Source: Phylloscopus collybita (taxonomy: Eukaryota > Chordata > Aves > Passeriformes > Phylloscopidae). Taken from it: a DNA stretch of 64,000 bases. The stretch lies in NCBI GenBank assembly GCA_027886175.1, contig JAJNNQ010000013.1:5475501-5539500 (forward strand). The letters are read 5' to 3'. Shown piece by piece: positions 1 to 64,000 of the stretch. Position 1 is the stretch's first letter. Every line of letters starts with the position of its first letter. The notes below the pieces were generated by a model. That model was not told the DNA's origin and searched no databases. It saw only the letters and a list, made by a program, of their open reading frames with translations. A program made the position numbers and the translations under genes.

Positions 1-90
1 ATATTTTCTTTGATCTATTAGCAAATCCATATATCTCTAAACTGATTGTGATAGAGATTCAGCTCCCAAACTGTATCTAAACTGGCTTAG

Positions 91-142
91 AACCTAATTT
101 ATAAAAAGCTGATGACAACCTAATTTATAAAAAGCTGATCAC
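91..142. repeat. Two-copy 26-bp direct repeat
   Basis: Two adjacent 26-base units (91-116 and 117-142), each beginning AACCTAATTT and ending GCTGATGAC or GCTGATCAC, differ at one base near the end. This is a simple local tandem duplication in AT-rich DNA with no associated gene. Confidence 0.9.
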
Positions 143-3100
143 ACTTCCACCTGAAGACTGAATACCCCATGTGTTAAAAGTCCCACTACATAATGCAAGA
201 GAAATGCATATAGTGTCAGCACAATTCTGAGGACTTTGTTAAAGATTTAAGAGTTTGTCTCTGCAAGAGCTGAGAGGGCATAAAAGTTACTGACCAGGAA
301 ATTACATCAGAATGCACTTAAAAGAAAAAGATAGATTGGTCTGTAGTCCCTTTTTTACTGACTTGAGAAAGCTGATGGCACCTTTAACTGCTGTATTATG
401 AATAATGTAAATACAGTAGAGAGATATATTTACCTTGTTTAGTAAGATCCAGAGATAATTTCTGGGCCTCCTTCTTCACGTAGCCAGATACAACTCAAAG
501 CTGTCATAACACTTTTTAATGGAGTTCCTGTAATTTAAGTGGATAGGGTGACACAGCAGGATGTATTGAACTGAAGGATCTGGTAATTTGGCACGACTTC
601 CTTTTTGTAATGACTTGGGCAGTGTGGTTTGTGCCCAGCCAGAACAGAGAGGAGGTAGCTGTCTGCTCACACAAGCTTGGGTGCTTCCATCTGCCACTCA
701 GAATCTCTGGAATAGTTCAGTTTTTGCAGCACCATCTGCACTGAAACATTTCTAGGAATGGATGGCATTTTGGGACTACTTGGCATCCCTTTGTCCTCCC
801 CTGTTCAAAAAGCAAATGCTATTTTAGGAGGAGAAGCATGGTTAGTGAAGGCTTTTCCATCCTACTACACAAAAAACATCTCTCTTCAAGCTTTTGAGCT
901 GTAAATAAGTTAAAACAAGTACTCCTGAGTGCTGGTCAGCTTCATGGCTTGAATTTGTAGAATAGGAGATTTCAGAGACCATAACAGCTATTTCAGTCTT
1001 CCTGGAATGTGAAAGACTGCTTGAATTCAGGAGAAAAGAAGGTCAGATGCAGAAGTTTCCATCCTACAGTTTTTATTGAAGTATTGTACTTCTGTTAAAG
1101 AAGAGTGGGAAATGCATCCTAAGGACATTGTCACCAGCAGTACCTCAGTACTTCTCTTTCTTCACTGCCATAAAAAGCACCCTCCGAAGGTGTGTATGGC
1201 ATCCTTTTTCACAGATCTGGAAGCAACTTGGAGAAGTAAAATGGCACTTGTGGCCAGTATGTCCCCACACCCTTCCTAAGCTGGGAGCCCACTGGGCACT
1301 GCCAGCAAGGTGGTGGGGAGCTCTTTGCCCTGGATGGAAGCACCTTGGTGGTCTCCTCACCTGGTCTGAGGTGCTGCTGACCACAGACTGACCAGAGTAA
1401 CTCATGGAATTTTGTTCCTTCTATTTGGCCAGGTGGTTAATTGTTTTCATTTTTGGTGTACCTGTTTATGTGCCATTTTTAAAATGTAAAATACCTATGT
1501 ATAAGATTTTCATATCAAGGTATCTGTGCAGCTGATTTATAAACAATTTAAAGCTGTGTAAAGAGAAAAAAAAAATTCTGCATGACTGTGGATTGTCATG
1601 CCCTTAAATTTTGCCTCAAATCAGGAAAACACATGCTGAAGAAGTATCCATTTATTATAGGTAAAATCTACTTACCTTGGCTTAATCAGCATCTCTTGCA
1701 TTCCCTTGATAGATATCATAGTGTTGACACTTCTGTCTGCATAATGTACAAAAGAGAATATGAAATATTCCAACATGTGGAAATTAATAAGATTTCTAGA
1801 TGGGAGTATGAAGTCTATTGAACAGGCTGCTAATGTGCTTGGATTTATTTCAGAGATATTCATTATCACTGGGCAGACAATGCTAAACTACATTTAAACT
1901 GATTTTTATTTCACAAGCAGTAAAATATTACAAAAAGGTAATAAAATGCCATCACTTAGACTAACACTTCAGATAAGTCCCACAAATGCTGAGTATTTAT
2001 AAAGCATTTTCTTTGGGAAAGATATTAATTTTATGTTAAATTAATTTACTTGAGTGCCTGCAAGACAGATAAATGAGGCCATCAGGAGGAGATCCAAGAT
2101 GAGCAATTGCTGTGCATATGAAAAGCCTACAAATCAAGGTTTTGATGGAGTGCAAGAGGGAAGGGAACCCATCACAAGGAACACCTGTGAAGCACACAGG
2201 AGTTCACCACGCTCTTAAAGGACTGGAGAAGATGAATGGCAGGTTTTTTCCTGTCTTCTCTTCCATTCTTTTACTATATTCCTCTCTGCCACACAATCAC
2301 AGTTCAGTAAAAAAAGGCAATAACACATAAATTTGCCAAGCACCTGCACCCAAGCCTATGGTTTGAATTTATTTTTTACATTCTGCTCACCCTCCATAAT
2401 TCTAAACATCTGCTGTATGATTTGGTGTCTCCACAGCATGTCTACTCTTTTCTTCTGTTGATCTCTCTAACACAAACCAAAAAAAGACCTGACACAAATA
2501 TAACTGATAGTGAACAAGAAGCTACTGTGCCAGAGAATTTCTGAATTTGATCTGAAGCTAAAACAATAGTGTAACATGTGGACTTGGGCTGTTTCTTCCA
2601 GAAAAGAAGAAAACCTGATGTCAAAGGCACAAGAAAATTTCGCCAAGCTTCAGAAAACAGTGACTGAAATCTATCCTGAGCAGCACTAGAATATATTATT
2701 AAATGCAGGATTGACTCTGATTGCACAGCCCTTATTAAAGCTGTTCCTTTCAGAATAGCAGCTTCAGAATTTAAATAAATTCCATTTTATCACTTCTCCA
2801 CAGAAGTGGAAAACCTCCCAAACACTTTCTTACACCATCTGAAGAATTATTATGACCACTATTCAAACATGGTAGTTGGTTTTGCTTTATCTGTCTGAAA
2901 TCAGGGAATTTATTTACATTGTCTTAGTGGGTTGTTGATTTCTGTAATGACCAAACCATCTGGGTTTTGCAACACCTTTCTGAAAGCTCTGCATTTTGAA
3001 GACAACTTCTTTAAGAATTTCATTTCTCTTCTAGGAGAATAATCCTGCGTTAGTCTTTACATTAACTTCAAGACAGTCTATTCAAAATGTTGAACCTGAG

Positions 3101-4439
3101 AAGACATAAATATAATTTTACATTTTCAAAATTTGTTGTGACTTTTCTAACAGGCAACAAAACAATCAAGGGCAGGTTTCCTTAACAAACCTTGTAAGAA
3201 CGACTATAGCTGACTTGGGAGCTGCAGGAAATGTAATGCAACAGGACATAGATGTCCTCAGATTTACTACTTTGTTTATGTACTTGAAGTTAGAAGAAAT
3301 AATTTGGAGGGCAGTTCCTTTTCATTAAATAGGCAGGAAATGCCTGAGATGCTCAAGACAGAATGCTTCACTTTGGATGAAACACTTTGTGAGCAACAGG
3401 ACTCAGTTCCAGGGTGGGGAATGCTGGTGGATGAGGATTTGAGGGGGTGGCACTCCTGCACAGATGTGGGACAGGAGAGCAGAAGCCATGGAATGCTGCA
3501 GGGAAAGGAATCCCTTCAGCAGCCCAAGGAGCTGCCACCCTGAGGCAGCAGGGAGTGAGCACCTTAAGGGATGACAAAGACAAGGTTGAATTGTCACCAA
3601 TTTTGTGCATGCTAATGCAAAAGGGCAGGCCACTTAACACAATTAATGTTAGCAGGTAGGTAGAGGGCAGGGCAGAGCAGTTAAAGGCCACAGCAAAAAA
3701 TGGATAATTTTACTCTATTAAAGTCAATGGGGCATGCTCAAATGTACCCTAAAGCCAAAGAAATCTCTGAATCATTATCCTTGAGAAGTCAGAGAGGGCT
3801 GGTGAAAGGCAAGCACTGTGCTTTCCCTAGCATAGAAAGAGTCCAGGGAATCATATATCAGCTTACTTCACATCCTGGAAGATGCCAGAGCAAATGTTAA
3901 ATGATCAATTTGTAAGTACATAAAGGGTAGCAAGGTGGTTAGTAGACATAGCAGTTCTCATGTATCTCAAAGTTGTTTAAAAGGGGTATAGAGGTTAACT
4001 ATTCTCCAAAGCTGTAAAGAGTGAAACAAAGAATAATTGGTTTGTTTCACAGCAGGGAAAAGTTAGAGACTAGACTGGAGTTTAAAGCAACTTTCTACTT
4101 AGTCACAAGGACAGCAAGTTCTACAAGGATGCCTAAGAAGGCTATGGAAATGAAGCTGGAGGTTTTCAATAACATGTCGGGTAAATATTTGCTAAACAAC
4201 CCTTCAGTGTGACCTCAGAGCAAGGAGGCAAAATTTCAAAAAGATATATTCCAGCTCTCTATTTGTCAAACTTTGTGTTTCATGTTTTGAGGCCATTCTC
4301 CTCACAGTTTTCTATACATCTATATTTTTTATAGATTTTTCACATACCGTTTTCAAAGGCAGTTCCAGATATCTATTGTAACTCCTGCCAGCTCAGAACT
4401 TTATGAGGAACTTCAATGTATTCAATGACTTGAAGACCA

Positions 4440-4463
4440 TAAGATCATCCATAGATGATCTTA
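4440..4463. repeat. Short perfect inverted repeat
   Basis: Arms TAAGATCATC (4440-4449) and GATGATCTTA (4454-4463) are perfect reverse complements around a 4-base spacer. A third related block with ATCATCCATAAGA follows immediately. No gene is adjacent. Confidence 0.85.
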
Positions 4464-5051
4464 TCTCATCATCCATAAGATTTTATGAGAATACTACTTT
4501 TCACCTAAAATAAATAAATAAGGGGTGAGTGCAGCTCCTTCCCCTTTATAACTTCATAATCCTAAAATAGAGGAAACCTTTGCAATGGGACCAAAGTGTG
4601 TTCTGATTGAGAAATAAGAGTGAGAATTGCTTTTTTGTAACACTGATATTCAAAAGCTAAATGAACTGTCTTTAAAAGTTCAGGACTGGTCATCGGACAA
4701 AGAACAATAGATATTTTCTTCTAGTATCCATAGCAACTTAAAATAAAAATGTTGAAATTTACTTCTCTTTGTTGGGTTTTAAAACATCCTATTCTTGTTT
4801 TGCATTAAGGAATTTTGCATGGTTTACATCAGCAAGAATACACGTAACAAACTAACAGGAATTTCTTAGCCATGCAATTCAAGTCTTAGGCTCCTGATGA
4901 GCTACTTTTGCTTTACTGGAAGACAAGAATTAATGCAAAAACTTTATATAGACCTTGTCTTCTATGCCTTCCTGGACTACCCTTTGTCACTTTGAAGAGA
5001 TCTATACAAGAGCATGTAGCTTAACACCAGCCTATCCCTAAAACAAGCAAT

Positions 5052-5078
5052 GTTTTTGTTTGTTTGTTTGTTTGTTTT
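5052..5078. repeat. TTTG microsatellite
   Basis: A run of TTTG/GTTT units with slight edge decay. It is a simple-sequence repeat with no neighbouring gene. Confidence 0.9.
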
Positions 5079-8000
5079 CCTGTTTACAAACCCAGAATGG
5101 ATGTAAGTCATGCCAGAATGCATTGTATTGATTTACCACAGCATGACTAGAAAAAGACTGTGATCCATGATTATGACAGAGCTTGGGCAAGTTTTAGATG
5201 CTTCCTCACACCTTGACAGGCTTTGTTTCGTGTCTCACACATGACAGGAGAATGCTGTCATCACAGGGCTGCCACAGTTATATTACTACATGCTAGATTT
5301 TAGCAACATATATGTCTGTTCTCCATTCAGTAAAGTGAAAAATATTTTTAAAATCTAAAGCAATTCCACCCTTTCTTTATGTCTCTTATACCAATTTTTA
5401 ATTATTATTTCACAGTGATATGCGCTTGTGATATTTTTTCCTTTTTTTTCCCCATTTAAATTGTGAGCACTTGATTTACAAAACAACCTGAGTCTCCCAC
5501 GGCACCAACCTTGTTTTGTGTCTACCCCTACACATGAAATTTTAGTCATCTAAATCAAGATTCTCCTAAACATCATTTGGCTCATCTAGGCATGCATCCT
5601 TATCACAAATACAAATTACAAAGACCCTGACTTTACAAATAGCTGATGTAACAAAACATTTGGGTTCATAACCATCCTCTGCACTGCACACCTAACATCC
5701 AGTGTTTTGCAGGACTATGACCCAGTGAATAACACAAATTATAAGAGTTGTATCTGCAATTAACTGTTGCCACTGAGAAAAAGCCCAAGCAGGTATTAAA
5801 AACATTGAAAGTAGATGGATAGAAACATTTTGAAAGAATGAGGCTCATTTCTGCTTGCATTTATAAAGTGTACCCTATCAGGACTCATGGGACTTTATCA
5901 GGTGTAAAACTGTTTTAGTCCTAAATCAGATCTTACTCTGGAGAACTTGAGCTCTCCAGCAGGTTCCAAAGGAAAAATCCATCTCACAGTGTGTGTTAGG
6001 TTCACAGAAGCATAGTAAATACAATTCTTCATATACAAAAATCTGTAATTCATGTGGTACTTTTTACACAGCTTGAATACTGCTTGCTGAGGTAATCCCA
6101 GAAAAATTTTAGTCTGAAAAATAAACTTAACAGTGCACAGCAGAATGGGAATGGTCACGGGCTGCATTATTTTCCCTTTTAAACTCAACAGACTGTGACA
6201 GTGCTGTTTTAAACCTGGTATTGTAGGGGAGATTATTCTTATTCTACATGTGGGTGAATTAAAGGACGGTTCTCTTACAGTTATGCAACATGGGAAAATG
6301 TTAATTAAGTCCTTTTGTTTTGAATCATAGCATTACTTCAGAAATAATAGCATTGTATTAATTCTGTGAGTATGGTTAAATTCTGTCATCATCTTTTTAA
6401 TTTCAAACATTATGTTTTCCCTTCAGATGAGGAATACAGACTAAAAATAAAGGTATTCCTGATAAACCTGATGTATCATGGTTGCTTGTTCTGCACTCAA
6501 TTTACTCCATGCTCTCTGCCTCCTGGTCCTCTTTTTAAGAGTATTATCTTCATCAGTTCTTCATCAAATGAAACAGTGTTTTACTTCAGTAAAGGAAGTG
6601 ATGAAAGCAGATGCTTTTTACCTCTTAAGATCAGTATTTTTAGGTGTTCTAACCATTCTGAAAAAGTAGGGCTCCTGCAGCAAAATACTGGTACCTGAGA
6701 AGTGTCATGCAGAAAGAGGGGAAGTATGCTTCTGAAATGTTATTTAATTCACCAGCTTTCATAATGCCCCAGTGCCGTGGCAGGACCGCTGAACTAATCA
6801 ATTACTGCATGTAGCTCTCTCACAGGAACAGCTGCACAAATAGATTGAAGACTGCAGAGATCACAGGTGCTGGGGTTTTGAGTCAATCATCTGTGCAAGC
6901 ACAAATATTTGAGGCCAGTGTCTCACATAACACCCTCTCAGACAGCATGGAAACAGGCTTACCACAGCCACTTTAGACATTTCTCACACTCACAACCTAC
7001 ACTTTCCAAAAGCCTTATCTGCAGAGCCAAAGTGTAATGCTGACAAATCCCTCTGAAAATCAATTTAGGTTAGAGCCCAATACTGGGAGAATTATTTGTG
7101 TAAAAAAATAACAACTGAAAAACCAGGAAGCAACCTCGTATTGAATACCTTCTCCTTGCTCTCCAATTTTTTCAACCCTGAAAGTACCCTGTATTTCTGT
7201 AATGAAACTGTAAAAAACCAATGTGGTAAATACTCCATTAATTATAAACGTAAAAGGGCTTGTTTGCATTTCTGTGTCACACAGTAGAAATCTAGTGTTA
7301 TGGAGTATTTAACATCTCATGTTAAATGATGAAACTAATTAAGAAACTATTACTCCTTTGTACTCTAAGTGAAAAAGCAGAAAACCCCCATCTCTCAGAA
7401 GAAGGAAGAACTGCAAAGCTGTCATAAGCTGTTTTCTCCTCAGACCCTCAGTTCAGGAAGAAGTCATCCTGGGTTCCAGACCCTGCATATTTTACCCTAT
7501 ATTCCACAAAAGGAGTTGTACTCTTTTGCATTAAAAAGCAGCCCAATGGAATGTGTAAAACAAGAGAGAATAACATTTGAACAAGCCAGCACTGACTGTG
7601 ACAGGACATATCCATTCTTGCTAAGCAATTGGTACCCACCAAGGATCAGACCAGCACCCCACCATCTGCCACAACGCAGGAGGGGGGAAATTTCTCTGCA
7701 AGAAAATAATGAAATTAAAAATGCAACAGCAAATGCCAGCACGTTTGCCTGACCTCACTGCAGACATATACAGAGGGTGAAGGAGCATGGACTAAGCAAC
7801 TCACTCTAAAATCGAGTGAAATTGCTGGGTTGTTTTTTTTTCCTGTGCCTACAGAAACAGGCAGTGACATCATGAGTGTCAATGCTTCTGAACACACCCC
7901 AGTGTATTCCCTGGGAACTTCCCAGATAAATTGAGTGCTACTAATGTTTTTGAATTTGATGAACTCTTCCCAAAGACCTGAACTGCATTTACTCATAATG

Positions 8001-11000
8001 TACAAAACAGAGTAGGGATACAGAGGATGTATTGTATCATTTCACAAGACTGCCTAATCTGGGACTGATCTGGAGTCAGGTTTGACACTGCTGAAGTCCA
8101 AGACTGCAATCTTATATCTTTCAGTATAGCCTTCATTTTGTCTGTTTGTACACAACAGAGGGCTGCTAGAAAAGCCACAGTACATCCTAAGAAGAGGAAA
8201 CTAAACTGGGACCATTCATGGTTCTGCTTTAATCCCAGAGTGCAAGCAGCCACTCCAGAGACATGACAGGTATCTGAGGAAAGTGTGCTGTAAGCCAGTC
8301 ACCAGGGTTTCTCTGATTGAATCATGGGACTGACCTTAGGTTTAGCTTTTTTATTATTAATTAGCTAATAGATACCATAAATGAAGGCAGCAGTGCAAAG
8401 GTTGTAAAAGACAATCCCTAAAAGTGTTGAACTGGGAGAAAATGCAGAGTTTAAAAAAGTAAGCCAAATATTGTGTTCTCATGCAATCTCTTTTCATTAA
8501 ACCTGTTGTAATTTGTCAGCATTACAATCCTGAATTTAAACTTCTTTTTTATTAGGAATAGGATGACTTGTTCTCCCCCCCAACCAGTGTTTGTTGATTG
8601 TTAGAGGGGAAAACAAGACAATTTTGTTGTCTTTGTCCTGAGGCTGCACCCAAGTGTTCAGCAGCTGTCTCCCCTTCCTCTCTCTTTTCTGCTGAGTTGG
8701 AGCAAGTGCTTCAGCAGCTACACTGCAAGAGAGATACATAGGGAATAAAGGATTCCTTCAGAATAATATGGAGGTTTTTTATTACTCCATCTCTTGCCAG
8801 CACAAAGTAGGATCTATGACTGGACTGGAAAACCTAACAGGGAACAGGAACAAAGTGGCAACTGCTTAACCCACATTGCAGTAAAAGTTGTTTGTAACAC
8901 TGATGTGAATCACCAAAAGGCAGTGAGGTAGAGACTCAGCTAGATTAGGTAAATGGAATGACATTACTGAAGGCAGATTTAGCTGGTCCATCTAAGAGAC
9001 TTAGCTCATCACATATAACACAGAGCAGCCTGCAGGTTTTACTGTCACTATGCTCAGATACCTTTTTAAATACCCATGAAACAGAGCTCAGGGAAGCTCT
9101 TTTTCCCCCACCAACTCCCACCTCAAAGCAGAGGAGATGGGGTGTTGGAGAAGGGGTTCTTCATATCCTACAGGAATCATTCTTGGGCAAAAGTGATTAT
9201 GATAGGACAATAAAACCAAATCTCCTGCCATTTTTCAAGTTTACTGCAAGAACAAAATTGCCAAACCACATGAGAGGATGAAGGTTTGCATGCTTTCAGG
9301 AAGACTGAAGTAAAACCGCAGTAAACGCTTCTCTGACAGTAAATTGTTGAAAATATTGAGTCATCATACCAGATGAGGAGCTGTACTTTTTCTTTAGTGC
9401 TGCTTGAGTTCACACTCTCACTGGGTTGCTGTGGCAGTCCATTTGTGCTGCAAAATGAAAAACCATCCAGTATCTTCAGGATTAGAAGTAACAAGATTAG
9501 AAGGGAGGAATTGCTACATACTTAAAAGGAAAGAGCTCCAGTTAATATGGCAGGTGAGCTTTGACCAGTTTCTCTGCGACCTGCCTGCAGAGTTAGAGAT
9601 TTTAAGAAACTAGAAAAAGCCCACCTTAAGCCTGAAAATATCTAGACTAAGATTTTTCTTACTGATACTCAGTAAAATCTGAATTTCTCTTTGTTGTGAT
9701 CAGTGAAAAATTATACCAGATAAGTTGTTGTATCTTCCTGCTCAAATTGATGATCACCCATCAGCTGAGATGTGGTAGCTCTCCAAACATTAGTGTCACT
9801 TAGCCTCAAAGAGTAACACCTGAGCTAATCACATAGATGCTGTTTAGGCTCAGTGCAGCAGGACTCACACACAGTTTTGAACAGCTACCCCAAGAGGAGG
9901 CCAAGGGCACTCCAGGTGCACCTGTTTCTTTCCACTGACTTTAGTATGAACTCAGACAACCAGCTCAGACACAGACCTCTCTGACAGACAGGTCTAAATT
10001 TAGAGCAGTGAAACCCTCCCGATGTGTACTCCTAACCCACCACACACTGGGAGCAATTTGATGTAATAAAAGAGAGTTAAATAACATTACTTGTCATTTT
10101 ACGTGTCGAGCACGTGAATGAACAATTCCCACAGCTCAGCTGACACACATTGGCTGTTTTACTTGCTGAGCTAACTTCACTGTGAGAGTGAGTTGTTAAT
10201 TATAAAATATCCTCTAGCCCCCTGATTACACAGGAGGATCACAAAACCCTTGGACCTGAGTTTGGGTTTTGTAGGTTTTTTTTTAGCATCCCAACATTGT
10301 CACAGATTTGGCAGGAGGAAATATGGTACAAATTAACAATACTTCACAACATCATATTATCTCTTCTGTTTTTTTTTTCCCCCAAATACATCTGAGCACC
10401 TCTAGCTATCCAGAGTCTCAGCACTTCTTAATTTCTCTCTTAAGGGTGCATGGGGAGTCAAGACCAGGCAGCAGACTGATGTTGATTATGGCTGAGCAGA
10501 TGAGGTTTGGATTCCCAGCCAAGAGCAAGGTATCATATGTCCTGTCTGTTTTCATCTCTCTGTTTCTCTGTGGATTTTCATCTGGCATTTTGCAGCTGTC
10601 TTCTTGTATCAGCTTTTAAAGTACTCTATTATTTGTATTGCACCCTTGTACGTACTGTTGTCAAAGTATTTTCTTGATATCAATTTTGTTCTGAGATGTA
10701 TCATGACAAATGGCATCCAGAGACTTGCTGGACTTACTCAGTGTTGTGTACAACCATCCTGCAGGGCTCAGTACAGAACATTGAACTTAAAACTACCATG
10801 CAGAAAGCATGCACTTCCCAGTCTTAAAATCCATCCCCAAATAATTTCATTGGTTTTCCTTATAAATCCTCTGTTCTCTTTTCAATTATTTTTTACCCTT
10901 CTGTACTCATCTCTCAATTTAATCTAATCCAAACCCAATGTAACTAAGCAGATAAAACTATAGCTCCTTCATACATAGGCAAGTATATATGTACATACAT

Positions 11001-12451
11001 CTATCATCCTCTCTATGTGCCCAAGGTGATTTTTAATATGTCCTCAAATAAAAGGACATAGAAGGCCAGTTTTGGTCTGAACACCAGTTGTTATAAATGA
11101 GCAGAAGTACCCATAGCATTTTCTTTATTTGTTTTTGCTGGGCCAGAACTACAGATGGTGAAGACTGAAGCAGGCCTGGTATAAAATGATAAAATTGCTC
11201 TTGTGTCAGAGAAGCTATGTGAGTTTAAGTCTGAAGCCTCCATAACATTTTTTCATCAGTACCTGAAGAGCCTTCAAGGGTTATTCATGCTGGGAGAGAG
11301 AGACCGTCATAACTTCTCAGGAGTTATAAACCCAAAGTGGGCTTGCTGATTCAAGATTCACAGCAAGGTACTACTCCTAGGAACATTTAACCCTTCTGGA
11401 GTTTACCTGCTCACAGGATTTGCATGGAGATGATGAGTTCACAGACTGGTTAGATGGGCAGAGCGCTGCTGAGATCCCTGGAGCTGTGTCCCTGGTGTGG
11501 GTCAGGAATCACTGCTACAGGATTCCTGGTGCCAGTATAAAGGCATCTGAACTAGCTGCCAGGAAAATTTTACAGCAAGCAAAGACAAAAAAAAAGTCTT
11601 TGCAGGAGCTCACTTTGCCTGGACAGCCTGGAACAACCTAGAACATTCTCCTCAAGAAGGAGGGCACATCCCAGGTATTAATGTGGACTGGGATAATGAG
11701 CCACCACCCCTCAGCTGTGGCACTGTGCTCTTCAGCAGTCCCTGCTAAAGTCAGCTGCTACTCCCTACTGCAAGGAGACTGTGAGTGCACCAAGCAGGGA
11801 CATGAGGGAGGCCATGATCCATTCCTCCTCAGTTAATCCATCCAAGAGACATGCAAAGTGTGTTGGACATCTTCAGAAAAGCCTGATATAGTGAAAACTT
11901 GCCTCACATGGCAAGGGAAAAAAAAAAAAAAAATCCCTCTTCGTTTGTTGTAGTCAGCAGCTGTCGACAGAGCCCCAGGGTAAATTTCCCAGAGTAGCCT
12001 TTATGCAAAGTGCTCACTCCTGAGCATCAGAGGAAAAGTTCAGCAACTTTCATCCAAAAATCTGCTTCCCTAGGGCACATCCCACCTCTTCTGACACGCA
12101 AGCAAAATGGGTTTCTTTTACCAGCTCTCTGTGAATGTTCATCACTTTGTGCAGCTCTGCTGTCCTCCCACCACCCCTCATGCTCCCTCCTGGGGAAAGC
12201 TATCTGTCACAGTGAAAGCACAAAAGGGATGTGGCAAAGCCACAATTTCCCAGGTTCATGAACTTAGTCTTCTGCTGCAGGACATATAAAAAGGAACAAA
12301 GTCATATGACTTCCAAATTTTTAGCTACTGTAAATTAAGAAGAATATGGATGTATTTACTTTGTCATTTTCACCAAGATGCCATCTTGATTCAGATTGAA
12401 GCAGGAAATTTTAAGGACTGAAACTCCAAGAAAAAAATAAACTAAATCATT

Positions 12452-12475
12452 TTGAGATATCAGATGATATCTCAA
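12452..12475. repeat. Short perfect inverted repeat
   Basis: TTGAGATATC (12452-12461) and GATATCTCAA (12466-12475) are perfect complements around the 4-base spacer AGAT. The dimensions match the 4440 repeat: a 10-base arm and 4-base loop. Confidence 0.85.
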
Positions 12476-14073
12476 CTTAACTAGTTTCTCTCAAAGCAAG
12501 TTTCTTTTATAACATCCTGGCAGTGTAACATTAAAAGAAACGTATTTTAAAGGGACTCAAGGGCTACATTAGATCATCCTTCTCTTGCCGAAACAGCCAG
12601 AAATAAATGTTCAAATGTCATGTGTCAGAAAAAGTGTAGTTAACAGGGCAAAAGACATAACTTGTTTTGAAAATGCTGCTGCTGAATTCAAAAATCCTCT
12701 GACCTGTGCTCAAAACTGTGTGTGACATTTCAGCTAAATACTGAGAGGCCCTATAAAACAGGTAGTGTTTGGAATAATAGGAAGTTTTGAAAATGCTCCT
12801 CCAGGGGCTTCACGGAAATGAGCTCTTTTGTCCTGTACTTAGCTGTCAAGTCCAATTACAGTGAAACAATTTCAGTACTAATGGTACTCCTACTCCACAA
12901 ATCTTGGTTAAGAAGTCAGTGACCTGCAATTTGAGGCTAGCAGGAACTGCATATAAATTTTATTTCAGAAAACTATTTTAAAGTACTGTAAGAATGTAAG
13001 AAATTTTTGTAGTCATGCATCACATGATTTGAAGCAGTGGGCAGATAATGATCCCTGAACTATAATCTTAGCACCTCAGTTTTCCTGGAGCTGGATGGTT
13101 AAGTATTTTAGTGTTATAACTGAGTAATGCCAGGTAGGGCTTAAGTCTCTATTTGTGTGACAAGCAAAGATATGAAGGCATACAGATACATATATAATAC
13201 CTTAATTGATTACTGCTACTCACTTTTTGATGTTCTTGGTTCACACATGAACAGTGTTGTACTGAATCCTTGGTGAAATTCCTTTTCTCAGCCTTGATGC
13301 AGTTGCAGCAGAGGTGTGGCAAAAAAATGTGCATTTTTTTGAGTGTGCTTAAAATAATAATAATTGGTGACACTTGGTGGAAGATAGATCTTTGCAAGTG
13401 GAAGCATTTAAATTCGAATATTAGGTAAATACTCACTGAGAACAAAACATGCTATCAGCATAGATATTGTCCAGCTTAATAGTTTATAAGAGTTTGTGCA
13501 ATAAAATTGCTTTCTAGATTGAAAACCCACTACCTGTATGCTAGAGCCAAAAAAAGAGCATTCTTGCTCTCATCATTGAGGTCCTGAGACAAGAGAAATC
13601 AATAGTGCTGTTATATTAAAAATAAGGTAATTCAATATCCAGAAAAAAATTAAAAGGAGTGAATATGCTGCTTGCAGAAAAGGTAATAAATACAATCATG
13701 ATAAATAAAGCAACTTAACAGCCATATCTCTTCAACAATCAACATGGAGAACACCCCACATTTGGAGGTAGCAAATAAGGGCAGTGGTAAACGTACCTGG
13801 GGCAAATGTTTTTTGAAATGACAAATAGTTTTAACACCAGAGAGCCATGCTAAAGCCATTTGAGACTTTCAACTTTATGTTAAGACAGATTGCCTTTAAA
13901 AAAACCCCAGTAGTTTTACAGCATTTTGAGCTTAGTAAAATGCTTACAGAGATTTCCAATCAGTTTCTGTAATTTACAAAACACTCCGCAATAACACAGT
14001 CCTTCTATCCAGACTGTGCTGCAGCTGTGGAGAAGCAATTCTTCATGCATGTTTTCTGCTTGGTAGCACTTGT

Positions 14074-14220
14074 AGAGTCACAGGATCATTCAGGTCAGAG
14101 AAGACATTTAACTTCATCAGGTCCAAGAGTTACCCCAGCACCACCAAGTCCACCACTAAACCATGTCCCAAAGTGCCATATTCACATATCTTTTAAATAC
14201 CCACATGGAGGGTGAACTTG
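14074..14220 (-). mobile_element. CR1-type LINE 3' end fragment
   Basis: The plus strand reads as a decayed reverse complement of the 3' end of an avian CR1 non-LTR retrotransposon. Landmarks are an 'ATCATTCAGGT...AGAAGACATTTAA' block, then 'CAGCACCACCAAGTCCACCA', 'CTAAACCATGTCCC' and 'TCTTTTAAATACC'. This order of landmarks is typical of the common avian CR1 tail, so the element points to the left. It is 5'-truncated to under 150 bases, as most CR1 copies are, and has no coding capacity. Substitutions and missing bases relative to the remembered family pattern suggest an old copy. The subfamily cannot be assigned without a repeat library. Confidence 0.8.
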
Positions 14221-17200
14221 TCATATATTTAAAAACATTATTCTTGCATAAGTTTTTCATATAGAGTAATTCTCTTGTTCAGCAGGTTTGCAGAAGTTAT
14301 GCAGGCAAAGCTGTTAATATACATTTCTACAACATGACAATTTACCATCTATTGACTGACCTCTAGTGGAAATAAGGCAAATTTTGGAATAATTCTTTAA
14401 TTGGCATTGGATAGTATGATGATTATGGGATTTTGTGGTGCTAAAAATTAATTTTATTTGTGTAATATACTTGCCTGTATAAAATAAAAAACGAGTCTGG
14501 ATACTTGTGACTTTTCCTCTCAATGTGTACCCAAATACATTCCTAGAACAGCAGGAGGAAAGCTGCTGCACATTCAGAAACCAGGCCTTTAGTTTGACTT
14601 AAACTAGGTAGCTCTAAAGTGGCAAAGTATGAAATTCTCCAACAACACAGACCCTGGCAAACAATGTTCTGCAACAGGGGACAGACCCTGCTGCTTTCTT
14701 TGCACTGATCAAAACCACTTGATCATTATAAATAACCACAAATTCTTACAACAACCTCATACATTTTCATCTTTATGCATCAGTTTTTTCCATCCACAGA
14801 TGCCACCTGGCTCCACTGCAATTTCATTCTTGGACAGATGTTTGGATTTCCTCCCAAAATCAGTGTTGAGGCCTCACCCAACTGTAGTGATTTGTGTTTT
14901 CTTCACATTTTATTTTCTTTTTTATTTCACCTCTCCTGTAAGAATTCCTGGTGGGTATTTAAAGAAATAAGGGGTGAATGCATACATGCACATTAGACAC
15001 CAATTTAATTCCCCTTTTTGTAGGACCTGGAAGTATTTGAAAATTTGATCAATAGAGAGAATGCTGAGTATATTTCTTCATTACTTATTCATCATGCCTG
15101 TGTTTGTTTGCCTGATTACTAATGAAATTCCCTTTCCTCTCCCCTGACTCTGTTCAATTCCAGATACATCTTTGCAACTAAGCCTTTGGTTCTGTAGCAT
15201 ATGGTTGTTGATGTTTTTGAATGAGGAGAACACAGTAGCATCTGGAGGGCTCTGATTAAAAAAATACATTAAATATAAAGTAAGCCAAAACTCAGCCTTG
15301 TAAAGACACCTCAATCAATCAAAAATCCCTGATGGAGAAGATATTAATACGTTATGTGTAAGGCACCAGCACCTGAAAATTTTGGGTTTGCTACCTGCTC
15401 AGCTCAGCCAGACTTGTTACATTATTTGCCATCTTTTTGAAACTTGGAAAAGCAGCCTTGCATTGCTGTGTGATGGGGTCAGAGGAAGTGTGAGCAGTCT
15501 GTGTACTGGAAATATCTAGGGATAATGGGACAAGTCTGCAGTACCTAAGCATTTGACTTAAAAGTAAGGGGATATTTTGGTTTCATACACATGGATTCTT
15601 TCAGTGTCTTTATCCAACACCCTAAAATAATGACAGCTTTCAGCTCAGCTCTATTTCTTGGTCTGGGCTTACCTTTCTAGGGAGTACCCTGAACTATTCC
15701 CCATCCTTAACACTCCCCATACGCCCCTCAAACATCCTCCATCCTAAACTGAGCCAGAGTCTCTTCTCCTCCTATGGCTTTTGCTTACTGGGGAGGCCCT
15801 CTCTGACTCCCATTAGTCCAAGTCAGCCTCACCATCCTGACATCACAGCTTGCACTTCCACTTCTGTCCCCCAGCTCCCACTAATACATTTACACAGGTC
15901 AACATTTCCTTGCTTAATGCAAAAGCAGTAACAGAATCACCATTAGCAGGGACACTGAATAAAAATACTGATTGATTTTAGGAGGCTTTAGAAATACATA
16001 CATGAAGGGTAGAAAATGAAGACAGCTTCTCCATTGAAGCTGGATGGGATACACTACATTGCTTAACCTTCTTCACACATTTCTTTCCAACCTTTTTGAT
16101 TCCGTTTATTTTATAAGTGGAGTCTACAAAGTTGTTTTGATTGATATGTGAAAGTATAAGGAGAATAAAAAGGCTTTGGTTGAGTTTATTAAAGAGATTT
16201 TATATCATTCCTGGAGCTATGATCACATTTCTGATAATTTCTTCATTTATTTTAACGCTGGCCACTCTTCCCATTAGCAATAGGGTGACACTGTGAAAAC
16301 TAGGACACCCCCATTTTCAGTAAAGCATTCAACAATTCAGAGAGAGGCAGGAAAGCACTGCTTTTATCCTGAATGGAGTACTGTTTCATACAATGCAATA
16401 TCACACCAATTGTTATTCACAAAATATATGAAGACTATGAGGAGGAATTCATTTAATTACTTTACCTTTTTAGTTCTGATTCAGAACTTTCCCAAAATCA
16501 GACTTGCCACAGGGTTTTATCTCAACTTTTTTTTGGTATTTTTGCCCTGTTCTCATGATAGTTTTTCCACTAAGAGGTTAGATTTCAAGCTGCTCCACTT
16601 GACTTAAGTGAGATATCTTCAGGATTTTCCACTGGGTCATTAATGTCCTAATCTGGGTTTGCTAAAGATGTAAAAATAAATTTTATTCTCTTTCATTCCT
16701 GGATAACAATTTTTACACTTCCCTCTCCTCGAGGAGAGACCAAAATTTCTTCCATTGAGAAGAGTAGCATTGCTTTTAATGAAAGAGATTTGTGAGATTT
16801 TAGTTTTCTGCTAAAGCCTTTTCATGTACACATTTTTTTTTTAAATTCTTAATCTGAGCTTTATATAGACAGTTTAATCACTCTTGATAGAAAACCTGGT
16901 CTCCAATCCTATTTGGCTGAAAACCCAAAGCATTACTTGCTGCAAGATTAGCTCCCTAGAGACCATCTTTTCTTATGCTTGTATATCAGTCTTGAAAGCT
17001 GTTCAACAGATTGTAGGCAATTTTAAGCTTGAGATTAACTACATTTTAAAAAAAATGAAAATGTGTCATGGTCTTTTTAAAATCATTTGGGTTTGGAAAT
17101 GTGAACTCTGTTACAGACAGAAAGTATTAGACTATTCTGGACCTATATATAAAGAATGTTTTGGGAGACAAAAATAGGGATTTTTTTTCTTTTAACCTTT

Positions 17201-17592
17201 TAAATGTGGTTTCCAAAATGTCTTTGATAAATAAGAATTTACCTCAGGAAGGTTTTAAATGGTCATGTCACAAATAGGGGGTGTTCCTTCATTTGTTTAC
17301 TCTGCATTTGCTCTTTGCATTTGTAACCATTAGGTGGAAATTAAAGCAGGGAGAGCACCAGGCTCAGCTTCAGATCTAACGGAAATTTCTAAATTCCACG
17401 AAAATTGAGAATTTACAAATTTAAAAACTGGTAAAAGGGGCATCTCCCATCCTTCCCCATTAAAGCACACTTTGCACATGGTTAAATTATAGACCTCATT
17501 GTCTAAGAATTTTTAAGTAAGTTCAAAGAGAATTAAACATTAAACTGGTAAGAAAAATATCAAGGGTTATAATGATAAAATGACACTAAGAA

Positions 17593-17623
17593 TTATCTGA
17601 AATATTATATAAATTTCAGATAA
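17593..17623. repeat. Perfect 11-bp inverted repeat
   Basis: TTATCTGAAAT (17593-17603) and ATTTCAGATAA (17613-17623) are perfect complements around a 9-base AT-only spacer. It lies in very AT-rich DNA and has no associated gene. Confidence 0.85.
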
Positions 17624-20600
17624 TAAGAAAGGTATAATAAATGATAATGAGGGACTAATAGAGGCTGTCTGCTATGATGGGATCCACTACAACCACAAGG
17701 ATGGTTGGATTCATTGCCTTCCTTCAATTTTCTGCTGTGTGTGTTGCACCTTCCTCACGTGCTCAAAGCTAGCTCTGATGACAAGTGAGATGTTAAACCA
17801 GACAAATTCCTGGCCTGAGCCAATCTGGCCACCCCTCTCACAGGTTTCCCCGTGCAAACTGTCCCACTGCCTCCAACAGCTCAACTATTTTATCCCCCAA
17901 GTGGGAAATATTTCATTACCTTAGGTGTTCTCAGGGGACAAGAAGAGAAAAGACAGAAAGAGGGCCCCATAGAGTGTCTTGGATGGGATATAGCCCTGTT
18001 CAACCAAACCAGCTGTTAAAATTGAGCTCACCTCCTGGCCTGCTCATTGCAAGACTTCTTTTGCACATGACCCACTTTTTTGGTGATCCTGTCCTCTCTG
18101 TACAGTATCATCACCACTCAGTCTCTGCCTGGTGAGTGGTGCCTTATCCTCTCTCTCATCCACAAGCTCATGAGGCACGTGGGAGCCACCAATGTGTCCC
18201 TGACAAGATGGATAGAACTTTCTGCTGATCACCATCTGCTGAGCTGGGTCATATTAAAGGTCCATTTCAACTCTGGATTTAGGTGTATGCTGCTACATTC
18301 ACATGAATAAAAATTACACTGATTTTTTAGCAGCCTTTTAGATAGAGGAGGACGTTTTTTAAAAAAAACCAACAAACTAGCCCTTTTTTCTGAAGGCACT
18401 TAAAGATTTTGAACAGATGTATGACAGAATAAAAACATATATAAACATATATCTATAAAGCTCATTGTATTTTTCCTTTTAGAAGGAATATTTTTACCCT
18501 TTATGGCAAAGGAGAAATTTTTGGCACCAGGTTCTTCCCCTGTCACATGTATATGTCTGGAATTGTTTCGCTGTACATGAGGGGCTCATTACATTTCAGG
18601 GGCTGTGATTGCACTTTGTGTCTATCATAGGCTGAGCTGTGCAGGAATCCAATGGATTCAGACAGTCTCTTCCTCAGGAAGAGTCAGACACTCACAGAGA
18701 GTGGAAAAACATTGTCACCTGGCTCCTGCTCACTTTGTTCATCCTCTGCATGTGTCCCAGCTATGGATATGGTGCAGGCTGAGTGATAGCAAGGTCTAGA
18801 AAAGAAAAGGAAGAAAAGCATTGGCTTTCTTTTCCCTCCAAGTACAAACATGAGAATGTGCATCAGCCAGCTGCTGCATGATCTATCTCAGGTCTCAGGA
18901 AACACACCAACAGGGCAGTTACTAACAAAGCAACTGGGTAGCTAAAGAGCAGCTCAAAGCTGATTGATCAGCCACAAGGTCTGAATATCTCCAAATCTGT
19001 CTTGAATAAACACAAGACCTCTTTTTAGTGTGTGACAATTAAAATCTATGTTTGCAAACACAACAGATTTCCAGGTTCTGTTAAAAGCAAGAAGTGAAAA
19101 GCACAGACCAGCTGAAAAACACTTTGATTCAAAACATTACTTTGTGTATGTTATATGCCAGGAGTTTTTACAAGAGCAGTGTTAATTTATGAGTAAGGCT
19201 AAAAAAAATGGACCTGGTCCCTTTGAATTAAATCTATTTATATTAGCCTATAATAGGAAGGGAAATTCTGATACTAATCTATAAGCTCCCAGTAATCTAC
19301 TATTACATTAAGTATGATTAATTCGGTTATCTCCTCTTTAATAATCCATCCAACTACATTAATCAACTTTTTATTAATAGAAAAGGTAATGAGGATTTTT
19401 TTAATCAAGAAAAAGGTCATCTAGACTAAAAGCATAATTATGTTTACTAAGAAATTCTTTTGTTCAACAAAATATTTGGCTAGTTCTATCAAAATGCAAA
19501 TTATACCCCTATGGAGAAAAAAAAAAAGACAGTACTTAACAGCTGAATGTTCCAGTATTGCACAGACCTTGCTGGTAACGATTTATTTTGGAAGATCTCA
19601 CTCTCAAAGTTCAATCTCATGCGTCACAGATTATATTGCTGTGTATTTTTCACAACAGCTTCTTAAGTCTGGGAGAAAATCTTCCCAAAGATTCAGTGCT
19701 TGGCTTGCTGAAAGCAGGGTCCTCATATTTTTCCTGTACCCATTATACATGCCTGCATATCCTATGCCTACCAAACACCAATCTTCTTGGGGTTTCTCTC
19801 TCTGGTCATGGCCACAGCACAAAAATACAGTATAAATGTTTAAATATTAGCAGCCTCCTCACCCAGAAGCTGCCAGGTGCTTTCCCTTCAGGGGGTGAGG
19901 TTGGTGTGTAACACATTTCTTGGTGGTGCTGGAACACCCAATACAAGGTGGTTAACTTACAGCTGGACCTCACCTCTTGTGTTTTTCACTGCATGAGGCC
20001 TTGATTTTGTCTTCCAGCTGGTGTTTAATCTGCCCAGTGTAAGCAGGTGGTGGCCTTGACAGCAACTCAATCCTGTACACCTCACAGCCCATGTCATTTC
20101 TTGTCATGCAGGTTCCTGTACATCAGCAGGTCACAGCAGCAAGACCTGGACTTTTCTTGAGTTTCCCCAGCTATCTCATGGCCTCTCCTGCAGAAATCAG
20201 TTCCACATGATTAATTTCAGCACAGCTGTCCTTCTTTCTGTATACTTCTTACCAAAATAAATAGAGATCAAGAGAAAAAAAATACATGTTTCCATGAAAG
20301 TTAGATACCCTTCACTTTCTCTCCAAGCCCTTCAGGCTTTTGAATGCTTAGGAGGTGAGGTTATACTCAGCAGCACAGCAAGGTCTTTCTGGATTCTGGG
20401 CTTTTTAATTTTAGAACTGAACTTTGGCATCTTAGAGCAGTATAGAATTTCTTTTCACCATCTATATGGATAGTTCAAAAGAGAGGGAACATGTTATAAA
20501 GACAAGTTGCCTGCCACATTTACAATAATAATTAGGCTAACTGCTGAGCCAAGAATCAAAGAGTAACATTTCATTCCTCAAGCCCCATGTTCCTCTTCCC

Positions 20601-23316
20601 GTGGCACTTGAAGAGCAATGCTCTGGAGAGAAAGGGAAAGGAAAGGATTTGCTTCTGGGCATCCACAAGCCGACAAGCCAGAGCAGCACAGCTTCCAGCT
20701 TGATCTTAAACCCTGCTGGGAACTATGAACTTGTTGCTGCTCTGGCTCTTCTGTAAAGCCCGATCTGCTGGGAATTTTCAAAGCACATCTGCTGCCTTGG
20801 ACCCTGCAAGGAAGAGGAGCAGAGTAGTCTGTTTTTATAGACTGGCTTGACTGCCAACTTCTACATCTGCTTGCCTCTCCATTTCTGTCCCTTCATTCTT
20901 GCCATCTCCTTTTTCTCCCTCCTGATTTATCACCTCAAATATCAGCCCCAGTATGCCTGTGCTGAGCCACACCTGTAACTGCTTTACTACATTTATTGGT
21001 CTCTTTGGAAACAGTTCAACAGACTATTTAAACATGCCTTTTGACACAGCATGATCTTGAGCAGGATTAAAAAGCGAGAAAATTCTCCTTCAGTAGGAAC
21101 CTGTCTCCCTGTCACCACTCCAGCAACTGTTTAGGTTCTTTGCTAAGCATTCCTTGGAAAAGGGACTGAACTCCAATCCTTCCTCCACAGGCCACCAGTT
21201 ACCAGTCTGTAATGACTCCTCCTAAGCTGCCAGAAAGTCAGTCCATGCAACAGGAACCATGTGAGTGGAGCTTATCAAGCATCATCTCAAAAATACAATC
21301 TCGTAGTTATTTCAGTCTGGACTGGTGATATGAATCCACTCAGGCAAGAATTCCAGTTAGAAAGTCACCAGTGACCAATTTCTGTACTGTGCACTTGGGA
21401 AACCCTTTGCAGTTAAATCAGCTTCCACTGAATTACATTATGACCCTTTGAAATCAATAAATCTGAGCAGAGGGAGACAGAGATGCAAAGAAATTTTATT
21501 TAGTATAAGGACTCTAGATGATACAGAAACATTGGCTTTATTGTTCATCATGTTTTTGGGGGCATATATTTTCACTGATCACGTTACCTAATGTCATGAT
21601 GTGGAAAAAATTATCAGCAATATTCACACCTAAAACAGCAGCGTGGAGGATAACATCACTGACAGGAGGTGAGACTCAACAACTGCAGCCATCAAAACCA
21701 ATGTCTGGATGCAAGCTGACACACTTGGATGCTGGGAGGGGACATGGGGACTAGGCCAAGTGCAAGTCTGCAAATACTTCAGCATACCTAGGGAACAAAA
21801 ATGCAACCTATGTTTAGATGCTCATGTAAAAAATATTTTTAAAATTTTACAGTTTGATGGCGTATAACATTCTCTTTGGCAACTCAGCAAAACTGTTGGG
21901 TTTTTAGGGATGAAGGCAGATCTTGGCAGTCAATACAGAATGCATTACCCTACCACACACCATCTTCTCCTCCTGATTTGCTGCTCTTTTATTAGAGCAA
22001 ACCACCCATCTTTATATTAGGTATTATTTATAGACCTGTAAGGGACAGGAAATGACCTTTTCTATTAATATCCCATTACTAATAATTCTGGATTTAGTTT
22101 TAACATTTGCTGCCCTGGCAGATATAGCTCAATTCAGTTGAAAAAAGAGGGAAATTGAAAATGAGTACTAAATAAGGAGTGACAGTGCAGAGTTGTAGGA
22201 AATACAGATTGAACATGAACCGGGAAATGACATTGGCAAATGAAACAGGTTTGCCAGGTCTCCTCACTGAAATATCACCTTTGTTAAGGATTTGTCATGA
22301 CAAATTTGTGTTTGCTGAAACTCTCCTTTGCAACATAAATCCAGGAAGGACAATTTAGTCAGACATAGCAATTTGTAGTATATTCAATTTTGGAATATTT
22401 TCTGTATTCTGAATTTACTTTATTCTGCCATATGTAAATCTTGGCTCATGCAAATTAACAAATGGAAGATTTTTCATTTGATTTATGTGATAAACAGGTA
22501 TTTCTTATGTTAAACAGTTGTGCTTTTTTTTCCCCTTTTTTTCCTTTTTTAAATAAACAAGATCTGCTCTACTTTTAAGTCTTTCCACAACAGAAAGGCG
22601 ATTTTTGAGAAACTTTGCTTGGAGATTATAAAAATCTAGGAAGTATTTCTGTCTGTGCTGGAAAGAATGTATCAGTCCTTTTTCCTTCTGCATGTAAGAT
22701 AAAGTAATATTTATCTAGCCTTTTGGACACAGCTTTTTATAAATTATTCCTGATGCTTTACATCACCACACCTTCCTCACTGGCCCAAGAGGGGATCAAG
22801 CAGACTCCACCAGGGATGAGAAGCAAAAGGAAGAAATCTGTCCCAGATGATGTTAATGGCAAAATTCCTGCTACCTTCCAGAGGGAGTCAAGATCTCACT
22901 GGCATTATTTTGCCTTAGTTGTCCCCTTAGTTGTTGAATTCATCTGTTTTGAGTTGGTCTAAACCAACACACAGGTTGGTCTAAAGTCTGACAGTCCTGA
23001 GGAAAACAAAGAGCTACCACCTCAAGGCACAATATGTAACCATAAATCAGGCTCCAATTTCCCCCTGATTTCTGCAAATTTAATTTAGGTTTAAAACCAC
23101 AAGAGTGCTGCTTGATATTAACTGTGCTGGGAAGCCCAGCAACTTTGGTCTGCTATGCATTTGAGCTGACTGAACTAATATTGCATTTTGCTACCTAGAA
23201 AAGCAGGACTCAAAAGAAAAGCATGTTGGCAATTCAAAGCAAACATTTAAAAGGTGCACCAGGATTTCCAGCAAGGCATATTAATAATTCTTTTCTTGAC
23301 CATAAGAGGCTAGTAA

Positions 23317-23365
23317 TTTTAAAAAGCTTTCCATTAACTTTTAAGTTAAGGAAAGCTTTTTAAAA
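23317..23365. repeat. 49-nt near-perfect hairpin
   Basis: Arm TTTTAAAAAGCTTTCC (23317-23332) is perfectly complementary to GGAAAGCTTTTTAAAA (23350-23365). The 17 bases between them pair again (TTAACTT with AAGTTAA), leaving one unpaired A and a 2-base tip. The whole 49 bases therefore form an almost uninterrupted stem of 23 pairs. The stem is AT-rich. Possible origins are a cruciform-prone palindrome, a small terminal-inverted-repeat relic, or a chance fold-back in AT-rich DNA. A microRNA is less likely because the terminal loop is too small. Confidence 0.9.
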
Positions 23366-26300
23366 GTGGATACTTCTGCTATTTTGTTCAGAGCCTGCTA
23401 ACAGGCAAAGTGGTGTTATACCTCAGAGTTATGAACCCATATAAAATTGTTAGCATGAAACAGTCTCTGTCTACCTGTGAAAAATTGTTGGTGATACTGT
23501 GTCTTTCCTGATTGCAAGTCACAGGAAGTTCAGGGTTATTTTTTTTTTATTTAAGTCAATATTGTTACCTAAAATGTGCCACCAGATATCTCAGGAACTC
23601 CATACTGATGGCAGAAAGAGGTCAGATTACTTGTTGGCAGTACTGTTCATTGAGTTCTATCTCCCTATAATCCAGGCTTTCAACAGCTCTGACTTGTGCA
23701 TATCTGATTGTTTTATGCAACACTTGGCAAACCTAATTTAAAACCACGGATTTCTCGTAAACCCAGTCTTGTTCAGATATCACTGAGTAACCAAATGACC
23801 AAGTCTTGTATTTAACCCTGTATTCTGAGGCCTGAAGTAATATTATTGTAAAAATCCGATGAAAAATACCTGTAATTTCATTTGCATTAAAAATTCAAAC
23901 ATTCATGCTGCAATGCTGCCACCATTTCTCACAGTAGTTTTATCTATCAACTGCATTTATGTTTTCTTCTATGTGGCTCCCTTGAATAAACCATACCACA
24001 GATTCTTGCTTAGCATGTTTAGACATTGGTTTTACTCTTGTAGATGAACTTAAGTCTTTGTAACTTCTGGACCAAGTGAATGCTTAGAGATAGTAATGGC
24101 CACATTCATCTCTCAGTCTCATATTTTGGGCAAAACCATTTGGGTAACCCTCCATGGTGGAAAAAGAAAAACAAAGAAGAAAACCTTCCAGTAACCCAAG
24201 CTCAGAGGGTAAAACCCCACAACTTCCTAAATCAAAGTTGTTGCATTGCCTGTGCACTCTGCAGCATCCCAAGCTTCAGAATGGATGCATGACAGGCATC
24301 TCAAGGGCAGCCAAAGGGCCCCTGCCTGGGCAGTTGGAAACCAAGGTCAGGTTTTCATTCCAGCTTCCTTTAGCAGGCTTGTGGTCACTCAAATTACTAT
24401 TTTTTTTCCTCATTTTTAACAAGAAATTTATATTGCTTTATATGTAAGTATACATTCTATATTTTTATGTTAATTGTGAAATAGATACAGAAAATACTAA
24501 GACTTCATTCATGTCACTTTTCTGAGGACAAAGGTAGGCACTCTACCATCTTAGAACATCTATGTTTATGTAAATTATAATCCAGCTGTCCCTTTTCCTC
24601 CTCAAATTTTGCAATGATGTAGCCTGTTGAAAGCAATTTTCTTTTGCTAGACTGTTCTGAATTAAAGCTCCCCCCAAGACTTAACAACTTATTTTCATAT
24701 TGCTTTCACACTTCCTGATTCATTAAAATACAAATTCATCCCTCAAAATAGAAACTTGAGCTTTCCAAAGAAAATGTGTGAAGAGCCTTAAATTATGAAT
24801 GTAGAAAACTTATTCATAGTGCCACTGGCATGATTCATTTTCTGTTCCCAAATGCTTCCTTTAATCCAGAACTTCTGAGTTGAGAAAGTTCTGTTGGTAT
24901 GAAAATCTCTCCAAAACATAGTGTATTCTATGACTAAAACTATGGAACATCATATTTATGGAGAGCATGCACCAAAATACACACCTGTAACTTCTTCAGT
25001 ATTTATATGAAAATGGGAAACAGGAATGGCCATGGCCCATGGGGAGGTTTCAGACCACACCTGGGCAGTGCATGACCACAGTGTCAGTGCCTCAGGCTCA
25101 CCCACAGCATCCTGAGAGGGCTTCTGCATTATGCTTATGTGGAACAGACATTCCTCCTCCCCACAGCACAGCTGCAAACTGCTCCAGCTCACAGAGGAAA
25201 ACTCAGTCTGCTCCAGGCAAAGCCTAAGGCTGGAGTCCTTGCTCTTGTTTACTTTCTTAAAAACTTCAAACATAATAGTAAAATGCCTTTTATACTGAAC
25301 ATTCCAAAATCATGGAGTCATCAGTCATGAAGAGTGAAATATCTTTCTTTAAATGAAGGTATTTCTTTTTCTTTGTTTTAGGCAGCCTTGCAGAACCTAG
25401 CATAAAAAGAAAATACACACAGAATACAGCTATTCTCTGAGGATTCAGTTAAGTGCAAATAAATTCCCTTTGTGTATGTATGTGTGTTTACAAACATTGA
25501 GAGTCAACTTTTCAGTATGAACTTCCAGTTCTGTCTGTTGTAAATAAAAAGATCAAAAGAACCTTGCAGCCATATTTTACAATCTGCATTACTAATGTCA
25601 ACAACAAATAGTTAAGAACAAGCTCAACAAACTGAATCAATCTCAACACGAAACTCAGTTTTACAATTCAGTGAAAAAGAAAAGAACCAGACTGCCACAA
25701 TAATAAATTCTTCTTAAAACCCTACCATCTTCCTGTGGATCAATAACATTTTCCTGCATATATTTATCACAGTAGCTAGTAGTCCATTTTGCCATGTAAA
25801 TCTTGACTCACAGCAGACATTAAGGCTTCTTTCCAGGGAGTTGATGCATTGTTTCCTTCCAGTGCCAGCACTGCCTCGGAGCTGTTGCTGAATTAACTTG
25901 TCCCCAGGAGATGCTGCTTCGTGCTCTGAGCTGAACTGCAGATCCTCGAGTGTGGCTCTCACCAAATCCAAAACAAGAATTCTGTGGGAGAGAGAGGAAG
26001 GTATCATGTATTAGCAAAGAGCTTTGGCAGACAGATTTTGAGCCCAACCACACAAGTGACAACCAGTATGCTTCACCTGACAGTCCCAAAGCACAAACCA
26101 TGGAGCAGTTTCCTAAAGCACCCCTGGAGCAGGAGGTAGCAGCTCCCAGACAGTGCCAGGGAAGGGGCATTGGGGTGTGAGGTGGGCATGACCACACCAC
26201 TCTTGGCACATTTGTCACAGGGTAGGGAGGGAGGGACCTCAGAGAGTTCAAGGCAAGGTTGAAGGCAGCTCTCTGAGGTTGACATGATTAATGCCCGTGC

Positions 26301-26479
26301 TGGCCACGATAGATTCACACTTCATTTACACATGTGTAAACAGCTGGAGACACAGCCCGAAGGATCTGATCCTACTGGAGTGTAACTTTGGCAGGTTTGC
26401 CCTGGTGTCAGTGGGAGCATGCAGCAGTCAGGTCCTGCCTGTTTTCATAAGTCTCTCTAAGCCCCTGGAAAGTTTACTT

Positions 26480-26508
26480 AAAAAAAAAAAAAGGGGGGGC
26501 GGGGGGGG
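26480..26508. repeat. Poly(A)-poly(G) tract
   Basis: Thirteen A are followed by seven G, one C and eight G. Such adjacent homopolymers are prone to slippage and to sequencing error, so the exact lengths should be treated with caution. Confidence 0.9.
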
Positions 26509-28597
26509 AAGGAAAGCCATCTATCATTTATTCATTTATTGAATGTGAGATTCTCTTAGCCTCTCACACAGAGGCTAAAGGCATATTTCAGCTTGGAGAG
26601 AGAGAGAGTGCTTTTCCAAAATCCTTGTCATTTTATTCAGCACGATATAAATATTTACAGGAGTCTGTTGTAATCTCACTGTTTTTAAAACAAATCCAAG
26701 GACCCAAACTTGGATTGGACACCCAAATGTGTCTTGATTTACAAACACTCCAAAGTATTTGATAACCTGTGCTTCAGACCCCTCTCCCTGATCTCTCCGG
26801 GCAATGGGAGCCGAGGTCTCAGCCCTGTCCCATCCCCCTGGCTGAATTCACACCTACCATCCACCTTCACCCTCTCACCACCAGCAGTGGCAAAACCACT
26901 GGAAAACTTTGTGCCTCTGACTTTCAAATATTCACCTCTCTGTTTTTCCTTGAAGCTGTGGTACTGTTTTTGTGCTGCTTCTTCCTTGGCCCTCGTCTGT
27001 CAGCTCAATGCATTCATTAAGAAAAGCTTCACTGCCCAGATGATGAACAGACATCATAAAATCCTTATATTTGACAATTCTTATTACAGGTTTTATATGA
27101 TGGCTACATTTCTGCCACAAAAAAAAAAAAAAAATACTCAGAAGACTTTTCCTGATGTATAACCTTTCCAACAAGAGGAGGAATGTAATTAAAGTCTATT
27201 TTCTAGAAGTCTCTGCTTTGTTCAAAGATGAATCCAGACCTCATTCCTCACATTCCCTTAGTTTTATGGTAATTGTGAATAAAGTGAAGGGAGCTGCAAA
27301 TATCTTTACAATTGTTTTATATTACTTGGATAGATAATTATTTGGTTGTGCCAACAAATGCATACTCAGCCTTCAGGCAGTGAAAGAAATTATATGCATT
27401 TCTAGACATAATTGTATGCAGATGAAAGAGAAAGAATAAATTTTGAGAGCCAAACTGAGGTCCCTTTGAAAAACCAAGAACTTAACTCTTCTCACACCAA
27501 AAAATTAAGATTAAATTTTAGGAGAAAAAGCTTTAGATTTTCATTTTCAGCGTGATTCAAGGAAGTTTTGAGGCTGAGAATTCTGCAGGTAGTGAGGAGG
27601 AAAACTTCCCCTTTCTAGTGAACAACGTTCAGGATTGTAGCTTAGCCCCTTGGAAACACACTAGTTTGCCCTTGGCACAGTACAAAGAATATCGCTCTTC
27701 TCCACAAGAACAGGTGGGATAGTTTCTGTCTACCTCCCAGTAATCACTGAGGTATTTTGGAGTGAAAATCCAGCACACAGTTAAATCCAAGTATTCTCAT
27801 CTTAGTTTTCCACGATTTCCAATACTCATCTCTCAGGAATTCAGGGGAGGGTGAAAGAGATAAAACAGTCCAGTCTCTGATGCATGAAATGCCACTATAT
27901 AGTTAATCTGTTTCCCCAGGTGCTCCTAGTTTACAAATTTGTAAATATCCCCTATGGACAGAGGCACTGCAACAGGACCATTCTCAGTGCTTTTCATCAC
28001 TGAGCCAGGGTATCACTGAATTATATTTCCCTGCTTTACCTGGGAAAAAACTGCTCCTCCAAGTATAAGGGACTTAAAACCACAACTCAGTCACTAAAAT
28101 ATATGTGACCCAGATGTCTATCATTGCAGCAAAGTGCACTACAGGTCTTGAAATGTCAGTGAGCAAGGGTACACGTTCTTTATTCTGTTTGAATAATAAT
28201 CATCATATCCACATGCTCATCCGTGGTATTAACCAATCAATAAAAGGCAGTTTTTAGGGAGTTTCTTAACAAATTTTTTCATCTCTTATTTCTAACGAAA
28301 GAGAAAATGATCTCCCGCATTGCCTTGACACATCCTTTCACAACTAAGGGAAGCAACGTAAAAATAAAACTTGACTTAAAATATTTTCAGTGACCATATC
28401 AAACCTTAGGTGAAAAATTCTTCTGAGTGGTGACATATGGATTTTCCCTCAAGTGATATTGACATTTCAATGCTCTAGGTGCTATATGAACAGACAAAGT
28501 CATATTAAAATCCTATTTCTTGACCTGTTTCCATAAGAAAAAAGGTGTAATGAAAACTTTCATTGTCCTCAAAATGCCGTCTCCTAGCTGGAGAGAA

Positions 28598-28637
28598 GGA
28601 TGAAAAATGATGAAAATGATGAAAAAGGATGAAAAAA
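28598..28637. repeat. GATGAAAA-type microsatellite
   Basis: Four imperfect GATGAAA(A) units in a row. They also give a short Met/Lys-rich open frame that is an artefact of the repeat. Confidence 0.85.
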
Positions 28638-29048
28638 TTCCAGCCCATGGCTCGTTTATGACAGTTCCTGAGCAGTGTTGGGTAATGAAATATTCTGTGT
28701 GGCTCAGCAGAGAGAAAAGCCAGGGCTCACTGCTGAATTATCTCCTCTTACCTGTCACAGTCACCACCTGGAGATTTGACATCCCCAAACTCATTTGCAC
28801 TCAATCCTCTCCCATGGCCCCTTCTTGCAGCCATGGAGCACCTGTTTCCCTGCCACCCCAGGTAAAGTGCAGATTTTCTGTCATTTAGTCATTTCTTCTC
28901 CCCCAAGGCCAGTGTACACACGTTTTGAAGACACTTCTGCTAGGAAGGATTTATGACAAAAATTGGGCTGCTGTGCTCCCAAGAGGGGAAAACAACCCAC
29001 CTAAGCTACAGAGCAGCAAAGACAGATTCTAGGCAGTAGGAGAGAGAT

Positions 29049-29098
29049 AAGGTCAGACCACCTTTTCCAGCTTAAGGTCAGACAACCTTTTCCAGTTT
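29049..29098. repeat. Two-copy 25-bp tandem repeat
   Basis: Two adjacent 25-base units (starts 29049 and 29074), each beginning AAGGTCAGAC and containing CCTTTTCCAG, differ at two positions. This is a local duplication. Confidence 0.9.
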
Positions 29099-29232
29099 CT
29101 TAAAGTCTTGCATGACCTCTTCCCATCTTTATATTTAACATGGAAGTTATCATATACCTGTTGTTAATCTGAGGTAAAATCACTTAATGCATAATTTTAG
29201 AATATCTAATTCAATCTAATAGTTTATAATAG

Positions 29233-29359
29233 GTAGGGGGTTTTTGGGGTTTTTTTTGTGTTCTGTTTGTTTGTTTGCTTTTTTTGTTTTGGGGGTTTGT
29301 TTTGTTTTGTTTTTGGGGTTTTTGGGTGTTTGTTTGTTTGTTTGTTTGTTTGTTTTTTG
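29233..29359. repeat. GT-only low-complexity tract
   Basis: About 125 bases made almost only of T and G, including several TTTG/GTTT runs and G runs of three to five. It creates spurious open frames on both strands (Phe/Val/Leu-rich one way, Lys/Thr/Asn-rich the other). The spaced G runs could allow a G-quadruplex on this strand. Confidence 0.85.
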
Positions 29360-31467
29360 CAATGAACATCTGAAAAGCACAGTCATCCCAACAGGAGGTT
29401 TCTTGCCCATCACTGTCTGCATTCAGCTTAAACAGGATGAGATTACATGAATGAGATTACAGGAAAGCACCAGGGATTGCTCAGTCCAGACGGTTCTGCT
29501 CACTACCAAGAGTTTCACAACGTGCTGTGGCTGCAAGCTGGCACACGTGTACATCCTTCACACTGCTCCAGTCACACCAGTGGATTTATGGCAAGGATGA
29601 ATTTAGGCTGATATGTCTAGGGTAAGAGAAACTCCAAAGCAGTGGAAAAAATGAAGAACGTCCATTTTAGGGACAGTATTGTTTTACTTACTAAATTATC
29701 TCTGTTAAAGCAATATTGCTGACATAGTAAAATGTGAGAGTTCAGGAGCCTTGCGAGATCTTCTAATTCCTAATCACTGCCCTCAGCAACTGTGTATAAT
29801 ATATCAATTTTATCCCATGTGGAGAATCATTACCCTTTGACTCTGAATTTGCAGAAGAGACTTTAAGAGCTGCAGTCTGTTTCCCACATGATAGAAGACT
29901 AAATATTTCCATTAAGATTGCCTAGTCTGAGTGATATTTTTTGTCAGTGCATTATAAAAATATTAAAATATTGGGAAATTTTAATGTTCCACAGGGCTGA
30001 AACCATTCCTTCTGGATTTACTGAGGCATCCCAGAACCTTTCACACTCTTCCAGTCACACAATACAGAATAGCTGGTCTGCCTGTGCATATCTCCAAACA
30101 TTACTCACAGCTGTGTTTGGACACACATTTTAAGACTGCTATAGACAGGGCTGGCTGTAGCTGCCTGTGGCTGCGATGTGGGTGGGAGACAGTGCAGAGA
30201 CATTCATCTCAAGAGGAAATTCTCTCCCTTTTATTTTTCATTCCACTATTTTTCCTTAAATGTATATAGGAGGCATGAAAGGTGCAGTAGTTGAATCACC
30301 TTGAGTGCTCAAAGCCCCAGAAGTACCAAGCATGTCCCCACCTGAGAGGCTCAGAAACAGCCCCAGCTCCCCTGCTCAGGCTGTATTGTGAAGCACCACC
30401 AATAGCAGTTTCCTCGTCTCCATTTCCTTGGGCTTTGGGGCCCAGAGACCCTCTTAAATACCTGGGAAAAATAAAAATAACAAGAGTCAAAATCTGTAAA
30501 AGGTCTAACAGTAAACTAACTTAATACTAGACCTCTGTACTGCTAATTTTTGAAGACTTCATTTGGTTGGTACCAAAACTTTGGAGGACGTTCTATACAC
30601 CCTCTGCAAGACCCGTGTGACAAAATTTGTGTAGCATCCTGCACCTCTTTATAAAGCAATTAATTAATTCATAACCCAAGCTAGAATCAATTTCAAGAGA
30701 ACAATTTCAAGATATCAGTCATGGCACCTTGAGTCCTATCCAGTTCTACTGAGCTTCAGACAATAGACAATTATCACAATGATTATTTAGCATTTGTTCA
30801 CACTGGGCAGAGTTTCCTGATGGCTGTAACTTTGTTGCTGGAAGCAAACAGCAGCATTTTTTGGACATCTTTTACAAGCACACTAAAATCATCCTTCCTC
30901 CAGAGAGCTCTTAGGCCATAGGTACACATTTGATGGCTAAATGGAAAATTCCCTCTGTAACATCCAAAGATGTGACGATCACACCACTGGCAACAATGAC
31001 TGAAAAACCCCCAAAATCAGGCACCCGCAAAGAGCAGCTTTTTGTCATATACACATCATTAGAAAACCAAACATGGAGGTTATTTGGTACAAGTTATGGC
31101 TGGCCAACTGGATGCATTTCTCCCACAGCAAATTTCTCACCTGTTTTTCTTCTATGGAGGAAACTGGGAAAAAACATACTGAGGTCCTGGGGAACAGCTG
31201 GGTACTCTCCAGACAGGTCTGCTTATACATTTCAGCCTTGATCTACAGAGAAAAAAAAACACCTGAAAATTGAAATGTTAACCAGACATTCACTGTTAGG
31301 ACCTTTTCTCCACTTTTCTGTTAAATAGCTCTGAAAAGCCCAAGCAAAGGCAGAGGAAGGAGCCCTTTCTCTCTCTGCCTGCCTGCCCAGCAGCAAGTCC
31401 TTGGGGCTCTGCACCAGCAAGGTGTCCCCAGCTGCAGTGTGGTTGCTCCTCCATCTCCCACAGCCTG

Positions 31468-32141
31468 TGTCCTAGGGTGACTTTATGATGTTTGTATCCC
31501 CAATAGCCTCTTCTGTGTGTGCTGTATATTGAGTTCTGTACCTTTAAAATGGTTCTGGGAGCAAAGGGGGAGAAAGAAGCAGCAGTTTGTGCAGTTTGTT
31601 TTGAGGAAACTGCCTGACTCCCACACGGCCTGGCTCCGGCGTTTGTCTGAGGCACTGACAGCGGTGGGACAGAGATCTCCTGTGCTTTTAGATAGTTTTA
31701 GCTGGCTGAGGCAGAGAAGCTCCCTGGACTGTTTTTTTTCCTTTTCTAGGGACTGTTTAAACCTGCTCTGGACTGACAAACCCAGAGGGGCAGCGAGGGC
31801 TGGCACCTGCGGCCGCCGGGCCTGGCCCTGCGGAGGGAGTGGGGCTGGGGAGAGACGGAGTGAGCTGAGCTGCACCCACGGCAAGGGCTGCCTCAGTTTG
31901 CCAGCTCTCTGCGGAGCGGGGAGAGGCTTTATTGTTTTATGTTATTCTTTTTTTCTTTTTTGTTTGTTTGTTTGTTTGTTTGTTCTTGTGGGCATCTTGT
32001 TTATTAAATAAATAGTTTTTTCCACTTTTTCTCCGAGGAAGTTTTTTTCTCCAGACTGGTTGAGGGTAGGGGCCGTTTGGGTTTGCTTTCCAGAGGAACC
32101 CCTTCGGAGGTTTCCTCACAAATTTACCCTAAATCAGGACA
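31468..32141 (+). mobile_element. Solo LTR, avian ERVL-type, 674 bp
   Basis: The element begins TGTCCTAGGG and ends CCCTAAATCAGGACA, so it has the TG...CA ends of an LTR with short imperfect inverted termini. It is flanked by a perfect 5-bp direct repeat GCCTG (31463-31467 and 32142-32146), the target duplication length expected of ERVL-type elements. A poly(A) signal AATAAA at 32007-32012 on the plus strand sets the orientation. A GTTT microsatellite lies just upstream of it (about 31960-31983) and a GC-rich patch at about 31790-31930. No internal retroviral sequence adjoins it, so this is a solo LTR left by recombination between two LTRs. The 164-codon open frame inside (31517-32011) is not considered coding. 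Confidence 0.9.
32007..32012 (+). promoter_or_regulatory. LTR poly(A) signal
   Basis: AATAAA in the right-hand third of the 31.5-kb solo LTR, about 130 bases before its end, where the R region of a plus-strand LTR would terminate transcripts. Confidence 0.7.
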
Positions 32142-32146
32142 GCCTG

Positions 32147-35100
32147 TTTGCTCTTAAACACCAAGTGTAGTGATTTATAGGAGTGGTAAATCTCCCTTTT
32201 CCATTAGGAAAAGCCGTGAGATGTAAAATGACCTGGAATTTGCCTGACAAAAACGAATCGACGGCTAATTGTGCTTGCACTGAAAAGGAAGCAATTAATC
32301 AATTCCAGCGTGCACATTTATTTACAGTAGTAGATTATGAAGACAAAGCAATCTGTCAGGCTGTGCTTTCTGACTGCCTGTTGGGATTTGCCTTCAGACT
32401 TACCTGTGTGTGTTTCAAAACGTTGCAGCTGTGACAATAAAAACAGCAAGAAAGCAAGGAGAGAAAATGGTGTCACAGGAGCATTCTTTACGAAGGAAGC
32501 ACATGGATGCAGTTATAGTTTATCCAGCACCTAGCACGTGAGCTTTTTGTGCAAGAATTCCTCCTCTCACGTTACTTCCAGCCTCCCTAGAGCTCAGCAC
32601 ATGCTGAGCAGCAGGACCTGAGCCAAAGCAGAGGCTCAGCTCCCTGCAGAGACCCTGGGGTGCCCAGCCCCTCACCCACTGGGGTGCCTGAGACAAGCAG
32701 CAGGAAGGGGTTTAAAGACCAGGGCAGATGTGCTTTTCCACTGTAACTTTTTTTTTTGTTGAGAAAGTATTTTGGGTTTGGCATAAATGCGGGCTGGTGA
32801 CAAGGTTCCAATGAAATGAAAGGTTATGAAATTCACATCATTTATGTGAGTGACTTTTGTGAGTCACTACTATTAAGTAAGCAAAAAGTATTCGGTGTCT
32901 GTCCAGCTGACTTTCAATAGCTATGGAAAATTGTTTATCACAATTAAGGTTATCTGTGAACTTCTTCCTTCTGACAGAAGTGGACCATGCAGAGTTCAGA
33001 CTTTCCAGAATTCAGATCAGCACAGAAGCTCCTTGCCAAATCCACATCTGAGACAATGAAATATGATCTGTTCCAAAGCATCCAGCTACAGCTGTGTCAA
33101 AATGCAAGATACAATACAATGAAAGCATTTCTTGGTTTAAAGACAAAAATTTGGGCTATGCACATTTCTAACCACTCTTTACATTGATTTTATGCTCTTG
33201 TAATCACTCTCAAATGGGTAAATGTCTTTAAAACACAAAACATGTACTTGTAAGAGCAACAATTTTTTAAAGGGTAACATGACATTAACCTAATCTTTCC
33301 TGTTTAATCAGCAGACAGAGCAAATGGGATATAACATGACTGTCCACATCCTCTGTGGCTTGAGCTCAGAGAGAAAACTGATATGGAACACATTTTGATG
33401 GAGGGGAAAAAAGGGAAGCAGGACTTTCTATGCATAAAGCACAACTCTGTTATCAGGATGATTAGTGTCATTAACTGTAAAACAACAGCCTTCCAGATCC
33501 TCCCAACATCCTGAACTGATTCTGCTGTTCTGGGGTAATTAGATGGGTTTCAAATGTTGTAAGATATAAGCCTGTTTATGGAAAAATGTTCTGCTAATCA
33601 AGATGTCGGTATATTTGGTACAAGTTTTAATTTCTGTTCTTTCTAACATCTGTAATACAAATGGAGTTTTGCAAAAACAGAACTAAAAACCTCTGCAACT
33701 CCAACTTGCTACAGCTTAAACCAAAACATCAAAGAAGAGAAAATTCAGTCAAAAAACCACAAAGACAGGGTGGCTGTTAGAGATGTAAGGGAAATAAGAG
33801 TTTTGTCTGAATTCTCATTTTTAGGGAGTGGGAACAACTGCCTCTGTGTGTGTGCACATGTCTGGGGTCTGAGGAGGGAGCACAAATCTCCTGTAGCTCT
33901 GAAAAGAGTTCTGATATTTTTTTTAAAAGTTTGAAAAAGAGGAGATAGCAGAGCTTCCAGCAGCACTGTTTTTAGATCCCTCCATTTATTTTGTTTTCCT
34001 TACAAGTCAGAGTTTCCAAGTAAAATTTTCTGGTGGCCATCCAGTTTTTCTTACCAATTTTCTTTTTCCAGGTTTTCTTTGTCCTTTGAGGCACCAGACT
34101 GTTGGCCAGTGGCTTTTGATTGCAGTCTCATTTTGCCAATTCCATCACTCATTTCACTGTCCCAACCCTCTTTGCAAATACAGTCTGTGGCTTCCTGTAG
34201 CATGGTAAGGACAAGAGAGCTCCCCTCCACAGCCCCTGCTCCTCCTGGTGAGCTGTGCTCTCACACCTCATGGCAGGGTCCTGCAGCATAGAAATAGTTC
34301 ATCAGTGGAGAAGATTTATGAACCAGAACACATCTTTTGAAGTAGTTGAGACTTGATTAGCAGGGCTCACAGGCAGAAACTCTGCCAGAGGGATTTTAAC
34401 AATGCAATACAGATGTACTCACTTCTGTGTACACAACTTTCAAGAAGTGTGGATTTGTCCAACCCAGTTAGAGGATAAATCTTTTCTCTGGTAATTACAT
34501 AGTATTTTCAGCAACCCAGTAGCTTGATATAGCCTACCAGGATTAAGTGGCAGCCACCTGCTCCCTAACCAAGCCTGGCTGTAGTTAACCTCCAGGCAAA
34601 ATTGAATTACCTGAATCACTGGAGCCTGATGAAACTCAAACTCAGTGCCTGCAGCCAACCACACAGTGCAGGCAGCTCAAACCAGGTCAGCTCACCAGAT
34701 CTCTCTCCACACCCAGCCACTGACTGATAAGGGTAGCATCCCATCACAGACAGCTCAAGGAAGGCAGCAGTGCAAGTGCCACTGGAAGCTTTGAGTCCTG
34801 TTAAACTGGATATTCTATGAGTGGACATGACAGTTCAAATATCCACACTCCATCCCAGAGCTTAAAAAGCAGAATTGTTCACTGTGATCATTTCTCTCCA
34901 AACTGAGCAAATAACAGCTGCACTGTTGTAATTCCTGCCTCTTCAGAATGCTTCTAACAAGTAAAATGACACAAGGGAAAAAAATGGATGCAGAGGCAGC
35001 AAGAGACAAACCAAGCAACATTTTTCACACCCTAAATCAGATATACTGATAAAAGATGTTCTACTTTTAGTAAATTTGGATAACGGTCTCAGGTTTCTGA

Positions 35101-38100
35101 TTTACACAGAATTTGGTTTCAAAGTAGATTCAGTCCATATCAATAATAATTGACAATAATCTTAAAGGGGCTCCAGTGCCTTTTCCTGCCATTGTAAATC
35201 CTGACTGCAACTGAACATCAGAATTATTTGGAATAGATATGCCAACCTTTTGCTGTTTTCTTTTGGTAATACTGAAAATGCTGTTTCTCATAAAAACATT
35301 CTGCAAATTCTGCAAACTTCCAGTTCTGGTACATCTACTGGGCACTAACATGAACATGAAATCCTTGTTTTCTACAATTTCAGGAAGTTACCAGCCATAT
35401 TTTCAAGGCTGAAGGCTTGTTATGCTTATCTCTCTCTGCCTCCCTTGTACTTTACCTTTCCTTAAGTCTTAGTTGCCATTTGCCTCAAAGACTACGGGCT
35501 TGGATGGACTTGGCCTGACACATCTACTCTAGGGTTTGAGTAATTGAAAGAAACTTGAAACAGATTCACTATTCATTCAGAGTTTTAAACATAAATTCTG
35601 TTCAAGTGGAAAGCTCACTTTTTTCCCTTGTCTTTCATTCAGAAGATTACTTACCTTGATGCTTTTGCTAGAACAAGTATTTTGAACATTTCTGCATTGA
35701 TTCTTTTAAAACTTTGACTTGAGACTACTTCCTTTAAGTTCAAATATATTTATCAGTATATTAAAAGCAGCAACCTTAATAGTCATATATCTGAAATGGA
35801 ATGAAGTGGACCAGAAAAGAACATCACAGAGGAATGTAACAAATATTTGCCAAAAGAAAAGAAAGGGGAGTGGGGGGACTGAGCTACATCACCATGCTGC
35901 AGTGTCAACAATACTGATACTGGCAACAATTTCCCTGTTTGTTCCATTGTGGGGGGAATGTCATAGGCTGAAATAACTTACAAATGGTTCCTCTGGATTT
36001 AGACAGAGAGGTTTGTTAGACTGTTGCCAAAGCAAAAATAATTTACCCTAATATTTGTTCATTAACAGAAGTTCAGTGGATGCAGTGCTTGGAGTTTCAG
36101 CAGGTACACACAGGTACCTCAATTTCACTGAGAGGGAATTCCAGCACAAGGAACAGTCAGAGGGATAGTGACATAGTGAGACAGCTTGCAGAAATTCTTT
36201 CTGAATTTTTGATGCCAAGACACTCCCTCTGCAATTTTACTATAGCTCATATGGATATTTTCCTCTTTGCAATCAAAATCAGTTCAAAGCAAAGAGAGGC
36301 AACCAAATCCAGGTAACACACAGTAGATCTGCACCAAGAGCATCAATAGATCCATGCCATTTATAAGTGACACCAATGACCCTGTCTTGTTTATACAAGA
36401 AGAGTCTGTCAGGTAAAAACAATCTATTTATATTTAAATTAAATTACTTCTTCCTTATCTACAATGTTTACTAGAGTTGAGCAGTGATCAGAACACTTTC
36501 TGTCTGCATGAGAATCGTGAAAATTCTCCACTGTTTTGTAGATGTTCTGATGACACCATACAGTTAATGGAAAAGACATTATGTTACTCTGACCTTTTGT
36601 CAGACTGATTTGGAACATCCATAAGTCTTTTTATTTGATTAAAAAGTTGCCTTCATTTTTTTTTTCCTCTTTTACCTGGCACATTGAGGTTCTGGAATGA
36701 GGAGCATAACAGCCTTTCATTTTTTCTATCACATATCTCAGCTCACTGTTCTTACATTACTTTAATTCACCCATCAGCACAAAATGTTTGATTAAAATAG
36801 ACATGGGTGGGTGTGTGGCATAAATTGCACTTAAAACAGCAATCTGAAATGGGGTTAAGGAAAATTATGTCCTTATGATTAATTGCAGTACTTTTTTATT
36901 TGATGTGAGGTACATGCTAATGACTGCTTTTAACATATTCCTGTAGCTTCTTCTTTATTTATCTGTCCACAAAGGCATTTGATTAACTGCTGTGAGTGGG
37001 GTTTTATATAAGCATGCTTTACAAAACAGAGGAATAGGATTACAACAAATTTCTTAAAGTGGCAGATTCTGGCATTGTCAATCCAGCAAAAGCATGAAAT
37101 TGAGTACATCAGCCTTTAATTGTTCTGCCCCTTCATTCAGCTGATACTGGCACAGAAGCTCTATTCTGCAGATACTGGGAGTTTAAATTATGGGAGGTAG
37201 GGATTCAGGCCATACTGTACCTGAAAATGTTCAAACTAGCCATTAACTAGATCTTCCAACACCTCTTTCCATTCCCTGACACTTTAAACTCTTCACCCTT
37301 CTGACTGACTTGGTCGCTCCCAATTCAATCAATTCAAAGGCTGCATAACCTACCAGGGATGCCAGGAGTGCCTGTCATTGGAAGCAAAAATCACCTACCC
37401 TCCACTGCTCCCACATGCACAAAGAAGACAAAACATAACAAGCACAATCTATTTTGACCCTTAAGAACAACAAAAATAATATGAATAGTGTGTAGACAAA
37501 TGAAGTTGACCCAGGTGGTTCATATGAGTAAGTCTGAAGCCTGTTTGAGCTCAGTTCAGCTCAATGTTGTATGGCTATGTTATAAAGTTTTTGTCATCAT
37601 CTGCCCTTCTGAGCAACATCATTGTTCATCATTTCAGGGGCTCCTTTGCTCAGCATCTCCTGCTACACAGAAATCACACACTTCACAAACCTTCTTGTAA
37701 GCATGTAACCTTCACAAACATTCTTGAAGTAGAAGGACATATATCCACAGTTTTAAAATAAATAAAAGTGCTTGACCATAATCAAACATATCATGGTGTG
37801 TCATGATATCTCAATCATCTCTTCTTCCTCACTGATTGTTTACATTTGGAGCCAGAAATACATTTACTACTCATCAGTTTTCAGGAAAATTTCTTTAGTA
37901 AAAAATTGCCATTACAATCCTCAGCTCTTGTGATCTTCATGTTGCAGTCATTTGCTAAAATCTGCCCTTTGCCAGCATTTTAAGCCACAACCTTCTGTTA
38001 ATTATTAAATCACTCTAAAAAATATCACCAGCAAAAATTAATCTTTAGGAAACAGAAGAAATGGCTGAAAGACTCCATATGTTATCAGTCTTAATTTTAC

Positions 38101-41100
38101 TCCCTCCCAGTCTTGTAATCCTCCTTCTATTTGTTCCAGTAGTTTACTTATCAGCTCCCTGAGAGTTCCCAAGACAAGTCACTTCCTATCTCTTGACCAC
38201 AAATGTGACATTACTTAAAGTACAGGTTGAACAATGATATCAGTCTGTGTGTTTTCCTCTCCCTTTCTTTGTTGGAGCATGGGACTAATGCAGCCCACTC
38301 TCTTGCACTTGATATTCACAGAATTAAACACTTAACAAATACAAGCTGTTTTCTGGGTTTTTAATAGCCATAAGTGTCTCTCAATAGATCACAATGAATT
38401 TGAAGTCATTTGACTGTGTAAGATAAGTTAATTTAAATACTTGTTTAGCGTGTTTCATGGTGAAAACAGCATTTTGCCAGTAAGCTTGAGAGCAAAGGAT
38501 GACAGCTGGGCTGATGGCAGAGTAACCTCTTATCCAATGGGATTATTGCCAGGGCTGCTGACAAATTAGTTAGAAAACATTCCCACATTGAATATTTACC
38601 CCAGGATTCTAAATCAGAATACTTACTCCTGCAGATAATGCTTTCTGCTTAGATTAGACAAGATGAATTCAACTTGCAGGGTCAACTTTGTAAGGCAAAA
38701 TCAGCAAAGGACTACAGCAGCATGACTTCAAGGACCAGATGGCAAACTAGAGAAAAATATGGAATACCAGGATTATTCAACGTCAAAAATTATGCATAAG
38801 CATTTATATAATGTATGCCTTTTGAAAAAAAAAATAATTTATTCTACAGCTGGCAAGTAAAAGGAGAGGGTGGTTCACTAAAAACAGTTGTGAATGAAGA
38901 GCAAGTTGAACCAAAGCCACACATCAGAGAAGACACGAGAAAAAATGAGGTTGTCCAAGAGAAGAGTAAATCCAGAAGCATCAGTGTATGATGGCTAAAA
39001 GAAATACTGGTGAGGAACAGGAAGGGGAAGTTAGGAAAGCTTGGATCTTTATGGAGTCAGGAGAAGAGGAACAGAATACAGGTATGGTCAAGCTGCAGGA
39101 TTGGAAATTGGTTTTACCAGCAGAACACAGACTCCAGTTATCAATGTAATGCCCCCAAGTGGAACAGCACAGTGGGGGTGATTTGTTGGTGGTTTTCCCT
39201 TCTCTCCCCAAAAAATGTCTTTCAGAAAATTCACAATAATAAAAATTTAAACATCTTCCTCATCCTTTGCCAGCAGCTGTCTTTGCAAGTCTCATGTGCT
39301 TTGGGGGCCTGGCACCAGCAAAATTAATTTCTATTTGCTACTTGTTCAATACTCAGCTGTTTCATCTGCAGTTGCCTAGAAAATTTGATTTGCCCAGTCA
39401 AAGTACTTTTTGAGTCATCTGCTGAGAAGCTGAGTATAAACAGTTAATTCTTTACAAATCTTTTCAACCTGTGACTTCACCAATGTTTGTAGAGCACCTG
39501 CAGAAAAATAATTACATTCCTTCAGAGCTCCTGGTGAAACAAGTCCCATGTCTCTGGGAGTCAGGTCTTAGTTTAAGTGCACTCCTGGAGCAAAGATTGG
39601 AAAACATGTGGAAAAAAAAGCTTTGCAATTCTGGTTGCACCACAGCACATCACAGTGTTTACTGAGAAAAGCAAATTTTATGTTGACACTTCAGATCCTC
39701 AGATTCCTGCGTCAGGGACAGCACCTCCTCCCTCTGTGGCTGTAGCCATCAACAAGGAAGGCAGTTGCCATCCAAATTGGCTTTGAGAGTACTGAGGTAA
39801 GTAAATATTCCCTCTTATTGAGCAGCCTGGAAAATGCAGCCCCAAAATAATAAAATGCAAATACTGGGAGAACAAGGCAGAAATTGCCTGCCTGCAATCA
39901 CTTATATTACACTTCAGAAATGGTCTAATTTTTATAGCATTTTTGAATGTCACTTGAAAACAAGAGTGGCCAGCTCAGACAAAGGCTTCAGCGTGCCCTG
40001 GTGGTCCTTGCCCAAGGCTGGTGACCCTGGGGGTGCTGGCTGCACCCTGTTCTTACAAGGCACAGAGGAAAAAGTAGAGGGGAGCCCAATGGTGAAAACC
40101 AAGGTCAATGACAAATCTGGGGAGGCTGTAAAATTTAGAACTCTGTGAGCTGCCTAAGAGCTCTTCCAGCTCTGAACACAACTAGAAATTAGGATATAAA
40201 ACACATGGGCTGTCTTTTCCAGCACATACCTGTGGGAGGCTGAGGGCAGCACTTCACCCTGGATTTAATATCTGAATGTCCTTTTTCACATTTTCCTGAG
40301 TGCCACCAGAGATTTGTGTCCCCTGTCAGTGCCATGCACCTCCTTGCAGCAGATGCTGTTTCTGACAGCTTGGTTCGTGATCTGGAATGATTTCATTCCC
40401 ACTGTGGCAAGCAAGGGAAGGTCTTCTCTGGCTCAGCACGTCCCGTGTACCTCTCTCTAAACCATGGTTAGCTGTTCCAGCTCTTATTGAGACACTTTCT
40501 GCCATATCTGTACTTTAGATAGCCTTAGTTCATGCCACAAAATCTTTCCAGCCAAATGAATTCTGTATTTCAGTCTAAAGGTATATTATGTAGGCTATTA
40601 AAAAAAAAAAATAAGAAAAGAAATTAGGTCTGTTTTGTGAATGCATGGAGTAGTATTTTTTGTTTTCTTTTAATACCAATGCTAATAATTGTTAAATACA
40701 CCTTTAATGTAGAGTTTAATTTTAAAGGTACCCACTAAATATTAAATTTAAATATTTCACAGTATTATTTTAAACTCTGAGTTTAGAATGGTGCAAATTA
40801 CTGGCAGCTTACTGATACAGAACAAGAAACTACCTAAGTTTGCTGTTTAAATTTAGTCACTAGGATTACAACTGGCTAGGCTAAATGCTAGCTACAATTC
40901 TTATGTGATCAAGTGAGGCATGCATGTCACTGCAGTTCAGTGAGCTGCCTACACTTAAACCTGATTGAAGCTTAAGTAGATCAGAAGGATGGTCAGCCTG
41001 TGACATATTCTCAAAGGCCAAATCTCCACAGGAGGAAGAGAATCCCTCAGATTTAATAATTTCTCTTTAAACTTGGTTAGTTAGTCCAAAGCAAAGAAAG

Positions 41101-44100
41101 GATATGTTCTAATTAAACAATCAAAAAATGCCTTCAGATCTATCATCTGGTAACTCGGATAAAATAACATCCTTAATGTTTCTTTAGGATGGTTTAATTC
41201 CTTTAATCCTTAGTTATATAACAGTGCTTTAATCTAAAATAAATTGCAAAAGAGCAACGAGGGCCTCAAGAGTTTTGATTTTCAGATTCAGTTTGGCCTA
41301 AAGGCACCTCATGCTCCTAGAATACCCCAGCAGAAAGCTTTAGATCCCAGTAGAAGCCATGGTTGTTCTGGGATTGTTTCAGGTCCAGAAGAGATACTGG
41401 GTTTTAACTTTTATGCTCTGCACAGTTATAAAGTTTAATCAGTCTTTGGTGTGCATGCATGAGTGCTGTGAGCACTTGAGCTCCATTCAGTGTCTTTGTG
41501 TTCATCAGTGGGACAATTTTTAATCCTCTTCTGTGCTTGTGGTGTCTGCTGATGCTTCAGAATAGAGTCCTTCTACTCTATTGAGCCAAACAAAGCAGAT
41601 TTTGTCAGTCAATTACTAATTATTCATGCTGCAAACACCAAATATCCCAGTTGTAGTTACTCTAACTCCTACAGCTGACATAAATAATACTTAAAAACCC
41701 AAGATCCATATCTCTAGAGAAAGAAAGAAAATATAGCTGTAGAATATACTCAATGCTTCTTTTGAAAAGTTAGTTGGATAAGGATAATTGCTGTCATGTT
41801 ACAGATGTGCAGACAATGATACAATTAAGATATATTTTATTTTTGGATCATTGTTATGGCAGTGGGGAGCAATGACACAGTAAAATTCACAAAAATAACA
41901 ATATTTGCTAAAGGTAGTGCTCTACATAACTGTGAGGTTTAGGCTCAAGAAAATCAAAAGTTTTAAAGCCACAGGTACTTAGCAGACATCAGAAATGGAA
42001 GTTTTGGTGGGAGGTGTCCCAGCTTTGACTCACTTTCCTCAAACTGGGCCTGAAAGACAACCTCAGAAACAAAGAAAATGACTCCTTGCAATTCAGTTTG
42101 CCTCAGGTGAGAGTGCAGAAAATAATGACAAGAAAGTGTCACACACAGCAGTGTTTTTTGTCGTTGCTCCTATTCAGAATAAAATGGGAGCCATCACACC
42201 ACTGCTTTGTAATGAGACCTCCAATCCATCATTACTATGATGACAAATGGAAGGCACTATTCACCTGAGCTGAACGTAAATTAGAGACTTCACTATAATA
42301 AATCCTGGCTAAAATATTAAACTCAATGAAATTACATTCATTAATTCAAAAAATAAATTATCCCCTGACATGTGAAAAGCTCTACACTGTTATGTGAGAG
42401 CAACTGAAGTCTTTGGGGATGTTGAATGGAGAACAATAGAATTTCTTAGTGGAAAGAAGTGTGAAAAGTCTGCCAAATATTTTAGAGAACATTCTTCTCT
42501 TGATACACTTAAAAATATGAATAAAAACTTTATATTCATAATTTACTGGAAGGTCTTAAATAAAAATAGATTTTGTGAAGTTCTATCTCCTCATAAAGAG
42601 GGGACAGGCACTTATTGAAAAACCATGTTGACTCCCAGGGGATATTAATGCTGTTCCCAATAAAGAAGGACCTATTGGGTTCTTCTACACAGTCTCCTCG
42701 CATCTGAGGAGGGGAGAAGAGATTTCCTCCTGCTTTCCATCAATTTTTGGCCTTGCAACCACTCAAGAAACATCACACTAGATGTAAAACTGGTAAGCAA
42801 TTACCCTCTCATTTACTTAGTCTCCAGTCCCTCCCTGCAGCCCCAGGATTTGTGGCAGCTGGGTGTGCCAGCAGATTATTTCAATAAACTTCTGGAGGCC
42901 ATGGCCTTGCCTGCAGAAAAGCACCTGCTTGCCAGCTGCTGAGGTTACACATGGCAGGGTGTCCAGCTTTGATTTCCACTCCTGAAACTCATCTGTGTTT
43001 TCCATAAGGAGGCACAGATGCAGTGTTACATGGATGGGAATCCATGGTGTACTGCTCCTTAGCTAAAACCCCTGGGCTGCTGAGTCAGGTTCAAGCTTAC
43101 TGTTACACTCTTGAATTCTTCACCAGCCACTGCTGTGCTTGAGAAGGAGGCAGAGGATGTCTTCCACCTACCTTGCTCTGACTATTTCCTACAACCTGAA
43201 TAAAAAATGGGAAAAGAGAGGGGTTGGATTCATTCCAGCCTTAATGCTTAGTGTGTGAGAACACTGCCCACACGACTATTACTTGCCAAACTTCTTTGGA
43301 CAGGTTTTTCCTATTGACCTGACCACCTGACCTGATTGCAGAGAGCCAAGAAGAATTGTGGTAAAATATGAGAAAGGAGAAGGGCAGCATGACCAGCTGA
43401 TAAAAGTCAAGGCAGAGACAATAATGACATTTGTCATTAGTTGTAATTTAGAAAGCTGCTGTGAAAAGAGATGTAAGTGCCTTGTTCTCTGTAGAAACAA
43501 AAACTTGTCAGAGAGGTAGCAAATTGAATATTAGGAAATAACTCTAATAATACAGGTGGAGAAACACAGGCACAGGTTACCAAAATTGCCTTTGCACTGG
43601 GACATGAAGCACAGCACGACCCAGCACAGAGCAGAAAAAGAGAGTGGCTGTAACAATCTATCACATGCTACCACACCTTGTTTTTCCATAAAAAGGTACA
43701 GTCAGGCAGCTGAATTTAACATATGTATTAAAAACATTCAAAGTTAAGGTCACTGCACCCAATTTGGCAGGTTTTAAGTACTGCATGCCCAATATTTACT
43801 GTGGAGAGTGGAACCTCTAAACAACATCGTGCTGCCCCCTTAAAGCTCCACCACAAAACCTTCTCTTTCCTGTGACCCTGCTCATCTCCAGAGCTCAGGA
43901 AGGTCTGTCCACCAACAGCTCCCAGGTGCCTCACCACAGCAATCTGTAGTGCACATCTCATGGAACAGATGATTTACCAGAAACCCAGAGCCATAGGTTT
44001 CGGTGGATTTTCATTTCCTATTTCATAACACTGCTAGTTATCCACACTGGAATGCATGATGAATACATCTATACAAGCCTAGTGGAAAAAACATGCTGGG

Positions 44101-47100
44101 CATTATCCATCTTATATTTTTCAAAGGCTCAGAAAGTTGGCCAAATCAAAACCAATTTCCACTGAAACTCTCCAAAGTCCTTCCCAATGAAAGCTGTAAT
44201 CCTGGACAAATGTCAGTTCTCAAATGAGCTATTCAAATATTAATTTTCAAATGTTTTCACGAAGGGAATTTTTTTTCTTATTTTTACATTTACAAACAGA
44301 ATACAGTCATCTCACCAACTTTTATTAAACAACGAAAAAGGACTGCCTTTCTCAAGCAACATTTTAGCCTCAGAATATTTTGCCAGATTGAAAAGAGGTA
44401 ATTTTGATGGTTGCCTCCATCATGCAGTGTCTGTTTTTGCAAGGTCGCTGCAGTAAGTTCATAATAAATTATATTAATATTGATTCACTGCCGGGATGAG
44501 GACACACTGCCACATCACACCCTGACCAGGGCACTTCCCTGGGTGGGGGAAGCAGCAGCACTGACATCCCATGTGCTCATCCCACACCTGCCCTCACACC
44601 TACTCAGCTCAAAAGGTTTTATCCCTTAAAGCAATAAACTGCCAAGCCACAAAAAAAACCCCAAAATTGTGTTAGATCACTCAGAAAAGACAGTAAACCA
44701 GCAAGTACATCATGACTCATTCCCATTTATGTTTGGTTTTGCAGACTCCTGAAAGTCTACCGGTAGTTTGCTGCTTATAGGAGTGTAATAAACTACCCTC
44801 AAAATATTTTGTGCTCACACCAAAATATAAATAATATTTTTCACTGACAAAACCTTTATTAAGGCAGCAAAATGAACTTTTCACTTCATCATTTCATTTA
44901 AAAAATTACAAGTATTTGGTATGTTTATGCTGACTTTGTAGCAGTGAGGTACAAGGTTCATGTTATCCATTTTAACTAAGTTCAGGCTTTAGATCAAAAA
45001 AAGAAAACACAGCTGACTCAATTTCACTAATTAAAAGTTTATGACTATCTCAGAGTATATTTTCTTTAATATCCTGGTTCATCTCCAGCTTTCACCTGTT
45101 GTTTGAAGCATCTCGTATCATTAGTCTGTGGGAGGAACAAGATTAACATCTGATATTCTGGGGAAGGAATGGGAAAATGATCATAATTTTCTACCTTTTT
45201 TAAAAATGTCCTTTTGTTATTTGCTATTTTTACAGGTTTCATTAGAACATACAATTAGGAAACTTCCAATCCAAATTCTTTCGTGGTTTAGTGTTTTCTG
45301 CACAAGAGCAAGTGCAGTAGAGGGAGAGACAAGACTCCCAGCTGAGAACTCGAGTCATCCCTTCCTTGGTGGCAAAGCTCCCAACTGACCTGCTGCACTG
45401 CTGGGAGCAGCTGATTCCCTGGCATGCTGGTATCTCCTGGAGCCAAGGGCACACCATAAACCTGGCTTTGCCAGCCCTCCTCTCAGACTGGAATACCGTG
45501 GTCGGGAGGGTGAATCTTCAGCCCCAGAAAGCAATCTGGAGATGAACATCAAAACACCTTGCAAGCAAGCATAGCTAATTCTATTCTCAACCTCTTCAGC
45601 CTTTCCTAATTTTTTTCACATTATGAGTAGACAATATATTAGTGGTCAGACTCTATTGTCATCTTGTGACTGAGTTGTCAGTCCCTGACAAAAGCCCTTA
45701 TATCTGTATTTCAGTTGGTTTCCACCCTGACATGACATTTGTCAGTCCTAAAAGCCAGGGAAAACCTTATATTCCATCTCAAATACAACCATAGTCAGGA
45801 GAGTCCAACCCAGCTAGCTATTTAATTACGGGATCCTGGCCAATCCTTAAAATAAATTTGTGTAGCTTGGGCTGGAAAGGATTGGAGCTGGCACCTGACA
45901 CAGCTCACAGGAGATGCTCTCCAAACCTGCCACTGCACTGGCATCTCAGTTGGTCCATGGTCTCTGAAAGAGCTGACAGAATTGCTGGGGATGAAAGCAG
46001 CAGCTGCTCAAAGGCACCTTATAGCAGATAGATTTTAGTATTTCATTAATTCACTCCTTGCAATGAAGGAAAGCAAAAGCTAGGAAATAATGTCTGTACC
46101 TAACTAAATTTCCTACCAGAAGTTTACCCTTAAAGAAAGCACATCCTCCTCAAATACCTTAATACTATCCCCTTTCCTCACTGTGCTCAGAAGTCTGATA
46201 CCCTGGATATGAAATCCTTTGAGCTTGGACAGACAATTCTCCTTACCTGAGCCTCCAACATCCTGCAATACATATTTCCAGGATATTAGAAATACCTCTA
46301 GCTTAGGAAATGCTGGACTAACTAGTGCTCAGGGCAGTATTTTTATGTAATCTGTACTGTAAAACAACAGTTGATCTGCCTTGCTTCTCTCCCAAAACCT
46401 CAGTAGGTTCAGCTGACTGTTCTCCTGTTTCAAGGTTTTGTTCTCCTCTATCATTTTTGCAGCAGACCAAGATCCAAGGGTTCACACTGGTCACAAAAGC
46501 AGAGCTCTAGGACTGAATTACCATCTCATAATAAAGATTCCTCTTTTGAACAAACGTCTCTGCTGTTTATTGAGGCATCTGACAAAACTCAGTCCTGCAT
46601 CAAGATTATTTTTGGCTGCTGCAGAAAGCATCTAAATAAACCCAGAATCAATTTTAATGTTAATTCATTTAAATTAATTGGATAGACATGCATATTAATT
46701 GGATTTTCATATTCCTTTCAGATATTTTTGGGGAACAATTAAAGCAGGAGGGAAAACATCTGTTCCAGGTGAGTGACATACACAAAAGCCATCAACTGGA
46801 ATACGATACCAAGGGTGGATGAGCCACTGACATTTCTCTACAGGCAGTGTCTTAAGCATCTCAATAGGCTGAGCCTAAAAATCGTAAGAGAGCCTTTGTT
46901 TCTGAACAGTGATTCTAATCAGGTTTAAATATACATAATTAGATATGGAAGACAGACCTAGCAAGCAGAAAACCATATGGATTAAAGATCTGAAATTCTA
47001 ATATCATACCTAACAAAACAAAGGCCAAGTTCAACTTCCAGCTCTGCTGGTGCACTTGCTTCAGTGGTATTACTCCAGACTTACAGAGCAAAGACCTGAA

Positions 47101-50100
47101 CCTCATTACAGGCTGAGAATTAAATATCCCAACAAGAATGCATGTTATATCTGTATCTTACTTTTATGAATCCTATAATTTTTTTCCTTGCCAAAAGTCC
47201 TGCCAAAAACTTGATGTAATTTGTAAGATAATTAAATAAAGAGTCAATTAATATTTTTCAGAAGCATATATGATAGAAAGCAAAAGGAAGAAAGAGAAGT
47301 ATATTACTTAAAAGCAGCTACTTTTGAAAACTGTTCTAGTTAGCCAGGATGACACAATAGTTAAATGACTTATTAAATGAAGAAAGTTTTGTTACCCACG
47401 TGAAAATTCATCCAACCCACTCTCAAGTGATGTGCTCACCATCATGCTTAAAAAATTAAAGGATGCCCAAGCATCTCTTGTACACTGAAAGTCACTTGAT
47501 CCTTTCAAAGGGCTGCTTTACACTTGCAGTGCTTTCCTAGGAGTGAAATCTTGTTAAGAGGAGAGCGTGCATAGTAAACACTTAAAGACTTATCAGCAAG
47601 CAAAGCCCTTTCTTTGATTTTTCCCATAAAGCTTTGCTTTCTATTCCAGCTTTCTCTGTTTCTATTAGGTGAGATCTAAAGGCCCATGATAGATAGAGGA
47701 ATATATGTGGAGTTAATTACAGGCCCTGGAGAGCAGCCAAGAAGATGCAGGGCTATGAAACATTCACTCACATTCCATAGGTCATATGAACAATGCTAAT
47801 GGGATTCCCAGTTTCAACACTGCATGGAAATGAAAGTGGGGAGCCTCCCGCAGGAATATAAGAAATGTAAGCTGAAAATGGAAATTCAGACAAAAGGGAA
47901 GGCAGTTTTAGGACTTAGTAATAGAGGGAACTGTGCCGTGATGAACTGAACATACAAGTTTTTTAATGATATGAAAAAAGCAGGTTTTTAAGATCCTGCA
48001 TGGCAGTTTTCAGCATTAAAATATAGGGATTAACATGCTGCCAGCAGGTGAGCCTTCCCTCTCCAGCCTCCAGGCTTTGAGAGGAAGGCTGGAGCAGTAA
48101 ATAACAAACATCAAGCATTCGTTCTGATCTTCCTTTCCTGTTGTGCTGATTTGATACTTTAAACTGAGCCAAGACCCAGAAGGTGCTACTTTGGATTGCC
48201 TGGGATGGAATCCTACTTGGAGAAATCCCTCACTTCTGTAAAATCAAGCTGCAGACAGCAGAGGGCCTGGCAATGCTTCCCAAAGCTTCCTGCAGGAGAG
48301 CTGATACAGGAAGAGACATGAGGAGTCACAGTTCTCTCAAAGGAGGGAGAGAGGATAAACTCTGTGATCTGGAGTGGCCCTGTGCTCATTTGAGATGTTT
48401 CTGGGATGCAAACCAAAATTGAAGAGAGTGGGATGAACCAGGAGATTTTCATCACCACCGTGCTCCTGACCTGGAGGGCACAACCAATTCCTTGTGTGTT
48501 AAACCCAACGGGGCAACGTCCTTCAGGAGCACACACATGCTGCTGGTGGGCAGCCAGTCAACAGGAACAGAGCAGAGCTATCCAAAAATAAATTTCCCCT
48601 TGGAATTTGCTGCAGACATCAGACTCCCCAGCACTGTTTTGCCATACAGATCTCTCTACACAGAGCATTTTTTGTTAACATCAGCATTAGAGGAATAATT
48701 AGCTCATCCAAATCAGTCTGAAAAGAAACAAAGGGAGAGAGATGTATTCTACCTCCTGTTGTCTATTCACAGACACCTTTTCATTCCTAATTCATCTTCT
48801 TTTGACTGTTTTTCCATGTGCAACATCCCAGCTACAAATAAACCTCTTTGCACTTGTCAATATCTGCTGTTGTCACAGCCAGTCCCACCATTGCTGCTAG
48901 CAGAGGTGGGTCTGTCAGTCTCTGTAGGTGTACAAACTTCATCTCAGGAAATCCTTTCTAGCACATGTCCTCATAAAGTTGCTGTCAAAGGCAGGGGTGT
49001 GCTGTAGAATTCCCTACCAAGGCTCCTAAGAGTGAAATCACCTACCTACAGGTTCACACACCTTCTTATGCTCAACAATTGTTTTTCCAAAAAGCAATCA
49101 GCACATAACCTCAAAGGCTTGTCAGCAGTCTGAAAACACTCAGGTTTGTCGACACAACACAACTCACATTCCTCACAGCAGCTGAGAGAAATTCTATATC
49201 AAAAAGAGAGGCCACAGTCACAGCACTGACCAGCAGATGATTCCTTAATTCTTTATGGAGGTGTTGAAAAATATTTAAGTGCCACAAAATATTAAGTTGC
49301 TACAAAAGTTCCCATTTGAAGAGTATACTTGGATCCACATCACCCAACTCAAGCGGACTCATGCTATCTCTAATCCCCTCAGAGAAAAAGGAGGTATCAT
49401 GAAGTGATGCACTACTTACACACCAGGTAGAACATGCCTTCCTCTGCCCAGCAAAATTCTGATGCACAGGACCACAGCTTAAACATTCCCTTTTCCAGGT
49501 ATTTGTGCTTTATCACTATTTTCCAGGAAATTGTTATTTCTGCTCAAGAATCAACATAATTGACTCTGCTCATTTTGCTCATGCTTTAGCGTCTACACAA
49601 TATTTTTAAAAAAACAATAAAAATAAGGAGACCCTTTATCTCTTCTTGAAGTCCCATCAATAGCCTCTGGATATAGGTGTTATCTTGGTTGGTATTTTCC
49701 TCAAGCCTCTTTAGGAATCAGCAGCTTCTGGAAAGATTCTCTCTTTCATCTCTGGACTATATTTTCACTTGTCTTTTAAAATAAATTTTGAGACCTAGTA
49801 GCCATTATTATGCAATCCAAGAGCATAATTTCATTTTGTGAGCCAGAAAAAAAAATTAAAGAAAAAAAAGCCAAGGTATTTAATATGAAAATAAATTCTT
49901 CTCACTGTAGTTTAACTGGGGAAGGGAGGCAGGGAGAGGAGACACTAATGTTTAAGCTGTGAATACTTGTGGCTGACAACCCTTCCATCCATCCCACATG
50001 CCAACACAGCCCCATTACAGTATTTGCAAACATCTGAGGCTTTGTACTTGCAAACCACTGAGCTCTTTCTAACTGCAAATAACTCTGAAGACAACTAGGT

Positions 50101-52236
50101 ATCTTTTCAACAACCCCAAAAACTTGACTGGAGGTGTATGGAAGCCTCCTCCCTTTTCCAACACCACAAGCTGCAGAGCAACAATGCATTTGTCATCAGC
50201 TGCTGCAAGAATTCTGGATAAGATGAATTCTCCTGCATAAAAACTAACAGCAGCAGGCAAGTGCCTCCTGAGGAGGTTCACAGCTCCATGTACTAAATAT
50301 CAAAGTAGCATAAAAGCACGGATGTGCTTTGGTTCAGATAATGAATAATGCACAACTTCTTCACATGCATTAGAGAACAGTGACACCACTGCCTGCAGCA
50401 GAGTTGCTGCTGCTTTCATACATGAAAAATCTGAATCTGGCCTCTGATCTTGAAAGGTCTGCATACTCCTCCTGTCATTCCTCCAGCAGTACTTTAAATC
50501 TGCCTTGCTGACATCCCGTAGCCACAACGCACATCCATGCCCTATCACGCCTTCCAATCAGACGTGTGCATGCGTGGGAGGCAACCACATCCCTAATGCA
50601 GGCCTCCAGGAGAAATGCAGACTGTGAAAAGCATTCCTTCCAATGCTGCACAGGATTCTGCCAAAATACTTAAATATGCTGGTCAGCAGCCTGCACAGTG
50701 GTTTCTGTGATGAAACGAGACACTGGCTCAAGCTCTGTCTGCACCATTAATGGAACCAAGTGGTGCTGGTTAGAGGTCCAGCCTGTGGGCCTGGGCTCAC
50801 CTCTTGCTACAAAACAAACTCAGTCAGATCTGCTGCCACCAACAGTATCCAAACATGTCTGTGGCTCTAGGAGGGCATTGAGTGGCTGTGCACCATTCGG
50901 ATTCAAAAATGAAGAAGAAATTATCTAGGGTTGTTTATCCTCTAATTTAAAGGCCAAGATTTTAAAGGTGAAAAAATGAAAAGCTGCCTCCCAGCACAAC
51001 TTGCAAACTGAGACGAGGTGAGGTTTTCTTCGAAGAGTTGGATGGTTTACTTTCCTACCCCTGGTTACTACCCTCTCCTTTTCCTCGCAATTCTGACGCA
51101 AAAATATCACTAAAACAACACAAGGGCCAAACAATAATTAAAATTTTCCATCACATTGCACTGACATTATCAAGCCGTGGGTGGATTCACTGACACAGTA
51201 GTGGAAGTAAGAACTCAGCATTGGTTCCATTCTTTAGAGATGCAGTGCTGCTGGCACCCATACAGAAACGCCTACAAGTCTTGAGAGAATATGATAGTTG
51301 ACCTAAAATATTTGTATACACTAGGTTATTCAAACAGTTTTCAAAATATTTCTCAGAGTGAGCCTTATTTCAGTTTGATCTCTGGCTCTGTGCTCGAGAA
51401 ACATCTTGCACTTAATTGAGAATTTGCTGGGAATCTAGATTTTATCCCAGCACTGAATGCTTGGCCAAGGAGATCTAGGGTCTCTGCCAGCAGAAATATA
51501 CACTGGAAGACAGGCTGCCTAGTGTGCTCCACCACATGTTGGACTTACTTGAAACCACCAACTGCAGTTGTATTCCTCCAGAAAAAAAACAGTTCAAGGG
51601 GGCACATTTCACCATGAACCACCTCAGAAGGATTTGAAATTATAGGGAAAATTTTGTCATGTAATCTTTATGGGGTGGGAAGCAATAGGTCCCAAAAAGA
51701 GAGAAGAGAGAAAAACCCTCAGCCTGTACACAAGTGTGTATGGATAGCCATTTGCTCTAATTTGGCTTTGTCTTTCTTTGCACACATGCCCCCAGACAGA
51801 AACACAGAAGTCTTGATTGTTCTTATCCCTTAGAAAAGAAGAAATCTACAAAACGTACCTATTCCCTTTTGCCATTACAGCAACCAAAGAAGCGCTGTGG
51901 AACAAAACCATAAGTTAATTATTTGTAAACATTTATTTGAAGGGTACAAATAAAAAAGGCATTCCAAAATACCAGAGCTGCCTTACAGGACAAAACAAGG
52001 GCTGGGCTAAAATTCAGGGAAAAAGAAAACAATCCAGTAAAATGACTGTTGGAAGAAGACTGTTAAACAGATGATATGCCCAGATAGCCAAGGAAAGTGG
52101 CACCAGTCATTTGGGGTGATAAGAACTGGTCTACACAGGGAACAAAGAAAGGTATTTGGGGAGGGAGCCTTTAATGTTAGGGACAGAACCCAAGCCACAG
52201 ACTGGCATTAAAATGTCAGTGTTCGCCAGCAAGAAG
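32147..52236. other. Gene-free stretch
   Basis: Nothing in these 20 kb can be supported as a gene. Open frames stay below about 110 codons and occur on both strands without recognisable domains. Composition is AT-rich with moderate local changes. I see no LTR pair, no long inverted repeat and no CR1 tail. The patch at about 38400-38640 reads like ordered unique sequence with homeobox-type and CCAAT motifs and might be a conserved non-coding element, but this needs cross-species alignment. Confidence 0.55.
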
Positions 52237-52437
52237 CACAGAGGCACACACAGAGGCACAGACACACACACAGACACAGACGGAGACACAGACACACACA
52301 CAGAGAGGCATAGACACACACACACAGAGGAACAGACACACACACACAGAGACAGACACACACACAAACACAGACACAGACACACACACAGAGACACAGA
52401 CACACACAGAGACACACACACACAGAGGCACACACAC
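52237..52437. repeat. CACA/GAGA-rich minisatellite
   Basis: Two hundred bases of interspersed CA dinucleotides and CAGA units (patterns such as ACACAGAGGCAC and ACAGACACAC). It is purine/pyrimidine alternating and could adopt Z-DNA. It produces long artefactual open frames on both strands: a Cys/Val-rich one on the minus strand and a His/Thr-rich one on the plus strand. Confidence 0.95.
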
Positions 52438-55400
52438 TTCATATGAAACACATCTGATGTTTTGACAGAGTCTGGCATTCAGAGGCCACTCCTCCCTCCC
52501 AAGCAAATGCCCAAAGCATGGAGCTGGGCCAGGCTCTCTCCCTTTCCACTCGACCTTCCTGCTCCCCTGAACTCTTGCAACTCCTCCAGCCAGGTGCTGC
52601 AGCTGCCCTGGAGCTCTCTCCTGGCAAACAGCAAATCCCCACATGCATCCCCACATGCCAAGGATGGAAAAACAGCCCAGGGTCCCCAAGGTACCAGGTA
52701 AAGCTGTCTAATACCTAAATTAGTTCAGAAAAATCAGTGCCCTTCTCCTCCTCTACCAGCCTGATTTTCTAGGACAACAGAGAGTTCAGGTCAGCTTCCC
52801 CAGAAAATGCCTCCCTGCTGGCATGTCCTCAGTCTCTGGCTCCCAAGGGGACAGGTGCCTGCAGCAGCCTCAGACGTGCTTTTAAGCTCTGCTGAGCACA
52901 CAAAATTCCCACACACACCTCAGCTTTACCAGCAAGTCCCTCTCTTCTCTAGTCAGCAACAGAGATGCTTGATTCTGATCGTGCACCAGCTGCAGAGTCT
53001 CAGGGCCCCAGCTCTGCCAGCTGGAGGATGAATGACGCTGTAGCAGATGAGCCTTTGACAGAATCCAACCTTTGCATCCATGGTGGAAGTCTGGATTGTC
53101 AGACTTTGATCACCAGAGCAGCAATCCCAGGGCTAGGTTTGTGTCCCAAGCCATGGGTCACCCTTCCTCAGGAGCAGCCCAGAAACAGCACTGACACAGC
53201 AGTGGTTGACAGTCATTTCACATGTCATACATTTTTCTTAACAGCATTGACAACCTGAGACAACCTGAGTTTTTCTAAGACTATCCATTTCTTCTGGATG
53301 AGGAAAAATCATCATATAAATATAAATATGTATACAAATTCCTCCCATATACAAATTCAGTACTTACACATACAAATATACATATTCATCCAGTAAACAG
53401 CTTGGATGAACTGCAATGCAACTCCAAGGTTTCCAGGTTATTGCTGACTGCTAGAAACAGCCCTGCACTCCAGCCCTACATCCCCCAATTCCATTTCCTC
53501 CCCTAAGGATTCACTCTGCAAACATGCCCACATCATTGCAAGCTCCAGAACCCTATCCTCCCCTTGGACCAAGAGCTGGTCCTACACCCACTTGGGCAAT
53601 ATTTGACCGAGAAACCACCTCTCTATTAAATCTTCACACGCCCCATGAATTCAATCCAGTAAAATAACTAAAAAAAAAAAATCCTTACCAATGCAAACCA
53701 ATGAAAACCATGAAGAGTGCAGCTTTCCCTCTCCTGGCCCCCATGACACAAAATGCACCAAGAACAAGTGGGGCAGAACAGCTGTTCTCTTAGGAGGTGT
53801 TCCACAATCCCCACTCTATTCTCTACTGACAAGGCCTTGAACTATGCACCTCCACACCACTTCCTCAGAGGGGACCATGTTATTAACCCCACAAAACACC
53901 ACATTGGTTCCTCAGTAGTAAATGCAATGACAGGCACTATTAGAAGAAGTACATGGATCTCATTTCCACCCTGCCCTCTCATCCAGAGGATATTACAATC
54001 TAGTTAAAACTCCCCTTGCTTCACAACATGGGTGCCTATCCTGGCAACTTGCTGATGAGTTTAATCTCTTTTTGTTGTTGCCATTGCTAAAATGTTTAGT
54101 AAACTTCAAAACTAAACCAACTAATTTAGATTATAGCAGAGTGCCACCTAGTGCTAAGCAGGTTTGATTTCAAAAGGTGTGCTCTTATCTATAAGAAAGT
54201 ATTGATCAGAAATTGATTCCTCAGTTGTACTGGCAGTGAAAGACACCCTCTTTTAGATTGTGATGTATTAGAAAAGGGTCTGCACTAGTTATGTTCTTTG
54301 TAAAGCTGACAAGGCTCTGCCACTAGCGACACTCTGCAGTTCTGGGTGAGTGCATTTTCCCAGTTACACATGCTCTCAGTTGATTTACTTTTTGTCCCAC
54401 CAAGAGAAAATCTAAACCCCCTGGCTGAAGTGAGCACGTCACACATGCCAGGAATATTTTCTGTACTACAGAAGAAAGGCATTTACTGAGCACAGCAAAC
54501 ATCAACCAAAATATTTATATTTTGGAATTCCCACAACTCCCTCAAGAGATACGAGGTGAAAAACTCTGCTTGTGGGCTCTGAAAATGGTAAAGGACATGA
54601 AGAGAGATGAGGAAGACAAAGGTTTTCACTCCTTAAATGCATTTACTGGTGTTCCAAAGGGACATATTAGGCTGGCAGAGTCTGGGAACAGGAGGAAATT
54701 CCCTGATAGCTCCAACAGAGATTAAGCATTTCCTACTGTTAAGCTAGAGAAAGCATTTCCCTGGCTAGGATGATGTTCCCATGCTGTAGATTACCTTCTC
54801 TGAGACCAACAAAGGAAAAAATTAAGTGTTCTTTTTTTTTTTTTTTTTTTAAATTTTCTAAACCTACAACACACCCAACAACAGGTGTTTTGTAAAATGA
54901 GATTTCCCAGAAAACCCAGAGTACAGAAACTTCATTCCCTTCTCTGGTGAGTGCTACATGTGGTAATGAACAACTGGCTCAGACAGACTGTTGGGGTGGA
55001 GCACAGATATTCCCAGGAAAACACAGACTGAGGTAAAGTCTATTTGCTGCTCAGTTCTGTCTTCTTCCTTGGGTGTGTTTGAGAAAAAAACTTGAGATTA
55101 ACTGACTTTTATTACTAAAACCCAGCCTATATTTAGGCTAATAGAAATGGGCAGAATGGAGCAAGAAATAACTCAATGAGTTATTCTGAATTATTATTCC
55201 AGTTCTTGTCTCCCTGTTCAGTGCTTTCTGACTCCAGCAGCCACAAAACACCACTGTCACTGTTGGCCTTTGGACTGTGGCATAAAAGTTATCAAATCCT
55301 TCTCTTTCACAGGACAAACAAGACTTCAGGGCTGCTTAGCAAATATTTCTAGTTATGAAAAATATACCCTTGCAGAATACAATTCGATGAGGGTTTTTTT

Positions 55401-55961
55401 TGGTTTTGTTTTGGGGGTTTTTTTTTGGTTAAAAGCAGTTGAGTTTGAGAGGAAAGAAACACAACAGTGTAGCAACTTGAACCCTTTGTCTGCTGTGCAA
55501 CTGCTGTGGGAACAAATTGAACTGCTTTCCTTGTGTGGCAACCAGGGTCTGCTCTGACCCATAAGCCTCAAAAGATGAGAGAGGTGCCACTGTGCTGAGG
55601 AAATGCCCATTTTTAACCTGTGGAAGAACTCGGTGCAAGCCCAGCAGCACATTAGCAAGGTGTGGGGATGCCTTGCGGCCAGTGGCCTTGGGGAGACTCA
55701 TAAAGAACACTTTGGAAGCTTCAAGCTGGTCCCACTGCACCATTTCCCACCACACAAAGCTCGGGACAGGGGGCTCCAGACAGCAAAATGGTTGGTGCAC
55801 TTGCACACTCTTTCACACTGCGGTCTGTGTGACGGAGCTCCCATCTACCCCATGGATAAATGAAAGAGCCCTATCTTTTACATCTTAAAAATCATAAGTC
55901 CTCTCACTCAACACCTAAAACAATAATTAAGACCAAAAATAAACGGTGGCTGATAAATAGA
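52438..55961. other. Gene-free stretch before composition change
   Basis: The sequence is somewhat richer in G and C than the desert to the left, with overlapping short open frames (for example 52965-53258 and 55592-55888) but no recognisable product. A run of 19 T occurs at 54832-54850. T- and G-rich low complexity at 55390-55430 gives antisense Lys/Thr-rich frames. Nothing here can be called a gene with confidence. Confidence 0.5.
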
Positions 55962-56262
55962 TAATTCGCAGCGCGTAATTTGCATAATGTGTGATTTGCA
56001 TACCACGCGGCGCGGTGCGCAGTTTGCATACTACGCAATTTGCACACCACGCAACTCGTAATTTGCATACTACTACTACGTGGCACACAATTTGCATAAT
56101 TGCGCAATTTGCATACTACGTGGTGCGTAATTTGTACAATTGCACGATTTCATACTGTGTGGCACATAATTTGCATAATTGCGCAATTTCCATACTATGC
56201 GGTGCGTAATTTGAATACTACGTGTCGCGGTGCATAATTTGCATATTGCGCAATTTGCATAC
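55962..56262. repeat. Octamer/C/EBP minisatellite, about 39-bp unit
   Basis: Imperfect tandem units of roughly 39-40 bases (for example units starting near 56102, 56142 and 56181) consist of an AATTTGCATACTACG-like half and a GTGCGTAATTTGCATAATT-like half. The perfect octamer ATTTGCAT occurs eight times, starting at 55978, 55994, 56061, 56090, 56107, 56169, 56237 and 56253. The perfect palindrome ATTGCGCAAT, a C/EBP-type site, occurs three times, at 56099-56108, 56178-56187 and 56245-56254. The array keeps many CpGs despite an AT-rich core. What is seen is a tandem array; that it binds POU or C/EBP factors is inference from the motifs alone. Confidence 0.85.
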
Positions 56263-56404
56263 CACAATCCTCCATTTTGGCCGATTGGCGGCCGAGGTGG
56301 GTGAGGCTGAGGGGCGGGGCTTGTGTGAGGCCACGCCCCTTGCTCATTTCCCACCACTGAGGCCCCGCTCTGGCCCCGCCATTTCCTGCTGCATCCCCTC
56401 AGGG
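56263..56404. promoter_or_regulatory. GC-box/CCAAT promoter-like block
   Basis: This CpG-rich block directly adjoins the octamer array. It contains an inverted CCAAT box (CCGATTGG at 56281-56288), a GC box (GGGGCGGGGC at 56311-56320) and an opposite-strand Sp/KLF-type site (CCACGCCCCT at 56331-56340). There is no TATA box. The make-up fits a CpG-island type promoter, but no transcript or gene start can be tied to it, and the solo LTR inserted at 56410 now separates it from whatever lay to the right. Confidence 0.4.
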
Positions 56405-56409
56405 GCGAG

Positions 56410-57003
56410 TGTGCTGGTTTGAAAGCAAAACCAGTGAGACTCCCAGTCAGAGATACAATTTAATAGAAGAAGAGAGGAAAAAAGGTGAAATAAATGGAAT
56501 GATACAACCTAACACCCTGTTGGTCAGGGTGTTTGAAGCAGTCCGGAAATCCTCCTGGAGCGGCAGATGTGGTTCCGCTGGAGTAGAGATGATCCTGAGA
56601 GAGAAGGGTCCAGGGATGATGAGAAAGGTCCAGTCTTCCTCCAGGAATCCAGATGAGATGTTCTTGTCAAAGCAGTGATTCCTGTAGAAACGTCTGGTAG
56701 CTCTTGTCTCCTCTGAGAGTTCAGTGGATAGAAGCTGCTTGTGAGGTCTCAAACCCTGCACTATATCCAGGTGGGAATGCTTGGCTCCTCCCCCTGGGTG
56801 GAGCATCTCACAATGGGATGATTCCATCCTATGAGTCATGCAATGGGTCCTTGATGGCCCATTAAACAGAGATAACTTCCTCCGGGAAGGCATTGTTGGG
56901 CTCGTTAACAGAAAATAAGGAAAACACTGCCCCACCTTGGCTCCAACGGCTCATGGGGATAGAATACATCTTTGGGCACAATTTTACATTGTAACCTAGG
57001 ACA
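56410..57003 (-). mobile_element. Solo LTR, avian ERVL-type, 594 bp, minus strand
   Basis: Read on the minus strand, the element starts TGTCCTAGGTTACAATG and ends TTCAAACCAGCACA, with canonical TG...CA termini. A perfect 5-bp target duplication GCGAG flanks it (56405-56409 and 57004-57008), as expected for ERVL-type integration. On the minus strand there is a TATA-like element (GGATATAG, plus-strand 56761-56770 region) and an ATTAAA poly(A) signal (plus-strand 56459-56464) about 50 bases before the end, which fixes the orientation. There is no internal sequence beside it, so it is a solo LTR. The 162-codon minus-strand open frame inside it is not considered a gene. Confidence 0.9.
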
Positions 57004-57008
57004 GCGAG

Positions 57009-57166
57009 TCCTCGAGGGTTTGTGATAACTAAAGCACAAATCACTCTATAAACAATAAAACCTTGAGGGATTTCAGTTTATTTAAAACCAGAGTCGCTGC
57101 ATAAACAATAACCTGCCCCGCTGATAGGTGTTTTTTCCTTATCTGTTTTCTATGCCTGTGTCACAG
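57009..57166. other. Unique spacer between two LTR elements
   Basis: The 158 bases between the two retroviral insertions are probably the original locus. They contain two copies of ATAAACAATAA (near 57050 and 57102) and a short T-rich run. No coding potential is seen. Confidence 0.5.
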
Positions 57167-57172
57167 CATCTT

Positions 57173-57492
57173 TGTTGCCATGCTTTCGTGCCTGCTTGTT
57201 TTGGTTTTGGGAATTTTATTCCCAGGCACAGTGTTGAAGCACAAGGTCATGTTCATGTAAACAACCGAAGCTCCCACATCTCTTCCCAGAGGAGGGGCTT
57301 CGGTGATGGTCTCTGGAAAATGACCAGTAGTTCCCAAGGGTCCCACCTCTGGGGTGGGCAACTTCTAAAATGTACAAAAAGGAGTCAGAAATAAAGGTGT
57401 GGTCTCTTGCCCGGGCTCTGGCCTGCAAGAGCACCATGCAGCCTTCATGATGCCTCCCTGTCTCGTTTCCCTCGGCGCCGTTATCAGTTATA
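57173..57492 (+). repeat. 5' LTR of the short ERV
   Basis: 320 bases, TGTTGCCATG to CAGTTATA. The end is TA rather than the usual CA. This boundary is chosen because it gives a 6-bp target duplication and the usual 2-base gap to the primer site. A TACAAAAAGG element at about 57373-57382 is a plausible TATA variant, and AATAAA lies at 57390-57395. Self-complementary blocks are GTGCCTG/CAGGCAC (57188 and 57223), GGGAAT/ATTCCC (57209 and 57218) and CCGAAGC/GCTTCGG (57265 and 57297). A forkhead-type TGTAAACA is at 57256-57263. Confidence 0.92.
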
Positions 57493-57494
57493 TA

Positions 57495-57513
57495 TGGTGA
57501 CCCCTGACGTGAC
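57495..57513 (+). other. Primer-binding site, tRNA-Trp-like with one extra base
   Basis: The sequence starts TGGTGACCCC two bases after the LTR, then has an extra T, then GACGTGA. Without that T it agrees with the complement of the 3' end of vertebrate tRNA-Trp, the primer of avian leukosis-type viruses. The first ten bases, which seed the primer, are intact. Confidence 0.8.
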
Positions 57514-57608
57514 CTGCAGCCGCGAGAACAAGGTAAAAAATACCTTGTCCCCTTTTTAAAGAAAAAGGGATTTTTATTTCTCTCCGCAGGGAGAAGAAAT
57601 TTGAAAAA
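57514..57608 (+). other. Structured leader of the short ERV
   Basis: Three consecutive potential stem-loops lie between the primer site and the start codon. They are ACAAGGTA/TACCTTGT around five A (57528-57548), CCCTTTTT/AAAAAGGG around AAAG (about 57550-57569), and a weaker CTCTCC/GGGAGA pairing (about 57577-57596). AAG|GTAAAA at 57531-57538 resembles a splice donor, and the T-rich tract ending CCGCAG at about 57590 resembles an acceptor. A role in RNA packaging is inferred from position only. Confidence 0.5.
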
Positions 57609-59294
57609 ATGAACCGGCCTCTAGGACCGGAAGATAACTACGTGTTAACGATGTGGGGTTTGTATCTCGGAAGATGGGAAGTAGGTATAACCTCAGAACA
57701 GCTAACACAACTATACAGATGGGGGAAAAAACAGGGTTTTATCCCGTACCCCAAAAGAGCGCGGTATAGGTCATTTTGGTCTCTTTTGGGTCAAACTGTG
57801 AATGAAGAGTTAGATATGCTAATGAAATTATCACTGATATGGGAAAGATCCATGAAGGTTTTTGAGATGTCGGGAGAAGAATTTCTTTTCAGCTCCCTTC
57901 CCGATTCAGAGGAAGAGGATCGAAGTCTCCAGACTGCTGCTGACAGCTCGGAGAGTCTCCCGAAGCCGCCTTCAGAAGACCTGGGTTTGTCCTTTCCCCC
58001 CGCTTGTCAGCCTTCTTCTGGGAAGGAGGGGGGGAAAACCCCGGGCAAACGCGGAGGCGCCCAGCGCCGGTCAGCGAATCGAGCGCCGCGAACGCGCCGT
58101 CTCCCAATCCCTCCGTGTCCTTCTCCTTCGCGAGCGGCCGCGCGCAGGAGGGGGGAGGGGGGAGGGGGTCCCGAGACGCCGTCGCGCCCCGCTCCGCGGC
58201 CACCGCGCCGCACTTTCCCATGGAAAAAGCCCATTGAGACCTTGGCGCCGCCCCGGGGACCTCACCCCGGCGGTCCGGGCTCGCAAAAGCCCGGGAGGAA
58301 GAGGGGACGAGAGTCGCCCATCCCCCAGGCGCCTGCCCCTCCGAAAAAGAGGCAAAAGGGAGTGCCGGGCGGTGCGGCTCTTTGCAGCCGCCGCAGGAGG
58401 AAGGGGGGGCTGCCCCCTCAGCCCCCCCGCCCCTCAGCCCCCTCCGGCTTGGCTCGGCCGGAGACTCCGCCCCCAAAATGCCGCGCGGCGCCTGGAGCCG
58501 TCCCGTCCCAGGGCCGCCGGGGGAGACGGGCGGGGGCTGCCCGCCCCCGCCCCGCGGGGCCCGCTGGTGCTGCCCAGCCGGCACCGCCGCTCCCCCCACG
58601 TCGCGCGGCCCGCGGAAGGCGGGCGGGGGTGGCGCGACTCCGCCCCCGCCCCGCGGGACCCGACGGGGGCGCTCTGCCGGGAACGCCGCCCGCCTGTGGG
58701 TGCGGGGGGGGCGCGCGGGGGGACCCTGCGCGGGGCCGGCCACGACCCGCCCCTCCCCCGGCGGCGCGGTCGCGGAAGAAGCCCCGACCGAAAGCCGGCG
58801 GCACCGCGGTTCCACCGGCTGCCGCTCCGGCTCTTGCCCCTCCGTCGGCGTCTCCGTTGCCTGGCAACACTGCCGACCTTCCGCCAACTGCGGCTCCACC
58901 TGCGTCTGTCGTGGACCCCTGCTGTGTCACCGTGCGCTCCAGGCTGAGCTCTCCCTGGAACGAAGTGCAACCTATGGCATGGGGACTGAGACGCTGGGGT
59001 GTGGAGAACTGCTCTTTGGGAACCCAAATGACTTCCCTTGGCGCTGACATGGCACCAGCCCACCTGGCAGGTGCTCAGAGTGAGACCCGGGTTTCTCTGT
59101 CTGCTTCTGTGCTGTTCAGAAAGCGGGCTGAGAGGGATTCGTGGCTCTCTCTCACATACCCAAGGGAATTCCAGGGATCGTGTAACCTGTGCTTTTGCAG
59201 ACCCTTGTTTTCAGGACTGGGAACTGGCGCTGGGATGTTTGCCTCGCATCTGCCGAGCACCCTGAGCCCCTGCACAGCATTCCTGGCCTGGTGA
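57609..59294 (+). CDS. Gag-like open frame with GC-rich Pro/Arg extension
   Basis: 561 codons, from the first ATG after the leader to TGA at 59292. Residues 1 to about 95 are of ordinary composition, mainly helical in character and with a basic patch (near residues 45-60), in the place and style of a retroviral matrix domain. The assignment to Gag rests on this and on position, not on a decisive motif. Residues about 95-130 are acidic and serine-rich. From about residue 130 to 430 the frame is Pro/Arg/Ala/Gly-rich because the DNA is almost all G and C. It contains a PSAP motif (residues 275-278, DNA 58431-58442), a form used as a late domain, which may be chance here. A 33-residue repeat occurs at about residues 305-370. 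The last 120 residues return to normal composition without a recognised domain. No major-homology region or zinc knuckle is present, so a normal capsid and nucleocapsid are absent. Other frames, on both strands, are also open through the GC-rich part, so translation of the extension is uncertain. Confidence 0.5.
   Translation: MNRPLGPEDNYVLTMWGLYLGRWEVGITSEQLTQLYRWGKKQGFIPYPKRARYRSFWSLLGQTVNEELDMLMKLSLIWERSMKVFEMSGEEFLFSSLPDSEEEDRSLQTAADSSESLPKPPSEDLGLSFPPACQPSSGKEGGKTPGKRGGAQRRSANRAPRTRRLPIPPCPSPSRAAARRRGEGGGGPETPSRPAPRPPRRTFPWKKPIETLAPPRGPHPGGPGSQKPGRKRGRESPIPQAPAPPKKRQKGVPGGAALCSRRRRKGGLPPQPPRPSAPSGLARPETPPPKCRAAPGAVPSQGRRGRRAGAARPRPAGPAGAAQPAPPLPPRRAARGRRAGVARLRPRPAGPDGGALPGTPPACGCGGGARGDPARGRPRPAPPPAARSRKKPRPKAGGTAVPPAAAPALAPPSASPLPGNTADLPPTAAPPASVVDPCCVTVRSRLSSPWNEVQPMAWGLRRWGVENCSLGTQMTSLGADMAPAHLAGAQSETRVSLSASVLFRKRAERDSWLSLTYPREFQGSCNLCFCRPLFSGLGTGAGMFASHLPSTLSPCTAFLAW
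58525..58745. repeat. 99-bp two-copy degenerate repeat in GC-rich core
   Basis: The block CGCCCCCGCCCCGCGGG occurs at 58542 and again at 58641, 99 bases apart, with related flanks (CGGGCGGGGG before, CCCG after). The period is a multiple of three, so the open frame reads it as a 33-residue repeat. The surrounding DNA is extremely GC-rich: 50 of 60 bases in 58561-58620 are G or C. Confidence 0.7.
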
Positions 59295-59594
59295 ACGTCC
59301 CAAGTTGTGTATCCTGTATCCTCCCTAACACCACCCCTCCAGAGACCTGCATGATGCATGGAGGGGAGACGGAGCACTGCTTCGACAGCTAGCATCCCAT
59401 GATCGGACTCCGAGAGGACTCTTCCCTGTGGTTTTGCTTGCATTCCAGGGGGAGTGTTGTGGACCTCTGGGGGTGGGATTCTTGGCTGGGGTTTGGGGGG
59501 GCAGGATCGGGATGGATTTTGTAATGAGTGTCATTGCATTGCATGGCACAGCATCTCACCCGACAAGGATTCGGCGACTGGTCACAGCATGTTT

Positions 59595-59640
<46 letters not shown>

Positions 59641-59828
59641 AAAAGGGGGAAAAAGCAGGGAACAGTCCCTGCAGATTAGCCAACAGGCAAATTGGAAACT
59701 GTGACCAGAATGAGAGCCGACAAGTGGAGAAATCTACGAGTCTTCAATTGAAGACCTCTCCACAAGCAGATATAAAAATCTGCATTTTTCTTTTTTCCTT
59801 TCTTTTTATATAAACTGAAAGGGTGAGA
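59295..59828 (+). other. 3' untranslated part of the short ERV
   Basis: There are no frames of note after the TGA at 59294. A T- and G-rich part (59440-59530) is followed by a 43-base A run and a purine-rich stretch. A final AT-rich segment includes the inverted repeat AGATTTTT/AAAATCT-like sequence near 59770-59785. The purine tract directly before the 3' LTR (AAAGGGTGAGA, 59818-59828) is short and interrupted by a T. The far longer purine tract at 59596-59660 is an alternative plus-strand primer region but lies about 170 bases upstream of the LTR. Confidence 0.55.
59596..59660 (+). repeat. 43-base A run followed by purine tract
   Basis: Forty-three consecutive A (59596-59638) are followed by GAAAAAGGGGGAAAAAGCAG-type purines. 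No AATAAA is found within the 200 bases before it. The exact length may vary between copies and is prone to sequencing slippage. Confidence 0.95.
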
Positions 59829-60148
59829 TGTTGCCATGCTTTCGTGCCTGCTTGTTTTGGTTTTGGGAATTTTATTCCCAGGCACAGTGTTGAAGCACAA
59901 GGTCATGTTCATGTAAACAACCGAAGCTCCCACATCTCTTCCCAGAGGAGGGGCTTCGGTGATGGTCTCTGGAAAATGACCAGTAGTTCCCAAGGGTCCC
60001 ACCTCTGGGGTGGGCAACTTCTAAAATGTACAAAAAGGAGTCAGAAATAAAGGTGTGGTCTCTTGCCCGGGCTCTGGCCTGCAAGAGCACCATGCAGCCT
60101 TCATGATGCCTCCCTGTCTCGTTTCCCTCGGCACCGTTATCAGTTATA
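59829..60148 (+). repeat. 3' LTR of the short ERV
   Basis: 320 bases identical to 57173-57492 except for A instead of G at 60132. The AATAAA at 60046-60051 is the expected polyadenylation signal of the element. It is followed directly by the target duplication CATCTT (60149-60154). Confidence 0.92.
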
Positions 60149-60154
60149 CATCTT

Positions 60155-60533
60155 ACTGCGAAATTGCACATAAATGGACTTTATTGGACATAGACGGGTC
60201 ATTTACAATTATAAACTCTGCATGCGTGGTCTAAATCACAGTAATTTCCATAGAGGCGTGTAAATAAATCTCTTTAACACTTGGACTGCATTAGTTCAGC
60301 ATCTGTGTAACTAAGTGTGAAACGCAGGGTTGAAAAACCAGTAGGCTGTGTCTCTGAAACACGTAGGGAAGGAGAATAATTAGATTTTAAAAACACTATT
60401 TCAGCGTACTGTTAGAGTTTTAAAGCATTTCCCAGTGTTCTTCACTGCTTGCACCTTTTCATTTACATACCACCCCTACTGGTATTTAATAACATGCTGG
60501 CCACTCATTTTAATAACGTTAAGCATCTTTCTT
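60155..60533. other. Unique spacer right of the ERV
   Basis: AT-rich sequence continuing the pre-insertion locus. No open frame of interest and no recognised repeat was seen. Confidence 0.5.
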
Positions 60534-60692
60534 GGATTTCTGCCGGAGTCCAGAATGGAGTCACCTGGCTGGAGCGAAAACCCCGACTGGATTCTGGCCA
60601 TAGTCCAGAATGGAGTCATCCAGTTGGAGTGAAAACCTGGACTGGATTCCAGATGGAGGGCGGAATGGAGCCACTCGGTTGGAGCGTGTCAG
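60534..60692. repeat. 55-bp tandem repeat, about 2.8 copies
   Basis: Unit starts at 60548, 60603 and 60658, exactly 55 bases apart, each beginning with a (GTCC)AGAATGGAG-like block and containing a TTGGAGCG-like block. A partial unit precedes (GGATTTCTGCCGGA from about 60534) and the last copy breaks off at about 60690. The units are clearly diverged from each other, so the array is not new. Confidence 0.85.
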
Positions 60693-61500
60693 GTAGAAAA
60701 TCTGGCCTCTGTAGTTGTAATTGTGAAATGTGTGGAACGAGGCCATGAGACAATTATAAAAATGCATTTTAATAAAAAACTAAACAAAGCATGGAAAGAG
60801 GCCTTTAGATAAATATTTTGCTTGCTTATAAGTGAATAATGTGAACTTCAAAGTTTTCACAATATAAGTTTTAAGTTTTCTTTCACATGTAGGATAGAAC
60901 AATGCGGATGCATTATTATTGGTTTTGAAAATAAAATTATTATAAGCTTTAAGCTGCTTTGTAACAAGAAGTTTTAAACTATAGCTTTAGAATATATAAA
61001 AGGAGTTGCAATCACCAAAATAAAAGAAGGAAGTGATCTTATCCCAAGCTAAAAATTGATAATCCTGGAAAGGAAAACTGGACGATCCTGGAGAGGAAAG
61101 CTGGAGCTCACCATCACTGATGTATAATCCTGAAAAGGGAAGCTGGAGCTCACCATCACTGATGTATGCTTCTGGAAAAGGGAGGCTTGACATGATCATC
61201 ACTAATTTACAACCTTAGGGTATAGAAATTCGACGTCACCAATAAGAACTGATCACAATGGGGTATAGAAATCAGACTTCACACATAGAAACTAGGAGGA
61301 AACCATAAAAAACTGCTGAGAAATGCTTATGAAGATGCTCAATAAATACCAGCAAAAATATGTAGCCGGTGTGCAGTTGGAGGGGAGACCCCCACTGCAC
61401 CCAGCACGCTGCTTTGCTCACACTTTACCATTTGACATAATGAATAAATAAATGGATTGTTGCTTGATATACTGGCTGAGTCGAGCTCTTCATTCCTTAC
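60693..61500 (+). mobile_element. Possible LTR-like unit with internal tandem repeats
   Basis: The region has the internal logic of an LTR: AT-rich left part, a strong TATA box (TATATAAAAGG, 60993-61003), a repeat-bearing stretch, and AATAAA signals at 61341-61346 and 61443-61452. No convincing terminal TG...CA pair or target duplication was found, so the limits are approximate and the call is tentative. It could instead be a host promoter and first exon. Confidence 0.3.
61061..61209. repeat. 42-bp tandem repeat array
   Basis: Units start at 61084, 61126 and 61168, exactly 42 bases apart, with a truncated 23-base unit at 61061. Units two and three share GCTGGAGCTCACCATCACTG exactly. A second weaker pair follows (GGTATAGAAAT at about 61219 and 61262), also about 43 bases apart. 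Confidence 0.9.
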
Positions 61501-62207
61501 GCTAACTGGATGCACATCCAGTCATTCTAACTGAGGTCACTTGGTTGTGGCAATTATTTTTCCTTGATTCTGCGGACAACCTAAATCACCAGGCTTTGTC
61601 TAGGAGTAACATACTGACACATTTTTTAATCACTTGATGTCGAGGAAAGTATTGGTACCTTGCACCTGAGAGTAGATCCAGATGATGATATTTCTTGAAT
61701 TTCAGTATTCAAGCAAAAATGCTCTGCTTGTGACAACTCCACAGTGATGAAGGTTAGGAGAAACTGAGAAATGTATTCACTGCTTAGAACAGCTGGGGAG
61801 GAGCCCGTTGAAATTCCAAGATTGTATTGCGAGGAGGCAATTTGAAAGCCAAAGGAATGTCCCCCAGAAAAGACTAGATGACTCAAGTCTAGCAACAGGA
61901 GTCATTTCAGTTCCGGTGCAGTGTGAGAGATGACACTGTACGCTGTGATATTATTGCTCTCCACCTGCCCCATTCCTTGCCTTAACCATTTGCAGTTGGG
62001 AGACAAGGGAAAAACCACATTTGCTGTTCCACTGTGGGTCTTTCAAACTGTAAAGGCAGGGTAGGTGAGCAACACTGCAGATGGACTGGAATGGACCTTT
62101 TCCAGCTGCGTGTTGGCACAGGCACTAAGTTCCTTGTGCTGCTTGTCCCGAAAGGTCACAGGCTTACAGTTTGTGGGATGCTTGGTGTTGGCTCCTTTTC
62201 TGTGCAG
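61501..62207. other. Presumed intron or upstream region of the ACTL6A-like gene
   Basis: No clear exon was found. The last 16 bases (TTTTCTGTGCAG at the end) are a good polypyrimidine tract and splice acceptor for the exon at 62208. A weak resemblance of 62034-62080 to the preceding ACTL6A exon (a GGTCTTT start and a later CAACACTG) is not strong enough to call. The 89-codon minus-strand frame at 61626-61895 is not recognised. Confidence 0.4.
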
Positions 62208-62969
62208 AGCAGGTGTTTGAAGCCGATCGCCAGCAACACCACGACTGCGGAGCGGAGGTTCAGCACATGGACTGGGGGCTCCATTTTGGCTTCTTTGGTG
62301 AGTAAATCTGCGTTGCTGTGCTGAACAGCACTGCCACCCGGAAATCTGACTCCCCAGATGCGTGCATTGCAGAGTCTGTGCTACATAATCCTCATCTTGG
62401 CCATCCTCACAGCAAGGGGAAGAGCATCTCTTTTAAAAAGAGGTGTGTGAGGATTTCCAGTGACAACATACCCTGCCACATTCTCTGTCTTGGGTTGCAA
62501 TATGGAACCAAAAGTGTGTATTCCATTTGCCATCCAGGCACTTTCTCTGGACTCTATCTAGTAGACCATGAAAGTAGCCAACCTGTTTCTGCCTCATGTT
62601 CCTGAGGTTAATTCTCCAAGTTCCTGAGCACTGAAATGGTTTGTGGGGGTGAATTTATCATCATGGGAAGGGGAGACTGAAATCAGCAGTTGGCGTTGCG
62701 CTTCCTGTCTTGAGTTGAATGCCTCAGCAGTAAAACTCAAGGAAGAGACAGTTAGGCAGGTCGAGTCCTAATGCTTCCTTGAATGTAAGGACTTGCTTGT
62801 TTTCCCTCCTAGGAAAAGCTAATCATGTTTCAATTAACCATCACTGTGTGTTACTTTTGCTTCTTTCTTTTTGCAGGGTACTTTGCAGCAGACGTGGATT
62901 TCTAAACAATATGAAGAAGGAGGGAAACAGTGTGTAGAAAGAAAATGTCCTTCGAGCTCTTTACTGTGA
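62208..62969 (+). pseudogene. ACTL6A-like (BAF53) terminal exons, diverged copy
   Basis: Two exons encode the C-terminus of an actin-related protein of the ACTL6A/ACTL6B family, a subunit of BAF-type chromatin remodellers in the nucleus. Exon one (62208-62297, 30 codons) carries ERRFSTWTGGSILASL and ends at a perfect GTGAGT donor. Exon two (62877-62969) follows a T-rich TTTTTGCAG acceptor and carries [11 protein letters not shown]. Both junctions are phase 0 and the 579-base intron is retained, so this is not a processed copy. From memory of the family, the copy has lost one Glu codon in the SKQ-(E)-YEEGG stretch, has Thr where Ile and Met are usual, and has extra residues before ERR. The usual stop right after KCP is replaced by TCG, giving a five-residue tail (SSSLL), as a one-base insertion near 62953 would do. 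Since this family is almost invariant in vertebrates, the changes suggest a decaying duplicate or a sex- or germline-restricted paralogue. Earlier exons were not found, and 5' truncation or earlier exons beyond recognition are both possible. Confidence 0.75.
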
Positions 62970-64000
62970 AAACTGCTGCCTGCTCGGTGCTCCTTTTGTT
63001 TTCTAGCTTTAGCACACTCAGGGATGGGATGGACTCTCTTCTGTAGAAAGTTTGTATTGGGTTGTTTGCATCGTTCAAGTTCCATTTTAACAAACCTTAG
63101 AAATCTGGAGAGACCTAAGTGGTACTCTAATAGAAAAAGGATGTTGACATCCCTTGTAAAGCAATAATTCAGGCATTTTATAATTTTGTAGAAGTGTCTA
63201 TTTTCTCTAGTCTCTTCTCCTAGGAACAGCTTTACAGGCTAGCTAATAGATAGAGGCATAACCTCGCAAATGCCTGTGTTTACTTATTAATTCTTTCTTG
63301 TCTAATTTCTTGTCTACTTTCACACACTAGTCTTTCTTGCTGGTACTTTGGCCTTCAATTGTTCTTCTTTTTCTCTTCAAAAATACAACTGGGTCTTTTC
63401 TATTTGAGCAAGCTTGTGAGTACTTGCAGATGAAGTGACTCTGCTGTTTTAAAAGTTGAAAGTTTGTCCTCAGGGATCTATTTCAGTGTCAACTTTTCCT
63501 GTGTCACAGAAGTGTTACATTCCATGGAGTGAATGTTATATGAGGCACTGGTTTGCTCATTTTTTTTTATGACGGAGCAGTTTCATTTCAGGAAGCAAGC
63601 AATGCTTTCCACCTGACGTCTGAGGATATACTGAATGCCTTTGGGATGCTGGTGAGAAGCAAAACCTGTTGGAGACAGGGCAGTTGAGGCAAAGAACTGC
63701 CTCTGCAAGCCTGGGAGCAGAGTCGGAAGCTTTGGTGAGTGGCTTGGCCCTGCTGCGGGGAGCCCTGAGTACTGTGTGCCCGTGGCTGCTGCGGCTCCCC
63801 CTGTGCCTCCCAGCAGCAGGGTCTGTAAGTGCCTCTGCCTGCAGGGGAAGGTGCACTCAGGGTCACGGGAATGGGGATGACTTTTTTTTCCCGGCAGGAA
63901 TTGGCTGTCAAAATGCAGCTCGATGTTGCTTTTAAGCTTAATTTACAATGGTGTGATGGTCTGTTTTGCGAACACAGTGAAGTTTTTCCTCCTTATCTCA
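62970..64000. other. 3' UTR-like and downstream region
   Basis: This sequence follows the ACTL6A-like stop. No perfect AATAAA lies in the first 300 bases; an AATAAT-type variant is near 63164. At 63592-63651 a 60-base segment between a good acceptor (TTTCATTTCAG) and donor (GTGAGA) is open in one frame, and a second donor (GTGAGT) is at about 63735. These may be exons of a non-coding or unrecognised transcript. Beyond that there is a mildly GC-rich patch (63700-63850) with no recognised product. Confidence 0.4.

What the first reader, a model, noticed from the sequence alone, without database searches (positions are those of the whole stretch)
57167..60154. Very young, sub-3-kb retrovirus-like element without pol or env
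Two 320-bp LTRs differ at one base, a 6-bp duplication CATCTT flanks the element, and a tRNA-Trp-like primer site follows the 5' LTR. Yet the interior holds only one gag-like open frame and no enzyme genes. Near-identical LTRs mean recent movement, so a helper virus was, or is, supplying proteins in trans. It may be a non-autonomous avian family, comparable in logic to other defective, trans-mobilised retroviral families.
Basis: partly seen in the sequence, partly recalled or inferred. Interest (0 to 1): 0.75.

Follow-up and report, generated by a model that had tools for sequence, protein, structure and literature searches.

The report
Young non-autonomous retrovirus-like element family
This is one recent copy of a multi-copy family of short retrovirus-like elements that keep the ends and about half of one structural gene but no enzymes, so they were most likely copied by machinery borrowed from other elements; the kind is known, and this family looks like a new example of it.

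Summary
In detail: a 2,976-bp element (57173-60148) with 320-bp LTRs differing at one base, a 6-bp target duplication and a tRNA-Trp-like primer site. It is not a one-off. The LTR/primer-site junction occurs at 95 places in the same assembly (control 0). The 56 whose length I could resolve are short; 39 stay unresolved. None of the 95 has any of the 150 scored reverse-transcriptase hits within 12 kb downstream. Of 47 copies read, 37 have exact 6-bp duplications, and 14 of these have identical LTRs. Gag-pol elements in the same genome share the leader, an N-terminal Gag (matrix-like) domain, the last codons of pol and the 3' end; the two 3' ends read carry no env. So the family looks like an internal-replacement derivative of an apparently env-less gag-pol lineage. 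The matrix-like part of its frame shows purifying selection (omega-like 0.44, p=0.002); the rest does not. The actual helper was not found: relatives share at most about 47 bp of LTR. A 650-bp segment ending in a poly(A) tract is of unknown origin. New member of a known kind.

The parts
57167..57172 (.). target-site duplication CATCTT (left)
57173..57492 (+). 5' LTR, 320 bp, TG...TATA
   Evidence: 41 matches listed in the own genome out of 1577 first-look candidates, of which 40 were scored
57495..57512 (+). primer-binding site, tRNA-Trp-like with one extra T against the recalled tRNA-Trp end
   Evidence: 38 of 47 copies have this form, 6 of 47 the exact recalled form, 3 single variants
57513..57608 (+). 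leader; with the primer site, 75-80% identical to 4 of 12 sampled five-prime ERV pieces
57609..59294 (+). open frame, 561 aa: N-terminal part of a Gag plus about 118 codons of unmatched sequence
57609..57926 (+). matrix-like N-terminal Gag domain
   Evidence: 32-35% identity to 3 relatives, scores 132-160 against shuffle maxima 51-59; purifying selection
57960..58940 (+). GC-rich Pro/Arg/Gly-rich stretch of variable length, similar in composition and position to the Gag of the relatives
   Evidence: sequence homology not shown (best E 0.05)
58941..59595 (+). segment of unknown origin, not found in the two relatives' 3' pieces
   Evidence: no hit; in all 47 copies read
59596..59644 (+). A tract; longest run 10-52 among 47 copies, at the same place
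59645..59828 (+). 3' tail with hairpins (z -3.9) and purine-rich tract before the LTR
   Evidence: two blocks 75-80% identical to L067 and L075
59679..59741 (+). relic of the last pol codons (after integrase)
59829..60148 (+). 3' LTR
60149..60154 (.). target-site duplication CATCTT (right)

Best explanation
A non-autonomous LTR-retroelement family derived from a gag-pol endogenous retrovirus lineage that appears to lack env. Capsid, nucleocapsid, protease, reverse transcriptase and integrase were lost and a 650-bp segment ending in an A tract stands in their place. The family keeps what RNA copying needs in cis (LTRs, primer site, leader, 3' purine tract) and a frame for the N-terminal part of Gag. 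Shown: shared anatomy of many copies, copy-specific 6-bp duplications, young LTR pairs, homology at both ends to gag-pol elements, constraint on the matrix-like domain. Inferred: element RNA was packaged into particles made by a related gag-pol element, recombined with other copies during reverse transcription, and was integrated by that element's integrase.
For: Junction search 95 hits, control 0; 48 lie in loci read and 8 more pair with a tail hit at 2.2-2.4 kb, so 56 of 95 are short, none seen long; none of the 95 has any of the 150 scored RVT_thumb hits within 12 kb downstream. Exact 6-bp duplications in 37 of 47 copies, 14 of 37 with identical LTRs, mean LTR difference 0.0049. Relatives: leader 75-80% in 4 of 12 five-prime pieces, matrix-like homology in 5 of 12; tail in 2 of 2 three-prime pieces, behind the integrase C-terminal domain PF00552 in the one tested; pol relic in one frame above 500 of 500 shuffles against both. 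Recombination: 953 of 1770 site pairs show all four combinations among 17 copies. Matrix-like domain 25 silent / 30 replacement variants in 47 copies, expected silent fraction 0.268, p=0.0023; no excess in the other two frames.
Against: No gag-pol element with the same LTR was found; an LTR patch of 46-48 bp is shared by 3 of 12 five-prime pieces and nothing more. The four primer sites found in relatives carry 2-3 differences from the recalled tRNA-Trp end. 7 of 12 sampled pieces show no relation, though pieces were cut at a fixed distance and may have missed the 5' end. 39 of 95 junctions have unresolved length; only 150 of 1270 reverse-transcriptase candidates were scored. 10 of 47 copies lack an exact duplication. 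Four-gamete patterns can also come from repeated mutation or gene conversion.
Confidence: 0.85

Rival explanations
1. One-off internal deletion of a single full-length provirus.
For: The pol relic and Gag-derived 5' end show that the family began with an internal loss.
Against: 56 of 56 resolved junctions belong to the same short structure, and 37 of 47 copies read have their own exact duplications.
Confidence: 0.02
2. The segment 58941-59644 is a captured host transcript with its poly(A) tail, as in retroviral transduction of cellular genes; the GC-rich part might even be the transcript's CpG-island end.
For: A 49-nt A tract lies close before the pol relic; the segment is absent from the relatives' 3' pieces.
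Against: No AATAAA seen in the about 60 nt upstream of the A tract (read). The GC-rich part matches the composition and position of the relatives' own Gag. No source gene identified; neither genome query with this segment was answered.
Confidence: 0.25
3. Copies multiplied mainly by segmental duplication or gene conversion of old insertions.
For: Some copies do look so: L015/L016 inverted pair with identical flanks, L039 tandem, L051/L052/L056 sharing the six bases before the 5' LTR.
Against: 37 of 47 copies have exact duplications, which differ from copy to copy with few repeats.
Confidence: 0.05
4. The partial Gag protein acts for the host or against the helper (dominant-negative or developmental role) and this, not the element's own spread, keeps the matrix-like frame.
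For: Constraint on the matrix-like domain; Gag-only families with developmental roles exist (PMC10996621, passages).
Against: No expression or functional data; the same signal could be inherited from gag-pol relatives by recombination.
Confidence: 0.1

Closest known systems
BHIKHARI-1/-2, zebrafish gag-only endogenous retroviruses (PMC10996621, passages seen)
   Same: Young, multi-copy, vertebrate, non-autonomous; Bik-2 is described as having gag but neither pol nor env, 'like Bik-1'.
   Different: Its Gag is described with conserved structural domains; here only the matrix-like part and a Pro-rich stretch, no capsid recognised, plus an unmatched segment with an A tract. BHIKHARI is placed with lokiretroviruses; ours has RVT_thumb-positive relatives. 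Sequence relation not tested.
Chicken ENS-1 / ENS-3 (Soprano) pair (PMC10996621, passages)
   Same: A bird case: a Gag-encoding non-autonomous variant of a full ERV.
   Different: ENS-3 is placed beside ERV-L there; ours shows 6-bp duplications. Sequence relation not tested.
Bovine ERVK[2-1-LTR] D-type elements (PMC10924933, passages) and mouse ETn/MusD as told in PMC10089650 (passages)
   Same: Defective, thought to be mobilised in trans; the bovine D-type outnumbers the competent type and recombines with it.
   Different: D-type elements are about 6.8 kb and lack intact genes; here 3 kb with a constrained partial Gag, and a competent partner with the same LTR is not found.
Crow corCorLTRK1b insertion, 2.25 kb (PMC7341801, passages)
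   Same: Short ERVK-type insertion in a songbird, dated there at about 530,000 years.
   Different: Sequence relation not tested.
Plant TR-GAG elements (PMC8704663, passages)
   Same: LTR element with a single Gag frame that moves without its own enzymes.
   Different: Full-length Gag in a plant Copia-family element; here a partial Gag.
ART-CH of chicken (recalled, not read)
   Same: Recalled as a short chicken retrotransposon with a tRNA-Trp site and gag remnants.
   Different: Not compared.

Membership tests
LTR retroelement / endogenous retrovirus | two direct LTRs and target duplication | tested here: met
   window copy; exact duplication in 37 of 47 copies
LTR retroelement / endogenous retrovirus | LTR ends TG...CA | tested here: not met
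   3' LTR ends in TATA in 46 of 47 copies, one truncated; ends deviating from TG...CA are reported for finch LTRs (PMC6523648, section 9)
LTR retroelement / endogenous retrovirus | primer site and 3' purine tract | tested here: met
   the match to tRNA-Trp rests on recall
Autonomous gag-pol ERV | protease, reverse transcriptase, integrase | tested here: not met
   no profile match in the frames given; only an end-of-pol relic
Trans-mobilised non-autonomous ERV (ETn, bovine D-type kind; VL30 recalled) | many insertions of one shortened structure | tested here: met
   (56 of 95 junctions resolved, all 56 short)
Trans-mobilised non-autonomous ERV (ETn, bovine D-type kind; VL30 recalled) | autonomous partner sharing cis ends | tested here: inconclusive
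   leader and tail 75-80%, LTR at most about 47 bp
Trans-mobilised non-autonomous ERV (ETn, bovine D-type kind; VL30 recalled) | mobilisation by proteins in trans | not testable with these tools
   needs cells
Gag-only families (BHIKHARI, ENS-1, TR-GAG) | full Gag with capsid | tested here: inconclusive
   no capsid profile in the frame, but the relatives' own Gag pieces given also hit no Pfam model, so the profiles may be blind to this lineage
Class II (ERVK-like) ERV | 6-bp duplication; retroviral pol of that class in the source lineage | tested here: inconclusive
   6 bp met; relatives were picked by PF06817 RVT_thumb; no tree was built

The most novel reading that the evidence does not exclude
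A vertebrate retroelement family that lives by encoding only part of a Gag: selection keeps the matrix-like domain while capsid and enzymes are gone, so the fragment does a job in its own spread (RNA choice, trafficking or entry into foreign particles), and its new interior began as a captured host transcript with its poly(A) tail.
Probability: 0.15. Interest if true: 0.7.

Novelty: new member of a known kind. Interest (0 to 1): 0.42.

Why it matters
That makes questions such as how such families arise, what they must keep, and whether they drain their helpers open to comparison with the cattle and mouse cases.

Tried and rejected
Pfam, NCBIfam and PDB-sequence searches of the frame gave nothing below E 0.17; the 5.8-billion-protein search with residues 1-120 scored none of 32 candidates. 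Viral contigs: no relative. Rfam: nothing at gathering scores in the window; one sub-threshold mir-150 match in the element, taken as chance. Structure of the matrix-like domain: pLDDT 58.8 alone and 62.2 with 4 sequences, all helical; Foldseek best E 4.6, no support. One-off deletion and spread mainly by DNA duplication rejected (see rivals). The idea that the GC-rich part is a captured CpG island was set back when relatives' Gag proved similarly GC-rich. Papers: I saw no description of this family in the listings, but subscription papers and Repbase are not held.
Full report
Observation. The element spans 57173-60148. Its LTRs differ at one of 320 positions, CATCTT flanks it, and a tRNA-Trp-like primer site starts 2 bp after the 5' LTR. 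A 300-bp perfect direct repeat plus a 6-bp duplication at both ends is not chance. The LTR ends in TATA, not CA.

It is a family. The LTR gave 41 listed matches (1577 first-look candidates, 40 scored), the leader plus matrix-like part 40 (265 candidates) and the tail 40 (326 candidates). From the first search I read 22 loci: 17 hold an LTR pair with the full interior, and L027, L029, L030, L031 and L032 hold LTRs only and were left out of the copy counts. From the second search I read 29 loci. L015 and L016 are an inverted pair with flanks identical over 500 bp, so L015 was dropped; L039 is a tandem and counts twice. With the window copy that makes 47 units. All 47 have interiors of 2.20-2.44 kb with the same parts in the same order. 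Exact 6-bp duplications: 37 of 47. Among these 37, LTR mismatches were 0 in 14, 1 in 8, 2 in 7 and 3-7 in 8; the mean difference was 0.0049. With a recalled bird rate of about 2e-9 per site and year this is about 1.2 million years on average and 0.8 for the window copy, with wide error. The copies were the best matches to this one, which favours young ones. Four of the LTR-only loci are single LTRs with their own duplications: L027, L029, L031, L032.

Census. The junction pattern, up to one mismatch, hit 95 places with 0 in the reversed control. 48 lie in loci I read (both of the inverted pair included); 8 more pair with a tail hit at 2.18-2.41 kb, two of them with the same tail hit. So 56 of 95 are short, none was seen long, and 39 are unresolved. 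Three of the 39 were sampled just behind the junction and carry leader and matrix-like part, which does not settle their length. None of the 95 has any of the 150 scored RVT_thumb hits within 12 kb downstream (a first run with part of the list is). 1120 of the 1270 RVT_thumb candidates were not scored.

Source lineage. RVT_thumb gave 150 scored hits, many in long open frames. I read 12 five-prime pieces of different classes, cut at a fixed distance from the hit. Five have a matrix-like homologue: L063, L070, L071, L072, L068 (the matched stretch of L071 and of L072 holds a stop). Four of these also match the leader; L072 does not. L063, L070 and L071 share an LTR patch of 46-48 bp. Seven show no relation: L062, L064, L065, L066, L069, L073, L074; a piece may have missed the 5' end. 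Identity of the matrix-like domain is 32-35% to three relatives, with alignment scores 132-160 against maxima of 51-59 in 1000 shuffles. The two three-prime pieces, L067 (same element as L063) and L075 (same as L070), match the tail at 75-80% in two blocks, the second reaching the LTR. In L067 the integrase DNA-binding domain PF00552 (E 2.4e-10) lies just before, so there is no room for env. The first tail block is the end of the pol frame, in one frame only and above 500 of 500 shuffles for both relatives. The LTR of L063 recurs in L067 at 95.5%, so that copy is older than most copies of the family read here.

The frame. ATG and the matrix-like part are open in 47 of 47; 46 of 47 stay open for at least 445 codons (L045 stops at 234); 36 of 47 share the C-terminus ending LAW and 11 do not (my count). 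The length of the variable GC-rich part keeps frame in 38 of 47 copies and 16 of 24 distinct lengths. Of distinct indels behind the stop and before the A tract, 0 of 11 are multiples of three; in the last part of the frame 2 of 3 are (Fisher p 0.033; indels at the A-tract edge left out). Substitution: matrix-like part omega-like 0.44, p 0.0023; first 300 bp of the Pro-rich part 1.02 and C-terminal part 0.80, neither different from neutral; behind the stop 0.76-1.11. These are counts of variants, not tree-based tests, and copies are related. The safest reading is constraint on the matrix-like domain only. Relatives have a similarly GC- and Pro-rich stretch after their matrix-like domain, so this part is probably old Gag; direct homology is not shown.

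Recombination. Among 17 copies, 953 of 1770 pairs of two-state sites show all four combinations, also between distant segments. The primer site has two main forms, 38 and 6 of 47. This fits template switching between co-packaged RNAs, but repeated mutation and gene conversion were not excluded.

Mechanism. Shown: family, insertion signature, youth, derivation at both ends, constraint. Inferred: transcription from the 5' LTR, packaging through the leader, copying and integration by a related gag-pol element. Missing: the helper. If the helper is of the sampled lineage it has no env, and the system is an intracellular parasite of a retrotransposon, not a virus with a satellite.

Known kinds. Gag-only or defective, trans-mobilised families are known in zebrafish, chicken, cattle, mouse, deer mouse and plants (passages of PMC10996621, PMC10924933, PMC10089650, PMC8704663), and in crows LTR retrotransposons are the commonest identified transposable element in insertions and deletions, one of them a 2.25-kb ERVK insertion (PMC7341801, passages). 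What stands out here is the partial Gag with constraint on its matrix-like part and the unmatched segment with a length-variable A tract. I file it as a new member of a known kind.

Noticed in passing
L015/L016 (C22:316419-332090 of the assembly): Two copies in inverted orientation with the same duplication and 500-bp flanks without a difference: a palindrome or an assembly artefact.
   Followed up: partly
L039 (C54:2268072-2274943): Tandem LTR-interior-LTR-interior-LTR array of two units.
   Followed up: partly
L051, L052, L056 (C79): Three copies share the six bases before the 5' LTR and have diverged 3' LTRs: probably segmental duplication.
   Followed up: no
L030:3001-3697: Two inverted LTRs 62 bp apart with mutually inverted flanks.
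   Followed up: no
contig C59 of the assembly (18.0 Mb): Holds 37 of the 150 scored RVT_thumb hits and 14 of the 95 junctions; might be a W chromosome or another ERV refuge.
   Followed up: no
window 59655-59790: Stable hairpins including GTCTTCAATTGAAGAC, fold z -3.9; possibly an RNA export or packaging element.
   Followed up: partly
window 57495-57514: Two main primer-site forms in the family, one with an extra T; the site should be rewritten from the tRNA at each cycle, so persistence of two forms is odd.
   Followed up: partly
window 56074-56217 and 61085-61203: Tandem arrays of about 40 and 42 bp near both sides of the element.
   Followed up: no
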